Below, piece by piece: positions 1 to 64,000 of a stretch of 64,000 bases of DNA; within the stretch, counting starts at the first letter, position 1; each line of letters begins with the position of its first letter. This DNA comes from Mytilus galloprovincialis (taxonomy: Eukaryota; Mollusca; Bivalvia; Mytilida; Mytilidae). The translations under genes and the position numbers were made by a program. The DNA lies in the NCBI RefSeq assembly GCF_965363235.1, contig NC_134848.1:61962181-62026180 (forward strand). Reading direction: 5' to 3'. The notes beneath the pieces are model-generated. The model saw only the letters and a program-made list of their open reading frames with translations. It made no database searches and was not told where the DNA came from.

Positions 1-200
1 ATGAGGTCAAGGACATTGGACATGTGACTGACGGAAATTTGTACCATGAGGCATCTATAAACAAAGTATGAAGCATCAAGGTCTTCCACCTTCTAAAATA
101 TAAAGCTTTTCAGAAGTTATCTAACGCCGCCGCCGGATCACTATCCCTATGTCGAGCTTTCTGCAACAAAAGTCGCAGGCTCGACAAAAAAGTACTACCC
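1..200. repeat. Partial copy of a TGTCTCG-type repeat
   Basis: The stretch holds a GCCGCCGCCGG run, then a CTATGTCGAGCTTTCT segment and GCTCGACAAAAA. This resembles the right end of the element at 18231-18958, which has the same order of a GCCGACGCCGG run, CCTATGTCTCGCTTT and GCGAGACAAAAA. It is cut by the window edge, so the left end is not visible. No coding frame is supported. Confidence 0.4.
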
Positions 201-354
201 TTATCGCATTATTGTAGTTCAGAACCACAGTTTTATCTCTTTGACCTATGATACCTTATAGTGATATTAAGATGATAACACAATATTGACTGCTGTACCC
301 CTATTTTTGACATTTTTTACTCTTTGAGTATGTTTGTTTTGTTCGTGCATCGTT

Positions 355-665
355 GACAATGTAATGGAATTTGATATGACTGTCATACAAGTGAGAGGTT
401 TAGCTAGCTATAAAACCAGGTTCAATCCACCATTTTCTACATTAGAGAATGCCTGTGCCAAGTCAGGAATATGACAGTTGTTATCCATTCGTTTGATGTG
501 TTTGGACTTTTGATTTTGCCTTTTGATTTTGGATTTTCCTTTTTGAATTTTCCTCGGAGTTCACTATTTTTGTGTTTTTGGGATACGATTGCTTTCAAGC
601 AATCTGTAGAATTATACCGGTGTCTCGGAGCAATTTCCCTCACGTCAATCGTTTTATTCTAAACA
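355..665 (+). repeat. Dispersed mussel-type repeat (GTTATCCATTCGTTTGATGTG family)
   Basis: It contains ACTGTCATACAAGTGAGAGG, a segment reading AAGTCAGGAATATGACAG, and then GTTATCCATTCGTTTGATG followed by TTTTGATTTTGCC. The second half recurs at about 12005-12130, which shows a dispersed family. The short open frames on both strands here are chance frames in a repeat. I recognise the sequence as common in mussel genomes, probably the 3' end of a retroelement; the superfamily cannot be fixed from this piece. Confidence 0.6.
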
Positions 666-884
666 CTAAGGAACATCTCAGATTCTTATGATTGTCTTGC
701 TTTAAAAGGTAAAAACAAACAAAGGGATTAAACTTAATCAACTTCCCTATAATGTTCTTTTCATAATCTTTATGTTTGATAACATATGCAACTATTCCAG
801 TCATAATTAGGTTCGATAACTCTGTATGTGACTGGTTTAATTAGGATTATGTAAAATGTACTGGTTACCCGTGTAATGATTTAA

Positions 885-885
885 A

Positions 886-912
<27 letters not shown>
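885..912. repeat. (TA)n microsatellite
   Basis: A run of TA dinucleotides of about 28 bp. Simple sequence, no gene nearby. Confidence 0.9.
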
Positions 913-916
<4 letters not shown>

Positions 917-3425
917 TATTTCATCTTTGTTACCATCCATCCGTGGTTTCCTTTTGTTAATATAAAATATTATCATTGAAATGATTTCATAAACAATCGT
1001 ATAATACTAATATATATATTAAGTCTTGTCAAAACTTACATCGTGATTAGGCCACGTTGCCATGTTTGTTTTCTTTGATCACGTTGATGACTTAATTAAT
1101 ATCTCCACAATCTAGCTTTATCCTTAATTATCATACGAGTTACAATAAACGTGTCATATTTAATTGCAATACAAACAGTTAAATCTAATTGAAATATTTG
1201 CATGTGCAAAATAAGTGTCGAACATCGTCTACTTTTGAAAATTATTTGGTCGCCATTTTGTTTTATGTAACTTCGAAATTTTATCAAAACAAATAACATG
1301 TATCCACTTTAACAGAGGGAAACAATGTTTAATTTTATGCTGCATTAAGGTAAGACAATTATTGAAAAGACATGCATCTAACAATTTTTCGATTTTCATC
1401 GTTTAAATCTTCAAAAATATATATTCCCATGTCGCCCCACGCTATCAATGTACATGTAAACTGCATGGTTGGTGCATGCAAATCTTTTTTTGTAGTGTGA
1501 GATACTGTTTCTAATAAATATATTGAAGAAGATGTGAAAACAGAAATTTCTTAAGTACAAAAAGACACACTTTGATAAATATTTGAAATATTACTTTTTG
1601 ATTTATAACTACATGAATACCGGCATGTCGTGTCGTTGTGAACCTCCAACAGTGACCGCCATTTTGAAAATATTGCTGAAGACTGCAAAAATAAGAACTT
1701 TTCAACCAAATTTCGAAGCAAAAAGTTTAATACCTGAACTGATATGGTTTGCGATTTCATTTAAATGACGATCTTTTTAGGGGTTGGGAGGATATAAGTT
1801 ACAATAAATTAGTTGAGAAAATTGATTTTACAAAAAGGTCCCATTACAATTTTATCGAGAATTAACGAAGATGTCAACGGAGGCTGTGTGGCTATGTCAC
1901 CTCAATTTTCAAACTTATTTCGAAGCACGAAATCATATTTCTGAACTGAAACTTAAAACATATTTAATTGTAAAAAATTATTAACTGTAAAAGGCGGGGT
2001 CGGGAGGGAAAATATACATTATAACAAAAAAGTTATGACCGTTTTGTCTATGTACCCCGTTCACTTTCATTGATAATCAATCGGCCATTTATGATATACA
2101 ACTTAAGTGTAAAAGTCACGTGATGACCGATATAGTTGGATATGTTCCCTTGACTTCGATGCGTGTTTTTAACAACATTAAGCAGTATTTATATTTAGTG
2201 TAGTTATAAATTTAGAAACACGTCAAAGGGAATTCCCAGTTTTGATAAAATGCGAGAGTTCTCTGAATACCGATAAATCTATTTCTGTCATATAAGAACT
2301 GAAGTGGAGTTTTTCTTATATGTTACCGTTATGAAACTGATATTTGAGATTGTACTTCCATACAAAAATTGAGATCCATCTAGATCGTTTTATAAGCATT
2401 TAATATATCTTGCCCCAGGGTTTGATTTGGAAATTATGCGCATGCGTATAGTTTTCTTGACTTTAAGGGGTTTTAGATTGAATGGTTGCTCTGGATTCCC
2501 CACTCAATTAATTAATTTATAACTCATGGGATATTTTCTATGTATGTCTGCTATTGAGGGTTATTGTTGTTGCATAATTTTAAATCATATGCATCATTTA
2601 GATTAAAATAATTATATTCCACATCGTAGAACACCCCTTCAGGCGAAATAAAGTCTTCCATATTATCGTTTCGAGTTGTCTCCCTTCCGGCAGTAACTTC
2701 CGTGAATTCTGAATATAAACAAGACGTCGAGTATTAGCTCGTTCTGTCAATAAACGTCGTATTATATTAAAAACGAATGCAATGTAAACCGATAAATGTG
2801 TACGGAAAGGAGCCATGATGACTGACCCAAAGGAAATTAAATATTTAAAGAGTTAGGAATGAGGTTCCTCCTAGAATTAACGTAGGAAAAAAGGTGATAA
2901 GATACAAATTGAAATCTACATCTACATCTACACCATACGACGATCCATCAGCACATTGATGACTATACGTCGTCGCATCGCTTACAGACACTTAATAAAA
3001 TATAATAACCAATGAGTGAAATAAAATACCTTCTCTGACATCTCTCACTCTGAGTCAGTCAGTGACTGCTGTGGAAAGTAAACTTAATTTTGGTATTGAT
3101 AGTACAAAAATAAAACACAATAGAACTAATTACATTTTTCATACACTTTTATCCGGGTTTGGCTATTTTGTAACTATATTTTACATGTCTGTTTGTCATT
3201 TGAATTAGTTTTGAAAATAATGTTATCCAGCTACATGCATACATGTGTCAATGAAACAATGGCAATCGTATCCCTCAGAGCAATCTGCTCTTTGATTACT
3301 TTTTGATGATGATCATAGTTTTGAACTAGATGAAAATTGAAAATCTGCAATTTCAATAACCAATATGGACACAAACATGATGGTAGTCTCACATTGATAT
3401 GTTCATAATTATAGATTAACTGTTA
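913..3425. other. Gene-free AT-rich stretch
   Basis: Only short chance frames occur here. A few weak repeat traces are visible: an ACATCTACATCTACACC microsatellite-like run and a CGTCGTCGCATCGC segment near 2920-2990, and near 3050-3110 a piece (GTGACTGCTGTGGAAAGTAA) that resembles the inside of the TIR element at 19915-21261. I see no exon with convincing splice sites and domain content. Confidence 0.5.
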
Positions 3426-3429
3426 ACAA

Positions 3430-4180
3430 AACTCAGCTCAAAATGTGGAGGCCTATAGGAAAAAGTCTGTATAATAAAACTCAGCTCAAAATGTGGAGGC
3501 CTATAGAAAAAAAGTCTGTATAACTGTGATTTTCAACAATTTTCAAAGTTGTAAACCCATAATTTTGGCAAAAAATAGTGGAGAGGAACAAAACTTAAAC
3601 ATGATCTGTAACTCATCATGAGTAACTCACATACCAAAAATCAGCCCAATATCTGAAAGTGTTTAGAAAAAAAGTCAGTATAACTATTATTTTCAACAAT
3701 TTATCAAAGTCCAAAGCCCGTTATTTCGGCAAAAATTAGCGAAGCGGAACAAAACTTAAACTTGACCTGTATTTCATCATGGTTACCTCACATACCAAAG
3801 ATCAGCCCAATATCTGAAAGCGTTTAGAAAAAAGTCCGTATTACTGTGATTTTCAAACCATTTTCAAAGTTGTAAACCCTTGATTTTGGCAAAAAATAAT
3901 GGAGAGGAACAAATCTTAAAACTAGATATGTAACTCATCATGGTTAACTCACAAACCAAAATTCAGCCCAATATCTGAAGGCGTTTAGAAAAAAAACTCT
4001 GTATAACTGTGATTTTCAAGAATTTATCAAAGTTCAAAGCCCGTAATTTCAGCAAAAATTAGCGGAGAGGAGCGGAGAGGAGCAGAACTTAAACTCGATC
4101 TGTAACTCATCATGGTGAACTCATAAACCAAAAATCAGCCTAATATCTGAAGGTATATAGAAAAAACTCCGTATAATGGT
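3430..4180. repeat. Degenerate tandem array, unit about 161 bp
   Basis: The segment AAAAGTCTGTATAACTGTGA recurs near 3511, 3672, 3832 and 3995, each time preceded by AATATCTGAAAGCGTTTAG and followed by GATTTTCAACAATTT and GGAGAGGAACAAAACTTAAA. Spacing is about 160-165 bp, giving a little over four units with visible divergence. At the left edge a piece of about 41 bp (CTCAGCTCAAAATGTGGAGG and neighbours) is duplicated near 3430 and 3478. The array stops a few bases before the hairpin-bearing tail that borders the satellite. Confidence 0.8.
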
Positions 4181-4182
4181 TT

Positions 4183-4383
4183 GTTGCGGAATGACGGAAT
4201 GACGGAATTTCGGAAAGATGGAATTTCGGACAAGGGTTTAAACTAAATGGCTCCGACAACTTCGTTGCGGGGCCATAAAAACGTGTTTATATTCTGTGAT
4301 AATTAAGCCTGTCTTGTATTTGACCGACATGCTGAATCGGATTTTAACGTGATAGTTACCAAGGTAACAGTCCCCAGGAAGTC
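4183..4383 (-). repeat. Probable 3' part of the satellite-bearing SINE
   Basis: This segment lies against the left edge of the 68 bp array. It has GACGGAATGACGGAATTTCG, then GGCTCCGACAACTTCGTTGC followed by GGGGCC (4249-4274), which folds into a hairpin with an 11-12 bp stem, and then TTTTAACGTGATAGTTACC. Read on the minus strand it follows the array just as the tRNA-like head at 11195-11320 precedes it, so I infer that the two are ends of one SINE-type unit split by the array. Assignment to a named SINE family needs a library comparison. Confidence 0.45.
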
Positions 4384-7300
4384 ATGACACCCCAATCTGA
4401 CACGTTATTCTACTTCAATCGACACATATATACTCTTACTCTCTAGTGCAGTATACACCCATAGCTGACACGTTATTCTACTTCAATCGACACATGTATA
4501 ATCTTACTCTCTAGTGCCGCATACACCCTAATCTGATACGTCATTCTACTTCAATCGACACATATATACTCTTACTGTCTAGTGCCGCATACACCCTAAT
4601 CTGACACGTCATTCTACTTCAATCGACACATATATACTCTTACTCTCTAGTGCCGCATACACCCTAATCTGATACGTTATTCTACTTTGATCGACACATA
4701 TATACTCTTACTGTCTAGTGCCGCATACACCCTAATCTGACACGTCATTCTACTTTGATCGACACATATATACTCTTACTCTCTAGTGCCGCATACACCC
4801 TAATCTGACACGTCATTCTACTTCAATCGACACATATATACTCTCACTCTCTAGTGCCGCATACACCCTAATCTGACACGTTATTCTACTTCAATCGACA
4901 CATATATACTCTCACTCTCTAGTGCCGCATACACCCTAATCTGACACGTTATTCTACTTCAATCGACACATATATACTCTCTCTAGTGCCGCATACACCC
5001 TAATCTGACACGTTATTCTACTTCAATCGACACATATATACTCTCACTCTCTAGTGCCGCATACACCCTAATCTGACACGTTATTCTACTTCAATCGACA
5101 CATTTATACTCTTACTCTCTAGTGCCGCATACACCCTAATCTGACACGTCATTCTACTTCAATCGACACAAATATACTCTTACTGTCTACTGCAGCATAC
5201 ACCCTAATCTGACACGTCATTCTACTTCAATCGACACATATATACTCTCACTCTCTAGTGCCGCATACACCCTAATCTGATACGTTATTCTACTTCAATC
5301 GACACATATATACTCTCACTCTCTAGTGCCGCATACACCCTAATCTGACACGTTATTCTACTTCAATCGACACATATATACTCTTACTCTCTAGTGCAGT
5401 ATACACCCTAATCTGACACGTTATTCTACTTTGATCGACACATATATACTCTCACTCTCTAGTGCCGTATACACCCTAATCTGACACGTCATTCTACTTT
5501 GATCGACACATATATACTCTTACTCTCTAGTGCAGCATACACCCTAATCTGACACGTCATTCTACTTCAATCGACACATGTATACTCTCACTCTCTACTG
5601 CCGCATACACCCTAATCTGACACGTTATTCTACTTTGATCGACACAAATATACTCTTACTCTCTAGTGCCGTATACACCCTAATCTGACACGTTATTCTA
5701 CTTTGATCGACGCATATATACTCTCACTCTCTAGTCCCGCATACACCCTAATCTGACACGTCATTCTACTTGGATCGAAACAAATATACTCTTACTTTAT
5801 AGTGTCGCATACACCCTAATCTGACACGTCATTCTACTTCAATCGACACATATATACTCTTACTCTCTAGTGCCTCATACACCCTAATCTGACACATCAT
5901 TCTACTTCAATCGACACATATATACTCTAACTTTCTAGTGCCGCACACACCCTAATCTGACACGTCATTCTACTTCAATCGACACAAATATACTCTTACT
6001 CTCTAGTGTCGCATACACCCTAATCTGACACGTCATTCTACTTCAATCGACACATATATACTCTTACTCTCTAGTGCCGCATACACCCTAATCTGACACG
6101 TCATTCTACTTCAATCGACACAAATATACTCTTACTCTCTAGTGTCGCATACACCCTAATCTGACACGTCATTCTACTTCAATCGACACATATATACTCT
6201 TACTCTCTAGTGTCGCATACACCCTAATCTGACACGTCATTCTACTTCAATCGACACAAATATACTCTTACTCTCTAGTGCCTCATACACCCTAATCTGA
6301 CACGTCATTCTACTTCAATCGACACATATATACTCTAACTTTCTAGTGCCGCACACACCCTAATCTGACACGTTATTCTACTTCAATCGACACATATATA
6401 CTCTTACTCTCTAGTGTCGCATACACCCTAATCTGACACGTTATTCTACTTTAATCGACACATATATACTCTTACTCTCTAGTGCCGCATACACCCTAAT
6501 CTGACACGTCATTCTACTTCAATCGACACATACATACTCTTACTATCTAGTGCCGTATACACCCTAATCTGACACACATCATTCTACTTCAATCGACACA
6601 TATATACTCTAACTATCTAGTGCCGCATACACCCTAATCTGACACGTTATTCTACTTCAATCGACACAAATATACTCTTACTCTCTAGTGCTGCATACAC
6701 CCTAATCTGACACGTTATTCTACTTCAATCGACACATATAAACTCTTACTCTCTAGTGCCGCATACACCCTAATCTGACACGTTATTCTACTTTGATCGA
6801 CACAAATATACTCTTACTCTTTAGTGTCGTATACACCCTAATCTGACACGTTATTCTACTTCGATCGACACAAATATACTCTTACTATCTAGTGCTGCAT
6901 ACATCCTAATCTGACACGTTATTCTACTTCAATCGACACATATATACTCTTACTCTCTAGTGCCGCATACACCCTAATCTGACACGTTATTCTACTTCAA
7001 TCGACACATATATACTCTTACTCTCTAGTGTCGTATACACCATAATCTGACACGTTATTCTACTTCGATCGACACAAATATACTCTTACTATCTAGTGCT
7101 GCATACACCCTAATCTGACGCGTTATTCTACTTCAATCGACACATATATACTCTTACTCTTTAGTGTCGCATACACCCTAATCTGACACGTTATTCTACT
7201 TTGATCGACACAAATATACTCTTACTCTCTAGTGCTGCATACATCCTAATCTGACACGTTATTCTACTTCAATCGACACATATATACTGTCACTCTCTAG

Positions 7301-10300
7301 TGCCACATACACCCTAATCTGACACGTTATTCTACTTCGATCGACACAAATATACTTTCACTCTCTAGTGCCGTATACACCCTAATCTGACACGTTATTC
7401 TACTTCGATCGACACATATAAACTCTTACTGTCTAGTGCCGCATACACCCTAATCTGACACGTTATTCTACTTTAATCGACACATATACACCCTAATCTG
7501 ACACGTTATTCTACTTCGATCGACACAAATATACTTTCACTCTCTAGTGCCGTATACACCCTAATCTGACACGTTATTCTACTTCGATCGACACATATAA
7601 ACTCTTACTGTCTAGTGCCGCATACACCCTAATCTGACACGTTATTCTACTTTAATCGACACATATACACCCTAATCTGACACGTTATTCTACTTTGATC
7701 GACACATACATACTTTTACTCTCTAGTGCTGCATACACCCTAATCTGACACGTTATTCTACTTTGATCGACACAAATATACTTTTACTCTCTAGTGCTGC
7801 ATACACCCTAATCTGACACGTTATTCTACTTTGATCGACACATATATACTCTTACTATCTAGTGCCGCATACACCCTAATCTGACACGTTATTCTACTTC
7901 AATCGACACATACATACTCTTACTCTCTAGTGCCGCATACACCCTAATCTGACACGTTATTCTACTTCAATCGACACATATATACTCTAATTCCTAGTGC
8001 CGCATACACCCTAATCTGACACGTTATTCTACTTCAATCGACACATATATACTCTTACTCTCTAGTGTCGTATACACCCTAATCTGACACGTTATTCTAC
8101 TTTGATCGACACATACATACTCTTACTATCTAGTGGCGCATACACCCTAATCTGACACGTTATTCTACTTTGATCGACGCATATATACTTTCACTCTCTA
8201 ATGCCGCATACACCCTAATCTGACACGTTATTCTACTTTGATCGACACATATATACTTTTACTCTCTAGTGCCGCATACACCCTAATCTGACATGTCATT
8301 TTTCTTTGATCGACACATATATACTGTCACTCTCTAGTGCCGCACACACCCTAATCTGACACGTTATTCTACTTCAATCGACACAAATATACTCTTACTC
8401 TCTAGTGCCGTATACACCCTAATCTGACACGTTATTCTACTTTAATCGACACATATATACTCTTACTCTCTAGTGCCGCATACACCCTAATCTGACACGT
8501 CATTCTACTTTGATCGACACAAATATACTCTTACTCTCTAGTGTCGTATACACCATAATCTGACACGTCATTCTACTTTGATCGACACAAATATACTCTT
8601 ACTCTCTAGTGCCGCATACACCCTAATCTGACACGTTATTCTACTTTAATCGACACATATATACTCTTACTATCTAGTGCTGCATACACCCTAATCTGAC
8701 ACGTTATTCTACTTCGATCGACACAAATATACTTTTACTCTCTAGTGCCGCATACACCCTAATCTGACACGTCATTTTTCTTTGATCGACACATATATAC
8801 TGTCACTCTCTAGTGCCGCATACACCCTAATCTGACACGTTATTCTACTTTGATCGACACATATATACTCTTACTCTCTAGTGTCGTATACACCCTAATC
8901 TGACACGTTATTCTACTTTGATCGACACATATATACTCTTACTCTCTAGTGTCGCATACACCCTAATCTGACACGTTATTCTACTTTGATCGACACAAAT
9001 ATACTCTTACTATCTAGTGCTGCATACACCCTAATCTGACACGTTATTCTACTTTGATCGACACAAAGATACTCTTACTCTCTAGTGCCGCATACACCCT
9101 AATCTGACACGTTATTCTACTTTGATCGACACATATAAACTCTTACTCTCTAGTGCCGCATACACCCTAATCTGACATGTTATTCTACTTTGATCGACAC
9201 ATATAAACTCTTACTCTCTAGTGCCGCATACACCCTAATCTGACACGTTATTCTACTTTGATCGACACATATAAACTCTTACTCTCTAGTGCCGCATACA
9301 CCCTAATCTGACACGTTATTCTACTTTGATCGACACATATAAACTCTTACTCTCTAGTGCCGCATACACCCTAATCTGACACGTTATTCTACTTTGATCG
9401 ACACATATAAACTCTTACTCTCTAGTGTCGCATACACCCTAATCTGACACGTTATTCTACTTTGATCGACACATATAAACTCTTACTCTCTAGTGCCGCA
9501 TACACCCTAATCTGACACGTTATTCTACTTTGATCGACACATATATACTTTTACTCTCTAGTGCCGCATACACCCTAATCTGACACGTCATTTTTCTTTG
9601 ATCGACACAAATATACTTTTACTCTCTAGTGCCGCATACACCCTAATCTGACACGTCATTTTTCTTTGATCGACACATATATACTGTCACTCTCTAGTGC
9701 CGCATACACCCTAATCTGACACGGTATTCTACTTTGATCGACACATACATACTCTTACTTTCTAGTGTCGCATACACCCTAATCTGACACGTTATTCTAC
9801 TTTGATCGACACATACATACTCTTACTCTCTAGTGCCGCATACACCCTAATCTGACACGTTATTCTACTTCGATCGACACAAAGATACTCTAACTCTCTA
9901 GTGCAGCATTCACCCTAATCTGACACGTTATTCTACTTCGATCGACACAAAGATACTCTAACTCTCTAGTGCAGCATACACCCTAATCTGACACGTTATT
10001 CTACTTCAATCGACACATATATACTCTAACTCTCTAGTGCTGCATACACCCTAATCTGACACGTTATTCTACTTCGATCGACACAAATATACTCTTACTC
10101 TCTAGTGCCGTATACACCCTAATCTGACACGTTATTCTACTTTGATCGACACATATATACTCTTACTATCTAGTGCTGCATACACCCTAATCTGACACGT
10201 TATTCTACTTCAATCGACACATACATACTCTTACTCTCTAGTGCCGCATACACCCTAATCTGACACGTTATTCTACTTCAATCGACACATACATACTCTT

Positions 10301-11178
10301 ACTATCTAGTGCTGCATACACCCTAATCTGACACGTTATTCTACTTCAATCGACACATACATACTCTTACTCTCTAGTGCTGCATACATCCTAATCTGAC
10401 ACGTTATTCTACATCAATCGACACATATATACTCTTACTCTCTAGTGCCGCATACACCCTAATCTGACACGTTATTCTACTTCAATCGACACATACATAC
10501 TCTTACTCTCTAGTGCCGCATACACCCTAATCTGACACGTTATTCTACTTCAATCGACACATACATACTCTTACTATCTAGTGCTGCATACACCCTAATC
10601 TGACACGTTATTCTACTTCAATCGACACATATATACTCTTACTCTCTAGTGCTGCATACATCCTAATCTGACGCGTTATTCTACTTCAATCGACACATAT
10701 ATACTCTTACTCTCTAGTGCCGCATACACCCTAATCTGACACGTTATTCTACTTCAATCGACACATATATACTCTTACTATCTAGTGCTGCATACACCCT
10801 AATCTGACGCGTTATTCTACTTCAATCGACACATATATACTCTTACTCTCTAGTGCCGCATACACCCTAATCTGACACGTTATTCTACTTCAATCGACAC
10901 ATATATACTCTCACTCTCTAGTGCCGCATACACCCTAATCTGACACGTCATTCTACTTCAATCGACACATATATACTCTTACTGTCTACTGCAGCATACA
11001 CCCTAATCTGACACGTTATTCTACTTTAATCGACACATATACACCCTAATCTGACACGTTATTCTACTTTGATCGACACATACATACTTTTACTCTCTAG
11101 TGCTGCATACACCCTAATCTGACACGTTATTCTACTTCAATCGACACAAATATACTCTTACTCTCTAGTGCCGCATAC
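4383..11178. repeat. 68 bp satellite array, about 100 copies
   Basis: The consensus unit starts CACGTTATTCTACTTCAATC, continues GACACATATATACTCTTAC and CTCTAGTGCCGC, and ends ATACACCCTAATCTGA, which is 68 bp. Successive CACGT starts are spaced by 68 over nearly 6.8 kb, giving about 100 units. Differences sit at a few positions: GTTATT or GTCATT; TTCAATC, TTTGATC or TTCGATC; CATATA or CAAATA; GCCGC, GTCGT or GCTGC. Three units are shortened by about 22-23 bp (near 7480, 7660 and 11036), and one pair is part of an exact duplication of about 181 bp. No open frame runs through the array. It borders a SINE-like head on the right and a hairpin tail on the left. Confidence 0.97.
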
Positions 11179-11194
11179 TTAACGGATTGCAGCA

Positions 11195-11320
11195 ACATTG
11201 AGACCAATTTTAAAGTCTTTGGTTCTGTAGGTCGGGTTTGAACCCACAACTTCTCTCATTCAAGGCAAACGCGCTACTAAAATAGTCCAGACTCGTTAGT
11301 GCTGGTTGTGAGACTTGTAT
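11195..11320 (-). repeat. tRNA-derived SINE head next to the satellite
   Basis: On the minus strand the sequence has TAGTAGCGCGTTTGCCTTGA followed by a B-box-like GGTTCAAACCC (plus-strand 11234-11245), the usual layout of a Pol III promoter from a tRNA-related SINE head. After the B box the minus strand reads ACCAAAGACTTTAAAATTGG, then enters the 68 bp array directly. No full cloverleaf can be drawn, so this is a SINE head and not a tRNA gene. Confidence 0.6.
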
Positions 11321-11429
11321 CATTTCATCTATTAAAAAGACTTGTATTAATTTGTATTTATATTGCGATTAGCCATTTCAATTGATATTTTATAGATTTC
11401 CGTTCTATGTTGTGATGTTACACTATTTT

Positions 11430-11760
11430 TCCAGGTACGGGCGAAGGTTGACGCCTGTTAAATCTTTTAAATCCACTGCATTTGTGTACCTGTCGTACGT
11501 CCTGGATGAATGTTCAGAACTTGTCGTTTGTCGATGTGGTTCGTAAATGTTCCCCGTTTTTTATATATATTATAACGTTGGTTTTCCTCTTTCAATGGTT
11601 TTACACTAAGTAATTTTTGGGACCCTTTATAGCTTGCTGTTCGGTGTGAGCCAAAGGCTCTGTGATGAAGACCGTACTTTGACCTTTAATGGTTTACTTT
11701 TACAAATTGTATCTTTGATTGAGAGTTGTCTTATTGGCACTTATACTACATCTTCTAAAC
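11430..11760 (+). repeat. Dispersed repeat (TTGCTGTTCGGTGTGAGCC family)
   Basis: It includes GGTACGGGCGAAGGTTGACG, then AATGGTTTTACACTAAG, AGCTTGCTGTTCGGTGTGAG, a GAAGACCGTACTTTGACC segment and GAGAGTTGTCTTATTGGCAC. The same order recurs at about 51860-52060. The ending (GAGAGTTGTCTCATTGGCA plus CATACCACAT) is shared with other repeat families of the window, suggesting a common 3' tail recognised by one retrotransposon. Confidence 0.65.
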
Positions 11761-11774
11761 AGGTTAGAATAATT

Positions 11775-11945
11775 AAAAGTTTTTAAGTATAAAAAAGAAG
11801 ATGCGGTATGATTGCCAATGAAACTACTCTCCAAAAGAGACCAAATGACACAGAAATTAACAGTACGGCCTTCAATAATAAGCAAAATCAATATCGCATA
11901 GTCAGCTTTAATTAATCCCGAAATGACAATGTTAAACAATACAAA
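11775..11945 (+). repeat. Copy of the TGTGGTATGATTGCCAATGA repeat family
   Basis: It contains AAGAAGATGCGGTATGATTG, CAAAAGAGACCAAATGACAC, CAGTACGGCCTTCAATAATA and GACAATGTTAAACAATACAA. The same blocks in the same order occur at 28875-29060, 54830-55060 and 55725-55995, and inverted at 20216-20520 and 59330-59800. Any frames here are chance. Confidence 0.75.
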
Positions 11946-12004
11946 CGAGAAAACTCGTCCGATTGATTTATTATAGAGTATACTTATAAGAAAATTCCTA
12001 TTCC

Positions 12005-12300
12005 AATTTAGGAATATAACTGTTGTTATCCATTCGTTTGATGTGTTTCATCTTTTGATTTTGCCATTGGATTAGGGACTTTCCGTTTTGAATGTTTTCA
12101 TCGGAGTTCAGTATTTTTGTGATTTTACTTTTGAATTATTTCCGCATTTTTCATGTCAGTACAAGTTTTCCTCATTTTTGAAGGCTGTACGGTTGCCTTT
12201 ATTTACTTACATCCATGTCAATTGAACTCTGGGTGAAATTTGTCTCAATGAGACAACTCTGCATCCAATACAAAATGTAAAAAAAGTGAACAATTATAGG
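12005..12300 (+). repeat. Second copy of the GTTATCCATTCGTTTGATGTG family
   Basis: It repeats the block seen at 470-600 (GTTATCCATTCGTTTGATG, TTTTGATTTTGCCATT, CATCGGAGTTCAGTATTTTT) and continues into GAAGGCTGTACGGTTGCC and TCTCAATGAGACAACTCTGC. It is diverged and has no coding content. Confidence 0.6.
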
Positions 12301-12654
12301 TTAACTGCAAGCCTGGTTTTTATTGTTTGCTCTTATGTTTAGCATTTAAACGATTGTCCAAGGTAAGAAGAGGGTTGAAGAGTGTTCACACAAACGACTC
12401 ACACAAATGTTCCAATCGAGGATGAGAAGTCGAAAACGCATTATGCAAGACATGAAAGACCCATGACAGTATTTATTTCTTTCAAAATAAACTCTGTAAT
12501 AATTCAATAAGTCAGTTTTAAACTAGGTATCCCCTCCCCTAATACGGCTAGTAATGTTTTATAGTTCTATACAAAAATAATATACGGTTATCTAAAGTCG
12601 GTTAAACATTAAAAGATAAAAACAGATAATTATTTGTTTATTTTATTGAAAAAT

Positions 12655-12895
12655 ATAAAGCATCTTTTAAACTATGCTAACATATGCATTTTTTCATGAG
12701 TTCTCGTTGTTTATAAAATGTTGCTTTTTTTTAGATAAAGAAATTGACAAGCTACATGTACTTGGAACAGTAACTTCAATAACATATTATATTGGCTTAT
12801 TGTTGACATGGTTTAACCCTCCCTGTCCTTGAACTGCCCAGCGTAGTATTATAGGCCCTTCTTTGACGGATTTGAATATGTTGTCTAAAATGCAT
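12655..12895 (-). pseudogene. Broken partial duplicate of the methyltransferase last exon
   Basis: About 240 bp here align by eye with the 3' end of the adjacent methyltransferase exon. Shared blocks in order include TTCATGAGTTCTCGTTGTTT (against TTCATGATTTCTCGTCG), ACTTCAATAACATATTATAT, TGGCTTATTGTTGACATGGT and GAACTGCCCAGC. In translation the GQGGLNHVNNKP segment is still readable. The copy lacks about 40 bp relative to the intact exon, carries stop codons and frame changes, and has no start or upstream domain, so it is a fragment. It lies directly beyond the intact exon in the same orientation, pointing to a local tandem duplication or unequal exchange. Confidence 0.75.
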
Positions 12896-12977
12896 GCCTG
12901 ATCGCTGTTTGTCAAATAAGAAGCATATAAGGAAAATTTGTATAGGTATAGTATTTAAAGATGGAACATCTGCTAAG

Positions 12978-14666
12978 TTATGCTAAAATATGCAGATTTT
13001 TCATGATTTCTCGTCGTTTATAAACATAAAGGTTTCTTTTCAGATGAGGAAATGTACTTGCATCTTGTAACAGTTTGGACGACGCGTCATCACGGTGAAA
13101 ACCGTGCTTATTCATTACTTCAATAACGTATTCTATTGGCTTATTGTTGACATGGTTCAACCCTCCTTGTCCTGGGACTGCCCAGCTTAATATTATGCCT
13201 TCATTGGCATGTCTGAATATATTGTCTAGAAATATTTCCTCGTATTCTTTAGGAATATGCTCGGCTACTTCAATAGAAATGACCCAATCATAAACTGGTA
13301 GCCCAAAATGTGGAATAGTAAGGTCCATATATTTAACATTTCCTTTGCTCTCCTCTTCAGTAAATGGTCCCCCGTCGTATGAATCGTACGACTTTATCTT
13401 TCCTAATCCTAAAAGTTTTGTTTTGTATTCACCAGTTCCGTCACCAAAACTTGCTACACTTTTACCCTGTAATAAGTCCGACAATGCCGGAAGTAACGTC
13501 TTGTCTGCTCCCAGATGTTGACCTCCTCTACTACAATATCCCCCGGCCGCTGCGGTACCTTTCTTTCTCTACAATAGAAACAAATAGAAACAATATGTTC
13601 ACATATACATTCCGCTCAACCTTTTTATAGTAAAATTGGTATAGTAAATAAATAAGAAGTCAAACAGATAAAAAGACTATAGATCTAACGAGTGTGTATC
13701 ACTAAATGTGGTGGGGAGATACATGTACCGCATTTTTGCGCCTGTCCCGAGTCAGGAGCCTTTGGCCTTTGTTAGTCTTGTATGATTTTTTATTTTAGTT
13801 TCTTGTGTATAATTTGGAGTTTAGTATGACGTCCATTATCACTGAACTAGTATAGATATTTGTTTAGGGGCCAGCTGAAGGACGACTCCGGGTGCGAGAG
13901 TTTCTCGCTGCATTAAAGACCTATTGGTGACCTGCTGTTGTCTGTTCTATGGTCGGGTTGTTGTCTCTTTGACACATTCCCCATTTCCATTCTAAATTTT
14001 ATATTATATCTATAGACATTTTGTTTTGTTTACGACTTGTTGCTAGTATAAATACACGTTGGATATCGGTTAATATTGAATTCTGTGGAAAACCAAACGA
14101 AAAGAGAGGGTTAATATAAGTCGGGACATATAAATGTTGAAAATATACAGCACAGCCATATCTTTTGACCTTTACAAAAATAGCAGTGCATAAAATCTTT
14201 CCATTCTAGGATAATTTTTTTTAGGAAACTTCATAGAAAAAGTGGCACAGAAGTGTTTTAGCCCGTAAACGGAATTTTTATAGGAAATTGCATTGTCTAT
14301 ATTTACTGGCGTGCAACCTACAGTAATGCACATGTGTTTTTATTTATATTTATTTACCTCACACTGCAGTACCCCGATTCTTTTACTCAATTTATTAAGC
14401 ATTGCTGATACTGCATTTCTCTGTTTTCTGATAACATCCGTGATATTGGAATTGCTTTGCATTGATCCGATAACTGGTAACACATTTATGGCACTATCCT
14501 GCTCGAATCTTTTGACATTCGTTTCACCTTGACTCAATACTTGGACGTTATTGTCACTTTGAACGACTGTTTTGTCTCCACTTCCGGCCACCAAGTAGAA
14601 TACATTAAACCCAATGAATACACAAGCTGCCAGTATGAGCACTTCTCGTATGTTTAGTTTCGGCAT
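12978..14666 (-). CDS. Membrane-anchored SAM-methyltransferase-like protein, two coding exons
   Basis: Coding exon 1 is 14666-14358 and exon 2 is 13568-12978 on the minus strand. The donor is GAG|GTAAAT and the acceptor TTGTAG|AGAAAG, both phase 0; the joined product is 299 residues. An acceptor-like TAATTTCAG about 35 bp before the ATG suggests a 5' UTR intron. Residues about 8-27 (VLILAACVFIGFNVFYLVAG) form one hydrophobic segment, so a type II membrane or Golgi protein is likely. Residues about 75-102 look coiled-coil prone. The rest is a class I methyltransferase-like fold: SAM-binding loop VASFGDGTGEY (about 141-151), YDSYDGGPF, and DWVISIEVAEHIP (about 197-209), followed by SWAVPGQGG (about 231-239). 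I recognise this family from invertebrate genomes as uncharacterised; the substrate is unknown. The intron carries two repeat copies. A broken copy of the last exon follows downstream. Confidence 0.8.
13690..14012 (+). repeat. Copy of the CGCCTGTCCCAAGTCAGGAG repeat family in the methyltransferase intron
   Basis: It runs GCGCCTGTCCCGAGTCAGGA, TTAGTCTTGTATGATTTTTT, TTTAGTATGACGTCCATTAT and TTGTCTCTTTGACACATTCC, ending CCATTTCCATTCTAAATTTT. The same order occurs at 46960-47640 (fullest copy), 16840-17200, 47640-47865, 30170-30320 and 36955-37062. The constant 3' end and variable 5' end fit a retrotransposed family with 5' truncation. Confidence 0.75.
14115..14335 (+). repeat. Repeat shared with 62465-62670
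   Basis: The blocks ATATACAGCACAGCCATATC, TTTTGACCTTTACAAAAATA, CATTCTAGGATAATTTTTTT and AAATTGCATTGTCTATATTT reappear, in the same order and slightly diverged, at 62465-62670. This gives two members of a family of roughly 200 bp. It reaches to within about 25 bp of the 3' border of methyltransferase exon 1. Confidence 0.65.
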
Positions 14667-14979
14667 GTTGTTATGTCCTACGTTGAGTCTCTGAAATTAG
14701 AAAGAAATAGATAAATCATATTTATTTACAGTTATGTATACACGAAAAAGGGGTATTGTCGGGTTTGTGTCTACGAGACAGCAACCCGACGACAAGAATA
14801 ACAAATAGACGTGCAGCCGTCAACAAAACACGAGTTCTCAATACGCAACATAGAACAAACAAACATAGCTATTCTCAACACTAACGAAAAACTTCGTCCC
14901 AATCATTCATATTCATGTAACTAGTATTCTAAAGACATAGACAAAGTTGTTTTTACGCTCTATTTAGGGATATTATATT

Positions 14980-15567
14980 TTTATGCCCCATTTATGGGCA
15001 TTATGTTTTCTGGTCTGTGCGTCCTTCCGTCCGTTCGTCCGTCCGTTCGTCCGTTCGTCTGCCCGTCCGTTCGTCCTACTTCAGGTTAAAGTTTTTGGTC
15101 GAGGTAGTTTTTGATGAAGTTGAAGTCCAATCAATTTGAAACTTAGTAAACATGTTCCCTATGATAATATGATCTTTCTTATTTTAATGCCAAATTAGAG
15201 ATTTTATCTTATTTTCATGGTCCACTGATCATAGATAGTGCAGATGGGGCATCCGTGTACTTGGGACACATTCTTGTTCGGTCTGTTCTTCCGTTCGTTC
15301 GTCTGTCCCGCTTTAGGTTTAAGCTTTTTGTCAAGATAGTTTTGGGTGCAGTTAAAGTCCAATAAACTCCAAACTTAGAACACACATGTTCCATATGATA
15401 TGATATTGTCTCTATGTCATTTCATGCACTTTGGTTTATGACAATATAGATTTTTAAAGAGCTATTCTAATTGTAATGCCAAGTTAATTTGAAGGTATGG
15501 ACCCAAATTTCACGGTGCACTGAACATAGAAAATAATAGTGCGAGTGTGGCATACACATTCTTGTTT
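14980..15567 (+). repeat. Copy of the GCCCCATTTATGGGCATTAT repeat family
   Basis: It opens GCCCCATTTATGGGCATTAT, TTCTGGTCTGTGCGTCC, has a GTCCGTTCGTCC microsatellite, then GTTAAAGTTTTTGGTCGAGG and TTGAAACTTAGTAAACATGT, and ends CATTCTTGTTTT. Within it, the block from the GTCCG microsatellite to the CATTCTTG end is present twice (about 15000-15280 and 15280-15567). Inverted members lie at 18963-19255, 36040-36505 and 17535-17636. Confidence 0.75.
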
Positions 15568-15569
15568 TA

Positions 15570-16835
15570 ATTCTAGATTGCTCTAACAATTATACAATGC
15601 GTTCCATCAAAGTAAGTTTTTTTTCCTTTGATAACCCTCTTTTCCTTAATTCGTACGTCTAAAGTATGTACGTATTATAAACCTGTTTGTCATATTAAGG
15701 TACATATGATTTTTTTTCACGAGACCAATGCTAGTGGCTAAGTAGTGAATATTACAATTCTTACATTATTATTATTGTAAGGACATAAAAGAGTATTTGT
15801 ATCCTGAAGATTTGTATGTCCTAACATAATACCATTTATAATTTAGTACCCGTACACATTTGCAATATGTTTAAATTTTCTAAACGTATGGTATAAATTC
15901 TCATTCTCGCATGTTTGATACCATTGTTCTATTGTGTCACTGGTGGTGGATTATATGCTTGCAACTAGCGTTTATGAGTATTAACAAGAATGGATTATAC
16001 ATTTCATTAATAATTTAGAATATAGAAAAGTGCTATTGACCATGAAAGCGTAGAATTTCATGTTCCTTAATGTGAAGAATGAAATTCAATGTAAATCCTG
16101 TTCTTTGTAAGGGGTTATCCATTTGTTTAGGCCTATTTACATTTCAAAACACAGAATATCTAGTGAAAAAAAACTATTATGACGGGTGCCCTTTATCAGG
16201 TCGAGAACTCTAGATTTCCTGACGTCAGAATATATTTGCATAGTTTTTTACCAAAGATGGCCTTGAAAAACTGATCAATCAACTCAATGAGCTACAATGC
16301 ATTGTGGGCTACTACGAGTTTACTATTACTTGAAAACACGTAGAATTAGTGGAAAAAGTGTCAACTAATATATAGTGTCTGGGATTCTCAAAATAAATGT
16401 TTTGTTCTGCGAAAATGTTTATTGTGAAATAATAATTATAACACAATCTTCAATTTGCATGCTCAGATTAAAAAAGTATTGTTTACGAGCTTCGAGCTTC
16501 ACTATTTGACATTCTTTTACGCCTTGTTAAAGTAGTTGAACAGTTTTGTTCAATTGTTATACATTGTATCTGTGCTATAATTTAAGGCATGAAAAAGTGA
16601 AATTTCAGATGAAGTGACCACTGTCCAGTATGTTATTTGTTTAGCTCTTTAAAACCTGTATAATATCATTTTAAAACATTTCTGCCTCGAAAAATCACGA
16701 AAACTGGCACTGAAACACTTCTATCTGTACTGGATGTGTAAAATTTTTATCAGGACCTGAACTAAAAGAAAGATCATCATAATATTCAGTATGCGTAAAA
16801 ATAAGTGTTAAAAATTAAAAACGGGTAGGAATTGT
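15570..16835. other. Gene-free stretch
   Basis: No exon or domain is seen. The sequence is AT-rich intergenic DNA. A short segment near 16240-16310 (CAATGCATTGTGGGCTACTA) is reminiscent of a small MITE end but has no visible partner. Confidence 0.4.
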
Positions 16836-16839
16836 GCTT

Positions 16840-17200
16840 GATATTTGAATGATGAAGACATAATCTTTCAATCAGTTTAATTAAGGTCTGGAGCTGGCAT
16901 GTCAGTAACTGCTATAGAAGTCCTTTGTTAATTTGTGTATCATTGTCATTTTGTTTCTTTTGTTACCTATTCTGACATCGGACTCGGACTTCTCTTAAAC
17001 TGCGTTTTACTGTGTACATTGTTGTGTGTTTGTTTATTCTACATTAGCTAGAGGTATAGGGGCAGGGTTGAGATCTAAAAAAACATGTTTAACTCCGCCG
17101 CATTTTTGCGCCTGTCCCAAGTCAGGAGCCTCTGGCCTTTTGATTTTAATTTTAGTTTCTTGTGTATAATTCGGAGTTTAGTATGACGTCCAACACGTGT
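16840..17200 (+). repeat. Copy of the CGCCTGTCCCAAGTCAGGAG family, inner part
   Basis: The blocks AGACATAATCTTTCAATCAG, AAGGTCTGGAGCTGGCATGT, TTACCTATTCTGACATCGGA, TGCGCCTGTCCCAAGTCAGG and TTTAGTATGACGTCCAACAC match the copy at 46960-47640. It stops early, without the usual CATTCCCCATTTCC end. Confidence 0.7.
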
Positions 17201-17534
17201 TCCTGGTTGATTGTAAACACGTAGTAGTCTATCATGCATTGTAACTCATTTATTGTATTGGTCAAAAACCCAGGTAAAAGTAAATTGCGTCACACGTAAA
17301 TAAACAATTACATGTGCTAGGACATAAGTATGCTAATTCATGCATTTCCATATAAATTAGTGTTCCCGACCTGTTTATAATTAAGCTATGAAAATTTACT
17401 TTTGATATCTCAACTTCGATCCTTAAAAACTCGCAAACTTAGAACTATTGGAACAGAAACATTTAAAATTTTACATAAGAACAGTCATACGTAGTTATCT
17501 TCATGACTTAATAAATATCAAAACTCAGACAAAA

Positions 17535-17636
17535 AACCTGAAGAGGGACAGACGGACGAACGAGCGGACGAGCGGACGAACGAACGGACGGACGCAGAGA
17601 CCAGAACACATAATGCCCATAAATCGGGCTTAAAAA
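17535..17636 (-). repeat. Fragment of the GCCCCATTTATGGGCATTAT family
   Basis: It contains a GGACGAACGGACGG microsatellite followed by AGACCAGAACACATAATGCC and CATAAATCGGGC, which is the inverted start of the family seen at 14980. The short frame with a Thr/Arg-rich tail here is a translation of the microsatellite. Confidence 0.6.
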
Positions 17637-17639
17637 AAA

Positions 17640-18230
17640 CCAACTACGCCCTCTTTATCTTTTACTTATGTTTACATTGTGTTCTCAATATATATGTATA
17701 TTGAATTTGTATATGTACATGTAGTTAAATAAGAAATAAAAGTAATTTAGTCCGATATTCACGGATGGCAGACTGATTGAAAGCTGTTATTGACCGATAT
17801 ACATGTATAACTTGAATATAAAAAAAAGATCCACACCACATATAGCTCAATATATATATATATAGCTTAACAAATAGTATTTTATATAGCTTTCATTGCA
17901 ATGTCTGTGTTGTGTTTCTCGTTCAACTTAATTACAGATTTGGAAAGGTTACAATTTTATTACATTTACCTTCTCTCTTTAAAATGATGTATATTCTACA
18001 CACATAAAAGTACATGCTTTTACCTGGATAAGTACGGGTCGATATTACATTTAAATGAACAACTTGAGTTGTATAATACCAATACTTCGTAATGATAAAT
18101 ATTATTTCTGGTTAAATTATAAATGATGTAGTTCTACCATCATACGTTTTTTTTAGTCCGATAGTCACGGATAGAAAGTTCATTTTGACAGACATGTAAC
18201 TTGAATAAATAAACTGTCAACACAGAGATA
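17640..18230. other. Gene-free stretch with a short internal duplication
   Basis: TAGTCCGATATTCACGGATG near 17749 and TTAGTCCGATAGTCACGGAT near 18153 are direct repeats about 400 bp apart, each followed by a TGTAACTTGAATA-type segment (ATGTATAACTTGAATATAA and CATGTAACTTGAATAAATA). There is also a short (TA)n run near 17850. No gene is seen. Confidence 0.4.
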
Positions 18231-18958
18231 TGTCTCGCCTTTTTGTAATTTTGATTATGCAAAATAGCAATACTCTTACATCTTACACAAGTTATGCAAA
18301 TATTCAAAGTCAATGAACCATGACTGAGTTATATGGCATGTAAATGAAATGTGCCAATGCTAATACAACTGCATACCAAATACCATTGACTTGTTATAAG
18401 TCATTTCCAAATCTAAATACAAACATGAACTTGTAAACTATGTAAAAGTTTCAAAGTCAATGGACCATGAAGAGGGGGTGGGGCTATATAATCTCCATGG
18501 AAACAATTCGCCTTAAACTGATATAATTACAAACTAATACATGTAAACTAAGATAAGTTTCAAAGTCATTAGACTCTGACCTGACTAAGGGGCAAGGCCA
18601 ATTATTCTCCAGGGAAATGAGATGTGCCAAAGCTTATACAACGGAATACCAAGTAACATTGACCTACCACAAATGGTTCCCCTTGAACTGACCTTACTCA
18701 AACTAATACATGATAACTTAGAATTTTTTTTCAAAATCAATAGACAATGACTGAAGGGTGCGGAGCCAAACTATCTCGATGGAAACGAGATATGCCAATG
18801 CATATACAACTGCATACCAAATATCAGTGACCTACCACTTGTGGTTCCCCATAAACTACACATAATCACAAACTAATACATTGTTGACGCCGTCGCCGCC
18901 GCCGACGCCGGAAACAGCATACCTATGTCTCGCTTTTTGACTCCGTCCAGGCGAGACA
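18231..18958. mobile_element. TIR element with internal direct repeats (TGTCTCGCC ends)
   Basis: The ends are TGTCTCGCC on the left and GGCGAGACA on the right. Between them a block starting CAAAGTCAATGAACCATGAC and continuing through GCCAATGC, ACTGCATACCAAATACCA and a hexamer-rich CAAACTAATACATG segment recurs about four times with spacing of 100-180 bp. A GCCGTCGCCGCCGCCGACG run precedes the right end. There is no coding capacity, so it is non-autonomous. Target duplication is not clear. Confidence 0.6.
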
Positions 18959-18962
18959 AAAA

Positions 18963-19255
18963 AATAACAAGAATGTGTCCATAGTACACGAATACTCTAT
19001 CCGCACTATCATTTTCTATGTTCAGTGGACCGTGAAAATGGGATAAAAACTCTAATTTGGCATTAAAATTAGAAAGATCATAGCATATTAGGACACAAAT
19101 GTACTATGTTTCAAGTTTATTGGACTTCAACTTCATCTAAAACTACTGCGGCCAAAAACTTTAACCTGAAAACCGGGACAGACGGACGGACGACCGTATG
19201 GACATACAGACGAACGGACAGACCCGAAAACATAATGCCCATAAATGGGGTATAA
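18963..19255 (-). repeat. Inverted copy of the GCCCCATTTATGGGCATTAT family
   Basis: It reads AACAAGAATGTGTCCATAGT, GTGGACCGTGAAAATGGG, TCAAGTTTATTGGACTTCAA, AACTTTAACCTGAAAACCGG and ACATAATGCCCATAAATGGG, which is the family at 14980 in reverse. It abuts the right end of the TIR element at 18231-18958. Confidence 0.75.
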
Positions 19256-19594
19256 ACATATCCGCATAAGGCCTTTTTTTATTTTATGTCATGTAGGGAT
19301 AAAGAACTACAGTCTAAGCATTCCAGTTAGCTGATTTATACGAAATACGAAATATTTTATTAAAGAAAGCTTATAATAATCCACATAACACATGTAAACA
19401 CACAAAACGTATATGGAAGTTCATAAAGTAAATTGCCATTTTGACCTTTTTAAATTGCATAAATCAATTCTCTAAACTATATAAGAGATTAGTCTTCCTT
19501 CGTTGGCTGTTAGTAAATATTAAATGCATCATACGGCTTATTGGGTTGTATGAAAATCAATGTAGGATGAAAAAAAAAACTTAATTCAAATAGG

Positions 19595-19625
19595 TGTAAA
19601 GGTGGGGGGGGGGGGGGGAGGGGGC
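19595..19625. repeat. Poly-G tract with G-quadruplex potential
   Basis: A run of about 17 consecutive G is followed by further G runs on the plus strand. Several G runs in about 40 bp could form a quadruplex. Similar but shorter runs occur near 43558-43580 and 63321-63338, and a C run near 30629-30644. Confidence 0.8.
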
Positions 19626-19914
19626 TGGGGGTAAAAATTGCTGCAAGTTTATTTAATTGACATCGATTTTATATATATCCTTATTAGTCAATCAATTTTT
19701 ACCAAATTACGTGTAGAGAAGGGTATGGGGGTCAATGAAAAAACTATATGAATTCATTTTTTTTGTTATCCTACATTGAAATTTTGATGTCGTCCCTTTT
19801 TGGTAAATATGCCGCGGAAAATCAGTGAGAGATAGATAAACAATTATAAACTGTCCGCTTACAATTCATCACCAATCGGATTCACATTCTTAAGACCGCT
19901 TATCGGTACGGTAT

Positions 19915-21261
19915 TAGGTATCATAAGTACTTGGGGACAGGACACATTTGTTTTGCCCTCACCTTTTCCCCCAAAATATATTATACTAGAACACACCCGC
20001 GAAATCGCGGGCATTCAAAGCGTAGTTTAAAGTATGTAAAGTGTTGTTGGAAGAATTTTGTAAAATATTTAATGACTGGAGAATTTCAGCAAAAGTATCA
20101 TAAGTCATAGGTTAATGGGGACAGGAAAATGCTTTTTTTTTCATCCCTCCTCCTTTATTTCCAATATTCCCATTTTTTGGTTTTCTATCAATTTCAATAT
20201 GAACATACATTTAGTATGTTATGAACATTCAAGTAAGGAGCCTGTAATTCAGTGGTTGTTGTTTGTATATGTGTTACATATTTGTTTTTCGTTCATTTTT
20301 TTGTACATAAATAAGGCCGCTAGTTTTCTGGTTTGAACTGTTTTACATTGTCAGTTCGGGGCCTTTTAAAGCTGAGTATGGGCTTTGCTCGTTGTAGAAG
20401 GTCGTATGGGATTTGCTCGTTGTTGAAGGTCGTACGGTAACCTATAATTGTTAATATCTGTGTCATATTGGTCTCTTGTGGAGAGTTGTCTTAACATGGC
20501 AATCATACCACATCTTCTTTTTTTGTAATCAATGATTTTTGTAAAAGATTTAATGACTGGAGAATTTCAGAAAAGGTATCAAAAGTTCACATGAATATTT
20601 TTAGCGCTTATCTGTTTATTATGAACATTCATTTCTATATAAATATAGTGTACATGTATTTACTTTACTAATCGATCCATAGTGGTCATTGATATAGTAT
20701 ACAGACCCTCTCTATTTAATAAACTCTATGACTGCCGTGGTAGTAAACTTGAAAATGATAGCAGATAGAATTCTGAAAATACACTTTATTCTTTGTATAT
20801 GTACGTTCAAAGTATACAGAAAAACGCAAACCGGAAGTCTAATCTTACTTAAAATTTCGTCCAATGACGGGACAATATCCGGATGCCTTTTTTCTCGTTT
20901 TTCTCCAAAAATAAGTCAATCTGAATAATCGTATGAATGAATGACAAATGGCACTATGCACTGTACCTGTAGGACACAGAGGCGTGTTGATCAATTAATT
21001 GTGAAAAGAAGAGAAGCGACACCCAAAATGAGGTCTTCTCGTTTAATAGTATAGATAGAGATATCAGTGACCGCTGTGGATAGTAATCTTTGAATTGATA
21101 GCAAATAGCAAATAAAAAAAATTGTAGTATATTTATGTTCTAATAGTACAGAAAAACGCGAAAATAATTGAAGTTAATCAAAACGAAAAAAAATACGGAT
21201 TTTGGAAAAAAAAGAGCAGGGCAAAAACAAATTGTCCTGTCCCTCAGTACCTATGATAGGT
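19915..21261. mobile_element. TIR element of about 1.35 kb holding a nested repeat
   Basis: The left end, AGGTATCATAAGTACTTGGG then GACAGGACACATTTGTTTTG, is the reverse complement, with some changes, of the right end CAAATTGTCCTGTCCCTCAG then TACCTATGATAGGT. The paired region is roughly 50-55 bp. Internal blocks are partly duplicated: AATGACTGGAGAATTTCAG occurs at 20070 and 20552, and a GTACAGAAAAACGC-type segment near 20815 and 21150. A repeat of the TGTGGTATGATTGCCAATGA family sits inside in inverted orientation (20216-20520). No transposase can be read. Confidence 0.6.
20216..20520 (-). repeat. Nested inverted copy of the TGTGGTATGATTGCCAATGA family
   Basis: On the plus strand it reads GGAGCCTGTAATTCAGTGGT, TTTACATTGTCAGTTCGGGG, AAGGTCGTACGGTAACCTAT, GGTCTCTTGTGGAGAGTTGT and AATCATACCACATCTTCTT, the reverse of the copy at 54830. 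The two flanking AATGACTGGAGAATTTCAG repeats suggest that the insertion was accompanied by a local duplication of the host element. Confidence 0.7.
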
Positions 21262-23181
21262 AGAGCACAGATCGAAATCTAGTCACTAAATTCGAGGATC
21301 TAGAAGGTGTACTTGAATTGGTCCATTTTTATTTTGTTTTAACCAATTTTAATTCATAACCTTGTTTTAAGGAAATTATTAAAAATTGAGAATTGAAAAT
21401 AGAAATGTGTCAAAGTCAACAAACCTACCAAAAACCAGAAAACAAATAAAGGGTCAGAAGGCCACATTTGATCTTCAACACAGCGAAGAAAATTCCTCAC
21501 ATGGAGGCCGTCTTAGACTGCCCCTAAAAGAAATGTGCACAGGTTACGAGCAATAATTTTATATCTATTAAGCACCGACTTGTCAAATATTGTAATACAA
21601 AATGTACAAGGGGTAATGATGTGGATTTCGACCATTTTCCTTTTTTCTATAAAATTACACACATTGTGTTAAAATTGAGCCATGATTTGAAATGGGGAGT
21701 GTTTCAAAGAAACAACAACACTAGCAGAATATACATCACGTTGAAGGTGGCACTATTTGAAAGAAGGAAGCATTGAAAAATGGTACACAATTCTTAATTT
21801 TCGAAGCATAATTAATTGCAACTGTTTTCCTTAGGGATGCTCATGTTATAAACCGGTTTGAATATACCGTGTTTACCTGTTTACAGTTGAAATGTCACAT
21901 ACCCCCACCCTTAGTCTAGAGAACTCCCATCCTTTCTACAGCATTACTAAGTTATACAGTTCAATTTTTCACACACAAGGCCAATACAGGGACTAACAAC
22001 CAACCTTCGTTAGAAAGAAGAGAAAGAATAAAAGAAATAAATTTCGTTTAAATACACACAACTAAATACACACTTTTCTTGTCATTCCGCTAGAATGGAA
22101 AACACACGTCAATATAATGTCATATCATATATATAGTACCATTGTCTTACTATACACAGTCTATACGTATGGTTATTATTACTTACGTTTGTCAACGTTC
22201 ATCCATGGAATGTATCGATCACGTCAGCCATCTTTATGAACGCCTATAAGTTGATCGGCTGTTCAATATACGGGTAGCTACATGAATTTTATGGGTGAAT
22301 AGGTTTTCATAATAGCGATTAAAAATAGTTGTAAAAAACTATTTAAAGGAAGGTATAAATAGGTTTCAGGTGGTTGTACTTGAATGAATATTTTAGCTTT
22401 TAAATTGTTAAATTAAATTGATTTATGAAACAATACTAGATGAATTTTATGAAGGAAAGATGAAGAAATCAACAAACATGATCATTCAGACATTTTAAAC
22501 ATTATGTTTAAATTTATGATTTTCTTGGAATATTTATTCGAAACCGATATTATTTTTTTTTGTGACCGAATATATCATCTTTAATATACATGTATATCCC
22601 TGAGTCTATGCATGCAATATCGAAGATCAATAGTACATAAAAATATTCTGCAAAATTTAACACGATTTCGACTTGTATTAAGTAATGAGATATTTAGAAA
22701 CACATTTATTATTCGCTTTAGAGATTCTATTACTAGGCGTGTCAGTCGGATCGATTAAATGACATTAAAACTGTTTAATTCAGCATGAAAACATTGATAT
22801 ATAATATAACCAGTAGAGATAGATATAAATGGATCTATTTAAAAATCCATCTATAATTATTAAATTGGTCATTGTCCACTAATATAGACTAGTCCCTATC
22901 GTGGACGGGCCCGCGTGGACAGTGTGTTATCTTGCATTTTTTTTTTACCCCTTCAAATTTTATTTCATCAATGCCTCATGCAGTCAAACAGCAAGTAGGG
23001 GCATGCATTTCAAACTGTAAAATAGATTGGGTCAGTAATTTTAAAGAAAAGTAGAGATTTGGTCCGACTGAAATAGATTAAAAATTAGCATTTTGGAAGC
23101 TGTCAAAAGATTTCAAATCCCCTTGGCATACAATTGTTCTTATTTGAGTTTAAGCTGATGAAGTTTTCTGTAATTTTGATA
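21262..23181. other. Gene-free AT-rich stretch
   Basis: No exon, RNA gene or clear repeat boundary was found. It contains an ACATTTGATCTTCAACACAG-type repeat scrap near 21420-21500 (CCAAAAACCAGAAAACAAAT) and long AT-rich runs. Short frames lack domain content. Confidence 0.4.
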
Positions 23182-23764
23182 AAAGGAGTAGGTCCAGTAA
23201 GACCCCTTTTTGGCCCCAAAATATAGCAGTTTTACAAAATTGTTAAAATGTAAACTTTTAGTTATTTATTGTATAGTAGAATGGTTCTGTTACATAAATA
23301 TGGGCTGTTTTGACAATACAATGCACATATATTGGGTACTAGCACCAATAAGTCATGCTAAATTACTGAAATCTTAACAATTCCAGCATTTTACTTAAAT
23401 TTTAGCCGGTTTCCGTGTAAAACGGAAGTGGCCGCATTCGTGTTCATCCAAAATATTGAAATGGAAGTTGTATTTGATGATAATACATAACATATATAAA
23501 GATTGAGGATGAACACGGATGCGGCCACTTTCGTTTTTGACAAAAACCATCTGAAAAGTGACATTTTTTCGCATATTTGGTAGATTTTTCATATTTGAGC
23601 TTGAATCGGATCGTTTTGAATGACTGAATAAGTTAAAATCTTTCACATAAATTAATTGAATCATATGAAATAGACACTTAAGTGTTTAAAAAGTGGTCAA
23701 AATCTTTCGTCAGATGAAACTGAAATTTGAGGCCAAAATCGGTCCTTACCGGACCTACTCCTTT
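23182..23764. mobile_element. Foldback/MITE-like element with an internal long hairpin
   Basis: The left end AAAGGAGTAGGTCCAGTAAG is the near-exact reverse complement of the right end CTTACCGGACCTACTCCTTT (23745-23764). Pairing continues inward through GACCCCTTTTTGGCC against GGCCAAAATCGGTCC, so the TIRs are about 45 bp. Inside, 23419-23449 and 23507-23537 form a second inverted repeat of about 31 bp (AAGTGGCCGCATTCGTGTTC against GAACACGGATGCGGCCACTT) around a loop of about 57 bp. The minus-strand frame at 23395-23664 is a reading of the hairpin and has no protein-like features. Non-autonomous. Confidence 0.75.
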
Positions 23765-24323
23765 GTCCCAAAAGTAGTACAATACACTGTAAACATATTA
23801 TTGAGAAAGCTCAGGAGAGATTTTTTTAATTTACATTTATTGTCTTAAAAAAATGCACTTGTAAATAATTGTGTTCTCAGACCAACTGGTTGTTCTTGAA
23901 TAACAGTTAACGTTGGAAATGAGATCAGATCTTTGACTGGATACTTGTTTTTTTTATTATGCTCTATTAATGATAATCTGAGATGACCGAGTGTTGATCA
24001 ATGTTTTTCTGTTGCATAATATAATTGTTCGTTTGTGTAATCAGAGATCATAATTCTTATAACAAAATCTCATTTCTCCTAAAGGGCACTCGCACCAAGT
24101 CCTGTAACATATGACTTCATATTTATATTATATATCCATCGTTTTTAACTGATATTTTCATTTTTTCTTCTTCAAAGAATTGAATTATCATTATTTTTTT
24201 TACCAGTCACCTGTTTCAAAATACTTTAATTTTGATGAGTATTTAGTTTAATCTAAAGTAATAAGGTTATTTATATGATATGTTACATGACATTGTATGG
24301 TATCTGTAACAAAACAAAAAAAA

Positions 24324-26210
24324 TGTTCCGGCGTGACATTTGTTCCGTCGGAACAAATTTCATAGAAAATTTGTTCCAGAACTATAAAAATTGATCCGGA
24401 ACTATTTTTTTTTAACCAAATGTGAAATAAGTTCCGGAAAAAAAATCACAGCTCCATAAGTTTTGTTCATATATTAAAATTGGAAAAAAAGTGAAATAAG
24501 TTCCTGTTATATTAGTTTTGAACGAAAGCATTTTACAGGAATCAATGAAAATGTTGTACTAGGTATGCCAGGTGAAAAAATTAGAGTATTTGTTTGTGCA
24601 AATACATGATCTCATATGAAAGGTCATGAAAAAACAAGAATTTTGGTGGTTAAATTTTCTGGATATCTTCTTCCATTCAAAAGTTACGGCAATTTTAATT
24701 TCTATAAACTTGTACTTTTAACATATTGCAGAGCGAAATATTTTCTTGTTACACTTAAAATTTATAATGCAAGCTGGATGCTGTACTATGCTTGCTAGGG
24801 GTATATTTGCAATTGAAGGCATGACGGTAGGATGAAGACAAGAAATAAAAGCGATGATAATGTATCATAATTTATATCTACAATGTATGTTTGATCGTTT
24901 ATGTGGTATTCCACCCCCATGTTTCCTGTTAATCTGTCATGGGTGTTCTAATCATAAATGTACCTAGCGATGGCCATTGCACAGTTTTAGTGTAGTTTAG
25001 GGGTATACCGCCATCTTGAATTGTACAATCATAGTAAATAATCGGTCTAGCTCTTTGCCAAAATCTACAAATTTGGAGACAGATTTGCAATTTATTGTTT
25101 ACACTGTTTATTTATATAAAGAAAACTTAGTCATTCATTGCATTATCGAAAATGTTTTAACAAATACTAAATATTTGTGCTTTTAGAATTAATTTTTCCA
25201 ATAAGCCATTGAAGGGGAGATAACTCTTTTAGTACAAAATTTATACTAGACATATAAGGAAATTTTCATATTTTACTTGTAGCAAGAAAACAAGTACGGT
25301 GACACCATTTTTTCTTTCTGTTTTCTTAAAATATATTATAAAATCTATCTTCTCATATTTCATTTCAAAATTCTATCTTACCTATAGATTTCTTTTTATG
25401 CACAAAAATGTGTTTTTTCATGAACAATCTAAGCAAATTTTTGTAATTTTGAACGACTCGTACCTTGAAAAATGGCGCGGTGACCCATACTTTTTTTTTT
25501 TTTTTTTGGAAAAAGCATAGTAAAATCTTCATTTTGGCAAAGTATAAGGAAATTCTGTCATATTTTTCTATACCCATGAACTACCTTAAAAAGTGTGTCT
25601 TTTGTTACTTTATGTCTTTTGATATAATTGATCAGTTGCAATGTCCTTTTCAACTTAGTACAAATGTTCATCTTTAACTATATTAATATTTTTTTCGTAA
25701 TGACTTTTATAAATATTTCTTCTTTTTCTCTTTCCTAGTTCATAAGCGTCGTTTTTAGTATTATTAACTGAGAATGTTATTACTTCAGATTTACTCTACA
25801 TGATCCAAATTGAATGTTTACAATTAATTATTGCTTATTACATTATCAATATAAAACATGTTTTTTGCAATGACTTTAAACTCACGGAGGACAAGTGCTT
25901 AGTATATAAGATAACTTGTTTAACCAGTGGAACATATTTCATAGACAAGGAACTTATTTCACCAGGTGAGGAACAAATCTCACAAATCTAGAACTAATTT
26001 CACCGGGTTACAAACATGGAACTTATTTCACTAGGTAAGGAACAAATTTCACCAACCCATAACTTATTTCACCAGGTACATTTTGTAAAGTGTGGAACTT
26101 ATTTCATAGAGATGGAACAAATTATATAGAAATTGTCTGTGAAAAAAGTTCTCCCAGAACATATTTCCTGTGAAATTAGTTCCACTGGAACTTTTTTCAC
26201 AGAAACAAAT
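24324..26210. mobile_element. Candidate foldback element with arrays of a GGAACTTATTTCAC motif
   Basis: The left arm (24324-24520) carries GTTCC-type motifs pointing inward, including GTGAAATAAGTTCC twice. The right arm (25928-26210) carries the reverse complement GGAACTTATTTCAC or close variants at least five times, plus GGAACAAATTTCACC and GGAACTTTTTTCACAG. The two arms therefore can pair over short blocks and frame about 1.4 kb of AT-rich DNA. No transposase is readable. Edges are approximate and target duplications were not found. Confidence 0.5.
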
Positions 26211-26510
26211 TTTGAATCACATATCCACCCATTTCGTACGATGAAAAAACAATTCGCCAAAGCGCAAACTATTTTTTTTTAGTTTTTTGACGCTATCAAT
26301 CATTTTTTTTCTCTCCAAAATTTAACACTATACGGTATCGATAGAATGGATTCAGAAATTTTTTTTTTTGTTATCCCCTTAACCACAATATTTGTTCATG
26401 TAACTGATGAATTTAATATAAATGCTACACATTTATTTTCGATATTCACATGTAAATGGACACAAACATAAAATACTGAAATGTTGTTCATCTATCCAGG
26501 ACAATAACTA

Positions 26511-26700
26511 TGGGTGTGTTTGGATATACGCCTGAGGCGGCCTATGGTTACCCATAGGTACCTATGATTTGATATTTTGTGTATAAAATATCAAACCATA
26601 GGTACCTATAGTTATCAAACCATAGGTACCTATGGGTATCAAACCATAGGTACCTATGGGTAACCATAGGCCGCCTCAGGCGTATATCCAAACACACCCA
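26511..26700. mobile_element. Small palindromic element (TGGGTGTGTTTGG ends)
   Basis: The left TGGGTGTGTTTGGATATACG and the right CGTATATCCAAACACACCCA are exact reverse complements, and pairing continues through GCCTGAGGCGGCCTATGGTT and the following CCCATAGGTACCTATG. The middle holds extra copies of a CAAACCATAGGTACCTAT block. The full length is 190 bp and almost all of it can pair. It lies about 370 bp upstream of the lectin start codon. No clear target duplication. Confidence 0.8.
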
Positions 26701-27067
26701 CGGTCTTCACTTTAAAGATGGTGGCCGGCTCAAATATGACAAAATACTTCTAAATGACCCCAATGTCACGAAAAGGGAAAATTATGCCAATGAACAATCA
26801 TATTGCAATAGAAATATTTCGTACTCACAAATGATATAAAAAAAGTCTACATTTTTTGTTTTTTGTTTTAAGCTTGACTGAGAACAAGTTTTACCCAACA
26901 GTCTAACATCGAAGGAAAATTTATTAAATTCGGTTTCAAAACCAGTGACATGTTCAAAATAATGACCTTCTTGTCCACCTGGAGATAAGTCACACCGGAT
27001 CACTCTGTAGAACACGTTATATAGTTTCATAGAGGTTTGTATAATTTGTCATCGCTATTTGTGTACA

Positions 27068-30000
27068 ATGATAAGTGCACGTAAAATGGGTTGGAACCTT
27101 TTATCGATGATTTGTATTGTTTATCTTGCTAAAACAGGTACGTATAATTGTGCTTAGTAAACGTAGAAGGTAAGTATGAATACAAATAGGAGATGCTGCA
27201 TATATATATATCAACGAAACAACAACTAAATGTAAATTAATGTATCTGTTCCCCGTCATATTGTAAACTGTCGTATATAAGTATTAATCAAAGCATGAAA
27301 GCTATTTTATAAGGCTGGACTGGTCTGCTTAAACATTGGAGCTGGTTCAAATTCTTTGAACTAATCAGTTTATTGTTGTAACCTGATCTTGCGACCATAA
27401 AACATGTCGAGCACGCATCACGTGGTTCTCAGATTCAAAAATCAACTAATCAAAATACCGGATTTCAAACTTAAGTTTCAAATACAAATTTTGTACTCTG
27501 AGCAAAGTTTTATGACCATAGTCGTAACAGCAATAACAAGGTCATTCATATGAATGAAGAATGTTTTACTCCTATAGTCTCCCCAAATTGCCAAGATGAA
27601 TCGTAATCAGTACTGTCTTGAATCCAAATTCGAAAGGACTGTGAACATGGACATTAAAAGAGGGACGAAAGATACCAAAGGGACAGTCAAACTCATAAAC
27701 TCATAATTTATAGTATATTACTCCCAATGTACAAAATGTATAATAGTCTTGACAAATCTCAGTACTAGTCTTGTTTGTAGTCTGCTCGACTGTCTTCTCT
27801 ACTACTTGATTGTCTATTATTGTTCTTTGTATTCCAATGAGTACTGAGATTTGTCAAGGTTATTGTAAATTTGGTGTAAGCCTGGTATATACATATCTAG
27901 GAAGTTGATTGGTTAATAGCGACCACGTGGAGACCCTTTTTTTTTGATATTGGGTTAGAGTTACGTCCCTTTGTAAAAACAGCATGACATTGAAGAAAAA
28001 TATTTGGAAACTCTCCATCCAAACAACACATGCCGATATTGACGATGGACGACTGAAAGTAAATGCTGAAATTAAACACATTAATGCTAACAAGTGTGTT
28101 GGTAATGTTGACATTTTTTTTTAATTGACCGATGGAAGTAGATTTTTAAGACTTGGTCACTTTTATAGTCCACTAGTCTAAATAGATTGTCGGTAATATA
28201 AATTAGTTACACAGTGTTCCAGTGACCTTACCCGATATAAATAGGTCAGTAAATTGCATGTAATGTAGGATTCGCGAATTTCGCTCTCACCCAATATATT
28301 TTTTGTGTACCCATTTATATATCGTATAAGGTCACTAGTACTTTATGTCACTTATGTTATATTAATATTCGGAAAAAAATGTTGCGCCCGGTATATTTTA
28401 GTATTAATACCAAAGTAGAGTACTATGGGTACGTTATAAATTACCGGAACTACATACATGTATTTATATATAATCCATGAGATTTTATCAAATTATCTCT
28501 TCAGTGACCTCAATTGTTCTCTTCTTCTTTTCTTTCTTGGTCTATTGACTTTGATTTTAATATCAAATCGTTTCTGAATTGTTTTTGTTGAATTATTTTA
28601 CAACTGTCATGATTCCGCTGTCTCATAGATTCATTTAAAAAAAAATATATATTCATGACTTACGATTGCTGATTTTTGGTGCATTTTGATGCAGTATAGG
28701 AGGCTGGGAATAATCACCAACTGATTTTTTATATAACATATGGTTTGTTTTTATTTCAGCGAGTGGTGCCAATAGCTGCCAAGATGGATGGGAATCTTTC
28801 AAAGACAAATGCTTTCTGTTCTCCGAAGACCAGAAATCTTGGAGTGATGCAAAGGTATTACAATCTTTTTAACATATTAAAAACAAGAAGTTGTGGTATG
28901 AGTGCCAATAAGACAACTATCCATCAAAATAACAATTTAGAAAAGTAAACCATTAGCTGACACAGAACAGCAAGCTATAAAAGGCCCAAGATTAATAAGA
29001 GTAAAACAATTCAAACAGGAAAACCAACGGTATAATCGATAAAATAACCCCAGAGAAACCTACGGAAGCCGGTTAGTGTCAGGGTAGAGTTTTATTTTTA
29101 AGTCGTTGTAACGACTTAGCTAACTTGTTTAAACGACTTAGCTAAGTTGTTAAACAACTTAACACATTTATCTTGTTATAACAACTTAGCTAACTTGTTT
29201 TAACGACTTAGCTTACTTGTTTAAACAACTTAGCTAACTTGTTAAAACGACTTAGCTAACTTGTTTAAACAACTTAGCTAACTTGTTATATAACGACTTA
29301 TCTAATTTAACTCGTTATAACAACTTAGCTTACTCGTTATAACGACTTAGCTAAGTCGTTTTAACAACTTAGCTATCTCGTTGAAACGACTTAGCTAACT
29401 CGTTTAAACAACTTAGCTAACTTGTTATAACGACTTAGTTAGCTAAGTCGTTTTAACAAGTTAGCTAAGTTGTTTAAACGAGTTAGCTAAGTTGTTTAAA
29501 CAAGTAAGCTAAGTCGTTAACACAAGTTAGCTAAGTTGTTATAACAAGATAAATATGCTAAGTCGTTATAACAACTTAGCTAAGTCGTTTAAACAAGTTA
29601 GCTAAGTCGTTAAACGACTTAAAAATAAAACTCTACCCTGACACTAACCGGCTTCCGTAGAAACCAATATGAAACCACACAAACAAACGACAACCGCTGA
29701 AAAACAGGCGCCTCACTGACTCTATTTGTTCACAGATTCCATGCAAACCACAGTCATGAACGGCTAACCCTAACTCAGATGATTAAAACATTTCACATTT
29801 AAAAAAAAAATAAGAACAAACATAATAAACTCCAAGGCTAAGCGAAACAACCGAAAATATAGAAAACAACTGGCATATTCCTGACTTGGAACATGCATTG
29901 TCCGAAGAAAATGGTGGGTTGAACATTTTTTATAGCTAAGTAGATCCCCAATTATAACTGTATGTCAGTTGTTTATAATTCCGTTATAATGGCAATATTC

Positions 30001-33000
30001 GACAAACGAACCACACAAACATAATTGAGTAATGTAACAATACCGGTAATTTGGAGCTGTGTACATAGAGATAGCAGAGTGGTTGCCTTGGTACAGCAAT
30101 GCATTTGTATAAACTAGACAGGGTTTTGTTTTTGAACTTCTTATTAAAATATTTCTATAGGAGGTAGACATGATTAGAGGTCAGCTGAAGCTAGCCTCTG
30201 GGTGCAAGATTTCTCGCTGTGTTGAAGACCCATTGGTGACCTTCGGCTGTTTTCTGCCCTTTGGTCGGGTTGTTGTATCTTTGACACATTCCCCATTCCC
30301 ATTCTCAATTTCATAACATTATTATTCCAAATTTTAAAAATAAATTAGAAAACAGAAGACTACAAATACCAAGAACGACGCAAATCCAGTTTGAGGCTGC
30401 TTCTTCCGTTGTTATACACAGTTCAACAGCGCTATCTATGCTGCAACCATTATTATTGTGGTGCCTGATGGGTTATTTTCGTTCTTCGTAATCGGAGCAT
30501 TTCCGTTATCGTGATCCGTTTTTCTACAGATTTTTTTTTTAATATTTTCGTGATCCGTGATCATGGAAATTTATTTTCTGTGAATCGTGATTGACAACAA
30601 AATCAACTAGTGAATCGTGATGAGACCACCCCCCCCCCACCCCATCAGGCCCCTCAATATTATTCATGTTGCTTTTTATTTGCAGAGCCATTGTAAATCC
30701 CTAGGAGCACAATTAGCAGAACTGAAAGACTTTGACACAAATGAATTTGCCAAACATTTTCTCAATCTCAAGTACCTATTTCATAATGGTAAGATTAATC
30801 TCTAACCGTATAACCTCAATATTGAGTTGTCGGTCTTTAGTACTTTCCTTTAAAACATGTGTCTTATCAGTGGCGTAGCTAGGTCATTTTTACGTGTACG
30901 CCCGAACCTTGTTGAGGGGCCTGAAGGCCCAAGCGGATCCAGGCCAAAGAACCTGTTGGTAGTAGATTAGCCGAGGGTGAAGCCTCCGGAAGTTTATGCG
31001 TTATTGAGAATGACATATTACCATTCCTGTCAATGAAAACTCATCAATAACAACATTCTTTAGATTAAAAATTGTTTCTTTTTGATGTTTTATCTATTCA
31101 TTGTGTTTACTTTCAAATATTATTAAAGCCTTAGTGGGCCTGGGGTAAAGCACTCAATCAACGAAAACACATTTTTATGTGCAAATGTCGTAAATGAGTT
31201 GTTCAGGTGAAATATTAAAATTTGTAAAGGTTCTCTATGGAACCCTGATCCTCGCCTGGGATTTCTCCAAGCGAAAAATAATTTATCAGTCCATTACAGG
31301 ATTTAAACAAATCAAATATTTTCATTAGATATTTTGTCTTGGTCAGGAATATTAATTTCTGCACAAGTTTCATGACAAACTACGGATGTTTATAAATTTA
31401 TCACGAAAATTAACTCATCATAGATACCAGCTTTGAAATTTTGTACTTGCGCCAGACGCTCGTATCTACAAAGGACACATCAATGTCGCTCGAAACAAAC
31501 GTGACAAAAATTCCAGATCGTCTGACTTGAATTGCGTAAAGATATTAAAGTCTGTCTGTCATTATAAGGGTCGTTTTCAAAAAATGTCGAATTTTCAGTA
31601 CACCCATGCTAACTTTTTTATTTCTAATGGAAATTTCAGTTGTAATGGTTTAAATGAAAGCTTGTCGGATTTGTGATTCAGAACATTAATAATAAACACA
31701 CCTTACATCTATTTTGATAAGATTAAACTGCATTTAAGACCCATTTTGGAGGTATTTGTCTGCGTACAGTGTCAGAAAAACACATTTCAAATGATTTTTT
31801 TGCGATTTTCTGATCGCCTTGATATCTACAAAAGGGACTTTTTAAGAACGTTAAATATTATTCTAACGAAAATTCGTAGCTTCTATATCACTGTATGTAA
31901 CATATTATCTACAAACTAAATTGAATCTGCGTACAGGAGGTTCATGTCTTTCCTGTTACCGCTACTTATATCAGCCGTGAAATTAATCTCCCTATGAATA
32001 TTGAATCAGTCAGTGTTGATTTCAAAAGTGCAAAGTAATCTTTACATTTAAAACGCCTCGTTTCTTGAACGACAGTGTAGAGAAAAGAAATTTCAAGACA
32101 TTTAGTGAAAAAAATATAGCGTACTTTTTTTTATGTCTATGCTGTTACCACCAATTTTGATTAAATACACCAACAGTATATTTGTAAAAAGTGCAATAAC
32201 GTGTTGGAAACCAAATTCACAATAGAAAAACATAATCACTTCTCCAAAGGGAGTAGTTATTTCACAACAGCAATCAAAAACGAAGAAATTTGTCTATCCT
32301 GTTATGTCTATCCTGTTACTATGGTTGCTATGGTTACAGTAACAGCATAGACAATTGTAGACAAAAACGTCGTTAATTTTTTTATCTTAACATATAGGTG
32401 CAAAACGAATGAAATATTTCGTTGTTTGAAGTCATCTTCAGGTTATAACGTCTTAATCTTCCCAATTAAGCATTCGCAGGTGCAATACTGATATCGGTAA
32501 CAGGATAGACAAAAAGGTAACAGGATAGACTTTTATATAGTAATATATCAGAAACGTACGTTCCTGTTACCAATGAAATATAGAGAAAAGTAAACTAACT
32601 TATGAGGGATTTACTTGATGTTGGGTTTATTTGAAAGGGTGAAAAAATGCCGAACAATATAAATTGCTATCTTAGACTTGCATTACTGGTGCTAATTTTT
32701 ACAACCTTTGAAAACCAATTTTTAGAGGCATTTTTCAGTACAACCTGGAAAATTGGCAAATTATCTATTATATTACAGAATGAATATATATAGAAGTTTA
32801 TTCTCTTGAAAACCATCTAATTGTCTACGTAAAACAAGCTTAACATTTTATCTTAACCTTTTCTTAATAACCCAAAATTTCTTTTGAAAATGGTAACAGG
32901 ATAGACAAAATAATGTACCACCGATCAAAAAATGTTATAACATATTCTTGTATGACATCATTAAGATTGCATCTTTTAATATGTTGTTCTTACAGTACTG

Positions 33001-34749
33001 TTTGTTATGATTTGCTTATGTAGAGGGTTGTTTGAATAAGTAACTTTTAATAATTTTTTCAATTTCAAAATTCGACATTTTTTGAAAATGACCCATAACA
33101 GTTACACGGAAAATTGAACGAAAAAAAGTTTGCTTCTGAAATTAACCATAAAAAAAACTTCAATAAAGTTTCATTAAATTCGACGAATGTTTAACAAAGT
33201 AATTGACATGTAACACATTTTAATCTCAGACTGTAAATGCAAAATGAATTCCTTTTATCCATAAATTACGGGAAAACTCGTCATATATAATTTCGTCATT
33301 ATACTCTGGATACTCTATTGACCATCAACAGTTTTTGTCCAGCTACCGTATAATTTTACGAAGGTTTGACAATTAAAGTTATTAATATCTTAAAACTTTA
33401 ACAACATACTGAACCTAAATGTACATAGTTATAATATTGGCACCGCTGGCGAAATTTAGGATCGAAATGTCTCGCTTTTGCGACATAAATGGCAATGGCT
33501 CGACAAAAATTGAAAACCGCATATCGAATCTTAGCACATAATAAATTGCTTTAAAAAAAAGAAAAGGAAAGTGAGTATAGAATTCACGGTATATTAAGAC
33601 TTTGACAGAAAATGAACAAAAATATCATATGATAAAAATGTTCGTCTCTTTTATTCGCAATTACAAGCCCTTGAAGAAAGACATAGAAGGTTGATGTACT
33701 ATTATTTAATTTTTTTAATTTTATTGAGATGATTTTTTTTTTGCCAAATTCAAGTGTACGCCCGGGCGTTTTGACGTAAACATAGCTACGCGCATGCTTA
33801 TCATATATGATAATCTATATTCTAGATTTAAGACATTTTTGTTCTTTTCTTTATACTTTTGTCTGTTTATTCTTTTTATTTTAGCACCTCATTAGTCTTT
33901 ATTGTTTATTCTAGCAGCTCAGACAAAAGTTGTCCTTTTTGTTTCATTATGTAGGGACTATGTAAAATGAAATGGGTAAATATGAACAAAAATCTCTGTC
34001 GACTTCGGAATTTGAATGCAATTCTTAATTCTTAATGTTCAATGGGCAAGAAAGACGTTCGATCTACAAAAATGATGACAATAAGAGAGATAACAATCAT
34101 ATAACAGAAACGTGTACAGAACGTATTATATTAAGGTTTTAATATAGTGACAAGATATAAAAAATATATTATCGCTTTTAAGTAAGAAGGCCGAAGGCTT
34201 ACTTAATGAAAGTAACAGTGATATAACAAATAATTTGTACGTCAGATGCGCGTTTCGTCTACAACAGACTCACCAGTGACGCTAGAATCAAAACAGTTTG
34301 AAAGGTGAATTAACTACAAAGTTGAAATTTATCAAAGACCGATCATTCTAAAAAGTTATGCAAAAGCCGTCAATGCCAATCGCTTCCAATTGCTAGATGA
34401 CATAAACTAAAGCAAATTAAACGTGTAGATAGAAATAAGAGATACAACATATCAAATATGTAATATTAGATATAGCAGATATCGAATATATTATTTTTTT
34501 CTAGAACAAACAAGACACAATTTCTTCATCGGTTTGTCAGACCAAGACCAAACAAATGTCTGGAAATGGGCCGGAAGTGGTGAAACAGCAGATTTTACCG
34601 ACTGGACGTCCGGCGAACCTTCAGGAGGAACAGAACATTGTACTGTTTTATGGGGATACATTGGTTATTGGTGGAATGATGAAGAATGTCAAAAACAATT
34701 CCAGTATATTTGTGAAGCTGATAATACATTGCCCGTTGTTGGAAAATAA
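27068..34749 (+). CDS. Secreted single-domain C-type lectin, four coding exons, 170 residues
   Basis: Exons are 27068-27137, 28760-28854, 30686-30788 and 34505-34749; all borders are GT/AG and phases (1, 0, 1) agree. Residues 1-23 give a signal peptide (hydrophobic NLLSMICIVYLA core), with cleavage likely just before CQDGW. The CTLD runs from about residue 30 to 159: Cys30-Cys41 (long-form pair), Cys58-Cys159 and Cys135-Cys151 match the canonical disulfides. Other landmarks are W34, LGAQLAEL (61-68), FIGLSD (97-102), EPS (127-129) and WND (146-148). WND is the usual calcium-site motif, while EPS replaces the EPN or QPD sugar-specificity triplet, so sugar choice cannot be predicted. Length fits a minimal secreted lectin. 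An ATTAAA near 34900 is a weak candidate polyadenylation signal. Introns contain several transposable elements. The first exon is the least certain part. Confidence 0.88.
28875..29060 (+). repeat. Left half of a TGTGGTATGATTGCCAATGA-family copy, split by a foldback element
   Basis: It reads AACAAGAAGTTGTGGTATGA, AGACAACTATCCATCAAAAT, AAACCATTAGCTGACACAGA and AAACAATTCAAACAGGAAAA, matching the other members. The copy resumes at 29660 (GAAACCAATATG, then ACGACAACCGCTG), so the foldback element at 29061-29659 inserted into it later. Confidence 0.75.
29061..29659. mobile_element. Foldback transposon with 47 bp TIRs and 6 bp target duplication
   Basis: Left TIR 29061-29107 starts TACGGAAGCCGGTTAGTGTC and the right TIR 29613-29659 ends GACACTAACCGGCTTCCGTA; they are exact reverse complements by eye over about 47 bp. 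GAAACC stands on both sides (29055-29060 and 29660-29665), a clean 6 bp target duplication. The interior, about 500 bp, is built from AACGACTTAGCTAACTTGTT-type units that are themselves near palindromes, first in one orientation and then, past about 29440, in the other. There is no coding capacity. Confidence 0.9.
29660..29910 (+). repeat. Right half of the split repeat copy
   Basis: It continues the copy begun at 28875: CAAACGACAACCGCTGAAAA, then CAGGCGCCTCACTGACTC, GATTAAAACATTTCACATTT and CTGACTTGGAACATGCATTG. Confidence 0.6.
30170..30320 (+). repeat. 3' end of a CGCCTGTCCCAAGTCAGGAG-family copy
   Basis: It reads AGGTCAGCTGAAGCTAGCCT, GGTGCAAGATTTCTCGCTGT and CACATTCCCCATTCCCATTC, the shared 3' end of the family. 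It lies in the second lectin intron. Confidence 0.7.
30868..33794. mobile_element. TIR element with CAGTGGCGTAGCTA end and a nested second element
   Basis: The left end CAGTGGCGTAGCTAGG then TTTTTACGTGTACGCCCG is matched in inverse by CGGGCGTTTTGACGTAAAC then ATAGCTACGCGCATG on the right. CTTATC occurs at both outer borders (about 30864-30869 and 33797-33802), overlapping the end by a base or two, and may be the target duplication. A CAGTGGCGTAGC start is seen in several cut-and-paste families, including hAT-like ones; the assignment is tentative. No transposase frame survives. The second TIR element at 31563-33098 sits inside, and the whole lies in the third lectin intron. Confidence 0.6.
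31563..33098. mobile_element. Nested TIR element studded with a GTAACAGGATAGAC motif
   Basis: The left end GGGTCGTTTTCAAAAAATGT then CGAATTTTCA is inverted on the right as AAAATTCGACATTTTTTGAA then AATGACCC, giving TIRs of about 30 bp. The interior repeats the block GTAACAGGATAGAC or its reverse complement GTCTATCCTGTTAC, exact or with one or two changes, about nine times: near 31947, 32133, 32291, 32306, 32338, 32495, 32516, 32562 and 32890. The copies lie in both orientations. Frames are short and lack domains. Length is about 1.54 kb. Confidence 0.7.
34215..34345 (-). repeat. Fragment of the GACGAAACGCGCGTCTGGCG family
   Basis: It contains TCAGATGCGCGTTTCGTCTA, CAGACTCACCAGTGACGCTA and CAAAACAGTTTGAAAGGTGA, matching the inverted copy at 52285-52670. 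It is diverged and sits just before lectin exon 4. Confidence 0.6.
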
Positions 34750-35384
34750 TATTAAGAACAATTCTGTCCGCTTTGTTTATTTATTGTTTATAATTGGTTT
34801 TTCGTTCAAACAATCGTAAAGAATTAAGAAAAAAATTATTCAAAAGTCAATAATATTTCAATCCAAGGACATGGTCAACTGCAACTAACAGAATGAAAAT
34901 TAAACTTTAAAAGTTCGTGCAAGTTTTTTTGGTTTCCCTTTCATGAGGAACGCACACACCTTTACATTTCAAAAGCCACCGCCCGCAGAAACGTATGTTT
35001 GGAGCTATACAACAAAAATAGACCTAAATGGAATAGCTAAACTCATATATGGTCAACAATGAGATCTGACCTGTTTTAAATGAATTTGTTTTAATCACGT
35101 GATCAAAATCCTGAAGAAGATGACACTAATCAAGTGCATAATTAATATTCTTTGAAATTAAAAAAAATGGCAACAGATCTACATGTATTGAGTATATAAA
35201 AAAGACATTTAAAGTTCTGTGCTTTCAATTGTTGTTAAAGACATTTTTTTTTATAAATTATTGGTAATAAGCTCCAACATTTTCCTGGGCGTATCACATA
35301 GCCGTCCTGACTATCCCACAGCAGCAGAAAAAATCACAACTTTTAAACTACTTACTCTTCAATAGACCCGAGATCAACACAATT

Positions 35385-35520
35385 TTTAGTCTTTCAGTTT
35401 TCTATGTTGTGTTTTGTGTAGTATTGTTTGTTTGTTTGTCTTTTCCTTTTTATAGCTACATAAATATGGCGTTGTCAGTATATTTCCTACTCATAAGTTC
35501 GATATCAATGTCCCCCAGGA
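35385..35520 (+). repeat. Diverged tail of the reverse-transcriptase repeat family
   Basis: It contains TCTTTCAGTTTTCTATGTTG, TTTGTTTGTCTTTTCCTTTT and ATGGCGTTGTCAGTATATTT, matching the tails at 62280-62420 and 63350-63480. Confidence 0.6.
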
Positions 35521-35594
35521 ATCTTTCGCCTATCTCGTAAAGACTCAGGACGATTAAGGGCTAGGCATAAACATCTGTTAAATGTGGAAAATTG

Positions 35595-35965
35595 TAGGTT
35601 AACTTCTAACGTGATGGTACATAAAAAATGTACCCATATTGCACCTATAACTTCTAACGTGAGGGTACCCATATTGCACCTATAACTTCCAACGTGAGGG
35701 TACCCATATTGCACCTATAACTTCTAACGTGAGGGTACCCATATTGCACCTATAACTTCTAACATGAGGGTACCCATATTGAACCTATAACTTCCAACGT
35801 GAGGGTACCCATATTGCACATATAACTTCTAACGTGAGCGTACCCATATTGCACATATAACTTCTAACGTGAGGCTACCCATATTGCACCTATAACTTCT
35901 AACGTGAGACTACCCATATTGCACCTATAACTTCTAACGTGAGGGTACCCATATTGCACCTATTT
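35595..35965. repeat. 35 bp tandem array, about 10 copies
   Basis: The unit CACCTATAACTTCTAACGTG plus AGGGTACCCATATTG is 35 bp and repeats about ten times, with minor changes (TTCCAACGTG, TAACATGAG, GAGGCTACC). The first unit carries an insertion (CATAAAAAATG). The minus-strand frame across it only translates the repeat. It lies downstream of the lectin stop codon. Confidence 0.92.
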
Positions 35966-36039
35966 TGACAGTTTTAAACCTACGTTTATTTATGCTCCAG
36001 ACAAAAGTTTTCATTTTGTGTTTATTTTGAATCCATATG

Positions 36040-36505
36040 AATTAATAGAAACAACAATGTGTCCAAAGTACACGGATGCCCCACTCGCACTATCCTTTTC
36101 CATGTTCCATGGACCGTGAAATTGGCTAATTATCTAATTTGGCATTAAAAGAAGAAAGATCATATAAGCAACAAGTGTACTAAGTTTCAAGTTGATTGGA
36201 CTTCAGCTTCATCAAAAACTACCTTGACCAAAAACTTTAACCTGAAACTCCCACTTTCATTTTCTATGTTCAGTGGACCGTGAAATTGGAGTCAAAAGTC
36301 TACTTTGGCTTAAAAATTAGAAAGATCATCTCCTAAGCAACAAGTGTGCTAAGTTTCAAGTTGATTGGACTTCAGCTTCATCAAAAACTACCTTGACCAA
36401 AAACTTTAACCTGGACGTACGAACAGAACCACAGACGGACGGACGAACGGAGCCACAGACCAGAAAACATAATGCCCCTGTACTATCGTAGGTGGGGCAT
36501 AAAAA
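36040..36505 (-). repeat. Inverted copy of the GCCCCATTTATGGGCATTAT family
   Basis: It reads AACAATGTGTCCAAAGTACA, CATGGACCGTGAAATTGG, AGATCATATAAGCAACAAG, then a second similar block from 36250, and ends with a GGACGGACGAACGGAG microsatellite and AACATAATGCCCC. The central block (TTTCAAGTTGATTGGACTTC to AACTTTAACCTG) is present twice. Confidence 0.75.
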
Positions 36506-36954
36506 TTGATCTTAACTGACCTCTAATCTAAACCATCAATGATTCTGCAATGAGGAGTACCCCAAATTGCACCCATGCTTGATTAAATTCGAATTTTCAA
36601 AAGTCGAATAACAGAGCTTTAGTTTGTTTAATTTCTTCAAATATTTTGAACAATTATTTTTGCTAAATAGTTGCAAATTGGGTACCGTGACGTTAGATGT
36701 CTTTTGGTTATTTTTGTCCTAAGTTTGCTAGTCTTATTGACGCATACCACACTTCTTCATGTTGTCACTGTTGTATCGGTCATATTATAACTAACCTCAG
36801 TTTGTTTGACATTTTGTTATTTTAATAAAAACAGGAAAGTTCTGATATATCGACAGCTGTTGTTGATAAGAAAAGGCATCGTGGTTTCATCAAAATATAA
36901 CAAAGCAATTTTTATTTACGAAAATTTTCTTAAATTGATAAAATATATATGTAG

Positions 36955-37062
36955 ATATGTATCATTGAAGACCTGTTGGTGACCTTCTGCTGTTGTTTTT
37001 TTCTATGGTCGGGTTGTTGTCTCTTTGGCACATTCCCCATTTCCATTCTCAATTTTATTATT
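36955..37062 (+). repeat. 3' end of a CGCCTGTCCCAAGTCAGGAG-family copy
   Basis: It contains GAAGACCTGTTGGTGACCTT, TCGGGTTGTTGTCTCTTTGG and CCATTTCCATTCTCAATTTT, the shared 3' end, followed by an ATT-rich tail. Confidence 0.7.
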
Positions 37063-37255
37063 TTATTATTCATCAAGTATAAACGCATCAAATAAAACGA
37101 ATGCAAAAGAAGACACCAAGAGCTTTTACTTATTGTAAAACACAGATGCATACAAACAGTTGATTAATCTCTCAAAAGTCGTCCTGAATATGCATGAAAT
37201 ATTTGACACTGGACGTTAAACTATGAGTGGCCGTTCGTGTCATTGGCGGTATGAA

Positions 37256-37555
37256 CATACCGTATGAAATTTTCAACGCGTTGGTTTTTATTTTCAACGC
37301 GTTGGTTTCTATTATCAACGCGTTGGTTTTTACTTTCAGCGCGTTGGATTTTACTGTCAACGCGTTGGTTTTTACTTTCAACGCGTTGGTTTTTACTTTC
37401 AACGCGTTGGTTTTTGTTATCAACGCGTTGGTTTTTATTATCTACGCGTTGATTTTCATTTCAACGCGTTGGTTTTACTTTCAACGCGTTGGTTCGTACT
37501 TCATACGGTATGAAAAACCAACGCGTTGGTTTTCAATTCCATACCGTAAGTTTTC
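37256..37555. repeat. 21 bp tandem array of the palindrome CAACGCGTTG
   Basis: About eleven units of 21 bp each contain CAACGCGTTG followed by GTTTTTA(C/T)TTT. Because 21 is a multiple of three, open frames cross the array on both strands and yield seven-residue repeats (FNALVFI, TRWFLLS); I treat these as by-products. The array is framed by ATACCGTATGAAA on the left (about 37257) and two copies of that motif on the right: CATACGGTATGAAA near 37502 and CCATACCGTAAG near 37541. A weak framing palindrome thus surrounds the array. It ends less than 90 bp before the LTR element. Confidence 0.85.
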
Positions 37556-37631
37556 CACTTCTGTCTACCAATCAACATACTTGTAACAAAGTACAATCTT
37601 GTCAACCGTTCGGACGTACTCCAGATTGTTG

Positions 37632-37811
37632 CGCCAGTAAGCAGAGAAAACATAACACATGTGATCGTTAATGAGGCACATTTAATAATGATCGTGAGGC
37701 GGTAAACAGTAAAGGGAAATAACCCATCAATCATACATGTATAATCATGACACATGGAGTAAGGGAGATAATACAGATTAATACATGTGACAATCAATAC
37801 AATACATTGGC
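37632..37811 (-). repeat. 3' LTR of the Gypsy-type element
   Basis: 180 bp direct repeat, nearly identical to 43118-43297. The short terminal GCCA and TGGC sequences are inverted relative to each other on the minus strand. The outer border is followed by the GTTG target duplication. Confidence 0.92.
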
Positions 37812-38148
37812 GCAACTTCTTTTCTCCCTCTCTCTCTTTACAATTGTCAACTAATAATCTCTGTTATTATAAGAACATGAATAAAAATAAATGTTATCAA
37901 TATGCATAAACTAAACACATAGCTATCAATAAGAAACAAAATAATTCTGACATTTTTTTTTCCATCTCCTTTAAAGTCTCTATATCTTCATCAAATTCAT
38001 ATTACTATATACGTAGTTAAGCAAAAAATACTGTGCATATACATTGTAGTAAACATAAAATAAGCAGTAAATGAAATACGACGTACATTTTGTTGTATCT
38101 GATTCTCTAAGTAAACAATTAACCCAAGGTGACGAGTGAGCATCAAGT

Positions 38149-41100
38149 TTAAAAGGAAATGAAATCTTTAAACCGCGCTGGCGTTTTCAATTCGGAGAGC
38201 TTACGGAGAACGCGCTTATTATCTTGTTCAGTGCTCGAGTTACTAAGTGTCAAGTCATGTTCGAGACTATTATCATGTTGCGCAGTCGGCTCGTCCAGAT
38301 TTTCAACATCGTCGATATTTTCGCAAATAAGAATAGGCGGGGGCTCCGCGCGTTCTGGTGGTAGGTCACGGATAGGCCCAAGAAGGCTATCTTCGTCATG
38401 GCCATCTGAATCAGACTCCTCATTGTACACATTCTGAGAATATCTTGGATTTTGCTGGGCACTTATAGTGTTTAAAACTTTATAACATTCCGAAAGTTTT
38501 ACTTTGTAGGACGAGGCGCGGAGTTGATTGCCTGAGAATTTTTTGATGAAACACCATTCGCCATCACGGGCTACAACAAGGTACCGATCTCGCGATTGGG
38601 TCTTTGATCTGTCGGTATAAAGGTAAACCAAATCCCCTATATTAATATCAGGGGTCGGACGACCGGGTCGACTGCATTTAGAATTTTCGCTAAATCCGTG
38701 ATTTTTATATCGAGCCTCGTGCTGTGCGCGAATAAGGTTCATGTCAGAAATTGGCAACTGTTCATGAGTAAATTGACTTCTTTGAGTCCATAGTTCGCGG
38801 GAGGACAATCCACGCTGGCGAAGCCTAGAATTAAGTCTCGTAGTAGCTATAACTAGTGTATTTTCAGATAGAGGAGAATGATCGTGTTCCTCACGAAGTA
38901 ACTCGTCTTCGAGCTCAGCGATGGCTTTATCGGCAACTGGATTTTTGTTCCGATTTTTAACACGGCCAATTTCAACTGATATGTTGAGTTGCTTTAAGTA
39001 TGAATCGTCACATAAAGGGCGAAAACCCGGGGCCGGGTCAACTCGAACGACAACACTTGGACCGTTTAAAGGCTTTAACGGTATCAATAAGTGTATGAGC
39101 CCATCTCGCAAGCTACCTAGTTTTTCGTCTTTGATAAAGCATGTACTAGTGTACGACGTTACAGTTTCTCTGACGACCAGTATGAGTTGGCGGTTGCGCT
39201 TAAGAACGTCGGCCACGTAAGATATGCCAACCAAGTCCGGTGGGTCTTCTGAAGACTGCTCGACGAGGCTCTTAGGGAACCGTTTTAAAGACGCGCATGT
39301 GTGACAGGAGTCACTAGCCTGTTCGGCCGCCTTTGGCATGTCTAAAGCGTAAAAGTGGCGCTTTAAGACGAGGTTTAATTGGTGTTTTGACGGATGGTCC
39401 AACTTAATATGTAGAGCAGTGACGAGTCCGTCAAGAACGTTACGTGGAACAATGATCAATTCGTTGGGAGGAGCAAGAGGATCACAACGCCGAACAACTA
39501 ACAAACCGTCTTTGGCGATTGATGCAACATTCAGGTAACGTTTGACGTCTTTAATGTTTGTCAGTTTTTTGGAGGGCCGGGTGCCTTGTTTTAAATGAGC
39601 GTGAGTGCGTCTAAGATCAGGGCATTCTGATTGAATATTAATCCAGGCCGACCTGGTGGTGAAAGGTAAGCGAAATTCGTCATTGAGAACGTCTTGAATG
39701 CTTACGGCTCGAACGACAGAATCTTCGGTACGCGATATAAAGCAACAAACCTGACAATTAGGCTCTGTACAAACGGGTGCGTTTCTGCTTGCAAAGTCGG
39801 ATGGAATATTTGCACGACCGGATAAATGGTTGACGCTGACCTGGTATCGGCTTACAACAGAAAGAAACGATGTGACACGCGGACTGGCCGAAAATTCACC
39901 GCGACATAGTTTTTCAAATCCCTGTACGCATGGTTTACTATCTGTCAACACATTCGCTTGCAGTTTTGACTGAATAATAAAGGGACTGAAATGTTTGACA
40001 CTAGCGGCAATGGAAAGCGCTTCGATTTCACACGGTAGCCACAACACTTGATGTTTACGCAACTTAGCACTGAAAAATCCTGCTAAGGACACTTTACCGT
40101 CACGATTTATGTATAGGGTCGCTCCGATACCGCGTTTAGTGACGGAACCGTCTGTGACTATCCACAGTTGATCACTGCATTTAGATAGCGTGATGGCTTT
40201 ACGGGAGCTCAGAGACTTTTGGGCAAACTCAAAATGTTCTCTTAGTATGTCGGACCAAATAATTTTGTCAGCTGATTTCATACCACTTATTTTCTCTTCT
40301 AATGGGGCAATTAAATTGGAACAATTCGGAATGACGCGGCTTAGCATCTTGTACAAACCGATAAATGATCAAAGACCCCACACAGTGTCTGGTACGGGAC
40401 ACGAGGCTAGTGTTGCTACTCTGTGTGTGCTAGCGGAAATCGAACCCTGTGACCAAATCCAACCTAGGATTGTTATCGATTTTGGGCAAATAACAGTTTT
40501 GCTAGGTGATAGGCAAATTCCTGATTTTTGTAGCGACTGAAGAACGCACTCCCAATTGTATAAAAGCTCCTCCGGGGTATTACCGCCACAAAATAAGTCA
40601 TCTGCCAACTTAGCTACGCAACCTTTTTGTAAGAAATCCCCCACTATACGACACATTAGTTCTTCAAGAGCCGTTTCGGAACCAGGCATTCCCATCGCAC
40701 AACGTGTATATACGCGAACTCCACGGTAAGGGGTCGCGACTCCGCAATACTTCATCGAATCTTTTGCAAGGGGGATTTGGTAAAATGCGCTCGTAAGATC
40801 AGACTTGATTATATATTTCCACTGTGCGATCGTACGGAGTGTGGAATCCACGTCAGGCATAAGAGAGGGTTGCGGCTTACTATATCTGCCAACATCGGCA
40901 AATGCTGTCACAAGTCGGAAACCACCGGAAGCTTTTTTGACAAGAAATGAAGGGTTAATATACTCAACTGAAATTCCGACGTCTTCGGGTTTACGGAACA
41001 CTCCTTTACATTCCAATTCGTCAAATTTGTTTTGGAGTTCTACCAAATTATTTTTTGAATACTGTGGCATTCTACCTTTCCGTTGGGGAGGCTGGACAGG

Positions 41101-42141
41101 ACCCATATTAAGAGATGCTTCAAAAGGACCTATTTCCCCATTATAACCTTCAAAGTTAGGACTAAAAACTTCACTGAACTTTCGAAGAAGTTCATTAAAC
41201 TGGGTTTGGAGATCTGGACTAAGTAAATTATCTGGGTCTACAGAGACTTGTTTGAAAAATTGGGAAGTATGTGTGGAGTCTATGTAGTTTGTTGTTTTTA
41301 TGTCACGGATATTGTCCGGTGCCTCTGGTGCGTTGTTTATGGTAGTCGTAAGTCGTACTCGACAGAAATGTTCATTTCGTTGTATGAACTGCGGTACCGA
41401 CGTGTTATTCACGATGCGTATTTTGCCTGCGACCGACTGAGCAATTTGGGGACTTGGCCAATCTTTCGTACGAGAAGCGTCAGTGTGAGGCTCGACCGCG
41501 AGAATGCAATCCGATTCTATTTCCGATGGGATGTCGTATTCGCCGTAACATCCTGGCCAAACTACTGAACTTGCTGATGGAGCCCGGATAAGAAAGGCCT
41601 GTGTTCTACGTACGCGAGTATTACTAGAGTTAAGTTCCTCGTTTGGGCTACCATACATAACAGTTACCTTATCGCGTATTACGATTTTATGTTTGCTAGG
41701 GAAAATCGCTGACATGAAAGGAATACCGGCGAGTATATCAACGTCCAAGTCGTTCACTACTAGGGCCTCTAACTGTAACTCGATTCCGTCTCCCGAAAGT
41801 GTGAAATGACATTCACCAACTATATTTAACGGGGTAACACCGTCAGCTTGTAAAGCGGAATGGTTGCTTTTCTTGATTGTTACGCCGATGTAATCCGCGG
41901 AAGAAGCTTTTATCATACTCACCTCAGCACCCGTATCTAGTGTTAGCTCAAGTGGGAAATGTTTATAAAATGCCTTAAAGTAAGGGGACTGTTTAGTGCT
42001 CACCCGTCTTAAAGCAGATACAACTCTGAGCTTACTAGGACCTACATTATCATTTAAAAATGAGACTTGTTCATTATCAACATTGTCCTCAGACTCACTA
42101 TCACCTACTTCTGTACAATAAGATTGCCTTACTCTGGACAT
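38149..42141 (-). other. pol region of the Gypsy-type element
   Basis: Family parts in order along the minus strand: an aspartic protease (DTGA motif) near 41.9 kb; reverse transcriptase near 40.4-41.0 kb with a LADD catalytic box; RNase H (TDGS and TDSK boxes) near 39.8-40.2 kb; integrase with an HHCC zinc-binding module near 39.3-39.45 kb and a DDE-type core near 38.9-39.25 kb; and a C-terminal tail rich in acidic residues. Host function is not implied. Part of the fossil element described for 37632-43297. Confidence 0.9.
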
Positions 42142-42179
42142 ATATTGTTTGTCTTCATCAGGTAAATGTTTACAAGTAC

Positions 42180-43001
42180 TTAAAAATGTTGGGACGGACG
42201 ACCTGCTTGCTTACATAAAATACAACACTTTATTTGACGACCAGTTCTTATACTACCTGTCTTTTTTGCACTTCTGTCAAAATGTTTGTCTTTTATTGAC
42301 GCCCGTAAAACTTTGGCATCAGTGGCTGAATGAATTTCGTCAAGTAAACTATCAAGTGCCTGTGAAATTTCAGGTTTCAAAGAAGCTAATGTTTTTGACC
42401 GTAACTCAGTTCCATATCGCTGCTTCACTAGGTTGGGCAAGTCACGATTAATAAGTCTTAACCAAGTTAGTACAATCAGGTTTTCCAAAGAAGGCGATAG
42501 TTCTTCGTCGGCTTCAGGTACTTCTCCGTGGTGATGAATATTGCCACCGGCACGAAGCATATTGTCTTCAATAAAACTAGCCAATCGCTGAAATAAGTCC
42601 TCAGGACGCTCATCTGGTTCCAAAAAGATGCTATTAAAATCAAGAAAGTGTCCACCAGTAGACTGAAATCCGTAGTGTAGACGAATTGACTGCCAAATAG
42701 AATTAATGGATGTCCCAAGCATAAGGTCCAAATGTGTGCACTTTTGGGCTGCTGTTCGTCGGTTAGCTTCGGCAACCGCCTCGCCATCGTCAACAATGCC
42801 ACGTAAAGGATTGGCGTTGGTTTTCTTCAGCCATGTAAATCCATCTACAAGGAACGCTGCGAAGTTTTGATCAAGGGACAAGGTATATTGTAAGTTTTGT
42901 CTCCATGCTTCAAATGATGTTATTGTTTCAACTTTTGAGAGTGACCATTGTTTTGGAGCACGTGTGCCTGCCATTTTGTAAAGATCAGATAAGTCCAACA
43001 A
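42180..43001 (-). other. gag-like region of the Gypsy-type element
   Basis: A frame of about 270 residues lies directly after the 5' LTR leader. It has a helical, Trp- and Leu-rich composition typical of capsid regions and ends with a CILC-type zinc-knuckle beginning. It precedes the protease region, as expected. Assignment rests mainly on position. Confidence 0.75.
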
Positions 43002-43117
43002 TAGAAAATGTTGTCGTGTTAGTCAGAATAAATGACAAATTTTCCTGCTCACCTTTTGCTTCTAGAGTGGAATAATGTTCAAATTGTTGAGTTATTTGAG
43101 ATGTGGGTTTCTTAAAC

Positions 43118-43297
43118 CGCTAGTAAGCAGAGAAAACATAACACATGTGATCGTTAATGAGGCACATTTAATAATGATCGTGAGGCGGTAAACAGTAAAG
43201 GGAAATAACCCATCAATCATACATGTATAATCATGACACATGGAGTAAGGGAGATAATACAGATTAATACATGTGACAATCAATACAATACATTGGC
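43118..43297 (-). repeat. 5' LTR of the Gypsy-type element
   Basis: 180 bp direct repeat, nearly identical to 37632-37811. On the minus strand it leads into the gag-like region after a short leader of about 120 bp. Confidence 0.92.
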
Positions 43298-43299
43298 GT

Positions 43300-45915
43300 T
43301 GTTATGTTTCAATCAATCAACGTTTCCAACTGAGTGCAGAACAAACCACAAGCCGAGAGTGGTTATGGCCTCCAAATGCAAATTGGTTTAGGTATTTTGT
43401 CTTATGAAAAGTCTGACTGTATGTCGTGAAAATTCCCAAATGAAAACACACTTAAAAGAAAACCACACACATTTCTATCTCTGATATGATCTTTTTACTA
43501 CGATTTTCATTATGAAAGATAAAATTTCGTATCAGGCCAAAACAGAGTGACTTACGTGGGGGTGGGGTGGGGGGGGGGGTGATTTCTAATTAAGATGTAG
43601 TATGGTTCCAAATGGGATTATTAGAAAATATTCCAAATATTTCTTTTGAATCAATATTTTGCGTGTTTGTTTTTGCTTGTATCTGCCTAGTGTGTGGCTA
43701 CGAGATTTGTCCAATAAAGTGTCAATAGTAATAAACACTGGTTCATAAGATAAAATGTTCTTTTTTCAAGTATCAACTTTTTATCTTGTTTTAAGTTTTT
43801 AATTTAAAAAAAAAAAGGAAATATTCCATTCATTATGGACCCCATTTTCGACAATTAACATTTTTGCTTGTTTTGGTTTTGTTTGTTTGTCTGTTTCCAT
43901 CGGTTTTTCCGTAGTTTTTTTAAATCATGACAAAATATCGTGATTAAACGTTTGATCAATAAAGTCATATTAACAACCAAACATAAATAGGCCATTCGGA
44001 CTTTAATTCGTGATATCTATAAATAGTGATAAGCAATCAACAACACAAATATTGCTAAATATTTACAACGATTTTTGAGAAGCTATTTTTAGTTTTAAAC
44101 AATTCTAAGTTATTAAGTACTGATAAATAAACTTTTCAAATTATCTAAACTAAAACATTGACTTGGTACAAAGACATTATGAATACCCCCGGTATAACAA
44201 TGACAGACAGACAGACATGCTATTGTCTTTTCATTTCAAATTTTTTGCTTTTACTTGCATTTATGTAAAATTTATTTTTCATTGCCAATAAAGCAAAAAA
44301 TAATAAAAATTAATCGAATGAAACTTACTAGATATGAGCAGCACGACAGCTGCAAATTTAATGCAGGACCTGATTACCTTTCCGGGACACCTAACATTCG
44401 CAGGAAACGCGGTATAATTGCATATGAATTAGCTATAAACTCGAATCAAAAAGACAATAATGCGATACATATTGAATTTAAGACAACTTAAAAACAACGT
44501 TTTATATGTTTATGAAGTGAGTTTTATTTCTAATCAAAATATAATCCACCAAAAGCAATGACTGACTTCGTAAATAGTTGTAATCATGAGATCACTGTGT
44601 GTTGCTTGAACGAAAAAAAAATCGTATCAAATAAGACGGTTATTATGATAAATTTAAAGATAAAGCAAACTTAATAAGAGGGAAGTACTTGATAAAAATC
44701 AATACTTGTTTTATCATTTAGTTCAATGTAACAAGGTGAATTCGAATTCATTTGTGTTTTTTTTTATTTGTAATACATTATGTCTTTACTCTATTAGAAA
44801 GTTAATATAAACATCTATAAAATTTATCGTTATTGTTTCTTTCTTTTTTTGGAAAAAAAATATAGATTAAACAGATCGCAATTTAAAAAAATCCCTTTTT
44901 GTGCCCAATAAGGACAATATCAGATTTTTGTAAATTTCATTATCTGATATTTTGTTTACTCCATTAACCAGACTCTGGTCAAGGGAATACAATGCTTGTA
45001 ATTCTAGTCTCTGTGAGTATTTATTTTGAGTCGGAAATCTTTAAGCATGTTATTTGTCTGTAAAATGTGTACGTTGAATTAAAATAACAAAAAAATATAT
45101 GTTGAGATGTTATTTCTTTTCTATGAAGTCGAAATTTCCATTTTTGTTACATTTTGGACACTATAACAGCCTACTGAAATATGCAAAGGATCGTATCAAC
45201 CAATAAATCAGAAACGAACAATTAAAACGATGGCATGCGATGTTACAAGATTTCAGCATATATTGATAAACATTCCGACAAATTGAAATGTGTAATATGA
45301 TGTCAATTATATAAACAACTTAAAGTCATATGAAACTTCAAATGAAAACTAATTATTGCATATGTTTTATTTCATAACTTAATGGTTAGTTCGCATTATT
45401 AAACTTATGTTCATATACTATTTTTAAAGAAAATTCTATAATTTGTAAAATTTTTACGAAATTTACTTATTGTAAGTTGACGTATGCTTCAAGTAAACAA
45501 TTCACTGATATGTTTTCCGAATGCAGTGTACTCAGCGTGACCTTTCTTGTAAACTCATAAATAAACTATTATCTTATTGTTATTCACGTGGTCAATGTCC
45601 ATGCTTGTCTATTGATTGTTTACTATAAAGTTTACAATCGGTAACCTATGGGCTTCAAAACACGACAATTATTAAGCAGCCATATTTTCACATCATAACT
45701 TGCCGATGGAATTGTTTTGCGTAAACAATGATTGAATCGTGCACGGAAGACTAAGTTAATGATATGAAGAATTGAATAAACTTTATTTTTTCGCAAGTCA
45801 CTCGTTTCATGTGACTTTCAGACAATACACAAATAATACAATTGTATTGTACAAATAATACGTTGTGAAACATAACGAAAGTAGTAATTTATAAATAGAT
45901 ATGGATGAATCTGAC
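43300..45915. other. Gene-free AT-rich stretch
   Basis: No supported exon. It has a G-rich run near 43558-43580 and a short diverged tail of the reverse-transcriptase repeat family near 44330-44415 (GAGCAGCACGACAGCTGCAA, TTTCCGGGACACCTAACATT). Short frames elsewhere have no domain. Confidence 0.45.
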
Positions 45916-45918
45916 AGA

Positions 45919-46027
<109 letters not shown>

Positions 46028-46219
46028 ATAAATACATTGTAGTGGAAATAACTACTTTTGGAGTGTCAAAAGTTCTTTGAAAGTACTTGATAGATTGCAT
46101 GATCATATCGTTGATTTCAAATATTTTCAAAGTTTAGATTTTTCTACTCTATATGTACCTACTTGTATCCTAATTATGATAATCTCATTAAGAAAGCATT
46201 CACACACCTAATGAAATGA

Positions 46220-46960
46220 CATCTAAAAAGTCTAAACGAAAAGTACGTGCTCAAACTCACTTAGGTCAATTTCTAGTTACAACAAACAATAGGTATATGT
46301 TAATTTGGTTTGATACGATAATTGTATTTGAATTTTTATTCCGTTTATCGTTAAGCTATCGGAATTCCCATTGGAACTTACTGTGCACCACTTATTGCAG
46401 ACATGTTTCTGTATTGGTATGGGTTACTAACATTTGCAAAACAACATCTGATACAAAAATTTAATAACACTTTCTGATATATGGATAAATTTTGGCACTC
46501 AATAATGACGTCTTCTGTATGTACACGAACGATATTTATCCTGCTGAACTAACTTTAAATAAAGCTATTATTAACAACGGAGACTGCCCTTTCTTGGATC
46601 TTCACATCTATATCATTTAACGGGAAGCTTAAAAGACCAAAATTTACGATAAAACAGATGATTTTACATTTCCATATTTTTAAGTAGTGACGTTCCCTTG
46701 TCACCATCTTGTTTTACATATCTTAACTTATATGATTCGCTCGTGTATGTAATAACGTATGTGGTTTTAGAGAAGGAAACCAATGTATTATTAAAAATTA
46801 TTACATGTACACTAGGGTTTTCGATATCACAAACTAGTCAAAACATTTACTAAATTTCATCACCAGATCATCTAAAACCAGTTGTTGGTATGATACGTGT
46901 TATGTTCTTCTCTTGTATTTTATGATGGTAAGATACTCAACCCATAACGAGAGGGATTAT
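46220..46960 (+). pseudogene. Broken reverse transcriptase fragment (Penelope-like?)
   Basis: Short readable blocks are GIPIGTYCAPLIADMFLYWY near 46357-46416, CPFLDLHIYI near 46588-46617, and a KIYDKTDDFTFP-like piece near 46643-46678. These resemble an RT family frequent in bivalve genomes, whose other member in this window is at 61735-62090. I would place it with Penelope-like elements, but superfamily assignment from such fragments is uncertain. Several stops and frame changes are present. It runs on into the repeat at 46960-47640, which may be its 3' non-coding part. Confidence 0.6.
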
Positions 46961-47640
46961 ACTTGGTATTCATTTCATGCAGACATAATCTTTCAATCAA
47001 TTTAATTGAGGTCTGGAACTGGTATGTTAGTAACTGATAGTAGTCCTTAATTTGTTAATTTATGTATTATTGTCATTTTGTTTAGTTTCTTTTGTTACAT
47101 ATCCTGACATCGGACTGATAATTCTTTTAAAATGAGTTTTACTGTGGGTATTGCTGGCTTTTTTTCTACATTGGCTCAAAAGTTAGGGTGAGGGTTGATA
47201 TATCAAAAACATGTTTAACATTTTATTTATTTCCTTTTGTTACATCTTCTGACATCGGACTCGGACTTCTCTTGAACTGCATTTTATGTGCGTTTTGTTT
47301 TGCGTTTACCTTTCTACATTGTCTAGAGGTATAGGGGGAGGGGGAATCTCATAAACATGTTTAACCCTGCCGCAATTTTGCGCCTGTCCCAAGTCAGGAG
47401 CCTCTGGCCTTTGTTAGTCTTGTATGATTTTTAATTTTAGTTTCTTGTGTATAATTCGGAGTTTAGTATGACGTCCATTATCAGTGTACTAGTATACATA
47501 TTTTTAAGGGGCAAGCTGAAGGACACCTACGGGTGCGGGAGTTTCTCGCTACATTGAAGACCCGTTGGTGGCCTTCGGCTGTTGTCTGCTTTAAGGTCGG
47601 GTTGTTGTCTCTTTGACACATTCCCAATTCCCTTCTCAAT
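46960..47640 (+). repeat. Fullest copy of the CGCCTGTCCCAAGTCAGGAG family
   Basis: In order: AGACATAATCTTTCAATCAA, GAGGTCTGGAACTGGTATGT, CCTGACATCGGACTGATAAT, a second TTCTGACATCGGACTCGGAC block, GCGCCTGTCCCAAGTCAGGA, TTTAGTATGACGTCCATTAT and TTGTCTCTTTGACACATTCC. It is directly downstream of the RT fragment, which suggests that the dispersed family is the 3' end of that retroelement. Confidence 0.75.
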
Positions 47641-47865
47641 TTTATTTGTATCTTAGTTTCTTATATATATTTCGGAGTTTACTATGACTTCCATTAACAC
47701 TGACCTAGTAAATATTTGTGTTAAGGAGAAAGCTGAAGCACGCCTCCTGGTGCGGGATATTCTCTCTGCATTAAAGACCCATTGTTAGCCTTCGACTGTT
47801 TTGCGCTCTTTAGACGGGTTGTTGTCTTTTCGACACATTCCCTTTTTTCATTCTTAATTCTTCAT
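47640..47865 (+). repeat. Second, adjacent copy of the same 3' end
   Basis: It repeats TTCGGAGTTTACTATGACTT, CTGAAGCACGCCTCCTGGTG and GACACATTCCC in tandem with the previous copy, more diverged. Confidence 0.65.
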
Positions 47866-47879
47866 TTATTAAAAAAAAA

Positions 47880-48690
47880 GTTGTTGACATGATACCTGTT
47901 TTATGTAGACGAAACGCAAAAGCGCGTCTGGCATATTAAATTATAATCCTGGTACCTTTGATAACTATTTACACCACTGGGTCGATGCCACTGCTGCTGG
48001 ACGTTTCGTCCCCGAGGGTATCACCAGCCAAGTATTCAAAACTTCGGTGTTGACATGAATGTCAATAATGTGGTAATTTTTATAAATTTCCTGATTACAA
48101 AACTTTGAAATTTTTGATGAACTATGGATTTTCATATCCCAAGCATAGATTACCTAAACCGTATTTGGCACAACTTTTTTGAATTTTGGATGCTCAATGC
48201 TCTTCAACTTTGTACTTGTTTTGCTTTATAAATATTTTGATAATTGCGTCACTGATGAGTCTTATGTAGACGAAACGCGCGTCTGGCGTACTAAATAATA
48301 ACCCTGGTACCTTTGATAACTATTTACACCACTGGGTCGATGCCACTGCTGGTGGACGTGTCTTTCCCGAAGGTATCACCAGCCTAGTATTCAGCACTTC
48401 GGTGTAACATGAATATCAATAATGTGGTCATTTTTATAATTTTCCTGTTTACAAAACTTTGAAAATTTCGAAAAACTAAGGATTTGCTCATCTCAGACAT
48501 TGATTAATTTAGCCGTATTTGGCACAACTTTTTTGAATTTTGGATCCTCAATGCTCTTTAACTTTGTACTTGTTTGGCTTTATAAATATTTTGATATGAG
48601 CGTCACAGATGAGTCTTATATAGACGAAACGCGAGTCTGGCGTAGTAAATTATTATCTTGGTTACTTTGATAACTATTTCTTCTGTTACC
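47880..48690 (+). repeat. Tandem dimer-plus of a roughly 360 bp repeat (GACGAAACGCGCGTCTGGCG)
   Basis: Two full units and the start of a third. Each has TGTAGACGAAACGC, CGCGTCTGGC, TGATAACTATTTACACCACT, GGGTCGATGCCACTGCTG, GTATCACCAGCC, TGGCACAACTTTTTTGAATT and CTTTGTACTTG. Starts are near 47910, 48268 and 48622. An inverted single copy lies at 52285-52670 and a fragment at 34215-34345. Confidence 0.85.
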
Positions 48691-48699
48691 TATTCATCA

Positions 48700-49000
48700 G
48701 AATCGGAATTCGTTTAAGCTAAGTTTCACTGTGCGTATTGCCGTGTGTTTGTGCCTGTCACAAGTCAGAAGCATTTAGACTGCATTAATGTCTATTTCTT
48801 AAATTTTGGTTCATTTATTTGTTTCGAAGTTGAATGTGGTGTACATTTTCACTGTACACATTTGTTCAGGTGCCAATCATCTGAAATATGATTTTCACGC
48901 TGTGTGAAAGACACATTGGCCTTGTGTTGGTTTCTGGTTTCTGCTCTATGGTCTACTTGTTGTCTCTTTGACACATTTCCAATTTCAACTTAAACTATTT
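48700..49000 (+). repeat. Diverged CGCCTGTCCCAAGTCAGGAG-family copy
   Basis: Blocks such as GTGCCTGTCACAAGTCAGAA, TTCGAAGTTGAATGTGGTG and TTGTCTCTTTGACACATTTC follow the family order with heavy divergence. It ends shortly before the first SRCR-gene exon. Confidence 0.5.
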
Positions 49001-49144
49001 TAATGAACAAACGAATCTTTTTGTATAGTACAGTAAAATCATAGGGTGTAAAACTTCAAATTTGAGAGTGTGTTTTTTTTTTTTAGATCTGTAATATATA
49101 GATATTGTATGTATATCTTAATGATTTAATTCTTATATCTACAG

Positions 49145-52100
49145 ATGAGTTGCGTCTTTCTGAACGTAATATCTGCATTTTGGTTTTTTGATAATGGTAA
49201 GTAAGAATAACCTTCTAAGTAGATCGTAAAACACTTAATTTACAGGAATTACAATAACAATTATTTGCTTTGTTAACTCAGTTTTTAGAATTCATTTCAA
49301 TATAAAAATCAGAAATGTATGGTTGCCATACTGGGCACTAACCACAGAGCGGAAGGTATGTGAGTATGAGCATTTTAACCATATCCGTTTGTTTCTGTTT
49401 ATGGTAGAAAGCTTTTAAAGAGAGACAAAAAATATCAAAAGAATATTTAATCTCATGTCGAGAATATTATACTAACAACGCCACGGCTAACAAATAAGAA
49501 GACAAAGAACAACTCTTCTAAAGACTGAGCGACATGATTACAACCAGGTGCTCTCATATACTCCGAAAGAGTAAGCAGATTATGCTCCAAATGTGGCATC
49601 CGTCATGTTGCTTTAAGATGAACACTTATTGAGTATCATGAAAAGATTAAGGTATCTTTTAAGAGTTGTGTGTGTAGCTCAATTTGAAGCGCTGTTGACG
49701 TTTTGGAGGACATGTTTTGCTACATTTTATTTATTTGTTTATCTATTTGCCAAAATGTTATTGAATAGTGATTAAAACATGAATGAACTGAGGGTTGACC
49801 TGGTAAATTAAGCCATTTATGGAGCAAACCTGAATTGGAAAGCTTCCGAATTGCATCTTGGTGGAGTCTTGAAACACATAAACAAGCAGATATATCGCTT
49901 CGAATGTGCCCAAACTATAACTCTCAAAGCACTTTCTATTTGTATTGGAGTTTCTGTAGATTTGATTAAAATTTATTCCGAGTTAATATGGGGACGAAGT
50001 CCCCTATTACAGTAGAAAATTCAATAAAAAGAAAAAAAAAAAAAAAATCGGGAAAATTTCCCGAATTTTTCATTGTACTAATGAACTCAAAATCGTTCAA
50101 TTTTTTTTTTGTCGCGTTTTTTAATTTCCGGATCTGCGCAGAACACATAACTCTACTTCCTTCTTCCGGTCTTGTTGTCGTGAGACTTTGATTAGTCTAG
50201 TAAAATATAGGAACTCAAGGAACACAATACCAATATTTCATTTTTAATCATTCTTTGTCTTTGGTATGAATAAACGTTACCTGATGCCTTGCGTTTCTTT
50301 GTTTACTTTGAACATGACGTCATAACTTAAATAACGTCACAAGTAAAATCCCTAACAACAGAACCAAAATCGGAAACGTTACGGTATTTCCGTTTCTTTT
50401 TTTTAACAAATATTTAAGTTACAAAAAAAATAATTTAAACAAACTTCGTCCCCATTCACAGGTAATGCCTGCCTCATATTATTTTTGGTATAGTGAATCT
50501 CAAAATTGAATTTTTTGTTTAAGGTATACGTATCTCTACTGAAGATCCATCAGAAATATCTACAGGTAAGTGATATCATGATTTTCATATCGATATTAAA
50601 ATGTATCTATTTCCATTCTATACATGTATCCATCTACCAAAGTTTTTACTGTAAAATCTAATTAGTGTCACCGGAAGGAAACCATTTGTAGAATGTTATC
50701 CGCTTCTGCTTTTTGTTAGATAATTTCGCTCTTTGTTTGACACTTTTGTTTTTGTCCGTTGCTTTCGGTCTGTTTTGTTTTTTGTCCGATAACTTTGCTT
50801 TCGTCCGACATTTTTGCTTTTCGTCCAACAGTTTTGCTTTCTGTCTGTTGGGTTTGGTCCGTTTTGCTTTTTGTCCGATTATTTTGATTAGTTGATTAGC
50901 TTTCAATTAAAACAGGTTGAATTAATAAAATGATTTAAAAAATTAGATTAAATAAGCTTGTTTTGAGGGGAAACAACACTGTAAACATCCTGTTTTTGGC
51001 AGTGAAAATTAAAAATATATTTGCAGTCACTGTAGCTTTTTTCAGGAAACCGTACCCTGAAGCGTAATTTGTTAAAAAGGTCAGGTAAAACCTATGAATT
51101 TTATACAGTTTGGATTATGGGAAATGTGCCTATATCATGTCTATGGGTATGCATATGACCTGATTTCAGGTTTATTATGGTCAAATTAGGCAATTCCCCC
51201 CATTTTCTCTGTATAGAACTTTTTTTATTATATTAAAGTACACTATATTTGTATTTCATTATTATTAAGAGAACATTCTGATTCCAATGACAACTAGTTT
51301 GATGCAAATATCTTTATTGACCATTCCACCTCTAAGTGACTCTTAGGCATCCATAAACATATGACGTCATAGAAAGAAAAAAACACTGTTGATTGTACCC
51401 TATCAATTTTCATATCACTGACCGTATTTCGCCTTGTTATGACGTTGACAATGCGTTTCCGTAGAGTTTAAGTTATGACGTCAATAAAAGTACAGTTCCT
51501 CAGACTTTTCACGTCATTCACTACAAAAAGATGGTTTAACCCTAAATATTTGATTTGGAATACCTGTAGGAGTTGCAGTATATAAAGAATAACCAACATT
51601 CTCTCGGCAAAGTTTGGTTTTCTACCTGTATCTAAGCCTTGTACAAATAAATTTTTATTTTCCGAAACAATGTATAATGCTTATTCCACATGTATGTGTT
51701 TCCTAGAATAAGTTCAGCGAAATAATTTTTAAGTTCATAATTGCAACACATCATTAAAAATCCGGTAATGACATGCTTTATAACAAACCTTTCTTAAATT
51801 GTCTGTTCATTGATTGTAAAATTAAAAAGAAATTAGGATTGCATCTTCCTCAGGCAAAGCTAATCTTCTTTATGCATTTCCCTTTTGAATGGTTTTACAC
51901 TTATAACTTTTAGGGTCCTATATCGCTTGCTGTTCGGTGTGAGCCTAGGCTCCGTGTCGAAGACCGTTCCTAGACCCTAAATAGTTTACTTTTTTAAATT
52001 GTGACTTGGATGGAGAGTTGTCTCATTGGCACTCATACCACATATTCCGATATCTATTTGACTATCTTTAGGTACTTTTTGGTTATGTAGCTCTTCAAAT

Positions 52101-55100
52101 GTTTCGGTTGTTATGCATCCTCAATTTTCAAAATCCGTCTTTGAGCTTTTCTGATGCAGGTTAATCCAAAAATGTGCGTAGGATGCACGAATTCAACAAA
52201 GTATTGTTTTCATTTTTCCTTTGTTTTTTGATAATGTTGCCCATCATAGTGATGTTATTAGTAATTATAATTTAGATTGTTGACTACATTCCGTATAGTT
52301 ATCAAAAGTACCAGGATTATAATTTTATACGCCAGACGCGCGTTTCGTCTACATAAGACTCATCAGTGACGCTCGGATCAAAACAGTTAAAAAGCCAAAC
52401 AAATACAAAGTTGAAGAGCATTGAGGACCCAAAATTCCAAAAAGTTGTGCCAAATACGGCTAAGGTAATCTACTCCTGGGGTAAGAAAATCCTTAGTTTT
52501 TCGAAAAATTCAAAGTTTTGTAAACAGAAATTTATAAAAATGACCACATAATTGATATTCATGTCAACACCGAAGTGCTGACTACCGGGCTGGTGATACC
52601 CTCGGGGACGAAACGTCCACCAGCAGTGGCATCGACCCAGTGGTGTAAATAGTTATCAAAAGTACCGAATTCATGTCCTATCTTAACGGTAAAGCAAATA
52701 TGTCCATTATTATTTGATTTGCCCATGTTTGTTATGTAATTTAAAATTTTAATTAAATCAATTTAGCAATGCACAACTAATATATCATTTAAGCACGGGG
52801 GCTATGGTAGCCGAGTGGTATAAGTAGTCCTGCTAATGTATCACTAACCTAGCTGTGAGTACTGAGGATGTGAGTTCGAATCGTATAAAAAGTTATCAAA
52901 CACTGTAGTAAGATCTTTGAATATTTCATTTCTCGATACTTAGATTAATATTGTTTTTCAAGGGGCATTAGCTGTCAACTTCATGTTCACTGATTTGACT
53001 CAAATTCTCATATTCAAATTATAACATGCTAAAACGTATATTCAAATTACAAAAAGTCTAAAATAAACAATAAACAATACATAGACACGATGACATGTAT
53101 CAACATTTTAATTTTGTCTAGATGCAATCTTACATTCGAGGTGTCCTCCGAAGACTACCGACAGTCATATAACCCGATATAAACATAAAATCAAATATAA
53201 AAAGATAGAGACAATTGGATTTTGCAAAGTCTGTTTGATTTCCTATTGTAGGTAAAAAGGTATGTTTATCATCGTGCGTGCCTGTATCTTGTGGATCGAA
53301 TCAGTCAACCAAATGGTTCACCTTTTTTTCACTTATAATGTTGACATTCTTTTCTATAGCTGAATACATGTGCAATCCATGTACAACTTAAGGGTTAAAT
53401 CAAAGTTCACACGAATTAGGATTCACTGAGGTCGAATAATTCACTTACAAATGAATAATTCATCAGCGATGTTTCTTAGCTTATTTGGACAGACCAAATT
53501 TGACGCTAAATGCGAATTATTATTCCACTTGTCATTTTCATTATAATAGAACAGAAGAAAAAAAAAAATAATATTTAATAGTTTTTGTCATTTCTCCTAG
53601 CTAACACCAATTCATGAGATTAGTATTTTTTGATACATTGTATTAAAGTCTAAGAAAATATCATATATTTGTAAGATTGCGATGTCAGGAATTGGTAACT
53701 ATTTTTCGTTTGATGTTAATTGTTGTTTGTCGGTCCTCCTCTTCATTATTTTCCTAAGTGCTGTCTGATTTCTGAATATCAATTATATGATATCCCATCT
53801 GTATTATAACTATGTTCTTGTTCTCTTTCTCTGCGAAAAACAAATTTTGAAATTTATTTTTAGATTCTGAGACTACGACTTACGAAATTACGACGTTAGG
53901 GTATGTTACAGTTGGACAATATGGTATGTACAGTTTAATTATAGCGCTTTTCGACTCTCTTCTTTCTTTTTTTTTATTCCGTAAAGTTTAATTATCTATT
54001 TATGGTCACATTATTTTAAAGAACACTATTGTTTCAGAACCTACTAAAATACTATAAAAATCTATTTAAATATTGCATGTTACTATCATAATTTGCATTG
54101 CCTTATTTTCAATATGATGTATCGTGTTTTAAAACGAAAGCAAACTTTTCAACGTAAATCTCACGTCAAAAAATTCACATGAATTTCAACTCAAACAAGA
54201 CATGGAAAATTTTATGTGAATTTCACGTGAATTATGATTCACATGAATCTGAAGTAAAACAAATTCATGTGTATTTCATTTGAACGTTTCAGAAAAAAGC
54301 TTTGTGCTTTTCATGATTTTGATTAGATTTTACAATTTAGAGTTTTTTTTAACTACAGTTAAATTCATGTGAATTTCACTTTAAGATAAGTCACGTGAAT
54401 TTCACTTTAAAAAAAGTCACGTGAATTTCACTTTAAAAAAGTCATGTGATTTTCACGTGAAATTCCCATGAGTTTCACATGTAATTCATGTGAAACTCAC
54501 ATGAACTGATTGCACGTATTAGCTTGTTTGAGGTGACATTCGCATAAATTTCACGTAAGATTCACATTAATTCATGAGTATGAAATCTCGCTATGTATGT
54601 ACAACAGAAGATTAGAAATAGAGGAACGTGTTTCATTTGACTTGAGAAGACAGGATCTTACAACAGAAATCTACTGAAACTATCTTACAAAATATCACAA
54701 GATTATATATAATTAATCGTTTTGCGATTTACAGAATCAGTATATTCTACTGATAAAACTCTATTTTGAATAAACTAACAGATATAAAATGATAAACAAT
54801 TAAATGTGTTAGTCCAGATGTATGGATATATAAAAAAGAAGATGTGGTATGATTGCCAATGAGACAACTATCCACAAGAGACCAAAATGACACAGACATT
54901 AACAACTATAGGACACAGTAAGGCCTTCAACAATGAGCAAAACCCATACCGCAAAGTCAGAAATAAAATGACCCGACATGACAATGTAAAACAATTCAAA
55001 CGAGTAAACTAACGTCCTTATTTGTACGACAACCACTGAATTACAGGCTCCTGGTTATTTAGATATAAGCACACGACATGCAAAACAAATTGGAAATAAA

Positions 55101-58100
55101 AAATTAAGACACAATTACAAACATCGAATGGGTGAATAATTTTAACGATTTTAGTTATATATATGTCTTTAATATATACTTCATCTCTATATAAATCCAC
55201 AAATAGGAGTTCATTTGAATAAGGAAAGTTAAAAACATTTAATGGATTTCCGTAAGTTTAGAGGTTTTAGATACTTAAGTTTTAAATTGCTTTGTTCTGC
55301 TATTTTACCATTTAACCAGTAACTTATCAAACCAAGTCACATGGTAATTTGTTGATACAGGTCATATTCCGATACGCTTAACCGGGGGAAACCGAGGATC
55401 ACTTATGCTTTACATTAACGGAAGATGGGGATATGTCTGTTACAACTCTAATCAATATGCATACCAGTTCAACTCAGTCTGTCGCTATCTTGGATACTCA
55501 TCGTACGTATTGATACTTTTAGACTGCTTATACAACAGGCATTTGTCTTATAGATCTAACGATCATGATTATAAGAATTTTTATCAGATACATTTATACG
55601 CAAGAGCTAATATTAATCAATAGCAATTTATGTGAAAGTATATTCGTATACGTGTTTTTCAACTTGTATTATTTCTGTCCCATATTGCCAAACAATATTT
55701 TCCAAGTTTAAATCTAAAAATTAAAAAAAAAGCGAATGTGATATGATTGCCAATTAGACAACTCTTAACAAAAGACCAAAATGACACAGAAATTAACAAC
55801 TATTAATTACCGTACAGCCTTTAACAAAGTCCAAACCGCATAGTCTGCCATTACAGACTCTGAAATGACAAATGTAAAACAAATAAAACAAGAAAACTAA
55901 CGGCCTAATTTATGTACAAAATAATAAATGCAAAACAAATATGTAACACAGCAGAAAACGATTACCATTGAATTACAGCCTCCTGTCTTTGGACAGGCGC
56001 ATTCAAAAAGTGACGGTGTTAAAGTTGGTTGAACGCACGCCTACCCTCCCCTAACCTGGTTTAGTGGTGTAACAGTACAACATAAAAAACAAACTATACA
56101 AATCAGTTAGTACTCACAGTAACAGACAGCTAGTTCAATGCTAACAGCAATAACTAATAAACTAATAATCAAAATCATTCATGTAAGACTGCAATTTATC
56201 AATCAGTACACATCCAGCATCCAATATAGTCCATTCTTTTTTAGAGCATATAGCGTATCCCAATACTATAAAAGTCAACCAGCTATAGTTAAAGATTTTC
56301 TTTGTCCTGGATATTTCAATAGTAATGGCGTAGACGATTGTACTGGACGCAACTTCGGAAGCAACACTTACTGCAGTTACAAGTTATATATTGAATGTGG
56401 TATGTTAGTGAAATATTTAATGTACTGTTTGTTTCGGTGGTTTCATAAATTTAAATTGAAGTAAAATAACGTGCCTTTTAACGCAAATTGCATAAACTTC
56501 ATTACATGTTTTGTCTATAGAATGATTATGTGTCATTATGTGTTTCCTTGTTTACATAGGTATTTGTTTTTATAGTTATAGTAAGATTATATCACAATGT
56601 TGACTGGTGTACATGTACCAGTATGTATTGCAAGTAGTGAGACTTTAATAAAATATTGAATCTGAATCTGTACCCTAATTTTGGACACCTTTACCTATTA
56701 TGTCTGTTTTGTATTGTAAGAGATTAATTTACCTATACAAGCAGGTTTACATCACCATTTTTGTCGGAATATGGCTGTACCAATCATTAACATTACAGTC
56801 GTTTTCTATTCGCTCAGGTGGTTGGTATAGTCAAACATTTGATTTTGTCAGGTTTAAAGGACTTCCACTTTTTGTTTTTTTATTTTCTTATATCAGAAAA
56901 TGCCTCTACCAAGACAGGAATATGGCAGGTGCATTGCGTTCGTCTAATATGTTTAAATTTTTTAGTATGCAACGTTATAAAGAGCATTCCATTTTGAATT
57001 GGTCTTAGAGTATTTTTGTTATTTTACTTTTTCCTTTGCGATTAAAATTGTGTCATCTGTATTAATCCATCGTGTTTGCATTTTATTAAATTTTTCTTTC
57101 TAGAAACAACGAATATTTATTATCTAGAAATATCATGTGATTTGCATTTACAGATTAAGATAATTTAAATGACTTTTATTTTAGTAAGTGAATTTTTTAT
57201 TCATGAAAAAGAAGGTTAATTTTTTTTGCTCGATAGTTTATCTATAAGTCGAAATACATTATCGACAGTTGCTGATTATAAACCATATCATATAGAACAT
57301 GTTTCGACATAGCACAGTTTCTCGTTTCGATGAAAATGGTAAAATAAAAATGATAACGATTATCTTTTCTTTTAAAACTAGAGGCTCTTAAGAGCCTGTG
57401 TCGCTCACCTTGGTCTATGTGCATATTAATCAAAGGACAGAAGGATTCATGACAAAATTGTGTTTTGGTGATGGTGATTTGTATGTAGATCCTTCTTAAC
57501 TGAACATTCTTGCTTCTTACAATTATCTCAATTTATAATGAACTTGGCCCATTAGTTACAGAGGAAAATATTTTGTTAAAATTTACCAAAATTTACAAAA
57601 TTAAAAAAAATATTAAAAATTAACTATAAAGGGCAATAACTCTTTAAGGGGTCTACTGACCTTTTTGGTCATGTTGACTTATTTGTGGATCTTACTTTGC
57701 TGAACATTATTGCTGTTTACAGTTTATCTCTATCAATAAAATATTCAAGATAATAACCAAAAACAGCAAAATTTCCTTAACAAAAATTTCCAATTCAGGG
57801 GCAGCAACCCAACAACCAGTTGTTGGATTTTAGGGCAGATATATCTTGACTTGCAAAACAAATTAACCCCATGTCTGAATTGCTCTTAATGCTTTGGTTT
57901 CAGAGTTATAAGCCAAAATCTACATTTTACCCATATGTTCTATTTTTAGCCATTGCGGCCATCTTGTTTGGTTTGCAGGGTCACCGCACACATTTTTTAA
58001 ACTAGATACCTCAATGATGATTATGACCAAGTATGGTTAAATTTGGACCAGTAGTTTTAGAGGAGAAGATTTTTGTAAAAGATTGGTAAAAATTAGGAAA

Positions 58101-61100
58101 AATTGGTAAAAAATGACTATAAAGTGCAATAACTCCTTAAGGGGCAACTAACCATTTTAGTCATATTAACTTATTTGTAGAACTTACTTTGCTGAACATT
58201 ATTGCTGTTTGCAGTTTATCTCTATCTATAATAATATTCAAGATTGTAGCCAATAAACGGTATAATTTCCTCAAAATTGAAAATTCAGGGGCAGCAACCC
58301 AACAACCAGTTGTCAGATTCGTCTGAAAATTACAGGGCAGATAGATCTTTACCTGATAAACAATTTTTACCCCCATGTCAGATTTGCTCTAAATGCTTTG
58401 GTTTCAGAGTTATAAGCTAAAATCACATTTTACCCCTATGTTCTATTTTTAGCCATGGCGGCCATCTTGATTGATTGGCCGGGTCACGCCACACGTTTTT
58501 TAAAACTAAATACTCCAATGGTGATTGTGGCCTAGTTTGGTTTAATTTGGCACAGTAGTTTCAGAGGAGAAGATTTTTGTAAAAGCTAACGACGGACGAC
58601 GACGACGGACGCAAAGTGATGAGAAAAGCTCACTTGGCCCTTTGGGCCAGGTGAGCTAATAAATTTTTGTATAAGATAACATGTTGATATTCCTACTATT
58701 ATAATTAAATTAAAGAAATCAGGTGTATGCTTTGACTTTGGTTTTAAACTATACATAATGCAAACAATACTTAACTAAACATATTTGCTTCCAATAGATA
58801 AAGCACATTTCGAGTGTCCGGTTTCTGATAAAATTAAAAGGAAACAAAAACAAAATCTGAACATATCGACATCAAGTTTAGTATGCAAATAATGTCCGTG
58901 TCCTCTTATTTTCTATGTCAGACTCCAGCTCAATAACCACTGAGGAATCAGTCACAACGTCTTTCTATTCCGGTAAGTATTTCAATATAAGGTAATTGTT
59001 TTTTCTTTACTTGTTATATCTAGGTTTAATAATTGTCCTGCAAAAGTAGGAGTAATAAAATATTCTTCAACATTATTATACATTTAGATAAATTTATATC
59101 GAAAACTGTGTTAAGAAATTGATCATATAGCATTCCAAAAATATGTCAGTGTGGTTCACGAGTTGTGGAACAATAGTCACAACATCAAAAGATGTGTTTG
59201 GTCTATATTATCGCCTCTAATTAATCTATTCAATGTGTAATAAAGGATCGGCATAGCTTAACGTATTTATATACTTGTCTTAGATGCATGATTTTTCTAT
59301 TAGTTGTAAGTGGCTTTGAACTAGTTGTCTCTCAGATCTGTTCCTAGTATCTTTTTGTTATCGGGATGAACAAGTACCCGGCCACGTCCGCTTGTATTTT
59401 TTGTCCATCTGATTTTTATAGTTCGTTCTTATGTTGCACTGTTATACCAATGTCCCATGTTAGTGTAAGGGTTGAGATCCCACTTACATGTTAAACCCCG
59501 CCACATTATGTTTGTATGTGCCTGTCCCAAGTCAGGAGCCTGTAATTCAGTGGTTGTCTATTGTTTATGTGTTACATATTTTTTTCGTTGAATTTTTTAT
59601 ATAAATAAGGCTGTTACTCTTCTCGTTTAAATTGTTTTACATTGTCATTTCGGGGCCTTTTATGGCTGACTATGCGGTATTGGATTTGCTCATTGTTAAA
59701 GGTCGTACGGTGACCTATAATTGTTAATTTCTGTGTCATTTTGGTCTCGTGTGGACTGTTGTTTCATTGGCAATCATACCACATCTTTTTTTTTTATATT
59801 TGTACCTACTTCACCTGTTTATGGAATTTACCTTTCCCAACTCATACGAGTTTCAGAAGCTTGCAGCTAGTTCCCAGACTTTTTTTATACGCAATCAGTG
59901 TCTGAGCAGAAAGTTGATGAACCAGCGTTATATGAAAGAACGCCTCGTTCTTTTTCAATGTTCGTCGGAAGATACCAAGACCTTGTTGATCAATATTTCG
60001 TATCAATTTTACAAAAAATACACGATGGCCTAGAAGTTTAGATTCTAGTCACTGACATTGGTTATCATCTTAATTACGTGTTATAGAGTTCTTTAATTTG
60101 TCTTTATAAACTATTACTTTTTCTGTTTCGTCCATGTCTAGGTAACACCCATTTCACGCGGCTCGGTACATAAACATCCCGTCGTTGTGTTATTGTGCTA
60201 TGCTAAATTTTTATATTCCTGTCTTCTGTTTACCTATGTCCTTTCACTTTTCTTTGTTAACATGTATTCAGGTTTTTTTTTACAGAGATTATTACACTGA
60301 CTGCCGTTTTTCACAATTTTACCTATTATTTCTGTCTGTTTTGTTCAATGTTGTCAACTTAATTGAATTTTATGTGACTGCCATACTATTGAGCAGTTTA
60401 GCAAGCTTAAAAAAATGCCAGTAAGGATTTTTTGTTATTTTACTCTTAACGGGTGCTGTTTAAATAGCATTTATAGTAAAGGCGTCCTTGGAACGTGATT
60501 CCTTATCGTAAGATAAGCATAACAAATAGCAGATTCATAGACATTGTGCCTGCTTGAATAACCCTTAATTCGCCATTTCAGAATCTAATGCATTCTGGGT
60601 AAAATTTTCAAAAGTGTTCACAAAAACGTCCTGATTGGTTGAAAATGTCATAAACAATGGAAATTTAACCAATGACATGACATTATTTTCAATTTTGGCT
60701 ACGAACAATGAAATTGCCCATGATGCTTTAGATTTTGATACGGTCCATTGGCACCTCTATTTATAAACTATTGGTACACAATTCCTTTAATTTATGACAT
60801 GACCGAGTGTAAAACATCTATCTGAAGCCGATTCAAAAGACCAGACTGTTTAAAAAAAACCAACATAATCACAAACAATGTACAAAAATGCCCCAAAAAG
60901 AGCAGTAAAAGACATTGTAGATATAAACGTTGAAATATATTTTGTAATCAAATCTTTAAGTTTTGAATATATCAGAACAACACATGTATTTACAATCTTT
61001 ATGTTTTATTTTGTTTTTCAGTAGATACTAGTGGCTCATATACAAGTAAGTTTATACTTGCATATCGAAGTCAAATCTAGCGTTTAGAAAATGTCTTGTA

Positions 61101-61484
61101 AGTTCATGTAAGCGTGGTCAGCAATTAATACCTAAGTGTACACATTTTCATGATGCATGCAAAAAAAAAAAAATCTTCTTTTTTTTATTTTTTTTATTTG
61201 TCTGTACTCAAGCCAAATGATTTCATATCGAAATGTATAAAGAAAAGAAACTGTCTTTTTCATGCCCTGTACAAAAGTTTGATTCGTGTCAAAGAAGGCA
61301 TATATCATACGTTTAATTACCATAATATTAATTTTTTAGATGTAAGGCTAGTTGGTGGTAATTATTATTGGGAAGGACGTGTTGAGATATACCATAATGG
61401 AGCCTGGGGAACTATTTGTGATGACGACTTTGACAAAAACGAAGCTAAAGTAATATGTGCAATGTTGGGGTACAACAGATATGG
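49145..61484 (+). CDS. Secreted multi-SRCR protein, first eight exons (3' end outside the window)
   Basis: Exons: 49145-49196, 50524-50565, 53864-53923, 55361-55502, 56245-56399, 58922-58972, 61022-61045 and 61340-61484. All have AG/GT borders and phases that agree throughout. Residues 1-17 are a short hydrophobic leader, taken as a signal peptide. Two small exons then encode Thr/Ser/Glu-rich linkers. Exons 4 and 5 encode one SRCR domain (residues 52-150): PIRLTGG, a GRWGYVC segment, VCRYLGY, then LCPG, DDCTG and YCSYKLYIEC. Its six cysteines and the phase 2 intron within the domain fit group A SRCR. Two more linker exons follow, and exon 8 opens a second SRCR (VRLVGG, GAWGTICDDDFD, VICAMLGY), again cut by a phase 2 donor. 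The second half was not found before 64000, so the gene continues. Such proteins usually bind microbial or extracellular ligands; the ligand here is unknown. The first exon is less certain than the SRCR exons. Confidence 0.85.
49989..50455. mobile_element. Candidate MITE (ATGGGGACGAAGT ends) in SRCR intron 1
   Basis: ATGGGGACGAAGT on the left and ACTTCGTCCCCAT on the right are exact 13 bp inverted repeats about 465 bp apart. The inside holds poly-A and poly-T runs, GGGAAAATTTCCC, and a GACGTCA-type site, and no coding frame of note. The ends could belong to a MITE, but no target duplication was identified. Confidence 0.5.
50700..50890. repeat. Degenerate tandem repeat (TTTTGTCCGATAATTTTGCT)
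   Basis: Around ten loose units of about 17-22 bp, each with TTTTGCTTT and GTCCG or GTCTG. The minus-strand frame yields a Lys/Gln-rich repeat that is only the translation of the array. It lies in SRCR intron 2. Confidence 0.7.
50900..51855. other. Intron stretch without recognised features
   Basis: This part of SRCR intron 2 has three TGACGTCA-like sites (near 51362, 51442, 51474) and otherwise AT-rich sequence. No exon-like segment with matching phase was found. Confidence 0.35.
51860..52060 (+). repeat. Second copy of the TTGCTGTTCGGTGTGAGCC family
   Basis: It repeats GAATGGTTTTACACTTATAA, CGCTTGCTGTTCGGTGTGAG, GAAGACCGTTCCTAGACC and GAGAGTTGTCTCATTGGCAC, matching 11580-11750. Confidence 0.7.
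52285..52670 (-). repeat. Inverted single copy of the GACGAAACGCGCGTCTGGCG repeat
   Basis: It runs GTTATCAAAAGTACCAGGAT, CCAGACGCGCGTTTCGTCTA, AGCATTGAGGACCCAAAATT, CCCTCGGGGACGAAACGTCC, AGTGGCATCGACCCAGTGGT and again GTTATCAAAAGTACC. It is the reverse of the units at 47880-48690. One unit bounded by GTTATCAAAAGTACC on both sides could reflect a target duplication or the tandem nature of the family. Confidence 0.8.
52795..52890 (+). repeat. tRNA-like SINE head or degenerate tRNA
   Basis: An A-box-like TAGCCGAGTGG (52808-52818) is followed 54 bp later by a B-box-like GAGTTCGAATC (52872-52882). The spacing fits a tRNA with a long variable arm (Leu or Ser type). The acceptor stem and T-stem do not pair, so I call it a tRNA-derived SINE head or tRNA pseudogene. 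Confidence 0.6.
54140..54580. repeat. Cluster of TTCACGTGAA-type palindromes
   Basis: More than a dozen TTCACGTGAATTTCAC, TTCATGTGAA, or TTCACATGAA motifs lie within about 440 bp of SRCR intron 3. They include three direct units of GTGAATTTCACTTTAAAAAA (20-22 bp period) near 54370-54440. CACGTG is an E-box core, but the regular self-complementary pattern could equally be a decayed foldback repeat. Confidence 0.7.
54830..55060 (+). repeat. Copy of the TGTGGTATGATTGCCAATGA family in SRCR intron 3
   Basis: Best preserved copy: GAAGATGTGGTATGATTGCC, AACTATCCACAAGAGACCAA, ACACAGTAAGGCCTTCAACA, GACAATGTAAAACAATTCAA and CAACCACTGAATTACAGGCT. Confidence 0.8.
55725..55995 (+). repeat. Copy of the TGTGGTATGATTGCCAATGA family in SRCR intron 4
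   Basis: GAATGTGATATGATTGCCAA, AAAAGACCAAAATGACACAG, GTACAGCCTTTAACAAAGTC and TACCATTGAATTACAGCCTC. More diverged than the 54830 copy. Confidence 0.75.
56880..57020 (+). repeat. Diverged GTTATCCATTCG-family scrap
   Basis: AAATGCCTCTACCAAGACAG then GAATATGGCAGG and a TTTGAATTGG segment echo the family at 430-560. Low similarity. The plus-strand frame across it shows no domain. Confidence 0.4.
57381..58657. mobile_element. Repeat element with hairpin ends (AGGCTCTTAAGAGCCT ... AGCTCAC)
   Basis: The left end has the perfect 16 bp palindrome AGGCTCTTAAGAGCCT (57382-57397) followed by GTGTCGCTCACCT. The right end, 58627-58657, is a 31 bp hairpin with arms AGCTCAC..GGCCC and GGGCC..GTGAGCT around TTT. 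Between them a block of about 520 bp is present twice (57540-58060 and 58060-58560), with landmarks GGGCAATAACTC, TTGCTGAACATTATTGCTG, GGGGCAGCAACCCAACAACC and TTTTAGCCATTGCGGCC. A GACGGACGACGACG run precedes the right end. No coding frame. It lies in SRCR intron 5. Confidence 0.75.
59330..59800 (-). repeat. Long inverted copy of the TGTGGTATGATTGCCAATGA family
   Basis: On the plus strand: GATGAACAAGTACCCGGCCA, TGTCCCAAGTCAGGAGCCTG, TAATTCAGTGGTTG, TGTTTTACATTGTCATTTCG, GGTCGTACGGTGACCTATAA and CAATCATACCACATC, ending in a poly-T run. On the plus strand the extra left part (59330-59520) extends the family beyond the shorter copies. It lies in SRCR intron 6. Confidence 0.75.
59800..60440 (+). 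other. Intron stretch with repeat-like short frames
   Basis: Frames at 59749-60033 and 60185-60424 show no domain. The end (ATGTGACTGCCATACTATTG, AGCAGTTTAGCAAGC) resembles GACTGTCATACAAGTGAGAG and GGTTTAGCTAGC at 376-410, so this is probably a diverged retroelement 3' part. Confidence 0.4.
60581..60736. mobile_element. Small MITE-like inverted repeat, about 156 bp
   Basis: GAATCTAATGCATTCTGGGT and the following AAAATT are the imperfect inverse of AATTGCCCATGATGCTTTAG then ATTTT on the right. Internally GGTTGAAAATGTCAT and ATGACATTATTTTCAATTTT also pair. Most of the 156 bp can fold. It lies in SRCR intron 6. Confidence 0.6.
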
Positions 61485-61734
61485 GTAATTCAGTTCAGCT
61501 TCTCATAAATGTTTTATTAACTACGATTCAAACTCCATTAAACACATGCACAGTCGGGTATAATTGGTTTGTTGTTACCCTTTTTCAATATGATGTACTA
61601 CGCTCTTTAGCATGTCTAGGTTGCACTTTGTAAATACAGCTGTTTCTCAAAACACGCCTCTTTTGAGGAGATCTTGAATATTCATAGAAACTTAATTTTG
61701 TCTACATACTGGTTTCCAATCATGCTCTCTGTGT

Positions 61735-62430
61735 TCCATCTCACAGAGACATAACTTGGGAATGTTACCAGTAAATAAAAAGGGTCGGTTGAAAACAAAA
61801 CTTTACTACAAAAGAGATGATTTCAGCTTTCCAATTGTGAACTTTTCATTTCTAAGTAGCAACATTTCAGCAGCACCTGCATACGAGGTATATATCTCCC
61901 AATTGATACGATATTCCCGTGCTTGCATTTCCTATCATGGTTTTCTTGATGGAGGGTTGCTGCTCACAAGGAAGCTATTAAACCAAGAGTTCCAAATAGT
62001 GAAGTTGAAATCATCCTTCGTAAATTTTACGGACGCCATTACGAGTTGGTTGACCGTTATGGAATAACCGTTTCACAAATGATATCGGATATGTTCCTTA
62101 CGTCGTGACTACAATCCCCTTCCCTTTCATGAATGTGACCTACCGAATTAGAGTATTTACGGGATTTGTTATCACATAAGCAACACGACAGGTACCACAT
62201 GTGGAGCAGGATCTGCTAACCCTTCCGGAGCACCTGAGATAACCCCTAGTTTTTTGTGGGTTTCGTGTTGTTTATTCTTTAGTTTTCTATGTTGTGTCAT
62301 GTGTACTATTGTTTTTCTGTTTGTCTTTTTCATTTTTAGCCATGGCGTTGTCAGTTTGTTTTAGATTTGTGAGTTTGATTGTCCCTTTGGTATCTTTCGT
62401 CCCTCTTTTGTTTACATTTTTTGAATCTGT
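61735..62430 (+). pseudogene. Reverse transcriptase C-terminal fragment and its 3' tail (Penelope-like?)
   Basis: A readable stretch at 61771-62067 contains KLYYKRDDFSFPIVNFSFLS, PAYEVYISQLIRYSRACISY and LLLTRKLLNQEF, which I recognise as the C-terminal half of a common bivalve RT family related to the fragment at 46220-46960. The catalytic part is absent, so it is 5'-truncated, and the C-terminal part is disrupted. It is followed by AGCAACACGACAGGTACCAC, TGTGGAGCAGGATCTGCTAA, CCCTTCCGGAGCACCTGAGA and ATGGCGTTGTCAGTTTGTTT, the non-coding 3' tail, which recurs alone at 63195-63480. It lies downstream of the last SRCR exon seen, probably in an intron. Confidence 0.75.
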
Positions 62431-62464
62431 GGTAACCTTTCATTCGAGGTAGGGGTAGTTAAGA

Positions 62465-62670
62465 AAATTAGTGTTAGTTTAAACTCTGGGCATACCAGCG
62501 TTGAAAATATGCCGCACAGCCCTGTATTTTGACCTTTGAAAAAAATTGTGGTGCATATGAACTTTCAATTCTAGGATAAGATTTTTGCCAAAACTTCATA
62601 GTAAAAATGGTACAGTTTTAGCCGTAAAAGGAGTTCCTAAGGGAAACTGCATTGTCAATATTTACAGAAA
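62465..62670 (+). repeat. Second copy of the repeat at 14115-14335
   Basis: GAAAATATGCCGCACAGCCC, TATTTTGACCTTTGAAAAAA, TCAATTCTAGGATAAGATTT and AACTGCATTGTCAATATTTA follow the order of the copy near the methyltransferase exon. Confidence 0.65.
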
Positions 62671-62929
62671 TACAACATTTAAGACCCATAGTTGATTTCA
62701 TAGTTTTGATGGTTTTTGTATTAAAAAATGTTAAAATCACGCTAAGCAAATTTCAAATGTTTCTGTTATATTATAAACAATATTATACTATTCACTCGAA
62801 GATAAGCTTTACAAGCAAACTATGCAGGCGTTGCATAGCATAATACAACCAAAATGCTTAACTAGAACAGCCAACTATGTATGAGGAGTTGAAACCTCTG
62901 ACTTAGCAGAAATATTATAATATATTTTG

Positions 62930-63075
62930 TTCAACATCAGTTCGATAGATTCATTATTTGTGAGATGTTGTATTGTTCGTGGTCGTGAGAAATAATATTA
63001 TATGTTTTGTTCAAACATATAATCGATAGATTCATAATTATTTGTGAGATGTTGTATTGTTCGTGGTCGTGATAA
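62930..63075. repeat. Short direct duplication of about 67-70 bp
   Basis: The block with ATCGATAGATTCAT (TTCGATAGATTCAT in the left copy), TATTTGTGAGATGTTGTATT and GTTCGTGGTCGTGA is present twice, near 62940 and 63012. A decayed tandem pair. Confidence 0.8.
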
Positions 63076-63194
63076 ATTTCAAAATGCAAGTTTTTATGTT
63101 CATGGAGGAGAAGAAATAACAAGAATTTTGTCAATCAACGTTTGTTGAAACCACGAAAATTGATAGAGATAAACACAATAATGCATCCTCACTT

Positions 63195-63480
63195 AAAATC
63201 ATAAATAATTTGCTATCACATAAGCAACACGACGGGTGCCACATGTGGAGCAGGATCTGCTTACCCTTCCGGAGCACCTGAGATCATCCCTAGTTTTTTG
63301 GTGGGGTTCGTGTTTCTTTTTGTGGGGTGGGGGGGGGGTCGTGTTGTTTATTCTTTAGTTTTCTATGTTGTGTCATGTGTGCTGTTGTTTGTTTGTCTTT
63401 TTCATTTTTAGCCATGGCGTTGTCAGTTTGTTTTAGATTTATGAGTTTGACTGTCCCTTTGGTATCTTTCGTCCCTCCTT
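63195..63480 (+). repeat. Solitary 3' tail of the reverse-transcriptase family
   Basis: CATAAGCAACACGACGGGTG, TGTGGAGCAGGATCTGCTTA, CCCTTCCGGAGCACCTGAGA and ATGGCGTTGTCAGTTTGTTT match 62175-62420. A GGGGTGGGGGGGGGG run interrupts the copy near 63321. Confidence 0.8.
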
Positions 63481-64000
63481 TTTACACACTTAAAGTAATG
63501 CTTTTATGCAAGAAAGTTATATTTTTGGTTATATAGCCGCAACATGTCATGCATTGTATTATTCCTCAGTATAACAGCAGTATATTCTAAAGAAATGTGT
63601 TTAGTCGTATTGCTTATACTTTATAACATATTATACGACGGTTTTTTTAAATGACGGATTTGCTAAAGTCGTTGGTACTAAGTACTTTTAATATTGATCA
63701 TATCGATGCCGTTTTAACTGACTATGAGGTACGTGTTTTGCTGATGTGTGCAGGTCGAATGGTGACCTTCAGTAACTTAAATCTTCGTCATTTTTTCTCT
63801 GCTGAAAGTTTGTCTCTTATGCTATTATACAAGCTATTATCTTCTTATGTTTTTATATATAGCTTTAATAAGTCATTTAAAATCTGTCCATGACATTTAA
63901 AATGTATGTTACTCGCACTACTAGTATTTTAATGACGGCTGTTTTAAAGGACGTTTCCTGTTGATTTATACTACTTGTTAGGATTCTGGATACAAGGTGA
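63480..64000. other. Right edge without a supported gene
   Basis: A plus-strand frame of 80 codons at 63651-63893 shows no family resemblance, no signal peptide and no splice-site support. It may be chance or repeat-derived. The next SRCR exon is not visible here. Confidence 0.4.

Follow-up and report, generated by a model that had tools for sequence, protein, structure and literature searches.

The window, i.e. the whole 64,000 nucleotide stretch of Mytilus galloprovincialis DNA analysed here, carries a long tandem array framed on both sides by SINE sequences, next to a second repeat with 161 bp tandem units (Table 1). Elsewhere in the window, a methyltransferase-like reading frame (12978-13568) has as its best match, among the 120 listed of 177, a Mytilus californianus protein with 95% identity, and long reading frames on the minus strand (38149-43022) resemble by eye a retroelement with reverse transcriptase and integrase parts.

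Table 1. Positions of the array and of the sequences adjoining it in the window.
Feature	Position	Strand	Basis and remarks
Neighbouring repeat: hairpin end, short CCG-type repeats, 161 bp tandem units	3476..4281		TRF and genome matches; low-end limit provisional
Hairpin, near the end of the neighbouring high-copy repeat, outside the SINE	4249..4274	-	Folding against shuffles; genome matches
SINE body 3' of the array, ending short of the usual SINE 3' end	4279..4387	-	Profile match 4446-4279 (model 172-342, 81.5 bits)
Array, 101 units, mostly 68 bp	4388..11177	-	Equivalent to SINE model positions ~163-232; unit alignment and profile
SINE head and first part of the body	11178..11306	-	Profile of nine dispersed copies matches 11306-11110 (model 36-232, 78.2 bits)

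The array and the SINE sequences that frame it

A preliminary description of this DNA had reported a satellite of about 100 copies of 68 bp. Wrap-around alignment bears this out, with 101 head-to-tail units, and the 68 bp period was also found by TRF. The length is exactly 68 bp in 92 of the 101 units; of the other nine alignment rows, six make up three pairs of 68+43 bp, and the remaining three are single units 67, 70 and 64 bp long. On average the 92 full-length units differ by 4.8% from the consensus and by 7.6% from each other. Adjacent units show a mean of 4.25 site differences, against 5.1-5.5 for units 20 to 50 apart. Identical blocks of at least 120 bp recur inside the array (eight pairs, the longest of 210 bp), and the 68+43 bp variant is present at three places; two of these lie in a 144 bp identical block, some 3.4 kb from each other.

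Tandem arrays in general are easily misassembled, which would favour reading the number of units as an artefact. But the 92 units of 68 bp comprise 76 distinct sequences, so that the array is not one unit copied erroneously. The exact number could be off; that it is an artefact as such seems to us exceedingly improbable.

The boundaries of the units are also the junctions of head, array and subsequent SINE body. To compare the unit with the SINE we built a profile from nine dispersed copies (L005, L007, L016, L023, L025, L030, L042, L052 and L053), the array being left out. With an E cutoff of 1 it matched the window 12 times. One runs unbroken through the head and the complete first unit and another, equally unbroken, through the last unit and the subsequent body. 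Nine single units of the array also match, each at about model 163-232 with E from 0.07 to 0.88. Taken by itself, the consensus unit aligns with 67 of its 68 bases for 4.4 bits (E 0.1), while the best of 1000 dinucleotide shuffles reaches -1.1 bits. Disparities appear between individual SINE copies: for seven of the nine at most 48 of 1000 shuffles score as well as the unit, none for L016 and L023, whereas the unit is no better than shuffles against L007 (568/1000) and L042 (246/1000). Since the E-value of the unit alone is 0.1 and its scores against single copies are uneven, the argument draws on position and collinearity no less than on likeness. The array has the attributes of a SINE-derived satellite, i.e. 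at least four tandem units (here 101), a unit that corresponds to part of the SINE and is shorter than it, and outer units that run into SINE sequence on both sides, each in one piece.

The head had been described as tRNA-like with a B box. The box is indeed there (GGTTCAAACCC, at 11244-11234 on the minus strand); the term "tRNA-like" rests on this box and on the likeness to dispersed copies. No tRNA was called by ARAGORN in the 64-kb window, a search of 11150-11400 against Rfam, with E allowed up to 10, yielded no tRNA match, and tRNA models had zero matches with the SINE head and the dispersed copies. The target-site duplication of a tRNA-derived SINE was not found at the array locus: none was better than shuffles with the element end taken at the hairpin side, and with the end taken at 4279 the best shared stretch is 8 bp, equalled in 67 of 200 shuffles. 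The SINE 3' end present in L007, L052 and L053 was not found at the array locus either. Beyond the neighbouring repeat, where a 3' remainder would lie had this repeat inserted into the SINE, there is only a weak match (3426-3390, E 0.052). No convincing further copy of head or tail was found elsewhere inside the window; a fragment like the 3' end of the dispersed SINE copies lies away from the array, at 37178-37220 (profile, E 0.024).

The hairpin and the neighbouring 161 bp repeat

The preliminary description also gave the SINE a tail with a hairpin. The hairpin is real: stretches taken from the two strands gave z values of -3.96 and -4.71, and none of 200 shuffles folded as well. But it belongs to another repeat family and not to a SINE tail. 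The hairpin family begins at about 4280-4282 and continues into the 161 bp repeats (tandem units found by TRF at 3476-4166), and the SINE profile match stops at 4279. The two repeats abut within 3 bp, and from these limits the stretch 4183-4279, formerly included in the array feature, can be assigned to the neighbouring repeat.

A query made of body and hairpin gave 780 first-look candidates, of which 40 were scored, for 41 matches. A single one, the window itself, covers both parts. Among the 40 others 38 are to the hairpin part and two to the SINE body, where they stop at window positions 4280 and 4299. Most of the hairpin matches (33 of 38) start at query 114-116, i.e. window 4282-4280, and five at query 91-106. 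These five reach further toward the SINE side, and would suit an alternative in which head, array and hairpin tail form one SINE type with the hairpin and short repeats as its 3' end; a hairpin with short repeats does resemble a SINE or LINE end, and it directly abuts the SINE body. This alternative is nevertheless very improbable given that no other match covers body and hairpin and that the starts concentrate at query 114-116. It is also at odds with L054, one of the hairpin matches, in which the sequence shared with the window takes in the hairpin and the short repeats and then goes on, beyond the supposed tail, to where the 161 bp repeat begins; no SINE head or unit was found in L054.

A query made of the short repeats and one 161 bp unit (1662 first-look candidates, 40 scored) weighs in the same direction. 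In every one of the 39 other places scored, the short repeats are joined to the 161 bp unit, in many of them with more such units, and one of these matches (C12:49869118-49869379) abuts a hairpin match. Given these 39 junctions and the adjacent hairpin match, hairpin, short repeats and 161 bp units make up a high-copy repeat of their own, adjoining the SINE. The preliminary description had made its reading depend on head and hairpin tail occurring together as a short unit; this pairing was not seen.

Dispersed single-unit copies elsewhere in the genome

The genome searched is an assembly of 1.385 Gb in 331 contigs. With the head as query (11170-11330) there were 36 matches, including itself. 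Thirty loci were fetched, the array locus among them, and the 29 others were compared with a query made of head, one unit and tail. All 29 gave a single collinear match of about 65-71% identity, spanning the query from about 19-61 to 310-332. Upstream sequence in common with L002 is found in 26 of the 28 loci other than L002; as this shared sequence lies upstream of the SINE, most of the 29 loci are copies of one larger repeat holding the SINE, not independent ones. L002-L030 thus bring to light a larger dispersed repeat carrying a single-unit SINE of the array's family.

In L007, L023, L042, L052 and L053 the flanks match neither each other nor the larger repeat, over a comparison reaching at most 160 bp upstream and 100 bp downstream (about 30 bp downstream only for L052 and L053). 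From these unmatched flanks, at least five SINE copies look like separate insertions. Using L053, a single-unit copy, as query we obtained 1425 first-look candidates, the best 40 of which were scored; together with the five copies with unrelated flanks, this is the dispersal of the short form of a tRNA-derived SINE. A random 200 kb sample contained one SINE copy (L042), too few for an estimate of copy number.

The stretch opposite the unit is single, 48-73 bp long, in all ten copies examined. Of the 40 scored L053 matches 37 span the unit slot, and their genomic length minus the query length is -3 to 41 bp, too small for a second unit in every case. Intermediates with two or few units were seen neither among these 37 matches nor at the 29 loci, though small duplications may exist at loci beyond these. 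When almost five array units were used as query, the 28 matches obtained all lay inside the array and came from one first-look candidate. The array unit thus seems to be present at one locus only, a strong but not final result, as the search passes over very frequent words and its scoring is confined to the best candidates. Exact patterns were found neither in viral contigs nor in bacterial and archaeal ones.

The short form that had been predicted elsewhere, with head, one unit and SINE body, is therefore found at many loci. Such copies, together with an array unit matched at the array locus alone, support the initial reading of the array as the probable expansion of an internal SINE segment. 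Conversely, the array could have existed first as a satellite and then been inserted into, or captured by, a SINE copy. Capture of satellite units by mobile elements is discussed in the available part of PMC11121367, and the lack of multi-unit intermediates in the genome matches examined would fit such an origin. But the unit is itself a SINE segment that is single in other copies, both edges of the array fall on segment boundaries, and the unit query matched no other place in the genome. We accordingly grant this order of events very little likelihood.

Probable growth of the array and comparison with known satellites

Duplication of the SINE segment in place, followed by unequal exchange and conversion, is the best explanation of the array and in our opinion a highly probable one. 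The SINE copy at the locus would originally have had one copy of the 68 bp body segment, which would have been tandemly duplicated between two break points with little homology. From two copies on, unequal exchange and conversion between units would have extended the run to 101 units and made it partly homogeneous. The array is still framed by the head and body of its presumed founder SINE, and the separate hairpin-ended repeat now abuts the SINE where its 3' end should be. The break points have in common only G before and T after. This minimal homology, the similarity of neighbouring units and the recurring identical blocks fit a first duplication with low homology and later unequal exchange and conversion. 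RNA-mediated copying is possible for the first duplication; it is not needed, because no other multi-unit copy was seen. We infer the order of events, the mechanism of duplication and the former presence of a complete SINE at the locus. The single-copy form elsewhere, the edges collinear with the SINE, the unit found at one locus only and the repeated blocks in the array are observed.

The hairpin-ended repeat, whose 161 bp units are present at many loci, might in addition favour the tandem expansion of sequences that adjoin its hairpin end, which we regard as very unlikely. If it did, the SINE segment would have expanded because the hairpin element joined the SINE copy, and the two side-by-side arrays would share a mechanical cause.

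SINE-derived satellites (sSats) are described in squamate reptiles (PMC10702118), work also cited in a review (PMC12692304). According to the available parts of PMC10702118, reptile sSats are like the mussel array in that each unit represents a section of a SINE, less than its full length (about 70-290 nt), that a locus has from a few to hundreds of units, and that the outermost units continue into the SINE; one snake unit is 67 nt, compared with 68 bp here. The SINE and the host are different. Most reptile sSats keep one SINE end, forms with both ends being "minor", whereas the mussel array is flanked by SINE sequence on both sides, the 3' end proper missing. In addition, reptile sSats occupy many loci and favour chromosome ends, whereas the one locus found for the mussel unit lies at 61.97 Mb on a contig of 86.5 Mb. 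Among molluscs, PcH-sat of the limpet Patella caerulea also has a unit containing a SINE segment: in the part of PMC11121367 available, it is a very abundant, pericentromeric satellite with a 179 bp unit, 118 bp of which are like Nin-SINE. That description mentions no framing SINE, whereas the mussel array is single and still framed by its presumed founder. Other satellites from mobile elements are listed in a table of the review PMC9659126.

The process, a scattered repeat seeding a satellite, is thus already known from reptiles and limpets, and the mussel array is a well-supported new case to be added to them. It was not reported in the openly licensed literature searched, and its sequence strings had no match in papers. 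It offers a clean view of a young satellite at a single locus, where the founder frames the array, the unit was found nowhere else and single copies of the source segment are still scattered elsewhere. Such a site could be used to trace, inside a species as well as among species, how an array grows from a single unit.

We take V-SINE / RUDI to be a possible family of the array's SINE, and the neighbouring 161 bp repeat presumably resembles the pearl/CvA and BIV160 repeats. V elements are reported in mussels in the available text of PMC10294476, which cites a reference for V-SINE / RUDI of molluscs. The table of PMC9659126 includes pearl/CvA and BIV160, bivalve repeats with internal tandem units; tandem units of about 160 bp are what the neighbouring repeat may have in common with them, a possible likeness that concerns the neighbour, not the SINE array. 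Further tandem repeats lie in the window: two arrays at 29099-29621 and 35630-35963, with periods of 22/44 bp and 35 bp, and a 354 bp tandem unit in two copies at 47918-48679.
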